From Trichocoleus desertorum ATA4-8-CV12 (GTDB lineage Bacteria > Cyanobacteriota > Cyanobacteriia > FACHB-46): DNA of 51,798 nucleotides. Below the pieces are notes generated by a model that had not been told where the DNA came from, did not search any database, and saw only the letters and a list, made by a program, of their open reading frames with translations. Positions within the stretch are counted from its first letter, which is position 1, and each line of letters opens with the position of its first letter. The position numbers and the translations under genes are program-made. The stretch covers positions 1-51,798 of the forward strand of contig JAHHIL010000041.1 in the NCBI GenBank assembly GCA_019358975.1, given 5' to 3'. Below are positions 1 to 51,798 of this stretch, in pieces.

Positions 1-75
1 CTATTCTTTTTTCTAGGTGCGGGGGCCGACTGATTCGGTGCGCTTTCGCGTCCCGTTTCCCTCGACCGCTTAGCC

Positions 76-105
76 AATATAACGAATCTATATCGAAGGT
101 GTCAA
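76..105 (-). promoter_or_regulatory. Sigma70-type promoter reading out of the left edge
   Basis: Read on the minus strand, a perfect -35 hexamer TTGACA (100-105) is followed after 18 bases by TATATT (76-81). Transcription would run left, giving a GC-rich leader (about 1-70) that includes a small CGC-GAAA-GCG tetraloop hairpin. The gene served lies outside the window. The rest of 106-278 shows no gene. Confidence 0.55.
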
Positions 106-278
106 CCCCCTCAGAAGAAAGTTTTGAGAAAATTTGAAAGCTATGCTTCGAGAGGGTTTGGAGGTTTTTGGGAGTGTTTGATGGCGATCGCCCACAGCTC
201 GAAACTAAAAAATCTTTGTAGGCACTTGAACGATAGCTGCTTGGTTTCAGTTTCTGCTTGGATGTATTGATATAGGTT

Positions 279-986
279 CTAATGATTTCTGGCTTGACCA
301 AAGGAGCAGAGGTCTAAGACTGGGCAGCGATCGCAAGCAGGATTCCGGTAGTAGCAGCAGCGCTGACCGTGCAGCATTAGAACTTCGTGATTGTCGTAGA
401 CTTGCTGAGCGTTCCAATCGGGAGGAAGCTGGGCTTCTAGGAGAGCATGCGCTGGCCCCACGGCAGTATTAGTTGGAATCAAACCTAGGCGCACGGCTAC
501 TCGATGATGGTGGCTATCTACGGGTAAAGCGGGGCGACGCAACCGACTAAATAACAACACGGCTGCGCTTGTTTTAGGGCCTACACCAGGTAGCGACTCT
601 AGCCATGCCCTTGCTTGGGTGACTGGTAATTCTGCTAGAAAGTCTAGGGATAGCTCGCCATTGTGACGATCGCTGATTAAACGCAGTATCTGCTGAATGC
701 GAGGGGCTTTTTGTTCAGGCCAGGTACAAGGTGCGATCGCGGTTTGCATTTCCTGAATTGGGGCATCTCGAACGGCTGACCACTCCGGAAAGTGGGAGAC
801 CAACTGTTTAAAGGCGCAGGCGGAATCTGCGTTACGAGTCCGGTGAGACAGCAGCGCTGAAACCAACTCACTGAGGGGGTCTAGATCGTGAAAGAACGGA
901 ATGGGGCAACCGTACTGTGAGCATAGGCGATCGTGAATTAACAGGACTTTTTGCTGTAACTCTTTAGAGACGGCGGGCGATCGCAA
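279..986 (-). CDS. Endonuclease III-like DNA glycosylase (HhH-GPD, 4Fe-4S)
   Basis: This is a base-excision repair glycosylase/AP lyase of the Nth family, 235 residues. The helix-hairpin-helix LPGVGPKTS carries the expected catalytic Lys at 138. The catalytic Asp is D157 in the VDSHHHRV segment. The C-terminal iron-sulfur loop is complete with the classical spacing C211-x6-C218-x2-C221-x5-C227. The start is TTG at 986; a GAGGAA ribosome site lies about nine bases upstream and there is no ATG alternative between it and the preceding in-frame stop. It stands alone, back to back with putA. It is a divergent family member rather than canonical Nth, so the exact lesion specificity is not predictable. 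Confidence 0.85.
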   Translation of the reverse strand: MRSPAVSKELQQKVLLIHDRLCSQYGCPIPFFHDLDPLSELVSALLSHRTRNADSACAFKQLVSHFPEWSAVRDAPIQEMQTAIAPCTWPEQKAPRIQQILRLISDRHNGELSLDFLAELPVTQARAWLESLPGVGPKTSAAVLLFSRLRRPALPVDSHHHRVAVRLGLIPTNTAVGPAHALLEAQLPPDWNAQQVYDNHEVLMLHGQRCCYYRNPACDRCPVLDLCSFGQARNH

Positions 987-1212
987 AGTTTTAAATTCCT
1001 CAATGTCACGACACAGATCGAGAACAACTTTTAACTAATGCAGCTTTGTGACTAGCGGCTCTGTCAGCGGTTTGCTAAGTAGAGCACAGGCTGGTGAGCC
1101 AACTAGTCCTAGAGTAACAACGAAGCTTCCAGCGCATTTGCATTTCAGCGCTCACAATAGGAAGTAGAGAGATCGTACCCGCAGCTTTTTGGCAAATGGG
1201 AGCCTTGTATCT

Positions 1213-4200
1213 ATGGTTGTCCACATCTCCAGTCGAGCCGACGAAATTCAAGTTCAAGCATTAGAACAACTGACTCAAGCGATCGCCCAACAACTGTTGA
1301 CAGCCTCGCGAGAAAGTCGCTCCTTTTTTGCTCAAATGCGCGACCAAATGCGCTGGGATGACAAGTTGCTGGCTTGGGCTATGAGTAATCCTGGGTTGCG
1401 GGTACAGCTCTTTCGCTTCATTGACTGCTTACCATCCCTGCGTAGCAAAACTGAGATTGCTCGACATTTACAAGAGTATTTAGGAGACTCCAGTGTGGAG
1501 TTACCAGTAGCGCTTAAAGGCTTGCTCAACTTTGCCAGTCCAGATTCGCTGCCAGGACAAGTTGCAGCTACAACCGTTTCAACTGCGGTAGAAACTCTGG
1601 CGCATAAATACATTGCTGGGGAAAGCGTCAAGCAAGTCTTAAAAACGATCGAACGACTGCGGAAAGACAAGATGGCCTTTACCGTTGACTTGCTCGGTGA
1701 AGCGGTGATCACAGAAGTAGAAGCACAATCCTATTTAGATCGCTATTTAGACTTGATTACCCAGTTGACCAATGCTGCCAAAACTTGGTCAAAGGTTGAA
1801 GCAATCGACCAATCAGAGGGGGAGGAACTTGAGAAAGTTCAGGTTTCGGTCAAGCTGACCGCGTTTTATTCCCAATTCGATCCGTTGGATGATCAAGGCA
1901 GCGAAGCCAAAGTGAGCGATCGCATCCGGACTCTTTTACGACGAGCCAAGGAGCTTGGGGCTGCGGTTCACTTTGATATGGAGCAGTATGTTTACAAAGA
2001 TTTGACCCTAGCGATTCTCAAGCAAATCTTGATGGAAGAGGAGTTTCGCAGTCGTACCGATATTGGCATAACTTTGCAAGCTTACTTACGAGATAGTGAA
2101 CAAGATTTACAAGGTTTAGTGGCTTGGGCCAAGGAACGTGGCTATCCCGTTACTGTGCGCTTGGTCAAAGGTGCTTATTGGGACCAAGAGATTATCAAGG
2201 CCGCGCAAAAAGATTGGCCAGAACCTGTTTATCGGGATAAATCTTCCACGGATGCTAACTTTGAGGCCCTGACACGCATCTTGCTAGAAAACCACGAATA
2301 TCTCTATGCGGCGATCGGGAGCCACAACGTCCGATCGCAGGCTTATGCGATCGCGATCGCCCAAACTCTCAAGATTCCTCGGCGGCGGATTGAGTTGCAG
2401 GTGCTCTACGGCATGGCAGATAAATTTGCCAAAGCTCTGGTTGAGCAGGGATATCGAGTACGAGTTTATTGTCCTTATGGTGACTTGATTCCAGGGATGG
2501 CTTACCTGATTCGTCGTCTGCTGGAAAACACCGCCAACAGTTCTTTCCTGCGCCAAAATCTCGAAGAGCGACCGATCGCAGAACTTTTGGCACCTCCACA
2601 AGTGACGTCAGCGGATCAAGCAGACACCGCTTCACTTCCGGTTTCTACTCATCAGGCTCATTTTCAGAATGTTCCTGACACCGACTATGCTGATTTAGCC
2701 CAACGGCAACCTGCTCTAAAGGCGATCGCCACGGTGCAGCAGCAGTTAGGCAAAGCTTACTGGCCACTGATTAACGGCGAATATCAGCAGACAGAAGCTC
2801 AGGTAGATTCTGTTAATCCTTCTAATCCCACAGAAGTGATTGGCCGCATTGGTTTGATGAGTCAGGTTCAAGCAGATGAGGCGATCGCAGCGGCCAAGGC
2901 AGCATTCCCAGCTTGGCAACGCACCCCTGCTGAGCAACGAGCGAATATTCTCCGCAAAGCTGCTGATTTGCTCAACCAACGACGCGCTGAGCTAGCTGCT
3001 TGGATTGTGCTGGAAGTTGGCAAACCCTTGCGGGAAGCAGATGGCGAAGTCTCCGAGGCGATCGATTTCTGCCGCTATTACGCTGATGAGATGGAGCGGC
3101 TGGAGCCAGGGCATAGTTACGATTTAGCGGGTGAAACCAATCGCTACCACTACCGACCCAGAGGTATTGTGCTAGTGATTTCCCCTTGGAATTTCCCTTT
3201 GGCAATTCCGACCGGGATGGCTGTGGCAGCATTAGTAGCAGGTAACTGCACCCTACTCAAACCTGCCGAAGTTTCCTCGGTGATTATTGCTAAACTGACC
3301 GAAATCTTGGTGGAGGCGGGCATTCCCAAAGGCGTTTTTCAGTATGTGCCAGCCAAAGGATCAACCGCTGGCGCTTATATGGTGAAACACCCGGATGTCC
3401 ACATGATTACGTTTACCGGATCTCAAGAGGTGGGTTGCCGCATTTATGCGGATGCTGCCATTTTGCAACCAGGACAAAGACACCTCAAACGGGTAGTTGC
3501 TGAAATGGGTGGCAAAAACGCCATCATTATTGATGAAAGCGCTGATTTGGACCAAGCGGTGCAAGGTGTGGTGCAGTCAGCCTTTGGCTATAGCGGTCAA
3601 AAATGCTCTGCTTGCTCACGAGTCATTGTGATGGAGCCAATCTACGAAGGGTTTGTGGCTCGACTAGTAGAAGCAACGCGATCGCTGAATGTGGGGGATG
3701 CGGCTCATCCTAGTACTCAAGTTGGGCCTGTCATTGATGCTATGGCCCGCGATCGCATCAAGAGTTATATCGAACAAGGCAAATCTGAAGCCCAAGTTGC
3801 TTTAGAAATGCCAACTCCAGACACAGGATATTTTGTGGGGCCTGTGGTTTTTAGCGAAGTCGCTCCTACCGCCGCGATCGCCCAGGAAGAAATTTTTGGG
3901 CCAGTTTTATCGGTGATTCGGGCGCAGAATTTTGCTGAAGCTGTGGCGATCGCCAATGGTACGCAGTTTGCGCTTACAGGTGGTCTTTACTCTCGCACTC
4001 CCTCTCACATCCAGCAAGCTCAGACCGAGTTTGAAGTGGGCAATTTGTACATCAATCGAGGCATTACAGGCGCGATCGTAGCCCGGCAACCTTTCGGCGG
4101 CTTCAAGCTCTCTGGGGTTGGCTCCAAAGCAGGTGGCCCCGATTATCTACTGCAATTTTTAGAACCCTATGCGGTCACAGAGAATATCCAGCGGCAAGGC

Positions 4201-4227
4201 TTTGCCCCACTCGAAGGCGTGGACTAA
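1213..4227 (+). CDS. putA: Bifunctional proline dehydrogenase / P5C dehydrogenase PutA
   Basis: The protein oxidises proline to glutamate in two steps: FAD-dependent proline dehydrogenase, then NAD-dependent delta-1-pyrroline-5-carboxylate dehydrogenase. It has about 1004 residues. The N-terminal third is the PRODH barrel with KLTAFYSQFDP, GSHNVRS and the RRLLENTANSSF signature. From about residue 510 to the end is the aldehyde dehydrogenase fold, with SPWNFPLAIP, the general-base Glu in VAEMGG and the nucleophile Cys in SGQKCSACSR. No N-terminal DNA-binding domain is present, so it should not autorepress as E. coli PutA does. An in-frame TTG at 1189 would add eight residues; ATG 1213 is preferred because GGGAG lies about ten bases upstream. 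A GNAT gene follows 30 bases downstream on the same strand. Confidence 0.95.
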   Translation: MVVHISSRADEIQVQALEQLTQAIAQQLLTASRESRSFFAQMRDQMRWDDKLLAWAMSNPGLRVQLFRFIDCLPSLRSKTEIARHLQEYLGDSSVELPVALKGLLNFASPDSLPGQVAATTVSTAVETLAHKYIAGESVKQVLKTIERLRKDKMAFTVDLLGEAVITEVEAQSYLDRYLDLITQLTNAAKTWSKVEAIDQSEGEELEKVQVSVKLTAFYSQFDPLDDQGSEAKVSDRIRTLLRRAKELGAAVHFDMEQYVYKDLTLAILKQILMEEEFRSRTDIGITLQAYLRDSEQDLQGLVAWAKERGYPVTVRLVKGAYWDQEIIKAAQKDWPEPVYRDKSSTDANFEALTRILLENHEYLYAAIGSHNVRSQAYAIAIAQTLKIPRRRIELQVLYGMADKFAKALVEQGYRVRVYCPYGDLIPGMAYLIRRLLENTANSSFLRQNLEERPIAELLAPPQVTSADQADTASLPVSTHQAHFQNVPDTDYADLAQRQPALKAIATVQQQLGKAYWPLINGEYQQTEAQVDSVNPSNPTEVIGRIGLMSQVQADEAIAAAKAAFPAWQRTPAEQRANILRKAADLLNQRRAELAAWIVLEVGKPLREADGEVSEAIDFCRYYADEMERLEPGHSYDLAGETNRYHYRPRGIVLVISPWNFPLAIPTGMAVAALVAGNCTLLKPAEVSSVIIAKLTEILVEAGIPKGVFQYVPAKGSTAGAYMVKHPDVHMITFTGSQEVGCRIYADAAILQPGQRHLKRVVAEMGGKNAIIIDESADLDQAVQGVVQSAFGYSGQKCSACSRVIVMEPIYEGFVARLVEATRSLNVGDAAHPSTQVGPVIDAMARDRIKSYIEQGKSEAQVALEMPTPDTGYFVGPVVFSEVAPTAAIAQEEIFGPVLSVIRAQNFAEAVAIANGTQFALTGGLYSRTPSHIQQAQTEFEVGNLYINRGITGAIVARQPFGGFKLSGVGSKAGGPDYLLQFLEPYAVTENIQRQGFAPLEGVD

Positions 4228-4257
4228 TTGCAATTCGAGGATGCGGAGTGACGGCTA

Positions 4258-4707
4258 ATGGCGAACTTAAAGCTGGTAGTTGTGGCCTATACCGAAGCTA
4301 AAACGTTGATTCAAACCATTCGACACTTAGTTTTTCAAGTCGAGCAAGGTGTTACTCCAGCGCTAGATTTTGATGGACTAGATGCGGAGAGTCAACACAT
4401 TCTAGCTTCTATTAATGGCCACGCTGTGGGTACAACGCGGCTGCGGCACTTAAATGAGCAAACCGTTAAGATCGAGCGGCTTGCTGTTTTACCAGAATTT
4501 CGCAACCAAGGAATTGGTCGTCAAATTATGGAGGCTGCACTTGAGTTTCTAACTCAATCTCAAGTCAAAACAGTGCAATTGCATGCTCAACTGTATATCA
4601 AAGACTTGTACCAAAAACTTGGCTTTGTTCAAGTTGGAGATGTGTTTGACGAAGCAGGCATTCTGCATGTCAAGATGCAAAAACAGTTGCGTGAATTCCA
4701 AGAATAA
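4258..4707 (+). CDS. GNAT-family N-acetyltransferase
   Basis: A 149-residue single-domain GNAT that moves an acetyl group from acetyl-CoA to an amine. The acetyl-CoA-binding motif A is clear at about residues 75-95: IERLAVLPEFRNQGIGRQIM, with the Q/RxxGxG/A loop as RNQGIG. The C-terminal beta-strand and helix (QLYIKDLYQKLGFVQVGDVF) match the ElaA/YjcF-like branch. The short spacing to putA suggests co-transcription. The substrate cannot be read from the sequence. Confidence 0.85.
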   Translation: MANLKLVVVAYTEAKTLIQTIRHLVFQVEQGVTPALDFDGLDAESQHILASINGHAVGTTRLRHLNEQTVKIERLAVLPEFRNQGIGRQIMEAALEFLTQSQVKTVQLHAQLYIKDLYQKLGFVQVGDVFDEAGILHVKMQKQLREFQE

Positions 4708-4770
4708 TTTCAGTTACGGGCGATCGCTAACATACCAACATGAGCCATAGGTTTTTGGGAAGCAATATTG

Positions 4771-5697
4771 ATGGTTAATCCAGAGCTAAGAATTGTCTCT
4801 TTAATTCCTAGTGCCACTGAGATTCTGGCCCAGTTAGGTCTGCTCAATCAAATTGTCGGGCGATCGCACGAATGTGATTATCCGGTAGAGATTCAAACCC
4901 GTCCAGTTTGCACAGAACCTAAATTTAACCCGGTAGGTACGAGTGCAGAAATTCACGATCGCGTGACTGACTTGCTCCAATCCGCGCTCAGCGTTTATCG
5001 AGTTAAAACTGAAGTTTTAGAGCAGTTAAAGCCGACTCACATTCTGACCCAAGCTCAATGTGAAGTTTGTGCTGTCAATCTAGCTGATGTTGAGCAAGCC
5101 GTGGCTACACTTACCCAGACTCAACCGCAAATTATCTCGCTACAACCCAATACGCTAAACGATGTTTGGGATGACATTGAACGAGTGGCGATCGCTTTGG
5201 GGCTCGAAAGTCAACCTAGCTTAAGCCACCTACAAGCAAGAGTGGAAGCTTGTGCAACCAAAACCAAAACTCTTAGCGATCGCCCCACGGTGGTTTGTAT
5301 TGAATGGGCCGAACCGTTGATGGCCGCAGGCAATTGGATACCTGAGTTAGTTGAGTTAGCCGGAGGCCAATCCTTATTTGGCATCGTTGGTCAGCACTCG
5401 CCCTGGTTGCAATGGGATGCCTTAGTAACTGCCGACCCTGATGTGATAATTTTGATGCCCTGTGGTTATGACCTGGAACGCACTCATCAAGATGCGATCG
5501 CTTTAGCTAAACATCCTGAATGGTCAACGTTGCGAGCGGTGCAAGCAGGCAATGTTTATATTACAGATGGCAATCAATATTTCAACCGTCCTGGCCCTCG
5601 ACTCGTAGATTCCTTAGAAATCCTAGCCGAGATTTTACATCCTCATTTATTTGATTTTGGCTATGAGGAGAGCGCAAAAAGGTTGGGGACAGCTTGA
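4771..5697 (+). CDS. BtuF/TroA-like periplasmic-binding-fold protein (cobalamin-binding-like)
   Basis: 308 residues with the two-lobed metal/cobalamin-binding fold. The N-lobe opens with RIVSLIPSATEILAQLGL and GRSHECDYP, typical of the BtuF-like group, and the C-lobe has DPDVIILMPCGYDLERT and FNRPGPRLVDSLEILAEILHP. There is no signal peptide or lipobox, so the protein looks cytoplasmic, unlike canonical BtuF. A CEVCAV motif at about residue 95 offers two cysteines that could contact metal or corrin. The TTG at 4768 sits directly before ATG 4771, which is taken as the start. No permease or ATPase gene is adjacent. The ligand is an inference. Confidence 0.75.
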   Translation: MVNPELRIVSLIPSATEILAQLGLLNQIVGRSHECDYPVEIQTRPVCTEPKFNPVGTSAEIHDRVTDLLQSALSVYRVKTEVLEQLKPTHILTQAQCEVCAVNLADVEQAVATLTQTQPQIISLQPNTLNDVWDDIERVAIALGLESQPSLSHLQARVEACATKTKTLSDRPTVVCIEWAEPLMAAGNWIPELVELAGGQSLFGIVGQHSPWLQWDALVTADPDVIILMPCGYDLERTHQDAIALAKHPEWSTLRAVQAGNVYITDGNQYFNRPGPRLVDSLEILAEILHPHLFDFGYEESAKRLGTA

Positions 5698-5729
5698 AAA
5701 CACGTGCAGTAGCATCATGCAATTGCTGC

Positions 5730-6723
<994 letters not shown>

Positions 6724-6777
6724 TAGTTTTCTCCATTGATGTGGAATTAATGTTGTTCGCTGTCGATCTCGTTGTCA

Positions 6778-7428
6778 TCAGTCGTTTTCGCCGCGATCGC
6801 TGCTTACTGTGAGGTCATCAATGCGAGACGGGGCGGTCTTATGACCCCAGCGAGGCCACAGATAGAAGAGATTAAGGAGAACGAAGATCAGCACCGCCAG
6901 CTAGGGGAAGACCAGCGCAATCCCGGTGGCGATCGCATAAACGATCGGTCCAACAAGGAACTGCCGATTGAGCTTCCGTATCTTTGTTGGCGTGGTGTGA
7001 GGACTGAGCAACTGCCCTCCACGAGTTGCATACCGCCACATAATGTTGACGAAGATACCAATCACGGTCAAAATCCCACCATAGAAGGCAGCAGCAATTG
7101 GCTCGTCTGTTCCCCGGTGAAATGCTTCGGCGAGCACGGCGGTTGGGAACGGTAGGAATGCGATTAGCATCAGGTGGAGGACGTTCAGCAGCAACAGCGT
7201 TCCATCTACGCGAACGATGTGGTGAAACATGGCGTGGTGGTTGATCCAGATGGCACCGATCACCAGAAAGCTGACCACGTAGGCAAGGTAAGATGGTCAG
7301 ACTTGGAGGAGTGCTGCCCCAATCGCTGTATCAGTTGGCGGCACTTTGATTTCGAGTACTAGCAGGGTGATGGCGATCGCGAATACGCCGTCGCTGAATG
7401 CCTCTAATCGGTTGGTCTCCACACTCAC
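6778..7428 (-). pseudogene. TMEM175-family (DUF1211) channel, interrupted by two in-frame stop codons
   Basis: The reading frame from GTG 7428 begins with the TMEM175 signature ETNRLEAFSDGVFAIAITLL (first helix, FSDG motif). It continues through hydrophobic segments and the WINHHAMF motif to a final helix near AVLIFVLLNLFYLW. The frame is intact over about 215 codons but is cut by TGA just before PSYLAYVV and by TAG after ALVFP. Both positions are normally Trp in the family (LxxWPSYLAY and FPWL), so both look like TGG to stop by single G-to-A changes. Bacterial TMEM175 proteins are potassium-permeable membrane channels. The gene lies between an SDR and the broken aldo/keto reductase. Confidence 0.8.
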
Positions 7429-7516
7429 CCCCTCTGCGAGTAGTTGTCAAGTTTGTGCTTTTGCATGATCACCCTATTGATCTGCGATCGCCCTCAGGCT
7501 AACCGCCAGCCCATCC

Positions 7517-8260
7517 TTACCAGGGTTGCGTGGTTGGACCGATCGTAAATTCGTTCACGTTTGTGTCTTCTGGCTGGTCGATCGCAAACGCCACCACATT
7601 AGCGACTCGATCGGGTGAGATGCCATGTTGCTCATACAACTTGGTCATTTTTTCAGCCGCATCCTGATCAGTAATCTGATTTAACAACTCAGTGTTAATT
7701 GCAGCAGGGTAAATGGTCGCAGTCCGAATGTTAGTCCCTTCTTGGGCAGACTCCATGCGAAGAACTTCCATGAAATCGCGTACAAACCATTTCGTTCCAC
7801 CATAGATTGCACCTCCTGGATACGCTTTTAATCCAGCAACCGATGAAGTGGTGATCACATGCCCAGACTTTTGGCTGACAAACGTTGGCAATACAGCCGC
7901 GATACCATTGAGGACACCCTTGATATTGATATCAACCGTTTGATTCCATTCATCAGCTTTCAATGCAGAAAGTGGAGAAGTTGGCATGATGCCAGCGTTC
8001 AAGAAAATAACATTGACACTTCCAAAGGTTTCCTCGGCAAGCTTGACGATCGCAGCGTTATCCGAGGGGTTAACCACATCCATCACTTGATAGACGGCTT
8101 GTCCACCAGCACTTTGAATTTCATCAACCAGTTGTTTTAATTTGTCCTCGCGTCGCGCACCCAATAGAACTTTCGCGCCTTTACTTGCCAGCAATTTTGC
8201 AGTTGCTTCACCAATCCCTGATGACGCGCCGGTAATAATCGTAACTTTGTCTTTAATCAT
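7517..8260 (-). CDS. Short-chain dehydrogenase/reductase (SDR), YdfG-like
   Basis: A classical cytoplasmic NAD(P)-dependent SDR of 247 residues. The cofactor loop is TGASSGIG, NAG is present as LNAGIM, the catalytic Ser lies in ITTSSVAG and the Tyr/Lys pair is YGGTK. ARREDK after the second strand suggests NADPH preference. The start is ATG 8260, behind an AGAGAGGAA ribosome site; the frame is open to 8299 but has no ribosome site there. It belongs to the minus-strand array of redox genes. The substrate is unknown; close relatives reduce small hydroxy acids or carbonyls. Confidence 0.88.
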   Translation of the reverse strand: MIKDKVTIITGASSGIGEATAKLLASKGAKVLLGARREDKLKQLVDEIQSAGGQAVYQVMDVVNPSDNAAIVKLAEETFGSVNVIFLNAGIMPTSPLSALKADEWNQTVDINIKGVLNGIAAVLPTFVSQKSGHVITTSSVAGLKAYPGGAIYGGTKWFVRDFMEVLRMESAQEGTNIRTATIYPAAINTELLNQITDQDAAEKMTKLYEQHGISPDRVANVVAFAIDQPEDTNVNEFTIGPTTQPW

Positions 8261-8382
8261 CTTATTTCCTCTCTTTTTATTAACTACTGGGTTCCGCAAG
8301 AGTAGACTTGCTAATCAGCGGATAAGGGCATACCGACGGTTCGATGTGGCATCAGCAAAAACGGTTCTTTTGTCTCCGACCA

Positions 8383-9159
8383 TTACTGCACCGTTTGACC
8401 ACCGTCGATGACCATAGCGTGTCCAACCATGAAGGCAGCCGCATCCGAGCACAGCCAGACGACAGCCGCAGCGATCTCCTCAGGCTTGCCCATCCGTCCA
8501 ATCGGCTCCTCCGCAATCACCTGCGATCGCCCTTCGTCTGTGCCGCCCGTGAAGCGACCCATCATTGGGGTGTCGATGTAGCCGGGACAGACGGCGTTGA
8601 TGTGGATGTTCTGTGCGGCGTAGTCGAGGGCTGCCGCCTTGGTGAGACCAATTACACCATGCTTCGCGGCAGTGTACGCGGGACTACCCTTGATGCCGAT
8701 GATTCCTGCTCCCGACGACGTGTTGACGATCGCACCGCCTCCCTGTTTAAGGATCAGTGGGATCTCGTGCTTCATGCACAGGAAAACGCCGCGCAGGTTG
8801 ATGTCGATGATCCGATTCCACTCCTCTTCCTCGTATTCCGCAGTCGGAGCCGGATTTCTTGGCTCGATGCCCGCATTGTTAAAGGCGAAGTCCAATCGCC
8901 CAAAAGCCTCAACGGTCTTGTCCAGAGCCGCCTTTATGTCCTCGCTTCGCGTTACGTCGCACTTGACAGCAATTGCCTGTCCGCCCTGGTCTTCAATCAG
9001 GTGTACCGTTTCTTGATTACCCTGTTCTGAAATGTCAGCAGCTACGACCTTAGCGCCTTCACGGGCAAACGTCAGCGCTGCCTCGCGACCAATGCCGCTT
9101 GCTGCTCCAGTCACAAACGCAACTTTTCCTGTGAAGCTTCCATTCGAGTTAGATAGCAT
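8383..9159 (-). CDS. Short-chain dehydrogenase/reductase (SDR), glucose-1-dehydrogenase-like
   Basis: 258 residues, classical SDR. It has TGAASGIG in the cofactor loop, AADIS with an Asp after strand two (favouring NADH), NNAGIEPRN, the catalytic Ser in VNTSSGAG, and YTAAK. It ends in the usual DGGQTVQ. It differs clearly from the SDR downstream, so the two are not a recent duplication. It sits 33 bases after the hydrolase gene in the same direction and probably shares its transcript. The substrate is unknown. Confidence 0.9.
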   Translation of the reverse strand: MLSNSNGSFTGKVAFVTGAASGIGREAALTFAREGAKVVAADISEQGNQETVHLIEDQGGQAIAVKCDVTRSEDIKAALDKTVEAFGRLDFAFNNAGIEPRNPAPTAEYEEEEWNRIIDINLRGVFLCMKHEIPLILKQGGGAIVNTSSGAGIIGIKGSPAYTAAKHGVIGLTKAAALDYAAQNIHINAVCPGYIDTPMMGRFTGGTDEGRSQVIAEEPIGRMGKPEEIAAAVVWLCSDAAAFMVGHAMVIDGGQTVQ

Positions 9160-9192
9160 ATTCTCTCCTGCATTAAAACGACAGTTTCTTGC

Positions 9193-10284
9193 TTACCGAC
9201 TGAGATGTTGATTGAAAAAGGACGCAAGCTTGTCCCAAGGAATCAGGTTCTCCCGATCGTACAAATCGACATGTCCCGCGTTTGGAACGATGTAGAGTTC
9301 CTTTGGTTCGGCTGCGCGTTGATAGGCATCTTCGCTGAACTCCCTCGAATGGGCGTTATCACCTGTGATGAACAGCATGGGACGGGGCGAAATGGTCTCA
9401 ATGTCATTGAACGGGTAGAAGTTCAGGAATTTGACGTTGCTGGTCAGTGTCGGATGGGTTGTCAGTTGCGGTGACGAACTTTTGGGGGTGTATTCGCCCC
9501 TGGCAGTGCGGTAGAAGTCATAAAACTCACGCTCAATCGCGGTGGAGTTCTCATTCAGTTCATGCACGGTTCCGCCTGTGTATTGGGTTTCGCCGCCCGT
9601 GAACTCCACATAGCGTTGCTCAGCCGCCTGTGCGATCGCTTGCTTCCTATGTTCGAGGGTTGTAGAACGTCTCAGCCCGTTACGGCTGGCTGCACCCATG
9701 TCATACATACTGACCGTCGCGATCGCCTTCATGCGCGAGTCGATCTTGGCAGCGCTGATGACGAAGCTGCCGCTGCCGCAAATCCCAAGAACGCCAATCC
9801 GGTTTCTATCAACAAATGACTGAGTGCCCAGAAAATCGACCGCAGCACTAAAATCCTCAGCATAAATATCCGGCGTAACAACGTTGCGAGGCTGCCCTTC
9901 ACTCTCGCCCCAGAAGGATAAATCAAGGGACAAGGTGATGAATCCTTGCTCAGACAGCTTTTGGGCATACAGATTGGCGCTCTGTTCTTTGACTGCGCCC
10001 ATTGGGTGCCCGACAATGATTGCCGGATGATTGGTGTTCTGATCCAAGTCTTTAGGAATGAAGAGATTCCCAACAACCTGCATGTTGTATTGGTTTCTGA
10101 ACGTCACTCTTTGCATCGTTACTTGGCCGCTCTTGTAGAAGTTTTCTGCCCCCTCGACCACAGCAGGCTGCTGTACGGGTGTTTGGGAGATTTGACGCGA
10201 GGCGCGTGTTTGGTCGATCGCAAATGCTGCTGTTGTACAGATCGCACTCATCAAGAGAGTTGGTATTAAAACACGGTATTTCAT
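9193..10284 (-). CDS. Exported alpha/beta hydrolase, dienelactone-hydrolase-like
   Basis: 363 residues beginning with a signal peptide (MKYRVLIPTLLMSAICTTAAFA, cleavage likely after AFA), so the enzyme acts in the periplasm. The fold elements are the oxyanion strand IIVGHPMGAVKEQ, a nucleophile elbow GICGSG, the acid in FITGDNAHS and the His in PNAGHVDLYD. The elbow residue is Cys rather than Ser, as in dienelactone hydrolases. ATG 10284 is chosen over GTG 10323 because the signal sequence starts there. It is the second gene of the array. Natural substrate unknown, perhaps an ester or lactone. Confidence 0.82.
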   Translation of the reverse strand: MKYRVLIPTLLMSAICTTAAFAIDQTRASRQISQTPVQQPAVVEGAENFYKSGQVTMQRVTFRNQYNMQVVGNLFIPKDLDQNTNHPAIIVGHPMGAVKEQSANLYAQKLSEQGFITLSLDLSFWGESEGQPRNVVTPDIYAEDFSAAVDFLGTQSFVDRNRIGVLGICGSGSFVISAAKIDSRMKAIATVSMYDMGAASRNGLRRSTTLEHRKQAIAQAAEQRYVEFTGGETQYTGGTVHELNENSTAIEREFYDFYRTARGEYTPKSSSPQLTTHPTLTSNVKFLNFYPFNDIETISPRPMLFITGDNAHSREFSEDAYQRAAEPKELYIVPNAGHVDLYDRENLIPWDKLASFFNQHLSR

Positions 10285-10469
10285 GGATTTCTTTGTAAAT
10301 GTGGGTTTGTCTGATGGGTTCACTTCGGTTCAATCGTCGCAAGCCGCTTCCTTGCTGTGGCCGCTTTATTGCGATTGCAACTCGATCGTCACTTCTACAG
10401 AACCAGGTACTTTCAATGCCTCGATGTCACCGTCAATTTTTCCGATAGCAGGAAGGTATCTCAAAAGCC

Positions 10470-10967
10470 TCAGGATCTCCCCTCATACTGCTCGTCGCTG
10501 ACCTGTTCCATCCAGTCCACAGGGCTGCCGTTGAGCGCCTCGTGAATGGCAATATGAGTCATGGCTGTGGCAGCTGTGGCTCCGTGCCAGTGCTTTACGT
10601 CCGGTGGAATCCAGACGACATCACCGGGTCTGATTTCCTGGATTGGTTCACCCCATTGCTGAACCCAGCCAACTCCAGCCGTCACAAGCAGGGTCTGCCC
10701 CAGCGGATGTGTATGCCATGCAGTTCGGGCACCAGGCTCAAAGGCGACACTTGCACCAGATGTGCGTGACGGATCGTGCACCGGAAAAAGAGGGTTGATG
10801 CGTACAGGACCTGTGAAATAGTCGGCTGATCCTGCGGTGGAAGGCTGTGCACCACTCCGCGTGATTTCTACAGTCTGTGTGAGATCGCTAGATGAGACTT
10901 GTGTATGTCCTGCCTGTGCAAACCCCAAAGCAAATAATGTCATGACAGGTATTGCGAGCCGTTTCAT
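10470..10967 (-). CDS. Exported cupin-domain protein
   Basis: 165 residues with an N-terminal signal peptide ([20 protein letters not shown]) followed by one small cupin barrel. The metal-binding motifs are visible: [13 protein letters not shown] (first cupin motif, two His) and [13 protein letters not shown] (second motif His). This group is annotated as cupin or carboxymuconolactone-decarboxylase-associated, and some members act as manganese-dependent lyases. The start at ATG 10967 has GGAG eight bases upstream; an in-frame extension to 11012 lacks one. It is the first gene of the minus-strand array, divergent from the AraC regulator. Confidence 0.85.
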
Positions 10968-11182
10968 TTTCGTTTCTCCATGTTTGTGTTTAGCCGTGCA
11001 GAGCTTTCCCACAGCGACGGATGCCTGCCGTGGATTTAATGATGCTTCTCGTGCAATCCTGAGAAGCGCTTAACCAAACAAACTTGAATGTTCTCTTGAA
11101 GAAAAATCCAGACGCTTACAAGCAGCCGGAGTCACGCTTCATTGCTTTAACCTCATTCTAGGAACCCTGAAAGGCAAGCAAT

Positions 11183-11208
11183 AGGATGATTGTCTAGGAT
11201 GGTTGTAC
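11183..11208 (+). promoter_or_regulatory. Adjacent 13-bp direct repeats, candidate AraC operator
   Basis: AGGATGATTGTCT (11183-11195) is followed without a gap by AGGATGGTTGTAC (11196-11208), ten of 13 bases identical. Two half-sites in direct orientation are the usual binding layout of AraC-family proteins. The pair lies between the divergent cupin and AraC genes, about 120 bases before the AraC start. Inference only. Confidence 0.4.
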
Positions 11209-11327
11209 AATCCTGCAAACTTGCACCAGCTTCGATCCAAGTCACGCTAGATTCTTATGCAGGCTTAGCTACCAAATCCTTTCTAGACCTTGATGTGTCC
11301 ATAAATCAATTTGAACGGGCATAAGAA

Positions 11328-12311
11328 ATGAACGCTACAAGAATGAGTGAAAAGTCCGGTGGAGCGTTGATGAATGACCCACAGGCAAAGCGCGAAGCAG
11401 ACAGAGCGCGAGCCAACCGAGAGGAACTAACGGAGCGAATTGCCCAAGCAATCCGTCAGGATGGAACGATCGAGCCACTGAAAGGATTGCACTTTTATCG
11501 CATCTCCTCTCCTTCGGAATGCATCCATAGTGTCTCGATTCCTGCCTTTTGTGTGATTGCTCAGGGCAGCAAAGAAGTACTACTGGGGGGCGATCGCTAT
11601 CAGTACGACCCAATGCATTATTTGCTGGGGACGGTCGAACTGCCGATTGCCAGCCGAATCCTAGAAGCAACCCAGGAAAGACCGTACCTGGGACTTCGGC
11701 TCGATCTCGACCCTACTCTCGTGGGTTCAGCCATGGTTGAGGCAGGCTATCCCTCAGCACAACGCGGTGCCAGTGTGAAAGCGATTGATGTGAGTCTATT
11801 GGATGCAGACCTGTTGGATGCTGTGGTGCGGCTTGTCAGGTTAGTAAATTCCCCTGCTGAAGCACATGTCCTGGCACCACTCATTAAGCGGGAGATTATT
11901 TATCGGCTCCTGATGGGAGAGCAAGGAGTGCGGCTGCGTCAGATTGCCGTTCTCGGTGGCTACACCCACCACATCGCCAGAGCCGTCGATCGACTGCGTC
12001 AAGACTTTAACCAGCCGCTTCGGATTGAAGATGTCGCCCGAGAGCTGGGCATGAGTGTCTCGGGCTTTCACCACCACTTCAAGTCGGTCACGGCCATGAG
12101 TCCCTTGCAGTTTCAGAAACAACTGCGGCTTCAAGAGGCTCGCCGTCTGATGTTGGGGCAAAACCTGGATGCGACCAGTGCGGCTTATCGTGTAGGTTAT
12201 GACGATGCCTCACACTTTAACCGAGAGTACAAGCGGCTCTTTGGCGCACCCCCGATGCGCGATGTGGAGCGGCTGCGAGAAGCGGTTAGGGAGACTGCTA
12301 GTTTAATCTGA
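11328..12311 (+). CDS. AraC-family transcriptional regulator
   Basis: 327 residues. The N-terminal half (about 50-200) is an AraC_N-type ligand domain, with IPAFCVIAQGSKEVLLGG, YQYDPMHYLLGTVELPIAS and LGLRLDLDP. The C-terminal hundred residues form the double helix-turn-helix, with RIEDVARELGMSVSGFHHHF and then SPLQFQKQLRLQEARRLM. In many bacteria this subfamily sits beside and controls aldo/keto reductase, SDR and hydrolase genes, which matches the divergent array here. The first ATG (11328) is taken as the start; ATG 11343 and ATG 11370 are also possible. It probably activates the array in response to a small reactive carbonyl or similar compound (inference). Confidence 0.9.
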   Translation: MNATRMSEKSGGALMNDPQAKREADRARANREELTERIAQAIRQDGTIEPLKGLHFYRISSPSECIHSVSIPAFCVIAQGSKEVLLGGDRYQYDPMHYLLGTVELPIASRILEATQERPYLGLRLDLDPTLVGSAMVEAGYPSAQRGASVKAIDVSLLDADLLDAVVRLVRLVNSPAEAHVLAPLIKREIIYRLLMGEQGVRLRQIAVLGGYTHHIARAVDRLRQDFNQPLRIEDVARELGMSVSGFHHHFKSVTAMSPLQFQKQLRLQEARRLMLGQNLDATSAAYRVGYDDASHFNREYKRLFGAPPMRDVERLREAVRETASLI

Positions 12312-12408
12312 TCTCCTCAACATGCCCTAATCTTGCCAGAAACCGTTAAAACACTGTCGTCCAAGAGAGGATATCCCAGCAATTGGCGTGTTGAGAGCGA
12401 TCGCTCTT

Positions 12409-12984
12409 TTACCAAACAGAATCAAGACTGAGCACAAACCTAGGCAGTATCCCTTCCCCTGAAAGCGTTAGAGGTGATTCTAGAATCTCCACATCGCGAT
12501 CGCGACGGTAAATTTCTACTTGTTGAGAACTGCGATCGAGCAACCAACCCAGCTGTACTCCATTCTCACGATATTCCTGCATTTTTTCTTGTACTGTGGT
12601 CAAGCGATCGCTGGGCGATACCAACTCAATCACAAAGTCTGGACAGAGAGGAATAAATCCTGCTTTTTGCTCAGCTGTAAGAGCATTCCATCGTGCCTGC
12701 TGAATCCAAGCGACATCGGGAGAACGATTGGCACCGTTAGGCAGCTTAAAGCCTGTGGAAGAATCAAAAGCAACTCCTAATTTCGCTTGGCGGTTCCAGA
12801 TGCCCAACTCAACCGAAATTTCAAAGTTGCTTCTTCCCGTATCTCCTCCCGTGGGTGCCATGATGATCAGTTCTCCCGTCGCAGAGCGTTCAAATTTCAA
12901 ATCACGATTTTTCTGACAGAGCTGATAGAATTGCTCGTCGGTTAGGTCAATTACCGAATTGAAGTCAACCGTAAAGCTAGTCAT
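12409..12984 (-). CDS. Uma2-family putative restriction endonuclease (DUF820)
   Basis: 191 residues of the PD-(D/E)xK Uma2 family, which is greatly expanded in cyanobacteria and whose biological role is not established. Visible family marks are RSPDVAWIQQARW, PDFVIELVSPSDRL with the active-site Glu, and KMQEYRENGVQLGWLLD. ATG 12984 is used; the frame extends to GTG 13005. It is isolated, directly downstream of the chlH terminator. It is one of four Uma2 genes in the window. Confidence 0.85.
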   Translation of the reverse strand: MTSFTVDFNSVIDLTDEQFYQLCQKNRDLKFERSATGELIIMAPTGGDTGRSNFEISVELGIWNRQAKLGVAFDSSTGFKLPNGANRSPDVAWIQQARWNALTAEQKAGFIPLCPDFVIELVSPSDRLTTVQEKMQEYRENGVQLGWLLDRSSQQVEIYRRDRDVEILESPLTLSGEGILPRFVLSLDSVW

Positions 12985-13033
12985 GGCGCGATCGCAGCAC
13001 TCCACAAACAGATGCCTTTAATTTAACGCAAGC

Positions 13034-13060
13034 AAAAAGGGAGGCTCAAATATGCCTCCC
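13034..13060 (-). terminator. Rho-independent terminator of chlH
   Basis: A perfect 7-bp stem GGGAGGC/GCCTCCC (13039-13045 and 13054-13060) with an 8-base loop. On the minus strand it is followed by a run of five T (13034-13038). It lies about 70 bases past the chlH stop and insulates the Uma2 gene. Confidence 0.85.
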
Positions 13061-13128
13061 CTCAGCAGATTAACTAACTCACTGGCGCTAACTGTTTAAG
13101 CAGACTAAAAAATTAACAGCTCGCCTGA

Positions 13129-16100
13129 CTATTCAACCCCTTCAATACGGTCTTCCACTTCCTGATACAGTTCGCGGAGCATATCGAGGTTTTCTTCGCT
13201 GGTTTCCCAGTAGCCGCGACCGTTGACTTCTAGCAGTGTGGAAACCATCTTGCGGAACGAGTGGGGATTGAGGTTCAGCAACCGCTTCCGCATTTCTTCG
13301 TCTTGGATAAATGTGGCATTGGTATCTTCGTAGATCCAGTTGTCCACTGCACCAGCGGTCGCCGACCAACCCATCGTGTTTACCAAACGCTTGGAGAGTT
13401 CCCGCACGCCTTCGTAGCCGTGGCTGAGCATCCCTTCGTACCACTTGGGGTTCAGCATCTTAGTGCGAGCATCCAGACGCACGGTTTCCGAGAGGGTTCG
13501 CACTTGAGCGTTAGCAGTTGTGGTATCTGCAATGAAGGAAGCAGGAGCTGTGCCATCGCCCCGGAGCCGCGCCACAACTTTGGTGGGATCGGAGTCAAAG
13601 TAGTGGGACACATCTGTGAGAGAGATCTCAGAGGAGTCCAGGTTTTGGAAGGTGACATCCACCGTCTTCAAGGCTGACTCAAACAAACTGCGGTCTTGCT
13701 CCATCATCCCCGGGTTATCGGAGTTGAAGGCAAAAGACTTGCGGGCCAAGTACATGTCTTGGAGTTCGGATTCAGCTTCCCAAGTGCTGTTCTCCACAGC
13801 CAGGTTGACATTGGCCGCGTAAGAACCAGAAGCATTTGAGAACACGCGAGTCGCTGCTTGCCGCAGGTTGATGCCCATGTCTTCGGCTTGCTTCATTGCG
13901 TGCTTGCGGACAAAGTTCATCTCTAAAGGTTCATCCGCTTCAGCAGCCATCTTAATGGCGCGATCGAGCAGGTTCATTTGGTTGATGAACAAGTCACGGA
14001 ACACCCCGGAGCAATTCACGACCACATCCACGCGAGGCCGACCGAGTTCTTCTAGGGGGATCATCTCCAGCTTGTTGACCCGTCCCAGAGCATCAGCGAC
14101 AGGCCGTACCCCTACCAACAGCATTACCTGCGCTAAGGATTCACCGTAGGTCTTGATGTTGTCTGTCCCCCAGAGGACGAAGGAAACGGTTTCGGGCCAT
14201 TGACCGTTGTTTTCTGCTCTTTGCCGAGCCAAGAGACGATCGACCACGATTTGAGCGGCTTGTACTGCTGCTGTCGTGGGAATCGATTGAGGGTCAAGGG
14301 CGTGAATGTTTTTACCTGTGGGCAGCACATCCGGGTTGCGAATGGGATCACCACCGGGGCCAGGAAGGACGTATTCACCTTCGAGGGCTTTGAGCAAAGC
14401 ACCGAGTTCGTTATCTGCCACGATTTGCTTGAGGCAGAATTCTAGGTACTCAAACAGGGGCTTGATGTCGTCAGTGTTGACTTTGGGATAGCCCGCTTGC
14501 TGCAAGGCTTCAATCCAGGGTTCTTTGCGACCCATGTTGAAGAAGTTGAGCACCGAGACTTTGGAGACTCGACCATCGGCATCAGTTTGCTCTTTCACCA
14601 AGGCAGCGACAGCAGCACGGCAGGCCAGGGTGATGTCTTGCAACAGTTGGACATCTTCGAGCATACCGCGATCGCTGTTCTTGTAGATGTCGTCAATGTC
14701 GCGACCAATGCTCTCAGCAATAATCCGCAGTAAGCTCTTGACTTCTTCTTCAGGGCGATCGAGTCCCCCAATATTGACCAGAGTCGCGATCGCTTCTTCA
14801 GCAGTGGGTGGTTTGCCAATCACATGCAGGCCACAGGGCAGCAAGCGCGATTCGATCTCCATCAACTTGCGGTAGACCATGCCTACAATATTGTCCCGCT
14901 CTTCTGCCGTCATATCTTTGGCATCTTGATCGGGCAGGGCAATATCTTTGTCCAAGTTGACGATCCGGCACTTGTCCATAATCGTGTTGACGATGGGGAC
15001 GCCGCGACCGCTATCTTTCAGGGTTTGGTAAGAAGCAATTAGTTCGCTTAGCTCTTTTAACCCTTTGTAGAGGCCCGCATTTTCGGCAGGAGGTGTGAGG
15101 TAAGAGATCGTTTCAGCGTAAGAGCGGCGCTTGGCGATCGTAGCTTCTGAAGGATTGTTAGCGGCGTAGTAGTAGAGGTTGGGGATGTTACCGATCAAGT
15201 TATCGGGGTAGCACTCACCCGACATCCCCATTTGCTTACCGGGCATGAACTCCAAGGAGCCGTGGGTACCAAAGTGTAGCACTGCATCGGCTTTCCAGAT
15301 CTGCTCCAGGTAGGTGTAGTAGGCAGCAAAGCCGTGGTGAGGGCTAGCCGAGCGGGAGAACAGCAACCGCATCGGATCACCTTCGTAGCCAAAGGTAGGC
15401 TGCACCCCAATAAACACATTGCCAAAGTGCTTGCCGTAGATCAGCAGGTTTTGACCATCGGTGTTGAGGTGTCCGGGTGCAGGTCCCCAAGACTCATGTA
15501 GGCGCTCATGGTAAGGTGTTAGCTCCTCGTACTCAGGCACCGACATCTTGTAGGCGATGTTGAGTTCGGGGCTGTTGTACTGAGCTTGAGCATCATGAAT
15601 CACCTCTAGCATCAGTGCTTCTGGAGACTCAGGTAATTCCGGTACGTCGTAACCATTTTGCTTCATGGCTTCCAGCACTTTGTAGATGGAGCCAAAGACA
15701 TCCAGGTAAGCAGCAGTGCCGACGTTACCTTTGTCCGGTGGGAAGCTGAAAACGGTGATTGCTAGTTTCTTGTCTACTTTGGGTTTGCGGCGGAGGCTGG
15801 CCCACTTCATCGCCCGTTGAGCCACTGCTTCAATTCGGTCTTGCAGAGCGATCGCTTTACCCGTAGCACCATCCCGACCAGAGAGAATAATCGGCTCGAT
15901 CGCGCCATCGAGTTCCGGGATCGCAATTTGCAATGCCACTTGGATCGGGTGCAGACCGAGGTCGCTATCTTGCCATTCTTCTGTCGTTTGGAAGACCAGC
16001 GGCAACGCCACCATGTAGGGACGGTTCAAGCGTTTCAAAGACTCGATCGCTTTGGGATGATCTTGCCGTGCGGGGCCACCTACTAGAGCAAATCCAGTTA

Positions 16101-17115
16101 AAGAAACGACAGTATCAACGATCGTGGTTTTGGCGATCGGGTCTTGGAAGTAGGCATCAATGGGCTTGGAGAAATCCAGACCGCCTGCAAAGACGGGAAT
16201 AACCCGTGCGCCCATGCACTCCAGTTCTTGCACCATTGCCACATAGTGAGCATCGTCACCTGTGACTAGGTGTGTCCGTTGCAGCACCAAACCCACACAA
16301 GGAGCCAACGGATCTTTGAGGTCGGCAGAAATGTCGGTGCGGTTGTTGTACCAGTTGAAGTATTCTTTGACATCCTCGTACATGGCAGGGGCGAGGGGAT
16401 GCCAGATGCCCATATCAGGGTAGGTGACAGGATCGCGGTATTGCAAAGGCGCGAAGCTCTGCTGACCCACTCCCTTGGCGACGTATTTATCGCTCAGCAT
16501 CAGCAGGAAGTTTTCTAGGTTTTCCTGAGAGCCGCCGAGCCAGTATTGGAAGCTGAGCATGAAGTTGCGGGCATCCTGCGCCTTGTCCATTGGCAGGTAC
16601 TTTAGCACCTTGGGCAAGGTTTGCAGCAGCTTTAACATGCCGTCTTGGAAACCCGAACCAGCTTTTTCTTTGCGCTTCCGCATGAACTGGGCGATCGCGC
16701 TCTTTGACTGGCCCAACTGCGCCATTGAGAAGGTGCCCATTTTGTTCAGGCGCATGACTTCTGGCATGGAAGGGAAGACCACGGCCACATCCAGGCGATC
16801 GCGGTGCGGTTCTACTGCCGCAACCACTTTTTCTGCCAACTCTTCAATAAAAATCAGTGACGCAATGAAAATATTGGCGTTGGCGACATCTTGCTCAAGC
16901 GCTTCAAGATTCTCAGGGCTGCGGAGTTCTTCCAACAAGTAACCGCTGATCTCGATCGCCACATTGGGATTGTTCTTGTTAATAGAGCGAACCGCTGCTG
17001 AGAGAGAACTCTGATACTGCGGCTCTAGCACGACATAGACCACCTTAATGAGAGAGCGCCCTTGGATGTTGTCAGGCGCAATGTGTCGAACGGTGGGCTT
17101 GACGTGGGTGAACAT
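13129..17115 (-). CDS. chlH: Magnesium chelatase subunit H
   Basis: The 1328-residue porphyrin-binding, catalytic subunit of Mg-chelatase. With ChlI and ChlD it inserts Mg2+ into protoporphyrin IX, the first committed step to chlorophyll; in cyanobacteria it works with Gun4. The protein begins [16 protein letters not shown], typical of ChlH, and holds the long CobN/BchH domain with [32 protein letters not shown] and the PNPYSFRKMV-like element [19 protein letters not shown] near the end. Length is normal for the family. The start ATG 17115 is preceded by AAGGAG. It is monocistronic: a 0.7-kb upstream region and its own terminator. Confidence 0.97.
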
Positions 17116-17568
17116 GCGGTTGGGCTCCTTGTTATACGTGTTCTCTTATTGGCATCACTCGGGATCGGCTGGGAAAGGATATGACTCCAGCTTTCCACCC
17201 ATTCGCCTTTCAGCCACTCACGGGACAACTTGGGCTTGTTTCACCAAAGGTGCCTCATCTTGGACATGTCTTGTAAAACCCAACGCTAGGATAGAAGCAA
17301 GGTTTTGAACGGTGAGACAAATTAGTGGCCCATGAGTGTTTTTACCAGAAAATCCTTGCCAAGTGAGCAGTTTGACAGCTAACTGACACAATTTGATAAA
17401 AAAACTGAGAAATTTCTTTACATTTATTTACAATAAGCAAGTGCAATCACTCATATGTTTTTAATATTTCTTAACTTTTCTGTATAAAATTTTCTTGAGA
17501 GACTCAGGTAGGGTAGCAAAACCTCAACAGGCAAAGGGACAAGTTGGCTGCATCGCCTGGACTGACAA

Positions 17569-17590
17569 TAATTATTTTGAGAAATAATTA
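17569..17590. promoter_or_regulatory. Perfect 9-bp inverted repeat upstream of chlH
   Basis: TAATTATTT (17569-17577) and AAATAATTA (17582-17590) flank the 4-base centre TGAG. The symmetry suits a dimeric regulator. It lies about 460 bases before the chlH start, rather far for a simple operator. No regulator can be named. Confidence 0.35.
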
Positions 17591-17622
17591 ATAATTTGGT
17601 AGCTTTTTAGGTGTTAATTTTC

Positions 17623-17642
17623 CCAAAAAAATTTATTTTTGG
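17623..17642. repeat. AT-rich inverted repeat CCAAAAA...TTTTTGG
   Basis: Arms CCAAAAA (17623-17629) and TTTTTGG (17636-17642) surround a 6-base centre AATTTA. It could be a weak terminator for the ankyrin gene ending at 17825 on the minus strand, but no T-run follows on that strand, so an operator or simple DNA-curvature element is equally likely. Confidence 0.3.
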
Positions 17643-17824
17643 CAGGAATTTAAGGATTTAACGTATTAGAAGCCGCTCCTTTAATTCGATTGATTGCTTC
17701 AGTCTTAAAGCTTTTGATTTTGTGTGCTAATAACCAAATTCACGAAAAAAGCTAATTTATGCGGTCTTGCCAAAATTTACTGGAACTACCGCTTATTCAA
17801 ATAGTTATTTGGCTTGTGACAATG

Positions 17825-18301
17825 CTAGGAACCTAGACGGGCTTGCTTTAGTAGCTCCATTACCTCTGTCTGCTTTTCTTCCGCCGCCCAAACAAAAGCA
17901 GTCCAATTATGGTTATCCTTGGCATCAATGTCAGCGCCACTAGCTAACAAAGTTTTTACAACTTCCGGATGGCCTTTAGCAGCAGCACTCATTAGCGCCG
18001 TCAAACCGAAATTGGTTTTAGCATTAACTTCTGCGTTTTTATTGAGCAGCAATTGGACAATCAGGAGATGCCCAGTCGCAGCCGCACCCATTAAAGCAGA
18101 CCAGCCATCTGGGTCTGGAGCGTTGACTGCTGCACCTTGGTTCAGCAGGGCTGCAACCACATCCGCATGCCCTGCTTCTGCCGCTGCGATTAAAGCGGTT
18201 GAGCCTTCCTCATCTTGAGCATTTACGTCTGCTTTTTGAGCTAGTAAGGCTTCTACTTGGGCTATGTTTCCCTGTTTAGATGCAGCGATCAAGTCTGTCA
18301 T
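17825..18301 (-). CDS. Ankyrin-repeat protein
   Basis: 158 residues made almost entirely of four to five ankyrin repeats. Each carries the consensus form, as in DEEGSTALIAAAEAGHADVV, DPDGWSALMGAAATGHLLIV, NFGLTALMSAAAKGHPEVV and DNHNWTAFVWAAEEKQTEVM. There is no signal peptide, so it is a cytoplasmic protein-binding module. It begins MTDLIAASKQGNIAQVEALL, the usual capping repeat. The partner is unknown; the gene is not obviously in an operon. Confidence 0.9.
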   Translation of the reverse strand: MTDLIAASKQGNIAQVEALLAQKADVNAQDEEGSTALIAAAEAGHADVVAALLNQGAAVNAPDPDGWSALMGAAATGHLLIVQLLLNKNAEVNAKTNFGLTALMSAAAKGHPEVVKTLLASGADIDAKDNHNWTAFVWAAEEKQTEVMELLKQARLGS

Positions 18302-18520
18302 GGCTTACGATCCCTATCTAGACATACACAAAGAAGTGTGAATGGATTGAATTCAAGCTGAGCGATCGCATCTACTTCTGTAAGTGGATCTGTAGGTTGA
18401 TCAAATCAAGCGATCAAAGTCGCTCTAGGAAAAATTTATCCTAGGAGGAGTGGCTGTGGTGCAAACTGACCGAGTGCTAAGACCGCGATCGCTATTCTTA
18501 AGGACAGGAGAAGCAAATTA

Positions 18521-19816
18521 GTGTCTGCTGTTGATATTTTGATTCTCTCCAATGGGCCTGGAGAGCTATCCACCTGGGTGAAACCTGTGGTTAGGGCATT
18601 GAGAGCGCAACTTGGGGATGATCGCGCCCAAGTTCGGATTTCGGTTGTTTTATCTCCTTGCCCTAATGCTAGCGGCCAAGAAGCCGCGATCGCGCAAAGC
18701 TACCGAGAAGTTGACCGAGTCCAATCGGCTGAGCATTTCGCTGCGTTTTTGCTATCTGGTAAAACTGTAGACGCTTGGGAATGGCGCGATCGCGGGGTGG
18801 TTTTATTTCTAGGCGGCGATCAGTTTTTTCCAGTTGTGATTGGTAGGCGGCTTGGGTACAGAACCGTGGTCTACGCCGAGTGGGATGCTCGTTGGCTACG
18901 CTGGATCGATCGCTTTGGAGTCATGAAACCGGAAATTGCTGCTCAAGCTCCCCCCGCCCAAGCCCACAAATTTACCGTCGTGGGTGACTTAATGGCAGAG
19001 GCAGGCACCTTCGATCGACCTAAGAACTATTTAACAGATGCAAGCACAAGTAAAAACACAGAACTGATTGGCTTATTACCAGGGTCTAAGCCAGCCAAAC
19101 TAGCTCAAGGCGTTCCGTTAACCTTAGCGATCGCGGAGCAAATCCATGCTGTCCGCCCCCAAACCCGCTTCGTCATTCCGGTGGCACCTAGCCTCGATCT
19201 ACCAACTCTGGCCCGATTCGCTAATCCTCAGCACAATCCAATTTCGCAATTATTTGGTGGTGTAGAGGCTCACTTAGTGATGCCCGGAGACAGCCAACGT
19301 CCTTACCTAAAAACAACAGCAGGTTTGCAGGTAGAGCTTTGGACGCATTTTCCTGCTTATGATCTACTTTCACAGTGCCAACTTTGTCTCACGACAGTCG
19401 GCGCAAACACTGCCGAGTTGGGTTCCCTGGCTGTTCCCATGATTGTGCTAGTGCCCATGCAACAAGCAGATGCGATGCGGGCTTGGGGTGGCATTCCTGG
19501 CTTATTGGTCAACTTGCCTGGTGTAGGCAGCAATTTCGCCAAACTGATCAATTGGTGGTTTCTCCGTAAACCACGCCTGCTCGCTTGGCCCAATATCTGG
19601 GCGCAGGAGCAGATTGTGCCAGAAAAAGTGGGAATTGTGCAGCCGCAAGAAGTTGCAGATCTAGCCCTAGACTTGCTGGAGCATCCTGAGCAATTGCAAC
19701 AAATCCGCGATCGCCTCCGCAGTGTTCGAGGCCAACCCGGAGCCGCCACAAAACTCAGTCAGATCGTCACTGAAGAACTAGGCTTCAACTCCTCTCCCCT
19801 TTCCCCTCACTCCTAA
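18521..19816 (+). CDS. Lipid-A-disaccharide-synthase-related glycosyltransferase
   Basis: 431 residues with a GT-B-like fold distantly related to LpxB. The N-terminus DILILSNGPGELSTWVKPVVRAL and the C-terminal nucleotide-sugar domain (LLSQCQLCLTTVGANTAELG, PMIVLVPMQ) match the conserved cyanobacterial family annotated as lipid-A-disaccharide synthase-related. It probably transfers a sugar to a lipid or envelope precursor, but donor and acceptor are unknown. The start is GTG 18521, behind an AGGAG-type site at about 18505. The last residues, SSPLSPHS, are encoded by the beginning of the pyrimidine repeat tract, so the natural C-terminus may have been replaced. Confidence 0.82.
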   Translation: MSAVDILILSNGPGELSTWVKPVVRALRAQLGDDRAQVRISVVLSPCPNASGQEAAIAQSYREVDRVQSAEHFAAFLLSGKTVDAWEWRDRGVVLFLGGDQFFPVVIGRRLGYRTVVYAEWDARWLRWIDRFGVMKPEIAAQAPPAQAHKFTVVGDLMAEAGTFDRPKNYLTDASTSKNTELIGLLPGSKPAKLAQGVPLTLAIAEQIHAVRPQTRFVIPVAPSLDLPTLARFANPQHNPISQLFGGVEAHLVMPGDSQRPYLKTTAGLQVELWTHFPAYDLLSQCQLCLTTVGANTAELGSLAVPMIVLVPMQQADAMRAWGGIPGLLVNLPGVGSNFAKLINWWFLRKPRLLAWPNIWAQEQIVPEKVGIVQPQEVADLALDLLEHPEQLQQIRDRLRSVRGQPGAATKLSQIVTEELGFNSSPLSPHS

Positions 19817-19927
19817 CTCCTCTCCCCTAACTCCTCTCCCCTAACTCCTCATCCCTCATCCCTCATCCCTCCTCCCTCATCCCTCATCCTTCATCCCTCA
19901 TCCCTCCTCCTTCATCCTTTCTTTTTT
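19788..19927 (+). repeat. Pyrimidine-rich short tandem repeat tract
   Basis: About 140 bases of nearly pure C/T (plus A) on the plus strand. First come copies of a 14-mer of the type CCCTAACTCCTCTC, then about ten imperfect copies of the heptamer TCATCCC. Heptameric short tandem repeats of this kind are common between genes in filamentous cyanobacteria. The tract starts inside the 3' end of the glycosyltransferase gene and ends just before the stop of the converging membrane-protein gene. Confidence 0.9.
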
Positions 19928-19928
19928 C

Positions 19929-20318
19929 TCACTTCCCCGCAGCCTGCCCATCTCGGCGGCCCAATTCATAAACAGCACAGCCAATACAAGTCAAAATTCC
20001 TAAACTGATAGCCCAGCTTTCACCTAGACTAATTTCGACTCCGTAGTTGCACAGCGCTCCAACTCCGAGAAACGGCACGATGCTAAATACTGAAGCGTAG
20101 AAGGCATTTTGCGCTTCCCGTCCTTTTCGAGTCCGCTCAAACTCGGCTTCTGATGTGTAGAGCGATCGCTCGGCGAAGTTAAACCAGCGATTGATTTGCT
20201 CTGTTACCCATTGGCTCACGGGTGAGAATCCTAAATATAAGGCTAGCGACCACAAACTCGCCCCTGCGATCGCCGTCGTATCGAGTACCAACGGTATGGG
20301 AAAAATATTAATCTGCAT
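19929..20318 (-). CDS. Conserved small membrane protein, function unknown
   Basis: 129 residues with hydrophobic stretches at about 7-31 and 73-90, and a third near 100-117, so two to three membrane helices. Between them lies a polar loop (QINRWFNFAERSLYTSEAEFERTRKGREAQ). There are no catalytic motifs. It looks like one of the many short, conserved cyanobacterial membrane proteins; the family was not recognised. Confidence 0.7.
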   Translation of the reverse strand: MQINIFPIPLVLDTTAIAGASLWSLALYLGFSPVSQWVTEQINRWFNFAERSLYTSEAEFERTRKGREAQNAFYASVFSIVPFLGVGALCNYGVEISLGESWAISLGILTCIGCAVYELGRRDGQAAGK

Positions 20319-20684
20319 GGCTACGGCAGCAGGTTGTAAAAATTAGTGGACTGTAAAAAGTTGTAACAGATATAAAGACAAATTCACACTGATCGAGCAA
20401 CTCTGTAGCGAATTGACATAAAGACCTGATAGATTTGCCAGCGGCCTAGGGTAATATACTCCGGAAGCGCTGAGTTAGCGTTGATAGCTATTAGTGCTTC
20501 TTAATACAAAATGACTCTAAGAAAAGGCTCTGAGCGAATAACTTCTCATCCTAGGAGCGATCGCTTGAGGAACTTAAACGCGTGTATCGACGTACATAAC
20601 CTGAGTGCTTGACCAACAGCAGACTCAATCCTGCCCCCTGATTGAAACCTTGGAAATTATTTCGTCATCCGCAAAGGACGTTGT
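20319..20684. other. Intergenic region between divergent genes
   Basis: 366 bases separating the membrane protein (minus) and the M23 peptidase (plus); the promoters of both should lie here. An AAGGA ribosome site (20673-20677) precedes the peptidase start. No other structure was seen. Confidence 0.5.
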
Positions 20685-21383
20685 ATGGAGAAACGCAATT
20701 GTAAGTTTGTTGAGCAGTTGAGGAGTAAGCAGCAAGCATCCGCGTCGCCCCTAAAATCTAAAACTATGCTTCGGATTGGACAATACCTACTAATTGCGGG
20801 TTTGGGTTTAGCAGGCTTCGTTGCCTCCGATTGGCCTCAGGAAACCGCTAAAGCTGTAGAAGTTGAAGCCAGTCAAGTCGCAACAGGCAGCACTTGGCAA
20901 GGCGCTTCTTTCCCAGTTGAGAATTTTCAAGCTTATACGTCTCCATTCGGCTATCGCCAATCTCCTAGTGGTTATAGTCAGGAATTCCACCACGGTTTAG
21001 ATATGGCTGCTCCCGAAGGTAGCTACATCCGGAGTTGGTGGAATGGTACCGTCGTTGAGGTGTCGGATAATAGTGCTTGCGGTACTTCAGTCGTCATTCA
21101 GTCAGGTGAGTGGGAACATATTTACTGCCACATGCGAGGTCATGTTGAAGCTGCCAATGGTGGTCGCTCCATGATCGATCGCGAAGGTGGCATTCAGATG
21201 CGGGAAGGTCAGCAAGTAGTCGCTGGTACCCGAATTGGCCGAGTTGGTATGACAGGCCGTACCACTGGCCCCCATCTCCACTGGGGGATGAAATATTCTG
21301 GGCAGTGGGTTGATCCAGCCTTAGTATTGCGGGCCATGTATGCTCAGCAAAGAGCTGGTCGCTCAGTTTCTAGCCGTTCCTAA
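20685..21383 (+). CDS. M23-family (LytM-like) peptidoglycan metallopeptidase
   Basis: 232 residues. A membrane anchor or signal lies at about 28-48, so the catalytic part is periplasmic. All zinc ligands of an active M23 peptidase are present: FHHGLDMAAP gives the HxGxD motif (H102, D106), and GPHLHWG gives the HxH motif (H197, H199). The family cuts peptide cross-bridges in peptidoglycan, or acts as amidase activator when the ligands are lost; here they are intact. Three regularly spaced segments (YTSPFGYRQSP, IRSWWNGTVVEV, GTRIGRVGMTG) complete the fold. Confidence 0.9.
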   Translation: MEKRNCKFVEQLRSKQQASASPLKSKTMLRIGQYLLIAGLGLAGFVASDWPQETAKAVEVEASQVATGSTWQGASFPVENFQAYTSPFGYRQSPSGYSQEFHHGLDMAAPEGSYIRSWWNGTVVEVSDNSACGTSVVIQSGEWEHIYCHMRGHVEAANGGRSMIDREGGIQMREGQQVVAGTRIGRVGMTGRTTGPHLHWGMKYSGQWVDPALVLRAMYAQQRAGRSVSSRS

Positions 21384-21443
21384 TTAAGTGTTCTTGATTA
21401 AGCGTTCTTATTGAGCGTCCTGAATTAAAGCATTCCAAAAAGG

Positions 21444-21485
21444 AAAGAGAGTAAGCAGCCGTAGAAATCTGTTTACTCTCTTTTT
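21444..21485 (+). terminator. Bidirectional rho-independent terminator
   Basis: A 15-bp stem with one G-T wobble (21444-21458 with 21469-21483) and a 10-base loop. T-rich tracts follow on both strands. It lies between the converging M23 peptidase and ftsH genes and can serve both. Confidence 0.85.
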
Positions 21486-21557
21486 CAGGTTTAATCTTTG
21501 AATTTAGGGAAGAGATATGAGCTAATCTGTGCGGACATGTTGCCCGCACTACAGGTA

Positions 21558-23483
21558 TTAACTGTAGCTATTGCTACTGACTTCACTCGGAGCTGCTGGC
21601 TGATGCTTGCTAGGCAACTGCGTGTATTTAGCTACAATCTGACGGAATTGGTCGCCTTCTACCGTTTCTTGATCGAGCAATGTATCTACCAGCCGATCCA
21701 TCAAAGCCCGATTTTCTCGTAACAAAGTGCGGGCTCTTTCATGGCACTGAAAGACGATCGCTCGGACTTGGCGATCGATTTTAGTGGCAACTTCCTCAGA
21801 GTATTCGTTCGGGCGATTCATGAGATCTCGACCTAAGAATACTTCGCTGCTTTGGCTTTCGAGCGCAAATGGTCCTAAGTCAGACATGCCGTAGCGAGTC
21901 ACCATTTCTCGCGCGTAGTCAGCCACGGCCCGGATATCTCCCGAAGCGCCTTTAGTGACCTCATGGTAACCGAACACTTCTTCTTCCGCTGCACGGCCAC
22001 CCAAGAAAACGGTGATGCGATCGATCAACCAAGATCGGCTGTACAGACCATCATCAATTGTTTCTTCGTTGGGTAGAGGTTTAGCAAATCCACCAATTCC
22101 ACCAGAGCGGGGAATAATCGTTACTTTGTCTAGAGGGTCAGTTTTCTCTAGCAGCGTCATTAGGAGCGCGTGACCTACTTCGTGATAGGCAATTAGGCGC
22201 TTCTTCTTGCTGTCAAGTAACGGCGTGAGTGTTAGGCCGATAGTGACGCGATCGATCGCATCATCCACTTCTAGAGGTGTAACTGCATCTTTGCGCCGTC
22301 GGGCGGTCAAGATAGCGGCTTCATTCAATAAGTTGGCCAGATCAGCTCCAGAGAAGCCAGGGGTGCGTTGGGCGATCGTATCCAAAGAGATTTCTGGCGC
22401 TAGCTTCTTATTACGAGCATGAACTTCTAAAATTCCCAGGCGACCTTTATAGCTGGGTAAATCTACCATAATTTGGCGATCGAAGCGGCCAGGACGCAAT
22501 AAAGCGGAATCCAAAACATCAGGACGGTTGGTGGCCGCGATGATGATGATGCCGTTGTTGCCTTCAAAGCCATCCATCTCGGTGAGCAACTGATTAAGGG
22601 TTTGCTCCCGCTCATCATTGCCGCCACCGATGCCTGCACCCCGTTGCCGACCCACCGCATCAATCTCATCAATGAAGATGATGCAAGGGGCACTTTCTTT
22701 GGCTTTCTTGAACAGGTCACGGACGCGAGACGCACCCACACCAACAAACATTTCGACGAACTCAGAACCAGAGATGCTGAAGAAGGGCACTCCCGCTTCC
22801 CCCGCGATCGCTTTAGCTAGCAAGGTCTTCCCTGTTCCTGGGGGGCCAACTAACAGCACTCCTTTAGGAATACGCGCTCCAATGGCAGTAAAGCGTTCTG
22901 GCTTCTTGAGGAAAGTAACCACTTCTTGGAGTTCTTCCTTGGCTTCCTCAATGCCAGCCACGTCATCAAACATGACCCCTGTTTTGGCTTCCATTTGGAA
23001 ACGAGCCCGCGACTTACCAAAGTTCATCGCCTGACCTGGGGAATTGGTGGAGCGCCGCAGGATAATCAGCAAACCCGCGATTAGCAGAAAAATCAACAGT
23101 AGATTGGCCAGCAAACCCACGGCTGTACTGTTGTCGGGAGACGGCTGCACTTCAAAGTCAACGTCATTGGCTCGGAGGCGCTCCACCAACTCTGGATTTT
23201 GCTCCAACAGAGGCACTTCCTGCATCGTGTCGGTTTTTTTCTCCCCCTCCAATCGCACTCTAGCGACATTTTGGGTTGGATCGACCTCAACCCGCGATAC
23301 TTGGCCCGCATCAATTTTCCGCAAGAGCTCACCGTAAGTGAGGGAGTTGCGGCCTGCTTGAGCTAGCCCTGGAGTTGTTAGCAACACAGTTTGGAGCAAA
23401 AACCAACTGGCTGTGATTGCTCCAGTAACGGCAGAACTCCTCATAAGTCGATTATTTGTCAGTGTCTTGCGGAAACTTTTCAT
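21558..23483 (-). CDS. ftsH: ATP-dependent zinc metalloprotease FtsH
   Basis: A membrane-anchored AAA protease of 641 residues. It has an N-terminal membrane or signal segment (about 18-42), a short lumenal/periplasmic domain, a second membrane helix (122-142), the AAA module with Walker A GPPGTGKT (213-220), Walker B IIFIDE, the second region of homology [19 protein letters not shown], and the zinc site HEVGH (434-438). Cyanobacterial FtsH hexamers degrade damaged photosystem proteins or regulators. Which of the usual four paralogues this is cannot be settled by eye. It is monocistronic, with about 400 bases upstream. Confidence 0.96.
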
Positions 23484-23896
23484 ACTGGATTGCCTTTTGC
23501 CTCCCGCCTGAACCTGGCTCCTCTGGGCAGAGCTGCAAAACTCTGCTTCGCAGATAGGAGCGAGGGAATCTCTTATCTAGTTTAACTTTCCCAATCCTGA
23601 GTGCAGGATTTTGAGTCAACTACTCCTGTAATTAGGCCTAGTTGCTAGGTGTTACTACAGCCTTCAACAAATTCCCACTTAATTCTCTAAACAGAGAGAT
23701 AGGAATTTGACGAAATGTAACTTTAATTGCTAGACTAAGTGTAGTCGTAATGACTCCGCTTTTTAAGGATGTGGCTTCTAGAGAGTAGACTCTCAGAAAA
23801 CCAAATTTGTCCCGGTTAATTCAAACTCGGTTTTCTGTTGAAGCTGTGAGTTGCTATTTCAAGCTTGCACGGAATTTCGTTATAAGGGTTAGACCT
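23484..23896. other. Intergenic region between ftsH and the FMN reductase gene
   Basis: About 410 bases between divergent genes. An open frame from TTG 23807 runs into the FMN reductase but reads nothing like its family, so this is treated as untranslated. Promoters for both genes are expected here; none stands out clearly. Confidence 0.4.
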
Positions 23897-24475
23897 ATGG
23901 TTAGATTTGTTGGTATAGGTGGTAGCTTACGCGCCGACTCTCACAGCTACCAAGCGCTGCATGTAGCGGCAGAACGAGTGCGATCGCTCGGTGCGGAAGT
24001 AGAAGTCATCGACCTCCGTACCTTAAACTTACCCTTCTGTCAGGGAGGTAAAGAGGAGTACTTAGACTACCCAGACGTAGCTCGTTTACGCCAAGCGGTG
24101 CAGCAGTCAGATGGCCTGATTTTGTCTACACCGGAGTACCACGGTAGCCTCAGTGGTGTGCTGAAAAACGCTTTGGACTTACTGAGCTTTCAGCAATTGT
24201 CTGATAAGGTAACTGGGCTGATCAGCGTTTTAGGTGGACAATCCAACAGCAACGCCTTGAACGACCTGCGAGTGATTATGCGGTGGGTGCATGCTTGGGT
24301 GATTCCAGAACAAGTTGCGATCGCACAAGCTTGGAATGCCTTTGACCAAAACGGGCAGCTACGAGACGAAAAACTGTCGGAACGATTCGACCAGTTTGCC
24401 CACAGCTTGGTCGAAAACACTTGTAAGCTACGCGGTGTATCTGTGGAGGTTTCGCAGGACTTGGTTGAAGCTTAG
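23897..24475 (+). CDS. NADPH-dependent FMN reductase / flavoprotein
   Basis: 192 residues with the flavodoxin-like fold of the NADPH-dependent FMN reductase family (ArsH/ChrR/SsuE group). The phosphate-binding loop is GIGGSLRADSHSYQAL; the flavin-contact segment is STPEYHGSLSGVLKNALDLL, and LISVLGGQSNSNALNDLR follows. The start is ATG 23897, where the family homology begins and where AAGG lies nine bases upstream. Probably a quinone, azo or flavin reductase; the substrate is not readable. Confidence 0.88.
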   Translation: MVRFVGIGGSLRADSHSYQALHVAAERVRSLGAEVEVIDLRTLNLPFCQGGKEEYLDYPDVARLRQAVQQSDGLILSTPEYHGSLSGVLKNALDLLSFQQLSDKVTGLISVLGGQSNSNALNDLRVIMRWVHAWVIPEQVAIAQAWNAFDQNGQLRDEKLSERFDQFAHSLVENTCKLRGVSVEVSQDLVEA

Positions 24476-24514
24476 GCAGAGGTTTTGGTTGCTGGTATTG
24501 CTGAAAACCACAGC

Positions 24515-24538
24515 AAAAAGGGGGTTGTTAGCCCCCTT
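24515..24538 (-). terminator. Rho-independent terminator, strongest on the minus strand
   Basis: Stem AAGGGGG/CCCCCTT (24518-24524, 24532-24538) with a 7-base loop. On the minus strand a TTTTT run follows (24515-24519), ending the ferrochelatase-family transcript. On the plus strand the T-run is weaker, but it may still end the FMN reductase message. Confidence 0.85.
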
Positions 24539-24603
24539 GCTTTGTTACCACTAGGTTTGTCTAGAGGCGATCGCTACACTAGCACCTCTACAACACTCGT
24601 TCT

Positions 24604-25791
24604 CTAATGATGGTGGTGCCCGTGATGATGATCGTGGTCATGACTGTGGTTGTGATGACCATGATCATGGTGGTCATGGGTATGTTGTGCTTGAACTGCG
24701 GCTAGGCTTGGGTTTACCGCTAGGGCTTGCTCTGACAACAACGCTTCGATTTGTGGATTAGCCCAGTCTGCCGCCATCTGCAAGAACTCAGGATGGGCAT
24801 TGACGCATTCCATCTGTACGTAGGTCACGTCGGGCCGTTGGCGGCGCAGACCATGAATGATGTGGTCTACGTCTAAAAGCGTCTCGTGGTTTTCAGTCGC
24901 AAAGCCAATCGGCATAAACACGAGAGCTGTTGCGCCCAAATCCATCAAGTTCTTGGCAGCTAGCTCAGCATTAGGCTGAGTCCACTCAATCAAAGGAGTT
25001 TGATGGTTTAGCCAACCCGGAGAAATCAGGGGGTAGCGATAAATCAGCTTTTCCCGAATTCGATTGTAAAGCGCTTCACTTTCTTCAATCCCGGAGGTGA
25101 AGCCTTTTGCTTTATGGGGGCAGCCATGATTCATCAAAATGATGCCCGTTTGGGAAGGGAGGTGCGCTACAGCTAAATCTGCCTTAATTTTTTCCTCTAC
25201 CAAATTCGCTAGCAGCTCAATATATTCTGGCTCACTGTAGAAGGATGGGATATAGCGTTGCCCTTTTACCCAATGCTCGGTACCATCTGCCAGTTTTGCC
25301 AGAGCATTATTGACTTGCTCCACAGCGATGCCACTGGTGAAGATGGAATCCACAACCAAAAGCGGGTAGATCAGAATTTTGTCGAAGCCTTTGGTTTTAA
25401 TCTCGGCTAGCACTTGTTCTGGCAGAAAGGGTGCACAGAAGTTAAAAGCTTTGAAAACTTGGACGCGATCGCCCCATCTCACTTGTAAGTTTTTTTCGAT
25501 CCCAGCTCGCTGCTGCTCAAAAATGGCATTGTGCGGCGAAATGAAGTTGTCGTGCTGGTGTCCCCACTCATGTAAATCAAAAACTGCGAGGAGTTTGGCC
25601 AGGGGAGGATAGATCCAAGTGGGAACTGGGGCGAACTTAGCGGTGAGTAAGTTTAGAGCTTGCTCATTGTAGTTCGCAAAATCTTCGTAGCTTTCGACTT
25701 CTCCATAGCCCATCAGCAATACAGCTACTTGATCTTGGGGGGCACCGGAAGCTGGGGCTTGTTGTTGCTGTTTTTCGGGAGTTGCAACCAC
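24604..25791 (-). CDS. Ferrochelatase-family protein with polyhistidine tail
   Basis: 395 residues of the HemH fold. An N-lobe runs from QVAVLLMGYGEVESYEDF. The second lobe has GIILMNHGCPHKAKGF (the position of the metal-binding His) and FMPIGFATENHETLLDVDHII, matching the ferrochelatase signature with its catalytic Glu. It diverges strongly from ordinary cyanobacterial HemH and lacks the C-terminal chlorophyll-binding helix. The last 26 residues are almost only His and Asp, with single Gly, Asn, Ser and Thr, a metal store such as seen on CbiX-type chelatases and nickel chaperones. GTG 25791 is chosen because GAGGAA lies six bases before it; the frame stays open to TTG 25842. Metal and tetrapyrrole are uncertain. 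Confidence 0.75.
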   Translation of the reverse strand: MVATPEKQQQQAPASGAPQDQVAVLLMGYGEVESYEDFANYNEQALNLLTAKFAPVPTWIYPPLAKLLAVFDLHEWGHQHDNFISPHNAIFEQQRAGIEKNLQVRWGDRVQVFKAFNFCAPFLPEQVLAEIKTKGFDKILIYPLLVVDSIFTSGIAVEQVNNALAKLADGTEHWVKGQRYIPSFYSEPEYIELLANLVEEKIKADLAVAHLPSQTGIILMNHGCPHKAKGFTSGIEESEALYNRIREKLIYRYPLISPGWLNHQTPLIEWTQPNAELAAKNLMDLGATALVFMPIGFATENHETLLDVDHIIHGLRRQRPDVTYVQMECVNAHPEFLQMAADWANPQIEALLSEQALAVNPSLAAVQAQHTHDHHDHGHHNHSHDHDHHHGHHHH

Positions 25792-26110
25792 TGTGTATTC
25801 CTCGACCTTGCACTTTAGTGAATCTGAACTAATCGGTGGCAACCTAAAGCAGTGGTTGAGCTGAAGAACTCTGCTCTAAGTACCTCCTAATCTCCCCTAG
25901 GCTAACATCCCCCCAGAGGGGATGGGATTAAAAAATGCTTTAGCAGCGGTAATTGCCCACAGTTAACTCACTGTCCGCGCCCTTGGTTCGTGCTCTTGGC
26001 TTGACGGGTAATTGCTTCTTTAAATAACGAAAATAGCGAATGCTCACCTTAAAATACTCCCTCTAGAGAAATGCATAGAGAGATGGGTAGATGATTTAAG
26101 TTTGATGAAT
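25792..26110. other. Intergenic region with a short hairpin
   Basis: About 320 bases between the response-regulator operon and the ferrochelatase-family gene, all reading minus. A stem CATCCCC/GGGGATG (25906-25912, 25918-25924) with a 5-base loop is present; no T-run follows on either strand, so it may be a leader hairpin rather than a terminator. No gene seen. Confidence 0.45.
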
Positions 26111-27067
26111 TTAAGTTTGATAAATACAGTACTGATTGCGCCCTACGGCCTTAGCTTGATATAGAGCTTTATCCGCAGCGGTTACTAAGGCAGAGGGATT
26201 TGCATCAACCTGGGGAATCATCGTGGCAATGCCCAGGCTCAAAGTGACACAATCACTAACCTGAGAACTTTTGTGGGGAAGTTGCAGAGCTTTGACTTTG
26301 AATTGGATGTTTTGAGCGACTCTGACCCCGCCCCGCGACTCTGTATTCGGCAAAACCAAGGCGAATTCTTCACCGCCGTAGCGGGCTGCTAGGTCGGCAG
26401 GGCGCTTGGCACAACTACTAATAGTTTTAGCAACTTGGTGGAGACAGTCATCTCCGACTTGATGGCCATAGGTATCGTTGTAATGCTTGAAGCAATCAAT
26501 GTCACCTAGGATCAGAGACAGAGGGGCTTGTTCTCGTGTCAGGCGTTGCCATTCTTGATAAAGGTGCTCATCAAAGCAGCGGCGATTTGCAAGTTGGGTG
26601 AGGCCATCTACAGAGGCTAGGCGTTGTAGGACTTGATTGGCTGATTCTAATTGGCGGTAGAGTTGGCTTTGCTGAATTAGGCGTTTGACTCTTTGGCGTA
26701 GCACGGCCCAATGAATTGGTTTAGTGACATAGTCAGTCGCTCCAGCCGCAAAAGCTTGCGCCACTGATTCTTCATCTTCTAAGCCAGTGATCATCAGTAC
26801 AGGGGTGCGATCGCCACTAGAGAGAGATTGCAGATTGGCACAGAAGGTAAACCCATCCATTACAGGCATGACCGCATCTAGCAGCACAATATCAGGTTGA
26901 AGGCGCTTGTAGTCTTCGAGACCCTGCTCTCCATTGGTGGCCTCTACGACCTGATAGCCTTCTTGCTCCATAGCTCGACGGAGCTGTAGACGCATGAACA
27001 CATCGTCATCGACGACTAAGACTAATGGAGACGCTCGCTGATCTAAGACTGGGCTTATGGCAGACAC
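26111..27067 (-). CDS. Response regulator with diguanylate cyclase output (REC-GGDEF)
   Basis: 318 residues. The receiver domain (about 14-130) has the acidic pair VVDDD, the phospho-acceptor Asp in DIVLLDAVMPVMDG and the Lys in YVTKPIHW. The C-terminal GGDEF domain (about 155-318) has LTQLANRRCFDE, ILGDIDCFKHYND and an active-site RYGGEEFALVLP, so it should make cyclic di-GMP on phosphorylation. An RxxD inhibitory site is not evident. The GTG start at 27067 overlaps the upstream REC-HPt gene by 13 bases, indicating translational coupling. Confidence 0.93.
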   Translation of the reverse strand: MSAISPVLDQRASPLVLVVDDDVFMRLQLRRAMEQEGYQVVEATNGEQGLEDYKRLQPDIVLLDAVMPVMDGFTFCANLQSLSSGDRTPVLMITGLEDEESVAQAFAAGATDYVTKPIHWAVLRQRVKRLIQQSQLYRQLESANQVLQRLASVDGLTQLANRRCFDEHLYQEWQRLTREQAPLSLILGDIDCFKHYNDTYGHQVGDDCLHQVAKTISSCAKRPADLAARYGGEEFALVLPNTESRGGVRVAQNIQFKVKALQLPHKSSQVSDCVTLSLGIATMIPQVDANPSALVTAADKALYQAKAVGRNQYCIYQT

Positions 27068-27852
27068 CGTTTTTGCTCCACTTCTAAGGCTGTTTTAACC
27101 CTGGTGAACTCTACCTCCACTAAAGCGACTTTTGCCGTCAAGCTCATGGGGGCGGCTTCCCGACAGCAGATCTCTAGGTCTTTACACAATCCAGCTAAGT
27201 TACTGGCTCCTAAGGTAGCGCTACTTGACTTTAGAGTATGAGCTGACAAGCACAGTAAAGCTACATCATCTTGGGTTAGCGCGGTTTGCATTGCCTGAAT
27301 CACTTTGGGAGTTTCTTGGAGATAACTATTGATCAGTTCTACGAAAATGCCACTCGCGTCTTCACCCACCATATTTCGGAAAGCTTGTATGACTTGCGAA
27401 TCAACCGCTACTGGGTCAGTATTGGGCTGTATTAAGCGATCGCCCCACTTTGGCTGCCCCCTGAGCAAAGCTTTAGACAACTCCTCGATTCTGATCGGCT
27501 TGCTGATGTAATCGTCCATTCCCGCTTCCAGACACATCTCACGATCGCCCGGCATGCCATTGGCAGTCACGGCAATAATCCAAGGACGTCGGTTTGGTGG
27601 CCATTCCTGACTAATGCAACGAGCTGTTTCTAATCCATCCATTTGTGGCATTTGGATGTCCATGAGAATCACATCATAAGCCTGACGATGCAGAGCCTCT
27701 AACACTTCTAGGCCATTTCTCGCTACGTCAGCCCGGTAGCCTAATTGCTTCAGCAGCAACAATGCGACTTTTTGGTTTACTAGGTGGTCTTCAGCTAGCA
27801 AGATCCGCAATTGAGTTGGTTCTATTGCAGTATCTACTGTGGTTGAATTCAT
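27055..27852 (-). CDS. Receiver plus histidine phosphotransfer protein (REC-HPt)
   Basis: 265 residues. The receiver domain (about 12-130) has LLAEDHLVNQKVALLLLKQL, the phospho-acceptor Asp in YDVILMDIQMPQMDG and YISKPIRIEE. The HPt domain (about 160-265) has the phosphorylatable His in CLSAHTLKSSSATLGA. The sequence style is that of the C-terminal end of a hybrid histidine kinase. The start ATG 27852 overlaps, as ATGA, the stop of a short frame that ends in a kinase G2 box. It should pass phosphate to the co-transcribed REC-GGDEF protein (inference). Confidence 0.88.
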   Translation of the reverse strand: MNSTTVDTAIEPTQLRILLAEDHLVNQKVALLLLKQLGYRADVARNGLEVLEALHRQAYDVILMDIQMPQMDGLETARCISQEWPPNRRPWIIAVTANGMPGDREMCLEAGMDDYISKPIRIEELSKALLRGQPKWGDRLIQPNTDPVAVDSQVIQAFRNMVGEDASGIFVELINSYLQETPKVIQAMQTALTQDDVALLCLSAHTLKSSSATLGASNLAGLCKDLEICCREAAPMSLTAKVALVEVEFTRVKTALEVEQKRCLP

Positions 27853-27902
27853 GGGATAGCTAGACCTAAACCTGTGCCATATTCGAATTTTGCTTCTAAT
27901 AT
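27849..27902 (-). pseudogene. Remnant of a histidine kinase (ATPase G2 box only)
   Basis: The minus-strand frame immediately before the REC-HPt gene ends ILEAKFEYGTGLGLAIP and a stop that overlaps the ATG of the next gene (ATGA). YGTGLGLAI is the highly conserved G2 box of the histidine-kinase ATPase domain. Nothing upstream resembles the rest of a kinase (no H box or N box), so nearly all of a sensor kinase appears to have been deleted. Confidence 0.6.
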
Positions 27903-28031
27903 TCCCGTGAGGGTTACGAGGCAATCAGCGCGATCGCGTACCCTCTCGCTAGGAGCACTAGACAAGTAGCACCAAAGTAGAGCTAAGACAACCCAGAAAT
28001 TGCAGAGTTGGCTGTTAGTGATCTTGAATTT

Positions 28032-28649
28032 ATGAGCATCCTTATTTGTCCGGGAATGCACGATATAAACTTGACCAGCAGCTTTCTCAAGAATTTACGG
28101 CTGCATTCTACTCCAGGCTTATCGGTAGTAGATGGCTCTAAGGTAGATAGCACCAAACAATTGCTGATTTTTCCCGTCCAGCGTTATCCTGCTTATTCTG
28201 CGTTTCACATCGTGCAGTTTCTTCAAGAAACATTACGGCAGAACCCGTTCTCTGCTGAGCCTGATGAGTTTGTATTCTTGAGTTTTAGTGCTGGTGTCGC
28301 AGGTGCAATTGGGGCGGCTTGGGCTTGGCAACAGTTGGGAGGTAAAGTAAAAGCGTTGATCGCATTAGACGGTTGGGGTGTACCTTTATACGGAAACTTC
28401 CCGATTCATCGCGTCAGTCACGATCACTTTACTCATTGGAGTTCTGCTCTACTAGGTGCTGGAGCAGACAGTTTTTATGCCGATCCAGCCATTGATCATT
28501 TAGACCTCTGGCGATCGCCGCAAACCATTCAGGGATGGTGGGTTCCGACAGCATCAACAGCGCCGTCTCAACCCATCGCCACTACCGCAGACGTTTTTCT
28601 AACTGTCCTATTGCAGCGCTACGGAGAGTCCGATCTCTTTGTAAGCTAA
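28032..28649 (+). CDS. Conserved hypothetical protein, possible alpha/beta hydrolase fold
   Basis: 205 residues, no signal peptide. The order of elements recalls a small alpha/beta hydrolase: ILICPGMHD at the start, a Ser elbow-like segment FLSFSAGVAGAIGAAW at about 80-95, and then KVKALIALDGWGVPL. A C-terminal catalytic His is not obvious. ATG 28032 is preferred to TTG 28008. I recognise it as a cyanobacterial hypothetical without assigned function. Confidence 0.65.
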   Translation: MSILICPGMHDINLTSSFLKNLRLHSTPGLSVVDGSKVDSTKQLLIFPVQRYPAYSAFHIVQFLQETLRQNPFSAEPDEFVFLSFSAGVAGAIGAAWAWQQLGGKVKALIALDGWGVPLYGNFPIHRVSHDHFTHWSSALLGAGADSFYADPAIDHLDLWRSPQTIQGWWVPTASTAPSQPIATTADVFLTVLLQRYGESDLFVS

Positions 28650-28656
28650 AAACAAG

Positions 28657-28684
28657 ACTGGCGCTACAAAACTGGCGCTATAAA
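28657..28684 (+). repeat. 14-bp tandem duplication
   Basis: ACTGGCGCTACAAA (28657-28670) is repeated as ACTGGCGCTATAAA (28671-28684), followed by a partial third copy. It lies just after the stop of the preceding gene; no function is apparent. Confidence 0.6.
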
Positions 28685-28835
28685 AACTAGCGATCGCGCT
28701 TGACTTGCTGATTCTCCTAGAAATTGCCGTCAACCCTTTGAGCCAAAAGTTGCTTAACAACTGATACTTCAGAGCTGACAAAGCGCACACTAGGGGAAGT
28801 AGAATCCCTGGACTTTATAACCCTCCCATCACTTT

Positions 28836-30086
28836 ATGCTCCCAGTTACCCCACCCCCTTCTGAAAGTGGATTTCGCAGCTTGATGAAGAATCGAGCCTT
28901 TTTAGTGTTGTGGACGGGGCAGGTACTTTCACAAGTCGCTGATAAAGTTTTCTTCGTACTACTGATTACCTTGCTGGTAGATTACAAGCCGCTGCCAGGA
29001 TTTGAAAACTCCATGCGATCGCTGTTGATGATCGCAGTTACCATACCCGCCATTTTATTTGGCTCCGCAGCAGGCATTTTTGTCGATCGCTTTCCCAAAA
29101 GACAAATTTTGAGTGGCGGCAACCTTTTTCGGGGGTTACTCACCCTAGCGATTCCGATTTTGCCCAAAGCTTTTTCGCTCTTGCTCCTGATTGCATTTTT
29201 GGAATCAGTGCTGACTCAGTTTTTTGCTCCCGCAGAACAGGCAGCGATTCCGCTTCTGGTGGAGCGCGAAGGGTTAATGACAGCGAACGCCCTATTCACA
29301 ACTACGATGCTGGGGTCTTTGATTATTGGGTTTGCGGTAGGGGAGCCGTTATTGAGCTTTGCCAACCTAGCAGGTAACTTCGGCCAAGAAATCATGGTAG
29401 GCGGTTTATATATTTTGGCCGCAGTAATTTTGTGGCTGATGCCCATCAAGGAGAAGGCTGTCGCTGCTCACTTGGTAGCGGTTCATCCTTGGCACGATTT
29501 CAAAGCAGGCTTACGGTATCTCCAGAAAAATCGCCTAGTGAGTAATGCCATGTTGCAACTCACCATTTTGTATTCTGTCTTTGCAGCGCTGACGGTTCTT
29601 GCGATCAACTTAGTGGAAGATATTGGTCTCAAACCGAATCAATTTGGGATTTTGTTGGCCGCCGCCGGAATTGGTATGGTGCTGGGTGCGGGTGTGCTGG
29701 GTCACTGGGGCGATCGCTTTCATCACAAACCGCTGCCGCTGATTGGCTTTTTGTGCATGGCTTTTGCTCTGAGCATGTTTACGTTTACTACCAATCTTTG
29801 GGTCGGTTTGGGTTTAAGTGCTTTCTTAGGGATTGGGGCCTCGCTGATTGGGGTGCCGATGCAAACCCTGATCCAACAACAAACGCCAGAATCTATGCGA
29901 GGCAAGGTGTTTGGCTTTCAGAATAATGTGGTCAATATTGCGCTTAGCTTGCCATTGGCGATCGCAGGTCCGCTTACCGATGCGATTGGTTTACGGGCGG
30001 TGCTGCTAAGCATGAGCATTTTAGTTAGTATGGTAGGAATTTGGGCTTGGCAAAATACCCGCCGAGTTTTGCAAGACGTGATCTAA
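28836..30086 (+). CDS. MFS transporter
   Basis: 416 residues with about twelve membrane helices. The N-terminal half opens FLVLWTGQVLSQVADKVFFVLL, as in the MFS_3/enterobactin-exporter-like group, and the loop between helices 2 and 3 has GIFVDRFPKRQILSGGNLFRG, the standard MFS motif A. The matching loop in the second half is GHWGDRFHHKPLP, and ESMRGKVFGFQNNVVNIALSLP follows. It should be a proton-driven exporter in the plasma membrane. Substrate unknown; no neighbouring biosynthetic gene helps. Confidence 0.9.
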   Translation: MLPVTPPPSESGFRSLMKNRAFLVLWTGQVLSQVADKVFFVLLITLLVDYKPLPGFENSMRSLLMIAVTIPAILFGSAAGIFVDRFPKRQILSGGNLFRGLLTLAIPILPKAFSLLLLIAFLESVLTQFFAPAEQAAIPLLVEREGLMTANALFTTTMLGSLIIGFAVGEPLLSFANLAGNFGQEIMVGGLYILAAVILWLMPIKEKAVAAHLVAVHPWHDFKAGLRYLQKNRLVSNAMLQLTILYSVFAALTVLAINLVEDIGLKPNQFGILLAAAGIGMVLGAGVLGHWGDRFHHKPLPLIGFLCMAFALSMFTFTTNLWVGLGLSAFLGIGASLIGVPMQTLIQQQTPESMRGKVFGFQNNVVNIALSLPLAIAGPLTDAIGLRAVLLSMSILVSMVGIWAWQNTRRVLQDVI

Positions 30087-30307
30087 TGGCAATCGGGTTG
30101 CAAGTGTCATCAGTTCCTGACAGCCGAGACACCTCTACCCTTTGCCAGGTGCAGGTTTGATGTAAGTTCGGCCAATCTAGAAACTATTGGGAGCTAATCT
30201 CTCGACAGGGATCAGGATTCGGCTCTAAACTGAAGTCTTAGCCTTTAATGCATCAATAGATACAAAAGTAATCAACCTTAACCTATAGCGGTCCGAGAGG
30301 TCTTCCT

Positions 30308-32149
30308 GTGCAGTTGCAGAGTGTAAGTGTAGCGGTCAAGCGTGCGTCTGGTGCTTTCGCATTAATTGATAGTTTGAAACGTCACGGCGTCAAACATATT
30401 TTTGGTTATCCCGGTGGCGCGATTCTGCCAATTTATGATGAGCTATACCGCGCGGTAGAAGCTGGCGGCATTCAACACATTCTGGTCAGGCATGAACAGG
30501 GGGCAGCTCATGCAGCTGATGGTTATGCCAGGGCGACAGGTGAAGTGGGCGTTTGTTTTGCCACCTCTGGCCCCGGTGCCACTAATTTGGTGACGGGCAT
30601 CGCTACGGCCCATATGGACTCAATTCCCTTGGTCGTGGTCACTGGGCAAGTCGCTCGCTCCGCGATTGGTAGTGATGCTTTCCAAGAAACCGACATTTGG
30701 GGGATTACGCTGCCGATTGTTAAGCATTCCTATGTAGTGCGCGACCCCAGAGACATGGCTCGGATCACAGCAGAAGCGTTTTATGTCGCTAGCTCTGGTC
30801 GTCCTGGCCCAGTTTTGATTGACGTGCCCAAAGATGTGGCGCTAGAAGAATTCGACTATAGGCCTGTTGATCCTGGCAGCATTAAGCTAGCAGGCTATCG
30901 ACCCACGGTTAGGGGCAACCCCCGTCAGGTGGTTCAAGCACTCAAGCTGATTCGAGAAGCGCGGCAACCCTTGCTCTACATTGGGGGAGGCGCGATCGCG
31001 GCTGGTGCCCATGCCGAAATCCAAGAGCTAGCAGAGCGCTTCCAAATCCCCGTGACTACCACGCTCATGGGTAAAGGCTCGTTTGAAGAGTCTCATCCTC
31101 TGGCCCTAGGGATGCTGGGTATGCACGGCACTGCCTATGCCAACTTTTCTGTAACTGAATGTGATTTGCTGATTGCAGTCGGGGCTAGATTTGATGACCG
31201 CGTGACTGGCAAGTTAGACGAGTTCGCTTCTCGTGCTAAAGTCATTCACATCGATATTGATCCCGCTGAAGTTGGTAAGAACCGAGCGCCCCAAGTTCCC
31301 ATCGTGGGTGATGTACGGCAAGTTTTGGTGGACTTGTTGCAACGCAGCAATGAAGATGGAGATGCTCGTTATTCTACGCAAACTCAAGCTTGGCTAGAGC
31401 GGATTAATCGCTGGCGAGAAGATTACCCACTCGTCGTTCCTCAATATCCTGACAGCTTGGCTCCTCAAGAGGTCATTGTAGAACTTAGTCGTCAAGCCCC
31501 CAGCGCTTACTACACCACAGATGTGGGACAGCACCAGATGTGGGCGGCGCAGTTTCTTAAGAACGGCCCCCGTCGTTGGATTTCTAGTGCTGGCTTGGGA
31601 ACGATGGGTTTTGGCTTGCCTGCGGCGATGGGAGCTAAGGTGGCTTTACCAGATGAGCAGGTGATTTGTATCAGCGGTGATGCTAGCTTCCAAATGAATC
31701 TCCAAGAGCTAGCGACCCTGGCTCAATATGGCATCAATGTTAAAACCATCATCCTCAACAATGGTTGGCAGGGTATGGTGCGGCAATGGCAGGAAGCCTT
31801 CTATGGCGAACGCTACTCTTCTTCCAACATGGAAGTTGGCATGCCTGATTTTGTGAAGCTGGCGGATGCTTTTGGAGTCAAAGGGATGGTGATCCATTCA
31901 CGCGAGGAGTTGCAGGGCGCGATCGCAGAGATGTTGGCGCATAACGGCCCCGTTCTAGTAGATGCGCGGGTGAAGCGAGATGAGAACTGCTACCCGATGG
32001 TCGTTCCTGGTAAGAGCAATGCTCAAATGATTGGGCTACCAGAGCGGGACAAACTAGAAAAAGCAGCTGAGCTGGTTTACTGTAATAGCTGCGGTGCTAA
32101 AAACATTTCTAGCAATAACTTCTGCCCAGAGTGTGGCACCAAGCTGTAA
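30308..32149 (+). CDS. ilvB: Acetolactate synthase large subunit with C-terminal zinc ribbon
   Basis: The thiamine-diphosphate enzyme joins two pyruvates (or pyruvate and 2-oxobutyrate) at the start of branched-chain amino-acid synthesis. 613 residues: a TPP-binding N-domain with the essential Glu in [20 protein letters not shown], a central FAD domain, and a C-terminal TPP domain with [20 protein letters not shown] and [12 protein letters not shown]. After the normal end come about 25 residues with CNSC and CPEC ten residues apart, a zinc-ribbon-like tail. The start is GTG 30308. The small regulatory subunit is not adjacent. Confidence 0.96.
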
Positions 32150-32183
32150 CCTGACAGAATGCCAGAACGATTGAAATCGGTAG

Positions 32184-32207
32184 GGCAGGTCTTGTACCTG
32201 CCTTTTT
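32184..32207 (+). terminator. Rho-independent terminator of ilvB
   Basis: Stem GGCAGGT/ACCTGCC (32184-32190, 32196-32202), 5-base loop, then a run of five T. It starts about 35 bases after the ilvB stop. Confidence 0.9.
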
Positions 32208-32309
32208 CTTTTGCATAAACTTCAAGGTGATGCAAAAGGGCGTAATCCAAGCAACGAAGTAATACTAGCTGCACTCACCAAGACTGACCTTGTGTCACCG
32301 TTACGAGGG

Positions 32310-32969
32310 CTAATTGACTACTTTGACTGCTTCGAATACCTCAGCTCCAGGAACTCGAATATTGAGCGTACTCACCCCTTCAGGCACCCGTAACCAAACA
32401 TAAGCATCTGCGGAAGCCTGTTTGCGAATTCCTTGTAAAGAAATTGGGCCTGTTGACTTTTTAATGGGGTCAACAGGTTCATAAGTCGCAATAGTGCTTT
32501 CTGGCTCTTGCGCTACCGCCCCACCCACGTTGATGAAGTCATAGGCACTGACATTCTCAGCTAGACGACGAATCCGCAATTTCACATTCACCACGTCAGA
32601 GTTGCCAGTGTCAGGGTCTTGAATGCGCTCAGCTGTTAGTAGCGTTACTTCAGCTTTGTTGTCAAGGGCAAGCTGGACTAGTTTCCCTGGCTCTGTAGTC
32701 GCACTGGTGGTGGGGCTGGTAGTTGCCGCTGATGTTGAGCTGCTCGCGTCAGGATTAATTTTGGATTGGGGAGTTTTATCCGCAGACGGTGCTGGTGGCT
32801 GAAGTTGTTTGACTTGGTAGATAGCAAAACCGCTAAAGGTTAATGCCATTACAGAGAGGAGGATAGCCACCTTGGACAACAGATTACCATTGGCAGAGTT
32901 TTGTCGTTGGGAGTCTGGGCGCACAGGTGGCTTTTCAGCGTCCCGGCTGTGGGCTTTCATCAGTAACAT
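32310..32969 (-). CDS. Membrane-anchored protein with Ser/Thr/Ala linker, function unknown
   Basis: 219 residues. A basic N-terminal tail is followed by one membrane helix (about 32-53, KVAILLSVMALTFSGFAIYQV). Then comes a low-complexity linker rich in Ser, Thr, Ala and Pro (about 58-93), and a C-terminal domain of about 125 residues that looks all-beta (VNVKLRIRRLAENVSAYDFINV). It probably sits in the plasma membrane with the beta domain outside. No family recognised. It reads convergently to ilvB. Confidence 0.7.
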   Translation of the reverse strand: MLLMKAHSRDAEKPPVRPDSQRQNSANGNLLSKVAILLSVMALTFSGFAIYQVKQLQPPAPSADKTPQSKINPDASSSTSAATTSPTTSATTEPGKLVQLALDNKAEVTLLTAERIQDPDTGNSDVVNVKLRIRRLAENVSAYDFINVGGAVAQEPESTIATYEPVDPIKKSTGPISLQGIRKQASADAYVWLRVPEGVSTLNIRVPGAEVFEAVKVVN

Positions 32970-33153
32970 TACTTAGGAAGTCCTGTATTACGAGGGGGTT
33001 TGCGTATACTGAGTCTGGATCAAGATGAGGTTATTGTAAGGGAAAGCCATTGATTCTGTGATCTCCACTTGCAGCCCCTATAAATCTTGTCAGTCTTTTT
33101 ATACTCTCTTCACCGTTACTTAACAACTAATTCAAATTAGTCAGGGTGGCACT

Positions 33154-34719
33154 ATGGCCATTGCTTTTTGGAGACGTTTTATCGTCCAGCCTCTGTGTCT
33201 ATTAGCGCTAAGTACGATCTGGGAAGGATTTCAACAGCAACCTGTCTTTGCAACAACCGACTCAATTTGCCCAACTCAGATAGGTCCTGCGATCGCCCAG
33301 ATCCTCCAAGCAGAGGTTTCTCCCACTACAACCCCTCAAGCGGGAGAACGCTCATCTACTAATCGTTCCGGCTTTGCTCGCGCCCGTTGGGGAATCTTGA
33401 TTCAGACTCTCGCTTCTAAAAATGCCAAGGGTGAAACTCTGTATGCTCAAGATGGCGATCGCTATTTTTTGCCCGCTTCTAATGCCAAACTTTTGACTAC
33501 TGCGGCTGCTCTACACAAACTAAGCCCTCAATTTCGCATCCGCACCTCCGTATACCGAGATACTGGTACAAAACCAGTGAAATTACGGCTAATGGGACGA
33601 GGCGATCCGAGCTTGACAGATCAAGAGCTGGGGTTGCTGGCACAGCAATTACGCAGCCAGGGAATTCAATCTATTTCTCAGCTATTAGGTGACGAATCTT
33701 ACTTCCGTGGCCCCGTACCTAATCCCCAATGGGAATGGGGGGATATTCAGGCGGGATATGGCGCTCCTGTCAACAGCTTGATTTTGAATCAGAATGCGAT
33801 CGGGCTTCAGTTGTGGCCCCAAGCGGTCGGTCAACCGTTGCGAGTGCAATGGGATGATCCAGCAGAGGCGAGGCGTTGGCGTATCGACAACCAATCGGTA
33901 ACTGTCGGTGGAACAGAAGATGAGTTTGTAGAAGTAGGACGAGACTTGAGCCAGCCACTATTGCGAGTGCAAGGGCAACTGCGGGTAGGGGGCTTACCGG
34001 AACCTGTAGCAGTGGCGATCGCAGACCCCAGCCAGAACTTTTTGCGCCGATTCCAGCGGGCTTTAGCAGCTCAACAAATTCGCGTCGGGAAAACTTTAGT
34101 CACGCACACACCTACTCCCACCGCAGACCCAGAAATTGCCGCGATCGAATCTCCCCCGTTATCAACCCTGCTGATTGAAACCAATCGAGAGAGCAACAAC
34201 CTTTACGCCGAGGCAATTTTGCGGTCTTTAGGAGCGCAAGCGGAAGCCTCTCTGAAACAAGCTGCTGATTTATCCACCGCTGAGCAAGGTTTAGCAGTCG
34301 TCCACCAAACGCTGACCGAATTGGGGGTGGAACCAGGTAGTTACGTTTTGGCAGACGGGTCGGGGTTGTCTCGTCATAACTTAGTTAGCCCGGCGGCTTT
34401 AGTGCAGACCTTGCAAGCGATCGCTCAGTTACCGGAAGCTGAGATTTATCGTGCCTCGTTGCCAGTGGCAGGTGTGAGTGGCACCTTACAAGGTCGCTTT
34501 CGAGACACTCCAGCCCAAGGACGACTCCAAGCTAAAACAGGCACACTCTCAGGCATTTCGGCTTTGTCGGGCTACCTCAACCCACCTAACTACCAGCCTT
34601 TGGTGTTTAGCATTATTGTCAATCAATCGCCTCAACCCACCTCAACCCTCCGGCAAACCATTGATGAGATTGCGCTAACCCTAACTAAATTGCGTTCCTG
34701 TAGCAGATCTCGCTTTTAG
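33154..34719 (+). CDS. dacB: D-alanyl-D-alanine carboxypeptidase/endopeptidase (PBP4, peptidase S13)
   Basis: 521 residues, exported: a hydrophobic N-terminus (IVQPLCLLALSTIW) acts as signal or anchor. The penicillin-binding active site is complete: SNAK (S109 nucleophile, K112), SNN in NRESNNLYAEAI and KTG in LQAKTGTLSGIS. The insert between the first two motifs is typical of class C PBP4. The enzyme trims or opens peptidoglycan cross-links. Its last four bases overlap the end of the converging fraE gene. Confidence 0.93.
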   Translation: MAIAFWRRFIVQPLCLLALSTIWEGFQQQPVFATTDSICPTQIGPAIAQILQAEVSPTTTPQAGERSSTNRSGFARARWGILIQTLASKNAKGETLYAQDGDRYFLPASNAKLLTTAAALHKLSPQFRIRTSVYRDTGTKPVKLRLMGRGDPSLTDQELGLLAQQLRSQGIQSISQLLGDESYFRGPVPNPQWEWGDIQAGYGAPVNSLILNQNAIGLQLWPQAVGQPLRVQWDDPAEARRWRIDNQSVTVGGTEDEFVEVGRDLSQPLLRVQGQLRVGGLPEPVAVAIADPSQNFLRRFQRALAAQQIRVGKTLVTHTPTPTADPEIAAIESPPLSTLLIETNRESNNLYAEAILRSLGAQAEASLKQAADLSTAEQGLAVVHQTLTELGVEPGSYVLADGSGLSRHNLVSPAALVQTLQAIAQLPEAEIYRASLPVAGVSGTLQGRFRDTPAQGRLQAKTGTLSGISALSGYLNPPNYQPLVFSIIVNQSPQPTSTLRQTIDEIALTLTKLRSCSRSRF

Positions 34720-35489
34720 AATTGCCGTCTGGAGAAAATTAAGATCGCGATCGCCAGCAGTAACACTGTGTAAGCTAGTCCATACCCAGCATTTAACAAC
34801 AGTTCTCTCGGAGCTGCCAAAACTCCATAGACTGCTTCATTCTTGAGATCGAGCCGAGCCAAATCAGGTAGAAATAGATAGATGCCTTTAGTGAGACGAC
34901 GCAAATCTGGGCTGGAAGCCAAGTTGCCCAGTGTCACCAAGTCGCGGCTGAAATGCCCAACTAGATAAACGGCGAAGGTGAGTAGAGTCGCTAATAGTGA
35001 ACTGGTAAACACCCCGAACAAAATTGCCGCTGCCGTGAGTAGAGATAACTCTAGAAATAAGTAGAGGACTGCTACCAAAATGCTAACCAGGGGGTACTGG
35101 ATCTGCGCCCAAGTCAGCACCGCGAGGTAAATGGCGGTCATGAGCGACAGGAGCACAGCTAAAACTGCTGATAAACCCAGGTGTTTACCAATGACGAATT
35201 CAGCGCGGCTAATCGGTTTAGCAATTAGCACTAAGACAGTCCGTTTTTCAATTTCTTTGTTGATGAGACCAGTCCCTACAAACACAGTAATAATTAAACT
35301 CAGAACTGTAATTCCAGCTAAACCTACATCGAGCAAAATTTTGTTTTCTGTGCCCGCCGCCACTTCTGGCAACAGTCGCAGCGCCATAATCAGCAGTAAG
35401 GCAAAGAAGCCAATTAAATAGAGGATGCGATCGCGGATGACTTCCCAAAATACATTGGTGGCGATCGTAAAGATTCTGCCGAGATTCAC
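34716..35489 (-). CDS. fraE: ABC-2 type permease, filament integrity protein FraE
   Basis: 257 residues with six membrane helices of the ABC-2 permease type, starting NLGRIFTIATNVFWEVIRDRILYLIGFF and carrying GLINKEIEKRTVLVLIAKPISRAEF. It is the third gene of a minus-strand cluster fraC-fraD-fraE, the same order as in Anabaena, where all three are needed for filament integrity and normal cell-cell molecular exchange. No ATPase gene is adjacent, so its partner must be encoded elsewhere. The start is GTG 35489. Confidence 0.88.
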   Translation of the reverse strand: MNLGRIFTIATNVFWEVIRDRILYLIGFFALLLIMALRLLPEVAAGTENKILLDVGLAGITVLSLIITVFVGTGLINKEIEKRTVLVLIAKPISRAEFVIGKHLGLSAVLAVLLSLMTAIYLAVLTWAQIQYPLVSILVAVLYLFLELSLLTAAAILFGVFTSSLLATLLTFAVYLVGHFSRDLVTLGNLASSPDLRRLTKGIYLFLPDLARLDLKNEAVYGVLAAPRELLLNAGYGLAYTVLLLAIAILIFSRRQF

Positions 35490-35627
35490 CTTCTCACTCC
35501 TTTAGCAATTCCTGATGACGCGCTTAACACTATTTCTGGGGTTGTTTCTAGAGTTATTTTTGATTTAGGCCAAGTTCTTAAGCTTTCGCAAGGCGTTGAC
35601 CTGCAAAGCAAACCCCTTGCACAGACC

Positions 35628-36770
35628 CTAGGATTGCAAGGTTGGCCCCGGTTGAACCAAAGTAGGCCGACTAATAGATCCGCATTCAATCTTACTAGTG
35701 CTTGTCGTTTGCGGGAGCGCTTCAGGGGCCGCAGGGGTTGGAACCGTAGGCGTTGGAACCGTAGGCGTTGGAATTGCAGGAGTAACTGGGCCAGCAAAAA
35801 CTTGACCATTGCTACGCGCTAGAGGGCTACTGTCCGATGTTGCGTCTGGGGATGCAAGCGGGGCAGAGACAGCAGCTTCAGGAGCGGGTGAAGCCGAGGC
35901 AGGTGGGTTCTCTCCCTGGGTGACACGGCAAGTTTTGGTGAGATAGTGACTGGCGAGGTCAGAACTCGGCCCTTGCCAGAGAGCCAGCATTTGCAAAGTG
36001 TAATCTGGCTGATCTGGCAAGATTTGAGCTTGCAACTGCCATAAAGCATTTTCTTCCGAGGGAGGCAGTTGTTGCATCACGGCATTCTCAAACTCAGTTG
36101 GCTGTTGTTTGAGTGTTAGCAGCCACCGCTCTACTTCTGGCCAGGAACGCGGTTCTAGTTCCGCTTTTAGCGTAGCCTCTGCTTGATTGAGGATGATCAC
36201 ACCTGTGGGGGCTTGAGTCGTTTGCACCCCTAGTCGCACTACAAAGTTACTTTGATTAAAATCATTTGCTAACAAACTGGGATAAATCTCTAACCAGCCT
36301 TGAATCACGAAGTAAAGTTGAAACCAACAGCTAATAATTAAATTAGTTAAAAACAGAATAACGAGCCTTTGACGACCTGCTTGAGTCGGATATTTGAATC
36401 GGGGGCCTGATTGAATAAATTCTCCTAAAGAAGCGATCGCGGCTGAAATCAAGGGCCAACTCACAAACAATAGCGAAGGCCGTTCATCTAGCCACTCCCC
36501 AAACAGGAAAATACTAACTAATATACCTGTAATCCAAGGCCCTAAAGATAGCCCTCCCACCATGATTGGGTTTTCAGTGGTGAACCAACCCACACCAAAA
36601 ATCAAAAAAATCCAACCGCAAGTTGCTAATAAACTTCGAATTAAATCACCTGCCAGGGCTGCCATCAAACAAGAAAAAATACTTAGCAAAATTAAAGTCT
36701 GCCAAGAGAATGCTTTTGGTGGCAGTAATAACTTTTGCAGCGTATCAAGAATTTCTTTGACTTTATCCAT
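35628..36770 (-). CDS. fraD: Septal junction protein FraD (DUF5357) with Pro-rich tail
   Basis: 380 residues. Five membrane helices fill the first half (FSWQTLILLSIFSCLMAAL, SLLATCGWIFLIFGVGWF, GPWITGILVSIFLFGEW, a fourth near LLFVSWPLISAAIASLG and LVILFLTNLIISCWFQLYFVI). A soluble domain of about 130 residues follows, then a tail rich in Pro, Ala, Ser and Thr with tandem PTPTV units. In Anabaena FraD forms the plug of septal junctions. ATG 36770 overlaps the fraC stop by eight bases (translational coupling); the frame extends to GTG 36797. Residues 290-380 look disordered and are encoded partly by 15-bp tandem repeats. Confidence 0.88.
   Translation of the reverse strand: MDKVKEILDTLQKLLLPPKAFSWQTLILLSIFSCLMAALAGDLIRSLLATCGWIFLIFGVGWFTTENPIMVGGLSLGPWITGILVSIFLFGEWLDERPSLLFVSWPLISAAIASLGEFIQSGPRFKYPTQAGRQRLVILFLTNLIISCWFQLYFVIQGWLEIYPSLLANDFNQSNFVVRLGVQTTQAPTGVIILNQAEATLKAELEPRSWPEVERWLLTLKQQPTEFENAVMQQLPPSEENALWQLQAQILPDQPDYTLQMLALWQGPSSDLASHYLTKTCRVTQGENPPASASPAPEAAVSAPLASPDATSDSSPLARSNGQVFAGPVTPAIPTPTVPTPTVPTPAAPEALPQTTSTSKIECGSISRPTLVQPGPTLQS
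35737..35781 (-). repeat. 15-bp tandem repeat inside fraD
   Basis: Two identical units GTTGGAACCGTAGGC (35737-35751, 35752-35766) and a third degenerate one (35767-35781), as read on the plus strand. They encode the repeated PTPTV of the FraD tail and are a likely site of length variation. Confidence 0.9.
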
Positions 36771-37308
36771 TCGCTTGAGAGCTGAGGTCGAAGGCACGCG
36801 CTAATAGAATCAACAAGATTAGACTGTAGCTGCAAGCATTGGCTAACAAAATAGTTGTAGCTCTATTGGTGGCAGCTAGACCCAGTTCTCGCCGCCTTAA
36901 CTTATCACGGGCGCGATAGACTTTTGGAGTGACTACCTCTTCTTTTTGATTTCTTTGTAGCAATAGCTGTAATAACTCTAGTCCCTGTAGCTCTGCAATA
37001 AATGTGCCGAAAAAAGTAAATAAGCCGAGCATGATCAATAAAGTATTGGTATTGGTGGAACGAGCATTAAATAGGACGTAGCTAATTAAAGGGCCTTTCC
37101 AAGCCAGAGGTAAAGCGGGTTCTAGGGTAAAGAAAAATAACCAACCAATGGCTGTAGAGAATAAATTTACCGAAGCGGAGTATTCCAAGCTAATTCTACG
37201 AGTCAGGTTTAAGCGCTCTTTGAATATCATTGACTCGATCGCGATCGCTATTAATAAAAAGAGCAGTTGAAACAAGATAGCCCGCAATGGCAAAACAAAC
37301 GAAAACAC
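36763..37308 (-). CDS. fraC: Filament integrity protein FraC
   Basis: 181 residues with three membrane segments, beginning MFSFVLPLRAILFQLLFLLIAIAIE and ending in a membrane helix NACSYSLILLILLARAF. The opening LPLRA...FQLLFLL and the following SLEYSASVNLFSTAIGWLFFF agree closely with what I know of FraC from heterocyst-forming cyanobacteria. FraC is required with FraD and FraE to keep filaments together and to form septal nanopores. The start is GTG 37308, with a very strong GGAGGAGGT ribosome site about six bases upstream. It is the first gene of the operon, divergent from the CobO-like gene. Confidence 0.9.
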   Translation of the reverse strand: MFSFVLPLRAILFQLLFLLIAIAIESMIFKERLNLTRRISLEYSASVNLFSTAIGWLFFFTLEPALPLAWKGPLISYVLFNARSTNTNTLLIMLGLFTFFGTFIAELQGLELLQLLLQRNQKEEVVTPKVYRARDKLRRRELGLAATNRATTILLANACSYSLILLILLARAFDLSSQANG

Positions 37309-37380
37309 GGGTCTACCTCCTCCATAGCCGTTTCAATAAACTAGCTTTTTTAATCACTTTTCAGCACATAGTCCCTGAAT

Positions 37381-37395
37381 TTTATTTTAAATAAA
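37381..37395. promoter_or_regulatory. AT-only inverted repeat in the fraC/cobO divergent region
   Basis: TTTATTT (37381-37387), one central T, then AAATAAA (37389-37395). It lies about 50 bases before the CobO-like start in the 136-base divergent promoter region. It may be an operator or merely AT-rich promoter DNA. Confidence 0.25.
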
Positions 37396-37444
37396 GCTGA
37401 CAGCACCTCCGCTAAGATGAAACTGCACGAGAAAACTGAAAGCT

Positions 37445-38578
37445 ATGGCAAGAACTGGCGTTGGCATTCGAACCGCTCAAGCACGTTCTGAGCGGCTAGA
37501 GGGGCAAATTCATGTCTACGATGGAGCGGGCAAAGGCAAGTCCCAAGCAGCGCTGGGCGTAGTGTTGCGCTCGATTGGTTTGGGTATCAACAGTTCGGTG
37601 CAAACTCGTGTCCTCCTCTTGCGTTTTCTCAAAGGCCCCGGTCGCATGTACGAAGAAGATGCCGCGATCGAAGCTCTACAACGAGGCTTTCCCCACCTGA
37701 TTGACCAAGTTCGGACTGGGCGAGCTGAGCATTTCGGCTTGGATGACATCACTCGCTTCGATCGCCTAGAAGCCCAGCGAGGGTGGGATGTAGCTAAAGG
37801 CGCGATCGCCTCTGGTCTCTACTCAGTCGTCGTGCTGGATGAACTCAACCCAGTGATTGACTTGGGTTTGTTGCCAGTGGATGAAGTGGTCAACACGCTG
37901 AAGCACAAGCCAGAGCACATGGAGATCATTGCCACAGGGCGAGCGGCTCCCCCAGCTTTGATTGACATCGCCAACCTGCACTCAGAAATGAAACCTCACC
38001 ACCATCCCACTGCGGCTGAGCAAGGGATTGATGGCATTGAGATCTACACCGGAGCTGGCAAAGGCAAGTCCACCAGCGCTTTAGGGAAAGCCTTGCAAGC
38101 GATTGGTAAAGGCATTAGTCAAGACAAATCTCATCGCGTCTTGATTATCCAATGGTTGAAGGGTGGCTCTGGCTATACCGAAGATGCCGCGATCGCCGCG
38201 TTGCAGCAAAGCTACCCTAACTTAGTCGATCATCAGCGTTGCGGTCGAGATGCGATTGTGTGGCGGGGCCAGCAGCAAGAGCTTGACTATGTGGAGGCCG
38301 AGCGAGGTTGGGAGATCGCTAGAGCTGCGATCGCTTCTGGTCTATACAAAACTATTATTCTGGATGAACTGAATCCGACTGTAGATCTGGAGTTGCTGCC
38401 AGAAGAACCGATTGTACAAGCGCTGTTGCGTAAACCTCGCGACACCGAAATCATTATTACAGGGCGTTGCAATAATCCTCCAGCCTACTTCGATCTCGCT
38501 AGTGTACATTCCGAAATGATTTGCCACAAACACTATGCCGAGAAGGGAGTGGATCTGAAGCGAGGCGTAGATTTCTAA
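37445..38578 (+). CDS. Tandem CobO/BtuR-type corrinoid adenosyltransferase-like protein
   Basis: 377 residues formed by two complete CobO-type P-loop domains. Domain one has DGAGKGKS (26-33), FLKGPGRMYEEDAA and VLDELNPVIDLG. Domain two has TGAGKGKS (203-210), WLKGGSGYTEDAA and ILDELNPTVDLE. Both keep the Walker A and DELN motifs, so both may bind ATP. Single-domain CobO adds the 5'-deoxyadenosyl group to cob(I)alamin or cobyrinic acid diamide. The stop codon is directly next to that of the converging gene, with no spacer. Confidence 0.88.
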   Translation: MARTGVGIRTAQARSERLEGQIHVYDGAGKGKSQAALGVVLRSIGLGINSSVQTRVLLLRFLKGPGRMYEEDAAIEALQRGFPHLIDQVRTGRAEHFGLDDITRFDRLEAQRGWDVAKGAIASGLYSVVVLDELNPVIDLGLLPVDEVVNTLKHKPEHMEIIATGRAAPPALIDIANLHSEMKPHHHPTAAEQGIDGIEIYTGAGKGKSTSALGKALQAIGKGISQDKSHRVLIIQWLKGGSGYTEDAAIAALQQSYPNLVDHQRCGRDAIVWRGQQQELDYVEAERGWEIARAAIASGLYKTIILDELNPTVDLELLPEEPIVQALLRKPRDTEIIITGRCNNPPAYFDLASVHSEMICHKHYAEKGVDLKRGVDF

Positions 38579-39943
38579 CTAAAACTCAGCAGTAGGAGCG
38601 ATCGCAAACTCAGCCTGAGAACTGGTCTCTAGGGGCACATTGCCACGAAGCTGCGAGAAAATTTGATAAGCCTCTAAATTCCGCTGCTGATAACTGTTGG
38701 GAGTCTCAGAGTCAACTTTAACCAAGTTGTATTCTACATCTTCAGCATAAACAGTGAAGATGACGCTAAAGACCTCCAAAAAGTGGATGACCCATTGGCA
38801 ATCTTCTTCGTTTAAATTCTCGTAGTATCTAATTAAATCAGCAATGCAAGATTCCAAATGAGTTCGAGAATTCTTACAAATTAAAATTATTTTGAGCAGC
38901 AAAATGACCAACGTAATTGGGCTCTTCTGCATCACAAACAAAGCGAATAGAGAAGTCGGTTCTTTACGATTTTCAGTGGTCAAGCATTCAATAACTCGAT
39001 TACAAGTTCTGAGCAGTAAAGCATCATCTATCTCTCGCTCATCATAAATTTCATACAAGGACTCTAAGCTATCAAACAAAGATTTTTTCACCGATGCTGC
39101 TAAATCTTGGTTACTCATCGAGTAAATTAAGTATTTCTTCAAACCCCGTTTAAATTCGTAATAAGACAGCTCTTGCGTTTGCTTTAGAAAAATATTGGCT
39201 AGATTCGTATAACTAAACACACATTTCTTGGCAACCAATCTCTTGATTAATAGAAGTACTTCATCCCCCAATAAAGTTGGGTTCTTCAATGGATTTTTTT
39301 GAACCACACTAGATTGAGAGCGGGCAACATATAAAGCCAGATCTCGTTTATACTGCTCTTTTAATTGTCTGGACAACACTCTGGCTGTTTCTCGCTGCTC
39401 AGCTGAGTTTGTAGTATTCACAAACTGAGAGACTAACAAATAAGACGTATAGCGACGGCTCCAAGGCTTTTCTGGTTGAAAGGTACAAGCAGAAACGAAT
39501 AATTCTAGCTCTTGATAATCACTGCTTCCAATGAACTTCTCTAGCCAATAATTGAGGCGAGTTAGGATTAGAGAAGCTGTTTTGCGATTAAACTTAATCT
39601 TGGGAAATAAGCCAACTAACTGTTGAATCGCCTGATAGTTTTTGCTGGTATTCCAGTTGTTAATTAGAATGTAGCAAGAGCGTTTAAGTGTGTTGCGAAA
39701 CTCCTGCTCATCATTGGACACAATAATTTGATATAGTGCTTGGTTCACTTCAGAACTAGTCATATTAACTGAGTGGACAAACAAGCTTTCAAACTCCGTT
39801 AAAGCAACCTCTGGAGAACATTGCTTGACTGTATTGATCAAGAACTCATAGATGGTTTCCTGAGCGTGCTCAATTCTCTTTGTAGAGGGCTGAAAATGAG
39901 GTTCAGGATGGTAATGCTTGACTGGAGGCTCTTTGATTAACAT
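38579..39943 (-). CDS. Large mostly helical protein, function unknown
   Basis: 454 residues, without signal peptide or membrane segments apart from a moderately hydrophobic helix at about 340-352 (PITLVILLLKIILI). Composition is rich in Leu, Glu, Lys, Asn and Ser, with repeated helix-like segments, suggesting an alpha-solenoid or scaffold. The coding style is more AT-rich than the flanking genes and HIP1 octamers are nearly absent. No motif or family was recognised. Confidence 0.7.
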   Translation of the reverse strand: MLIKEPPVKHYHPEPHFQPSTKRIEHAQETIYEFLINTVKQCSPEVALTEFESLFVHSVNMTSSEVNQALYQIIVSNDEQEFRNTLKRSCYILINNWNTSKNYQAIQQLVGLFPKIKFNRKTASLILTRLNYWLEKFIGSSDYQELELFVSACTFQPEKPWSRRYTSYLLVSQFVNTTNSAEQRETARVLSRQLKEQYKRDLALYVARSQSSVVQKNPLKNPTLLGDEVLLLIKRLVAKKCVFSYTNLANIFLKQTQELSYYEFKRGLKKYLIYSMSNQDLAASVKKSLFDSLESLYEIYDEREIDDALLLRTCNRVIECLTTENRKEPTSLFALFVMQKSPITLVILLLKIILICKNSRTHLESCIADLIRYYENLNEEDCQWVIHFLEVFSVIFTVYAEDVEYNLVKVDSETPNSYQQRNLEAYQIFSQLRGNVPLETSSQAEFAIAPTAEF

Positions 39944-40475
39944 AAGGGGTCAACAGGGAACGGGAATTTGGAGTGGCTCGGCACAGGACGACTAGGGAAC
40001 TTTTGCCAACCAACCTGCATCCAAGTCAAAAACTGATTTACTTGGGTGCGGTGGCTGCTCCAAATCTTATGGGTTGCCTGGAGACAACCTCGTGATTCAA
40101 CCCTGGTAGAGACCGCGAAACTGCTCATAGGTTTGTATGATGAAGCGCACCTGATGTTAGTGACTTTACTGAGGTAGTCAGTGTGACGTATTCTAGAGAC
40201 AGACGTGACTAAAATCACTAAAACTAAAGCCAGTGTAGCGAGTCGATCGCGATCGCCCAATCACTGATATAGGTTATTTATTCAAATTTTCGCCTGAGCT
40301 TTACTAGGTCTTGGCCAGCTTCACCAAATGTAGCAATGCTAACATTTTTGAGGTTAAGCTTTCCGCGATCGCGATCGATCACTGAGGAGTTAAACCACAA
40401 CACCATTTCGTACTTTTCCGGTTAACTCCCTCTGAGAGCTAACGGCGCGTTACGGTCTTCATGGGTTGTGGTCTT
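39944..40475. other. Gene-free stretch of about 530 bases
   Basis: An open frame of 107 codons crosses it on the minus strand but shows no protein-like composition or family feature. No RNA gene, terminator or repeat was recognised beyond several GCGATCGC-type octamers. It forms the junction between the FraCDE/CobO block and the accessory cluster to the right. Confidence 0.5.
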
Positions 40476-42668
40476 TTATTCAGACCAATGCCGCACGACG
40501 CTCCCCAGTTCCACAGTATTTAGATGATCTAGGGTAAAGGCTTTACGCAAAAGTTCTGGAGGTACATATTCGTCATATTTTTGGAGCCTGGGTATTTCAT
40601 CTGGCCCCAGTAATTCCTCAGCCACTAGTCTGCCATCCGCGAGCGCAACAATCTCGCAGAGCAAGTTTTCCAGCTTGGCTTTGCCTAGTTGCACAGTGAA
40701 GAAATAAGGCGATCGCCCACCCACACTTTTGATTTTTAGGGACTCTCGGCAGCAGAGCTTCAGGTATCGCTCTAGGGTGCGGTAAGCCGTGGTGCCTAGC
40801 CAAGGAAAAATGCAACAGCTGCGGTCGTCGAGTTGTAATAAATGGTGGCGATCGAGTTCTACCCGTCTAGCCCATTGCCGAGCGGTTTGCAGTCGCTCCT
40901 TCGCACCCGGTTGCAAATAACGATACTCGGCATCTTCAAACAACACTTGGCGCATGCGCTGTAAGACTTTGGTATGCAACGTACCCCCGCCGCCTTGCCA
41001 AGCACTACTTGCAGTTCCAGTGCTAGGTTGCACAAATACAGTTTTGGTTTTGTCGTCAATTTCCAATACTTGCCACGATCGCCCCGCTAGAGCCACGCGA
41101 TCGCCTATATCCGGCGGCAGCGCAATACTCCCAATCGTTGTCGTCCCTTCTTGCACCGTATATTCTTCACTATCGGGAAAAGTAGCGTAAAACTTGAAGC
41201 TCCGCACAATTCGCTCACCTGCCAGCCCCACAATCAGGGTGCCTTCTGCGGTTTTTTGAATATGGTCAATCTCAATCAGGTGGCGCAGGAGTTGACGAAA
41301 CTCTTCTGGAGCGATCGCTCGAAAAGTAGGCAGCGTCAACACTTGCTGAGCCAAAGCAGCAGGGGACAACTCTCCCAAAGCGACCAACGTGCTCATGGTT
41401 TGGTGGTAGAGCAGGCTCAAGGGATACTGCAACGGTTGAATCGGTTCAATCCAGCGTTCTTCTAGATAAAGCTGAAGGATGGCGATCGTTTGTAGTAGTT
41501 GCCAGGGAATCTGATCGGGCAAAAATTCTGGATCAGCGATCGGATCTTCGACACAGACAAAGCGCATATCCGCAGGCGTGCCCCGTCGCCCCGATCGCCC
41601 TAGCCGTTGCAGAAAACTGGCAACCGAAGGCGGAGACTCTAGCTGAATCACTCGCTCCAATTGCCCAATATCAATCCCCATCTCAAAAGTTACGGTTGCT
41701 GCCGTCACCGCCGGAGTGGGAGCCCGCATCGCATCTTCTGCTGCTGCCCGTAAGGTGGCGGAGATGCTGCCATGATGCACGTGGTAAATATCGGGCAAAC
41801 CCTTAGCGGTAGCGACTTGGCGGAGAGTGGCGATCGCTTCTTCGGCAGCGGTGCGATTGTTGGCAAAAATCAGACACTTGCGCGACTGCGTTTGGTGGAA
41901 CAAGTAATTTTGGTAGGGACTAAACGCTGCGTCCCGATTGTCTCCTTTAGCCCGGATTGGCTCTGAGCGGTAGAAATGTTCCAAGGACAAATGCAGGGTA
42001 CGTTGCCCCATCTTTACTTCGGGCGTGATCACCGATTGCTGAGTGCCCGATCGCAACCAATCTTCAGCTAGGCCATAATCTCCTAAAGTCGCAGACAAAC
42101 CAATCCGACGCGGCAGATTTCGAGTCTGTTTTGCCAACCGAGCCAACTGGCAGAGAATTTGACAGCCCCGTTCCGAGCCAATAAAGGCGTGAATTTCATC
42201 AATCACCACAAACCGCAAATCACCAAATAAGCGATCGAGATGTTTGCTCTGGTTAATCAACAAGCTTTCCAGCGATTCCGGCGTAATTTGCAGCACACCT
42301 CTGGGATGTTTCAGCAGCTTTTGTTTCTGGCTCTGCGCCACATCTCCATGCCAAGCCCACACCGGAATATCCGCTTCTTTGAGTAAATCGTTGAGGCGAT
42401 CGAACTGGTCATTAATCAGCGCTTTGATTGGGCCAATATACATTGCACCAATCGTTTTGGGGGGTGCCTCATGCAGCAAGGTCAGCACTGGCAGAAATGC
42501 CGCTTCAGTTTTGCCTGCTGCCGTCCCCGCTGCAATCAACAGATGAGCATCCGTCTCAAAAATTACTTGACAAGCTTCCGCCTGCACTTGCCGTAAATCA
42601 GTCCAGCCGTGGCTATAAATGTATTCTTGAATAAACGGGGCTAAGCGGTGATAGGCGCGATCGCTCAT
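40476..42668 (-). CDS. DEAD/DEAH-box helicase, Lhr/BrxHI-like
   Basis: 730 residues of a superfamily 2 helicase. It has an RQVQAEA Q-motif region, Walker A AGTAAGKT (47-54), DEIH (157-160), the SAT motif in GLSATLGDYG, motif V in TFEMGIDIGQLERVIQ and motif VI QRLGRSGRRGTP. The C-terminal 300 residues hold an Lhr-like winged-helix and beta region. Lhr-type helicases of this length accompany DUF2791/BrxD ATPases in type 2 BREX (there called BrxHI) and in TerB-linked modules. A Uma2 gene lies 45 bases upstream on the same strand. The probable ATPase partner is 4.8 kb away. Confidence 0.85.
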   Translation of the reverse strand: MSDRAYHRLAPFIQEYIYSHGWTDLRQVQAEACQVIFETDAHLLIAAGTAAGKTEAAFLPVLTLLHEAPPKTIGAMYIGPIKALINDQFDRLNDLLKEADIPVWAWHGDVAQSQKQKLLKHPRGVLQITPESLESLLINQSKHLDRLFGDLRFVVIDEIHAFIGSERGCQILCQLARLAKQTRNLPRRIGLSATLGDYGLAEDWLRSGTQQSVITPEVKMGQRTLHLSLEHFYRSEPIRAKGDNRDAAFSPYQNYLFHQTQSRKCLIFANNRTAAEEAIATLRQVATAKGLPDIYHVHHGSISATLRAAAEDAMRAPTPAVTAATVTFEMGIDIGQLERVIQLESPPSVASFLQRLGRSGRRGTPADMRFVCVEDPIADPEFLPDQIPWQLLQTIAILQLYLEERWIEPIQPLQYPLSLLYHQTMSTLVALGELSPAALAQQVLTLPTFRAIAPEEFRQLLRHLIEIDHIQKTAEGTLIVGLAGERIVRSFKFYATFPDSEEYTVQEGTTTIGSIALPPDIGDRVALAGRSWQVLEIDDKTKTVFVQPSTGTASSAWQGGGGTLHTKVLQRMRQVLFEDAEYRYLQPGAKERLQTARQWARRVELDRHHLLQLDDRSCCIFPWLGTTAYRTLERYLKLCCRESLKIKSVGGRSPYFFTVQLGKAKLENLLCEIVALADGRLVAEELLGPDEIPRLQKYDEYVPPELLRKAFTLDHLNTVELGSVVRHWSE

Positions 42669-42713
42669 ACAAATTCATGAGTTTGGGCTAGTAACCTACC
42701 CTACCCGATCTGG

Positions 42714-43358
42714 CTACTGCTGTTGAAACTGACTCAATAACCAAGCCCCCACTTGAGCTTGATCCATCTGGCGGCTCATTTCTAAAGCTTGGCGCAAAAC
42801 CGCGATCGCCAATCCTGGTAACACTTTAGATTCGGTAATTCGCCGACTGCCACCGTCTGCAATTTCAAATGCTAAAATCTGCCGCTTCTCAACATCCACC
42901 ACCCAGTATTCAGGAATCGCCAAATCTTCGTAGAGTAAACGCTTTTGGCCTAAGTCATCGTTGAGGGAAGAATCAGCAATCTCAATCGCTAAGTCTGGAG
43001 GAGGAACAGTCGCCAAATCTGCGATCGCACTACCTTGAGGCGCGAATTGAGCGCGATCGCCAAAATAATACGAAACGTCTGGCTGAACTTCGCGAACCCC
43101 TGTTTGTCGGTAACTACAGTTGGTTAATCCCTGCAAGGGAACTCCCATGAGGGTGCAGTACAGATTAATCGCGAAAATAATCAGGGTATTGACGCTGGCA
43201 TGATCAGGCCCAACTCCCACCGTTTCAACCCTCATGCGTCCGTTGTCATAGTACCCCTTCGCCTTCGCATAGGCAGGGTCTTCCGTGACCTGAACGTAAT
43301 CCTCCCAAGTGGCTGACACCCAAATATCAGTAGGAATCTTAGTTTGTAGGGGACTCAT
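42714..43358 (-). CDS. Uma2-family putative restriction endonuclease
   Basis: 214 residues of the PD-(D/E)xK Uma2 family. Marks: VQPDVSYYFGDRAQF, PDLAIEIADSSLNDDLGQKRLLYEDLAIPEYWVVDVEKRQI, with the catalytic Glu and the following Lys. It precedes the helicase gene by 45 bases and is likely co-transcribed with it. Divergent from the next Uma2 gene, to which it is related only at family level. Confidence 0.87.
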   Translation of the reverse strand: MSPLQTKIPTDIWVSATWEDYVQVTEDPAYAKAKGYYDNGRMRVETVGVGPDHASVNTLIIFAINLYCTLMGVPLQGLTNCSYRQTGVREVQPDVSYYFGDRAQFAPQGSAIADLATVPPPDLAIEIADSSLNDDLGQKRLLYEDLAIPEYWVVDVEKRQILAFEIADGGSRRITESKVLPGLAIAVLRQALEMSRQMDQAQVGAWLLSQFQQQ

Positions 43359-43464
43359 TGACGCACTGGGATAACTGGGCAGTTTTGAAACACAATTCTC
43401 TTAACCTATTCTATTGTCGAGATTGAACTAGGTAAGATATCAGTAGCGTTCAAGAGCAATCGCC

Positions 43465-44019
43465 GTGACTCTAACGACTGCAAAATGGACTGTTAACGAT
43501 TACCATCGCATGATTGCGGCAGAGATTTTAGCAGGGCGGCATGTGGAGTTACTCAATGGAGAAATTGTAGAAATGGCTCCTGAAGGAGAGACCCATGCTT
43601 ACTGTAGCGATGAAGCGGGAGAATATTTAATTTATTTGTTAGGAAGTCGGGCCAAAGTTCGCCAAGCGAAACCGATTACATTGCCTTTCAGTAGCTCGGA
43701 ACCAGAACCTGATCTTGCTATTGTGCAGCGGTTAGGACGGGGCTATCGAGAACATCACCCCTACCCAGAAAACATCTTTTGGGTAGTTGAATATTCTGAC
43801 TCCAGCTTGAGCAAAGATTTGGAAATTAAAACTAGAATCTACGCTGTCGCAGGAATTCCAGAATATTGGGTAATTAACTTGCAAAAAATGGAACTAATTG
43901 TATTGCGATCGCCCACTGATGAAGGTTATCAATCAAAAGAGGTCATGACTCAAGGCGTGATTCATCCACTCGCTTTTCCGGACATTGCCGTTTCAGTTCA
44001 GCGGTTAATAGCGAGTTAG
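43465..44019 (+). CDS. Uma2-family putative restriction endonuclease
   Basis: 184 residues, start GTG 43465. Family features: YHRMIAAEILAGRHVELLNGEIVEMAPEG, EPEPDLAIVQ and WVVEYSDSSLSKDLEIKTRIYAVAGIPEYWVINLQ, including the active-site region. It is divergent from the preceding Uma2 gene across about 105 bases. Confidence 0.87.
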   Translation: MTLTTAKWTVNDYHRMIAAEILAGRHVELLNGEIVEMAPEGETHAYCSDEAGEYLIYLLGSRAKVRQAKPITLPFSSSEPEPDLAIVQRLGRGYREHHPYPENIFWVVEYSDSSLSKDLEIKTRIYAVAGIPEYWVINLQKMELIVLRSPTDEGYQSKEVMTQGVIHPLAFPDIAVSVQRLIAS

Positions 44020-44107
44020 GACTGAGTAGAGCGATCGCCCTATTGGATACAACTAGCGCTCAAGGCAGCGACCGCTAGAGGCTTTATAACATCCCAAATG
44101 GCTTTAG

Positions 44108-44521
44108 TCAGTCCAGCGCATCAAGGTTGTTATGCTGTGCTTTTGCTTGAAAATACTTTACTTCATAGCGAATACAGTAGCCACCCATTGTTGGTTGATA
44201 CTCACCAAGTAACTGATCCAGGGTGATTCTTCGCTTTTGCTTGCCGTACATACCCATAGCTTCGTTGAATCGATAGTAGTAAACACGTCTGTCGATTGTG
44301 GTGTCAAATAGATAACTCAATATTTTCTCAATACGCTCTCTACAATATGGGTCATCAAGAAAACAATAAAGAACATTACATATTAAGGTTCCATGCCGTG
44401 CATGGCGAAAAATATCAATATCCCATCCATAGCCAGGGCGACTCCAAATCTCAAGCAAATCCCTCTGAATTTTTTCTGGATTAGCATTTGATTTGAACTC
44501 AAAGATGAAGTATGCAGTCAA
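44108..44521 (-). CDS. Hypothetical protein
   Basis: 137 residues. The only start is TTG 44521, which has GAGGTAGG just upstream and a stop four codons before it. The protein is soluble and rich in Tyr, Arg and Ile (RRVYYYRFNEAMGMYGKQKRRITLDQLLGEYQP). No family recognised. HIP1 octamers are absent and base composition is lower in GC than in core genes, so it may be acquired. Confidence 0.55.
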   Translation of the reverse strand: MTAYFIFEFKSNANPEKIQRDLLEIWSRPGYGWDIDIFRHARHGTLICNVLYCFLDDPYCRERIEKILSYLFDTTIDRRVYYYRFNEAMGMYGKQKRRITLDQLLGEYQPTMGGYCIRYEVKYFQAKAQHNNLDALD

Positions 44522-44683
44522 CTTAGACCTACCTCAATATCACTGATGTACGTTAATAAGTGAGGTTAAATAAAACGTCTCATGCCTTTAGCTATACTTG
44601 CAGAAAAACGATCGCTTCTCACTACTTGGCAATAGTAAAAGCGATCGCTCGACTCATCAATTCAACCTAGATAGCAACGTTTT

Positions 44684-45235
44684 TCAACTCCGTCGCAAGC
44701 AGAGATTGTTGCCGCTTTGGTCGTTCAAACAGTTGCCATTGCGATCAAGAACCACCACTGAGGTAACGCTCGGAAATTGCTTCAATGTGGCAGTAATTGA
44801 GCTTTTAATTCTGGCATCATCCCCAATGCCATTGGATACTACTTGCTTGCAGAATTGCAGCCTAGCAACCCCTGTAGAAACAGCAAGCTTAAAGTTTTGA
44901 CCACAGTTAGAGTTGCCTTGCAAATTGACTGGAGCCGTAAAACCTTGTTGTCTTTCCTGAGTAGTTGGGCCTGCAATCAACTGCTCAATCGCAAACTGCG
45001 CTACACCTTGAGTTTGGGTGCGTCGCACCACAGGAGCAACATAAGAGAAGTCTTGTTGGCTGCGGCTTGTGGAGAAAAATACTTTAACTTGCTTGGGAGT
45101 GGTTGTAGCTGCAATGGTCGTTGGTGCCACGTTCCCAACAGGTTTAGCTTCTGTCGGACGGTTGTCGTAGAGGCTAACTCCAGCAAGGGTGGCGATCGCT
45201 AAACAAGAGAGGAGAGAGTTACGTAAATTGAACAT
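44684..45235 (-). CDS. Exported GerMN-domain protein
   Basis: 183 residues. It has a signal peptide (NLRNSLLSCLAIATLAGVSLY) and, from about residue 45, a GerMN fold: KVFFSTSRSQQDFSYVAPVVR, AIEQLIAGPTTQERQQGF, VARLQFCKQVVSNGIGDDARIKSSITATLKQFPSVTSVVV. GerMN proteins are extracytoplasmic and were first described in spore germination; in cyanobacteria they probably bind cell-wall or other envelope ligands. Four Cys in the mature part may form disulfides. ATG 45235 is preferred to TTG 45247. Confidence 0.8.
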   Translation of the reverse strand: MFNLRNSLLSCLAIATLAGVSLYDNRPTEAKPVGNVAPTTIAATTTPKQVKVFFSTSRSQQDFSYVAPVVRRTQTQGVAQFAIEQLIAGPTTQERQQGFTAPVNLQGNSNCGQNFKLAVSTGVARLQFCKQVVSNGIGDDARIKSSITATLKQFPSVTSVVVLDRNGNCLNDQSGNNLCLRRS

Positions 45236-45465
45236 GTGTTTGGGCAAGTATTGTCAGATTGCTGGGAGGTAGCTTCAACTTGCGATCGCTTAATTCCTCA
45301 AACCCTCTGCTATTGATTTTCTTGAAAACTATTACTGTTCCATTTCAGTTCTCATTAAACAACTGAGGGGGCGCAACTACTCTTCTCTGTTAAGTAATGG
45401 TAAAGATGGCTAGCCCTTTGAAAAATAGGGAAGTCTATAGGAAATAAATTCGGGAGATCAACTCT

Positions 45466-46290
45466 GTGAAGAAGGGTGACCATATTTATGTTGGCTTGGG
45501 TTCCTTGAAACAACATGGAATCTATATTGATGAAAGCTTAGTAATCTACTGGACAGATCGGAATTCAAGAAGTGGTCAAGTCTTCCAAGATAGTCTTGCA
45601 GATTTTACTCAAGGTAAAGAACCTAAGACTAGAAAATACTCATGTAGGTGTATTGATCGAGAAAAGACGATTGAGAAAGCAAAATCAAGGCTTGAAGAGG
45701 AAAAACTTAAGTACAAATTTCTCAATAGTAAAGATTTCGCTATTTACTGTAGAACTGGCTTGAAAATGGGCGATCACATCTCTGCTGATTATGATCATGT
45801 CTTTCATCATGGAATTTACTGTGGCAATGATGAAGTTATTCACTATGTCAACGGTATAGAAATTCGCAAAACTCCATTATCCAAATTTGCTGAGACACAA
45901 AGAATTTATATCAAGAGCTATCACAGATCGTTTTCACAGAGTAGGGTTGTGAAGAGAGCAGAACGAAGATTGGGAGAACGGAAATATAATCTTGCTTTTA
46001 ATAACTGTGAGCACTTTGCTACCTGGTGCAAAACAGGAAAGTCAAGGTGCGAACAAGGCGAGAAGATCATTTGGACGGGTGGAAAAGCTGCTGAGTACGG
46101 GATTGAGCTGGCTGTGAAAGAAGCTGAGACAACACAAAGAAAAATTAAAAGAGAGGTTTCACAGATTCAAGAACAAGCCGCCAGAGAAGCTCTCCGAATA
46201 GGAACGAAGACAGTGAAAGAAGCTGATCGGCTCAAAAAAAATATAGAAAAGGGTGCCTCCAAAGTACTCAAGAAGTTCAGGCTTTGGTGA
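45466..46290 (+). CDS. Tandem LRAT/NlpC-P60-like protein with one inactive domain
   Basis: 274 residues with two related halves and a C-terminal tail. The second half (101-190) has the LRAT-type arrangement: GDHISADYDHVFHHGIYCG with His115 and NNCEHFATWC with Cys181, the expected catalytic pair. The first half (2-100) repeats it: GDHIYVGLGSLKQHGIYID with His17, but LNSKDFAIYC has Ser88 where Cys is needed. The tail (about 205-274) is a charged coiled coil without membrane helix. LRAT-like enzymes form a thioacyl intermediate and move or cleave acyl groups on lipids. The start is GTG 45466, behind GGGAG. The gene is AT-rich and is the only plus-strand gene between 44019 and 51546. Confidence 0.78.
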   Translation: MKKGDHIYVGLGSLKQHGIYIDESLVIYWTDRNSRSGQVFQDSLADFTQGKEPKTRKYSCRCIDREKTIEKAKSRLEEEKLKYKFLNSKDFAIYCRTGLKMGDHISADYDHVFHHGIYCGNDEVIHYVNGIEIRKTPLSKFAETQRIYIKSYHRSFSQSRVVKRAERRLGERKYNLAFNNCEHFATWCKTGKSRCEQGEKIIWTGGKAAEYGIELAVKEAETTQRKIKREVSQIQEQAAREALRIGTKTVKEADRLKKNIEKGASKVLKKFRLW

Positions 46291-46330
46291 AATTAATTGA
46301 CTCTAATTTTGATTGATTTGAAATAAAAAT

Positions 46331-46915
46331 TTAGAGCTTTATGTTAGGGAAGATCCTGTCCAAATTAAGCGATCGCTCAGCAAAATCAGGAAGAGTGACT
46401 GATTCATTGCGGAGTACAATCTGTTGCGATCGATAGCCGAAATTGCCTTGAGTGTCTTGATAGGGTTGGCTGTAGCGTTCTAGTTGATTCGCAACCAGAT
46501 TCATGATCCAGTAATGATTAATTTGGGCTTCGGCGTAGAGCGATCGCTTGACCATTTGGTCATAACCTAGCGTTGAATCAGAAACTTCAATCACTAGCAA
46601 AATATCAGTAGGTTGAGGATGGGCTGCCAGATAATCATCCGCTTGACCTCGCGCAATGACAATATCGGGTTCCGGTTCACTATTGCTTGGTAAAATAATC
46701 GGCTCTTGACTACGAACGACTGCGCGATCGCCCACTAATCGATCTAATTCGCGAAAGAGTTTTGTATTGCAAACTGAATGAGCCGTACCCTTCGCGGCCA
46801 TTTGAATGAGTTCTCCTCGAATTAACTCCACTCGGTCATCTTCTGTTAAGAAGCCGAGTTCAATTAGACGATGATACTCCGCGATCGTGAAGCGCTTTGG
46901 CGTAACCAGTGTCAT
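46331..46915 (-). CDS. Uma2-family putative restriction endonuclease
   Basis: 194 residues. Family features: TIAEYHRLIELGFLTEDDRVELIRGE, EPEPDIVIARG, ILLVIEVSDSTLGYDQMVKRSLYAEAQINHYWIMNL. The start ATG 46915 is set by a near-ideal AAGGAG site eight bases upstream; the frame extends to 46957 without one. It is the last of four close genes on the minus strand (from 51546), 35 bases after an unknown gene. Confidence 0.88.
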   Translation of the reverse strand: MTLVTPKRFTIAEYHRLIELGFLTEDDRVELIRGELIQMAAKGTAHSVCNTKLFRELDRLVGDRAVVRSQEPIILPSNSEPEPDIVIARGQADDYLAAHPQPTDILLVIEVSDSTLGYDQMVKRSLYAEAQINHYWIMNLVANQLERYSQPYQDTQGNFGYRSQQIVLRNESVTLPDFAERSLNLDRIFPNIKL

Positions 46916-46950
46916 CAAAAATTGCTCCTTAGCTCCAGTTAGTAGTGTAG

Positions 46951-47421
46951 CTAGCAACTGGTTTTTATATCTGGATACAGCGGTTCATCATTTTCATCAA
47001 AAAGAACGCCAAAATTAATACATCTAAGCCTATCAAGCTCAAATTGTAGTTCTAGCCAGACCTCTGTAAAGGTGTAAGATTCAAAACTACCGAAATCTTC
47101 AATCTCAAGCTCTGTGTTTACACGTTGTGATACAAAATCAACGACCTCTCTTTTACGGCTACCCAGAAGCTGCTGCCCAAATAAAGTGGCTTGAGGGTTA
47201 TTCACCTCTATCCAACCAAGCCTATAATTCCACTCGGACTCAAGCTTCAGGATCAGTCGAGCGTCGAAGTATTGAATAAAGCGATCGCCGTAGTCATCTG
47301 GGTAACTTTTGTCAGGCAAACCAAGGATATGACTAATTTCATTTTCAGTTATGCCAAACAAAAGCTTTCCAATACCTTCGCCTAAGCGAATTTCCATAAC
47401 ATTTAGATGTGTTGAAAGCAT
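46951..47421 (-). CDS. Hypothetical protein co-transcribed with the BrxD-like ATPase gene
   Basis: 156 residues, soluble, acidic, with mixed alpha/beta character (GIGKLLFGITENEISHILG, RLGWIEVNNPQATLFGQQLLG, EVWLELQFELDRLRCINFGVLF). The start ATG 47421 lies 18 bases after the ATPase stop. The small, acidic, beta-rich make-up recalls SMI1-like or immunity-type proteins, but no diagnostic motif was found. Function unknown. Confidence 0.65.
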   Translation of the reverse strand: MLSTHLNVMEIRLGEGIGKLLFGITENEISHILGLPDKSYPDDYGDRFIQYFDARLILKLESEWNYRLGWIEVNNPQATLFGQQLLGSRKREVVDFVSQRVNTELEIEDFGSFESYTFTEVWLELQFELDRLRCINFGVLFDENDEPLYPDIKTSC

Positions 47422-47439
47422 GTTAAGTGCCTACCTTAC

Positions 47440-48768
47440 CTATAAGGTAAACTCAGCGAATTCTCCGGTTTCGTCTACTTTGGTGTCTTTGCCTGAGCGG
47501 GAAGGTTGGAAATTAGTGCCGCCGAGCAATTGAGTGAGGGAGAGTTTGGGGTTTTGGTGGAGGAGGTTGAGGGCGCTGATAAAGTCGCGGACAATCTCGC
47601 CAGGAGTGAGTAGGGCTTCAGAGCCTAAGCGATTAGTGATTTCTTTGAGAAAGGCTTGTAGATCGCGGTTGTTCAGGGAAGCTTGGTAAGCGTAGTGAGC
47701 GGCATGAACTTCTGCCAAGCGTTGTAGCAGTTGGAGGATTTCGGCTTGGGTTAAGGGTTCTAGGCGAATTACGGGGCCAGAGGTATCTTGCAGACCTGGC
47801 TGAGCAAAGCGACTTTGAGCAGTACGGCGTTGCCAGGCGGGGTCGCTGTAGAGTCCTCGGCGGGAATCTTCGAGAAACTGTGGGGTGCCACCGATGATGA
47901 TATTTAGATGCCCGACTCGACCTTGCACGGTGTCGTTGAACATTGCCAACAACTTGTCGTAGTTGTTCTGGCGAGACCCCGCGTGGGTGATTTTATAGAG
48001 ATGCACCGCTTCATCTAGCAGCACCAGCAAGCCTTTGTAGCCAATCCCAGAGACAAACTTGGCAAACAGTTTGATGTAGTCATACCAAGTTTCATCATCA
48101 ATAATCACCTTTACGCCCAAGGCGGCTTTAGCGTCGGATTTGGTCGAGAATTCCCCTCGCAGCCAACGCAGGGCAGAATCTTTTAGGGTGTCGTCGTCGG
48201 TGCGGTAGCCACGCCAGTAAGCGATGATCACGCTGGCAAAATCGAAACCGTGAACCAACCCTTCTAAGGTTTGCACCACTTCGCGGATTTTGACTTCTAC
48301 CAAGTCATCAAAGCCTTCATCTTTGGGGCGTTTTCCGCTTTCTTGCGCCACTTGAGTTAAGACACCGCTAATCCAACGCTCTAGGATGAGGGCGATCGCG
48401 CCGCCGTCTGGATTGGTTTTCGTGGCGATGTTTTGCATCAACTCGCGATAGGTGGCGATACTTTGCCCACTGGCTCCTGCCAAACGGCGTTCGGGAGACA
48501 AATCAGCATCAGCGACCACAAAGCCTTGCTCCATCGCCTGGTTGCGGATCAGTTGCAGGATAAAGCTTTTACCAGAGCCGTAGCGACCCACGACAAACCG
48601 AAAGGCTGCGCCACCTTCAGCAGTATTTTCCAGGTCTTGCACCAGGGCCTTGGCTTCCACTTCGCGACCCACAGCAATTTGCTCTAGACCAATTCTGGGA
48701 ACCACTCCTGCACCCAAAGCATTGATCAAGGCTGTGGATACCCGCTTGGAAAGTTTCTGCTTTGCCAT
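47440..48768 (-). CDS. DUF2791 ATP-binding protein, BrxD-like
   Basis: 442 residues of an AAA-type P-loop ATPase of the DUF2791 family (BrxC/BrxD group). It has IAVGREVEAKALVQDLE, Walker A GRYGSGKS (61-68), RELMQNIATK, Walker B LLVLLDEA (D252, E253) and a sensor-like IIIGGTPQFLEDSRRGLYSD. The following RLEPLTQAEILQLLQRL and TPGEIVRDFISALNLL are family hallmarks. In type 2 BREX such a protein works with the BrxHI helicase. Here it follows the TerB_C/WD40 gene by 48 bases and precedes a small unknown gene by 18, so the three form one transcript. The likely helicase partner is 4.8 kb downstream. Confidence 0.88.
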   Translation of the reverse strand: MAKQKLSKRVSTALINALGAGVVPRIGLEQIAVGREVEAKALVQDLENTAEGGAAFRFVVGRYGSGKSFILQLIRNQAMEQGFVVADADLSPERRLAGASGQSIATYRELMQNIATKTNPDGGAIALILERWISGVLTQVAQESGKRPKDEGFDDLVEVKIREVVQTLEGLVHGFDFASVIIAYWRGYRTDDDTLKDSALRWLRGEFSTKSDAKAALGVKVIIDDETWYDYIKLFAKFVSGIGYKGLLVLLDEAVHLYKITHAGSRQNNYDKLLAMFNDTVQGRVGHLNIIIGGTPQFLEDSRRGLYSDPAWQRRTAQSRFAQPGLQDTSGPVIRLEPLTQAEILQLLQRLAEVHAAHYAYQASLNNRDLQAFLKEITNRLGSEALLTPGEIVRDFISALNLLHQNPKLSLTQLLGGTNFQPSRSGKDTKVDETGEFAEFTL

Positions 48769-48816
48769 GTGTCTGCACTACGTTTGGTCAGGCTGATGAA
48801 CTAACTTTTCTGTCTG

Positions 48817-51546
48817 TTAACTGTATCGCCAAACTCTAATGGTTTGATCGGCGCTACTGCTAACAAATGTATTGCTATCTGGTGCAAAGGCGATCGCACA
48901 AATCTTACCTGTATGTTCGCTCAATGTCGCCAGCAATTCTCTCGACTCTAAATCCCAAACTTTCAACGTGCAATCTTCACCACCGCTGATTAAAAACTGA
49001 CCATTGGGGTTAATGGCAACGGCTGATACTTGGCCTTTATGCAACGCCAGACTGGAGCTAACACCTGGGCCTAAATCCCAAAGCTTGATGGTCCCGTCTG
49101 CGCCTCCACTGACTATCGTTTTACCGTCGGGGCTAAATGCCATTGAGCAAACTTTGCTGGCGTGAGCAGGAAGCGAGTTGAAGGCAGTTCTGGTATCTAA
49201 ATTCCAGAGGTGGATCGTGCCGTTTTGGTCGCCACTAGCCAGGATGTCTTTATCAGAGTGAGGGCTGAAAACAACTGAGGTGATGAAGCCGTAACCACTG
49301 AGGGTTTGCAATAATCTGCCGCTTCTGATGTCCCACACTTTAATGCTGCGATCGGCACTGCCACTGGCGAGCCATTGCCCATCCGGGTTAACGGCGATCG
49401 CATTTACAGCGGTGGTATGTCCGGTGAGGGTGCGGAGTAATTCGCCTGTCTTCAGGTTCCAGACTTTAATTGTGTTGCTGCTACCACTGCTAAACAACAG
49501 CTTGCCGCCGGGATGCATCGCTAGAGCATAAATTGAGCCAGAATTTTTGGGCTGGGAAAGGGTTTGTACCCACTCTCCTTTCAAGGCCCAAACTTGTATT
49601 TTGTTGTCACTGCCCCCACTGACTAAGGTTTGGCTATTGGGGCTGATCGCTAAAGCATTGGCTCCAGTCTCAAAGATTACTCGACATTTCCAAGTGCCAA
49701 GTTTAGGAGGTAATGCCGCGATCGCTACTGGTACATTTGTCACCTCAACATCAATGGTGGTAACTGGGAAGTTTTCTCGCCCCACAACCGCGATCGCCCG
49801 CTGCAAATACTCCTCATAGTCCTCATAAATTTGAGGAATCAGTGAGGAGGTTCCAGGCTCAAAAATTAGATCGTCAATGATGGCATCTGCCTTTTCATTA
49901 ATCGCATCCACCAGTGTTTGCGGCATGGTGGGTACGGCATCAGCAATCTGTCGCAGTTCTTCTGGGTCTTGTCGCAGAATCGCTTCTAATGCCCAATACT
50001 CATAGTCTGAAAGTTGATTAATCAGTTCGTGCCATTGGGGAGCTAGGAGTGGTTCCTCATCCTCAGCCTCAGATGACTCAGTCGTAGGAGCTGGGAGTTC
50101 CAGCGGTAGCGCGATCGCCGGAATTGTAGATTCGACCGTTACCAGTTCCCCTGGTTGCGGTGCCCGACTCGCAATCTGGGTTAGCAGCGTTTCTAGAGAG
50201 GTTTCTAGCTCCCGCCTTTGGGTTGTAATCGTTGTGAGTAAGGCTTGAATCTCCGTTTTCAGGGGTTGTAGATCGATCGCATCCACTAACCCAGCAATTT
50301 CCGTCTTCAGCGGTTGCAGATCGAGGGTTTGGATTTCCGATTGCAATGGCTCCAGGTCAATCGCGGCAATTATAGTTTGGATTTCTGATTGCAACGGCTG
50401 GGTATCAATCGTAGAAATTAAGGCTTCAATTTCTGATTTCAGGGCTTGGACATCGATCGCAGCCAGCAATTCTTGAATCTGCGATTTCAACAAAGGTAGG
50501 TTGATCGCAGCGACGAGAGCTTGAATCTCAGCTCTGATTGGCTCTACATCGATCGCATCCACTAATCCTGCAATTTCTGACTTCAGGGGTTGCAGATCAA
50601 TTGTTTGAATTTCTGACCTTAACGGTTCCAGGTCGATCGCGGCAATGAGAGTTTGGAGTTCCGCCTGCAACGACTGTATATCAATCGTAGAAATCAATGA
50701 TTCAATGTCCGATTTCACCGCTTGCACATCGATCGCAGCGACTAGGGATTGAATCTCTGCTTTCAACTGCGGCACGTTGATGACTGACACCAGTTCTTGA
50801 ATGTCGGCTCTAAGTGGCTCTAAGTCGATCGCTGCTAGTTCTGCTAGAGACTCATGTAGGGTTTGCCGCGATCGCTCCAGCCTTTCGATTTGCGCTTGTA
50901 AGTCCTGGGTTTCTGCGGCTAATAGCTGCTTGCTCGTTTGCAGGGCAGCTACATCACTGTGGAGCCGAAGTTTTTGCGCGGTAAACTCAGCAATTTGAGT
51001 TTTGAGTTGACTCAGTTCTTGCTGGTGCTGACCCGCCTCCACCGCTAAACTTTGCCGCGCATCAGTTGTGGTGGCGATCGCTTGTTGCATTTCTGCTTCT
51101 TGCGCTGCTAAACTCTGGACCCGATCTTGCAACTGTTGGAAGCCAAGTTCTAGTTGCTGCTTACGACCTTCTAAAGTAGCGATCGCTTGACCTAATTCTC
51201 GATCTTGCTGTTGCTGCTCGGCGATGCGAGTTTGAAGCTGATCAAGGTCTGCTTGCAAGAAGCTCAAACTGGTTTCGGCTTGCTGCTTGTCTGCGGTTGC
51301 GGTTAAGAGAGCTTGCTGGATTTCTGCTTGCCGTTGCTCGTAAGCTTGCAACTGTCCCGCGATCGCCTGCCCTTTGAGTTGGGCTTGCCGTTTCTGGCGA
51401 TCGTCGATGGCTACTGCTCCTGCGTAGGCACCTGGCGCGATTAATCCTGTGAGGAGCGATCGCTGCAAGTTGCGCTCAGCCAGAAAGCTCAAGCCAAAGC
51501 TAAGGCCGAAAGCGGCTGAACCGATGACAATCCGATTGACTAACAT
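48817..51546 (-). CDS. Membrane/coiled-coil protein with 16-residue repeats, TerB_C-like domain and WD40 propeller
   Basis: 909 residues in five parts. Residues 1-47 hold two hydrophobic segments (IVIGSAAFGLSFGLSFLA, LLTGLIAPGAYAGAVAI), probably a membrane anchor. Residues 50-238 are a Gln-rich coiled coil. Residues 240-440 are thirteen repeats of about 16 residues with consensus IDLQPLKSEIQALVAA. Residues 503-585 resemble the TerB C-terminal domain (WHELINQLSDYEYWALEAIL, AINEKADAIIDDLIFE, IYEDYEEYLQRAI). Residues 620-909 are seven WD40 blades (SADRSIKVWDI, GADGTIKLWDL and so on). The protein heads the operon with the BrxD-like ATPase. The start is ATG 51546. The TerB_C call is by eye and is the least certain part. 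Confidence 0.82.
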   Translation of the reverse strand: MLVNRIVIGSAAFGLSFGLSFLAERNLQRSLLTGLIAPGAYAGAVAIDDRQKRQAQLKGQAIAGQLQAYEQRQAEIQQALLTATADKQQAETSLSFLQADLDQLQTRIAEQQQQDRELGQAIATLEGRKQQLELGFQQLQDRVQSLAAQEAEMQQAIATTTDARQSLAVEAGQHQQELSQLKTQIAEFTAQKLRLHSDVAALQTSKQLLAAETQDLQAQIERLERSRQTLHESLAELAAIDLEPLRADIQELVSVINVPQLKAEIQSLVAAIDVQAVKSDIESLISTIDIQSLQAELQTLIAAIDLEPLRSEIQTIDLQPLKSEIAGLVDAIDVEPIRAEIQALVAAINLPLLKSQIQELLAAIDVQALKSEIEALISTIDTQPLQSEIQTIIAAIDLEPLQSEIQTLDLQPLKTEIAGLVDAIDLQPLKTEIQALLTTITTQRRELETSLETLLTQIASRAPQPGELVTVESTIPAIALPLELPAPTTESSEAEDEEPLLAPQWHELINQLSDYEYWALEAILRQDPEELRQIADAVPTMPQTLVDAINEKADAIIDDLIFEPGTSSLIPQIYEDYEEYLQRAIAVVGRENFPVTTIDVEVTNVPVAIAALPPKLGTWKCRVIFETGANALAISPNSQTLVSGGSDNKIQVWALKGEWVQTLSQPKNSGSIYALAMHPGGKLLFSSGSSNTIKVWNLKTGELLRTLTGHTTAVNAIAVNPDGQWLASGSADRSIKVWDIRSGRLLQTLSGYGFITSVVFSPHSDKDILASGDQNGTIHLWNLDTRTAFNSLPAHASKVCSMAFSPDGKTIVSGGADGTIKLWDLGPGVSSSLALHKGQVSAVAINPNGQFLISGGEDCTLKVWDLESRELLATLSEHTGKICAIAFAPDSNTFVSSSADQTIRVWRYS
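50278..50829 (-). repeat. 276-bp tandem super-repeat coding for 2 x 92 residues
   Basis: Block A (50554-50829, residues 240-331) and block B (50278-50553, residues 332-423) each encode six units of 16, 16, 16, 16, 12 and 16 residues in the same order. A further single unit follows (residues 424-439). The short 12-residue unit is at the fifth position of both blocks, showing that one block duplicated as a whole. Confidence 0.88.
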
Positions 51547-51687
51547 GCAAGCTTCTTGGTAATTCCGTCTGGGTCAATTTTGTCTCACTGTCTGATATCC
51601 CATGCAGTCGCATCAGGAGTGAGTAGCAGTCTCAAAGAAATTTACAACATTCTCTACACTTCTCTATCTACGTGACATCCTCCCCTC

Positions 51688-51798
51688 CTAACCGCAAGCG
51701 GTGTAGAAAGGGCTTCCCAACCTCACGATTGAGAATTGCTGCTTCACAGGACTCGTAACCGAGTATCCTCCACAGCCAGAAACCGTTAGTCCCAACGG
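51688..51798 (-). mobile_element. tnpB: 3' end of an IS200/IS605-type tnpB with terminal hairpin (partial)
   Basis: On the minus strand, 36 codons from the window edge read through VSGCGGYSVTSPVKQQFS and SIVRLGSPFYTACG to TAG at 51688-51690, in the style of a TnpB C-terminal tail. The stop overlaps a perfect hairpin ACCGC-AA-GCGGT (51691-51702). Beyond it the plus strand reads CGTGACATCCTCCCCTCC, the usual outer end of these elements. The right end of the element is thus near 51671, about 125 bases upstream of the WD40/TerB_C gene. Most of the element lies outside the window. Confidence 0.55.

Follow-up and report, generated by a model that had tools for sequence, protein, structure and literature searches.

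The window, by which we mean the whole stretch of 51,798 nt that was analysed, carries a complete fraC-fraD-fraE gene set, and the encoded FraD protein contains a segment of variable sequence and length between two conserved cysteines. Our preferred reading, to which we assign a probability of about 0.72, is that this is a FraC-FraD-FraE septal junction set whose FraD has a disulfide-closed, neutrally drifting variable loop, in a probably filamentous and non-heterocystous host. The fra operon and its role are already known and the operon itself is ordinary. According to an excerpt of PMC10653889, FraD and SepN are the two proteins that have been located in septal junctions by cryo-tomography. 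Among the open-access literature matches listed we found no description of a mechanism for the periplasmic half of FraD and, as a weak negative, no mention of a FraD cysteine pair or a variable FraD loop; the excerpts on FraD and septa referred to cysteines in the context of mass-spectrometry alkylation and proteases. The cysteine pair flanking a length-variable segment is a useful lead and a direct experimental handle on the periplasmic domain, which bears on whether this domain requires loop closure and whether redox state is sensed by the junction. It also corrects the view of a FraD tail, which would misdirect further work.

Locus layout and gene identities

The following features were located, all on the minus strand:

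36763..37308, minus strand: fraC, 181 aa, GTG start; PF24301, NF045624
35628..36770, minus strand: fraD, 380 aa counted from the ATG; PF17310
36267..36770, minus strand: FraD membrane part, approximately residues 1-168; predicted helices 2-168 (AlphaFold2)
35928..36266, minus strand: FraD periplasmic domain up to and including C281 (codon 35930-35928); predicted helices and strands (AlphaFold2)
35685..35927, minus strand: FraD linker, residues 282-362 (81 residues), rich in Pro, Ala, Thr and Ser
35729..35773, minus strand: tandem array with a 15-bp unit, 3.0 copies, coding for PTPTV PTPTV PTPAA; TRF score 76
35631..35684, minus strand: FraD C-terminal end, C363 (codon 35684-35682) and 17 further residues; predicted strand 357-363
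34716..35489, minus strand: fraE, 257 aa, GTG start; ABC-2-type permease, PF12679

The cluster is real and complete. A preliminary description of this DNA had placed the full set at 34716-37308 and compared it to the cluster known from Anabaena; the coordinates and the Pfam and NCBIfam matches agree with the former, and the gene families and their order with the latter. The overlap of 8 bases between the fraC stop codon and the fraD ATG (ATGGATAA, 36763-36770) was also described correctly. The start of fraE lies 138 nt downstream of the fraD stop codon. A scan for promoters and terminators at the fra locus gave a site count that was not above that of shuffled sequence, and the term operon is used here for a putative unit, judged from gene spacing and conserved order.

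FraC matched PF24301 in Pfam with 194.4 bits (2.1e-57, cut-off 27) and the NCBIfam equivalog NF045624 with 194.1 bits (cut-off 100). FraD matched PF17310 (DUF5357) with 320.9 bits at a gathering score of 25, covering positions 5-294 of the 322 profile positions. For FraE we detected PF12679 with 43.6 bits (cut-off 27.2), and no FraE-specific model was matched in the Pfam or NCBIfam scan. The NCBIfam FraD subfamily NF037953 has a cut-off of 400 bits, which the FraD of the window did not reach (271.2 bits). We compared ten named FraD proteins with the same model: three passed (506-529 bits), all labelled as Nostocales or as a Nostocales genus, and none of the remaining seven did (205-277 bits). 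Family, modelled structure and gene order thus identify the protein in the window as a FraD, one that falls outside the NCBI subfamily NF037953.

FraD and its gene neighbourhood in relatives

We found PF17310 in 190 of the 388 genomes sampled from the class and in none of 14 control genomes; a query of the genome contigs with the single FraD protein gave no match. From the 190 matches we studied the window and 109 loci in a first lot and 50 more in a later one, leaving out 30. The later lot consisted of 30 proteins chosen among the weaker matches and 20 others; eight of these 50 are without the periplasmic domain and two (L215 and L237) are cut by contig ends, so that 40 were intact. In sets A3 and A4 we used the window and 55 of the 80 named loci; the other 25 were omitted by eye, thinning close relatives, and they include L129, whose C-terminal end looked aberrant.

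Among the first 110 loci (the window counted), 105 have a FraC frame upstream of fraD and 98 a FraE frame downstream, each at a distance of at most 600 nt, and 93 have both; some of these loci end at contig boundaries. The fraC-fraD-fraE set of Anabaena sp. PCC 7120, given as alr2392-alr2393-alr2394 in an excerpt of PMC6463045, resembles that of the window in gene order and membrane-protein content, in the FraC and FraD families and in having an ABC-2-type FraE. In what follows we call family f32, with 22 FraD among the 110, Nostocaceae-like on the basis of its having the highest PF17310 scores. The FraD of the window is 34, 36 and 34% identical to the f32 proteins L005, L024 and L025, respectively.

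The short FraD proteins of families f20, f6, f28 and f34 (frames of 188-217 aa) keep the FraD membrane part and the adjacent fraC but have no periplasmic domain, no linker and no terminal cysteine pair. Because the eight such proteins among the 50 additional FraD keep fraC next to them, the periplasmic domain is dispensable in some lineages.

Predicted structure and the conserved cysteine pair

The AlphaFold2 model of the FraD in the window was built with the 55 named relatives and reached a mean pLDDT of 82.7. It displays N-terminal membrane helices followed by a C-terminal alpha/beta domain; the topology itself is taken from an excerpt of PMC6463045 on Anabaena FraD (five TM segments, residues 173-343 periplasmic). 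In the periplasmic part the model has helices at 189-233 and strands at 244-251, 257-265 and 275-287, the last of which contains C281. Residues 288-356 have no predicted secondary structure, with block pLDDT values of 47-56 over 291-350, and are followed by the strand 357-363, which ends with C363; the mean pLDDT for residues 361-370 is 94. A separate AlphaFold model, computed for the periplasmic portion of a Nostoc FraD whose linker has 21 residues, shows strands at 117-131 (with C123) and 137-145 (with C145). Within each hairpin the cysteine positions have the same sum as the strand ends facing the linker: for the window 281+363 = 287+357 = 644 and for Nostoc 123+145 = 131+137 = 268. Such equality is expected when residues of two antiparallel strands lie directly opposite each other, and judging from the DSSP strand ends of the models the two cysteines apparently face each other on neighbouring antiparallel strands.

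With 160 of the 190 matches examined, every FraD whose periplasmic domain is intact has both cysteines, 150 of 150 in total: all 110 of the first lot and all 40 intact proteins of the second. For one of the 110 (L109) the second cysteine is present but lies outside the shared alignment column; in L226 and L236 the profile match stops before the pair, and a pattern was used to assign it. An alignment of 30 diverse FraD has only 10 invariant columns, and C281 and C363 account for two of them. As the cysteines do not vary, they yield no covariation. The last 18 residues, from C363 to the end, are likewise conserved: across the 18 codons we counted one silent and one replacing difference in the congener G001, and four silent and no replacing differences in G002. 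Since both cysteines are conserved, are found on neighbouring modelled strands and lie on the periplasmic side, C281 and C363 are probably joined by a disulfide, which would make the linker a closed periplasmic loop. According to an excerpt of PMC9722847, a peptide ending in RKSC served to raise antibodies against the periplasmic portion of Nostoc FraD.

We also compared both FraD models with known folds. Foldseek returned no match at an E-value of 0.001 or better for either of them. In a second fold search the best Z scores were 6.6 and 6.7 and no single family was prominent; the pilin 1qve (Z 5.2) and the pilin ComZ 6qvi (Z 6.0) were inside the common range. Among the sequences of solved structures no FraD relatives were found at an E-value of 1. 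Assignment of the periplasmic domain to a known fold is thus unsupported, with no clear fold match for either model.

Length, repeats and drift of the linker

The linker of the window consists of 21% P, 17% A, 14% T and 12% S. The preliminary description had assigned about 90 low-complexity residues to the C-terminus of FraD and had read them as a Pro-rich tail. This needs correction: the low-complexity part lies inside the 81 residues 282-362, between C281 and C363, and it is followed by the conserved strand, so it is not a free tail. The PTPTV units coded by 15-bp tandem repeats, as described there, were recovered by TRF. These units account for only ∼15 residues, with PTPAA as a decayed third copy. 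No TRF score as high as 76 came up in 1000 shuffles of the linker codons, and one did in 1000 permutations of these codons among the same amino acids, so the array is not explained by chance.

The suggestion of a length-variable region holds as well, both between congeners and across the class; the linker has no fixed length in other FraD and ranges from 12 to 84 residues among the 150. For the first 110 proteins we observed 12-81 residues with a median of 28 and for the next 40 a range of 12-84. A linker of 81 residues, as in the window, is also present in one congener, and a single genome from another family has a longer one, whereas the 22 FraD of the Nostocaceae-like family f32 have linkers of only 21-29 residues (median 21); the other 88 of the 110 range from 12 to 81 with a median of 30. 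Long linkers were also detected in other genera: 84 residues in L228 (genome G005), 68 in L046 (G303), 65 in L226 (G029), 62 in L222 (G042) and 58 in L097 (G102). These share the placement between the two cysteines. We had considered that long linkers might be exclusive to the host genus, which is ruled out by L228, L046, L226 and L222. The linkers of L046 and L097 contain tandem repeats of 12 and 15 bp with units that differ from those of the window, which implies separate origins. The FraD of L046 has an additional long extension beyond the second cysteine.

The host genus is represented by three genomes, which are all that its order offers in the set: G000 (the window), G001 and G002. We counted three copies of the 15-bp unit in G000, two in G001 and one in G002, with the final copy decayed in each. 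At the array the linker of G001 is exactly 15 bp shorter than that of G000, a difference of one unit between two species. We then contrasted the codon differences in the linker with those in the part before it. Between G000 and G001 the ratio of synonymous to nonsynonymous differences was 44:6 before the linker, compared to 7:14 and 5 gapped codons inside (Fisher p = 9e-6). Between G000 and G002 it was 84:16 before the linker, compared to 9:20 and 22 gapped codons inside (Fisher p = 1e-7). Replacements and indels therefore build up in the linker at a much higher rate than in other parts of FraD. The linkers of G000 and G002 are both 81 residues long despite the 22 gapped codons. Such equal totals, arrived at via different changes, are at most a hint that the length of the linker may be constrained.

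Of the 110 genes, 6 have a TRF array with a score of at least 40 in the linker and 6 have one elsewhere in fraD, although the linkers amount to 10.1 kb, less than a tenth of the total, compared to 106.7 kb for the remainder (p = 2e-4). With scores of at least 70, five arrays were in linkers and one was outside. The host genus contributes two of the six arrays in linkers, and the six carry differing repeat units. The excess of arrays and the drift fit slippage in a spacer with fixed ends.

Explanations for the variable loop

We propose the following mechanism. FraD would sit in the inner membrane at the septum with its small alpha/beta domain in the periplasm, the location and side being taken from the cited papers. 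After a flexible linker, the last beta strand of this domain would fold back along the preceding strand such that C281 faces C363, and a disulfide would most likely form between them and close the linker as a loop. The loop would then be a tolerated spacer, whose closure is strongly selected and whose sequence and length are selected much less, and slippage of tandem repeats would lengthen and shorten it. Drift of a tolerated spacer is the best explanation of the variation in the loop; that the changes in linker length are neutral is what we infer from this.

Several other explanations have to be weighed against such a closed and drifting loop. The segment could be a free C-terminal tail that is built of repeats, has its length tuned at the septum and perhaps contacts peptidoglycan. 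Its composition rich in Pro, Ala, Thr and Ser, the repeat number that varies between species and the further long or repeat-built linkers, for example those of L046, L228 and L226, would all suit a tail. However, a cysteine-bearing end follows the linker in every intact FraD, and because this conserved end forms a strand in both models the linker is held at both ends. Moreover, linkers with a median of 21 residues suffice in the 22 Nostocaceae-like FraD, and we consider a free tail very improbable. A somewhat better case, though still an unlikely one, can be made for cysteines that bond between molecules, linking either two FraD chains or FraD and a partner, for example SepN, or that bind a cofactor. 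Invariance by itself cannot separate intramolecular from intermolecular use, and excerpts of PMC9722847 describe septal junction caps with five-fold symmetry and an interaction of SepN with FraD. What speaks for a bond within the chain is that in both models the two cysteines of one chain are on strands with ends in register.

The disulfide itself might have a regulatory function. As a redox lock, the pair would close the loop upon oxidation, and reduction would free the C-terminal strand and aid the opening or shutting of the junction. The pair is conserved in a periplasmic domain, and oxidative stress is among the stresses that close junction caps in an excerpt of PMC9722847. The same source also reports closure upon loss of proton motive force, so that a redox step is not needed; there were no FraD redox data among the literature matches listed, and a structural cystine is simpler. 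We give such a lock very little credence compared to the structural disulfide of the tolerated spacer. Equally slim are the chances of a redox-sensitive latch in which breakage would free the C-terminal strand together with the loop and alter gating, while a loop length reset by slippage would tune the reach of the strand.

Host biology

The host genome has a size of 6.06 Mb in 90 contigs and is 99.98% complete. We detected no NifH (nitrogenase iron protein) above the cut-off of 394.35 in this genome; the best match reached 221.5 bits and is, we assume, probably a protochlorophyllide reductase subunit. A HetR gene is present, and no SepJ was found among the frames of at least 200 aa around hetR. 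A protein of 625 aa was then located in the genome through its EamA domains. Its N-terminal stretches are charged and rich in Gln, with a coiled coil judged by eye, and they are followed by a linker rich in Pro and Ser and by two EamA permease domains. A SepJ layout resembling this one is described in an excerpt of PMC12096826, and in terms of its architecture the protein can be called SepJ-like. As there is no NifH above the cut-off but HetR and a SepJ-like protein are present, the host is, judging from its genes, probably a non-heterocystous filament former.

The preliminary description had taken the operon as a mark of a filamentous host. HetR, the SepJ-like protein and the reported distributions of the fra genes support the filamentous habit: excerpts state that conservation of FraD is limited to filamentous cyanobacteria (PMC9722847) and that the pleurocapsalean strains surveyed are without fraC and fraD (PMC8472315). 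The operon alone is no proof of it, because one of the 80 named FraD loci is labelled Aphanothece, although this label comes from a MAG and may be wrong. Aphanothece is a unicellular or colonial genus. Urrejola et al. are said to have described, in 2020, unicellular relatives that keep multicellular features. A further characteristic shared by many of the named loci is a divergent corrinoid adenosyltransferase gene upstream of fraC, which we observed in the window and in 56 of the 80 named fra loci, many of them from Nostoc.

Short forms of FraD

At eight FraD loci (L227 and L229-L235) the protein stops past its membrane part, with frames of 188-217 aa, and both the periplasmic domain and its terminal cysteine pair are absent. 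These loci come from the genomes G051, G007 and G368 and from five genomes of the family f20. In all eight cases fraC adjoins the short fraD, and a fraE frame was found at 6 of them within the flanking stretch covered. Such a natural 'short FraD' could reveal the purpose of the FraD periplasmic domain.

Genes flanking the fra cluster

Two genes border the cluster in the window:
37445-38578, + strand, corrinoid adenosyltransferase gene, divergent neighbour of fraC
33154-34719, + strand, D-Ala-D-Ala carboxypeptidase gene (Peptidase_S13)

The first encodes a fusion of two corrinoid adenosyltransferase (CobA_CobO_BtuR) domains. We scanned the 80 named fra loci, covering ∼4 kb on each side, and observed a relative (>250 aa aligned) on the strand opposite fraD in 56 of them. 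The pairing of this gene with fraC therefore looks old. The adenosyltransferase gene is also adjoined by an open frame of 454 aa (38579-39943, − strand), for which a Pfam search at E 0.01 returned no match.

The carboxypeptidase gene meets the end of fraE tail to tail with an overlap of 4 bases. A close relative lies near the fra operon in both congeners (L112 and L113), and none was detected in the stretches covered around the 80 named fra loci.

Other repeats in the window

A stretch of 131 bp at 19787-19917 consists of CT-rich short repeats (the 7-bp CCTCATC and its relatives). Positions 50243-50832 hold a long tandem repeat with 2.1 copies of a 276-bp unit, in which a 48-bp repeat is nested; this is possibly a repeat protein gene.
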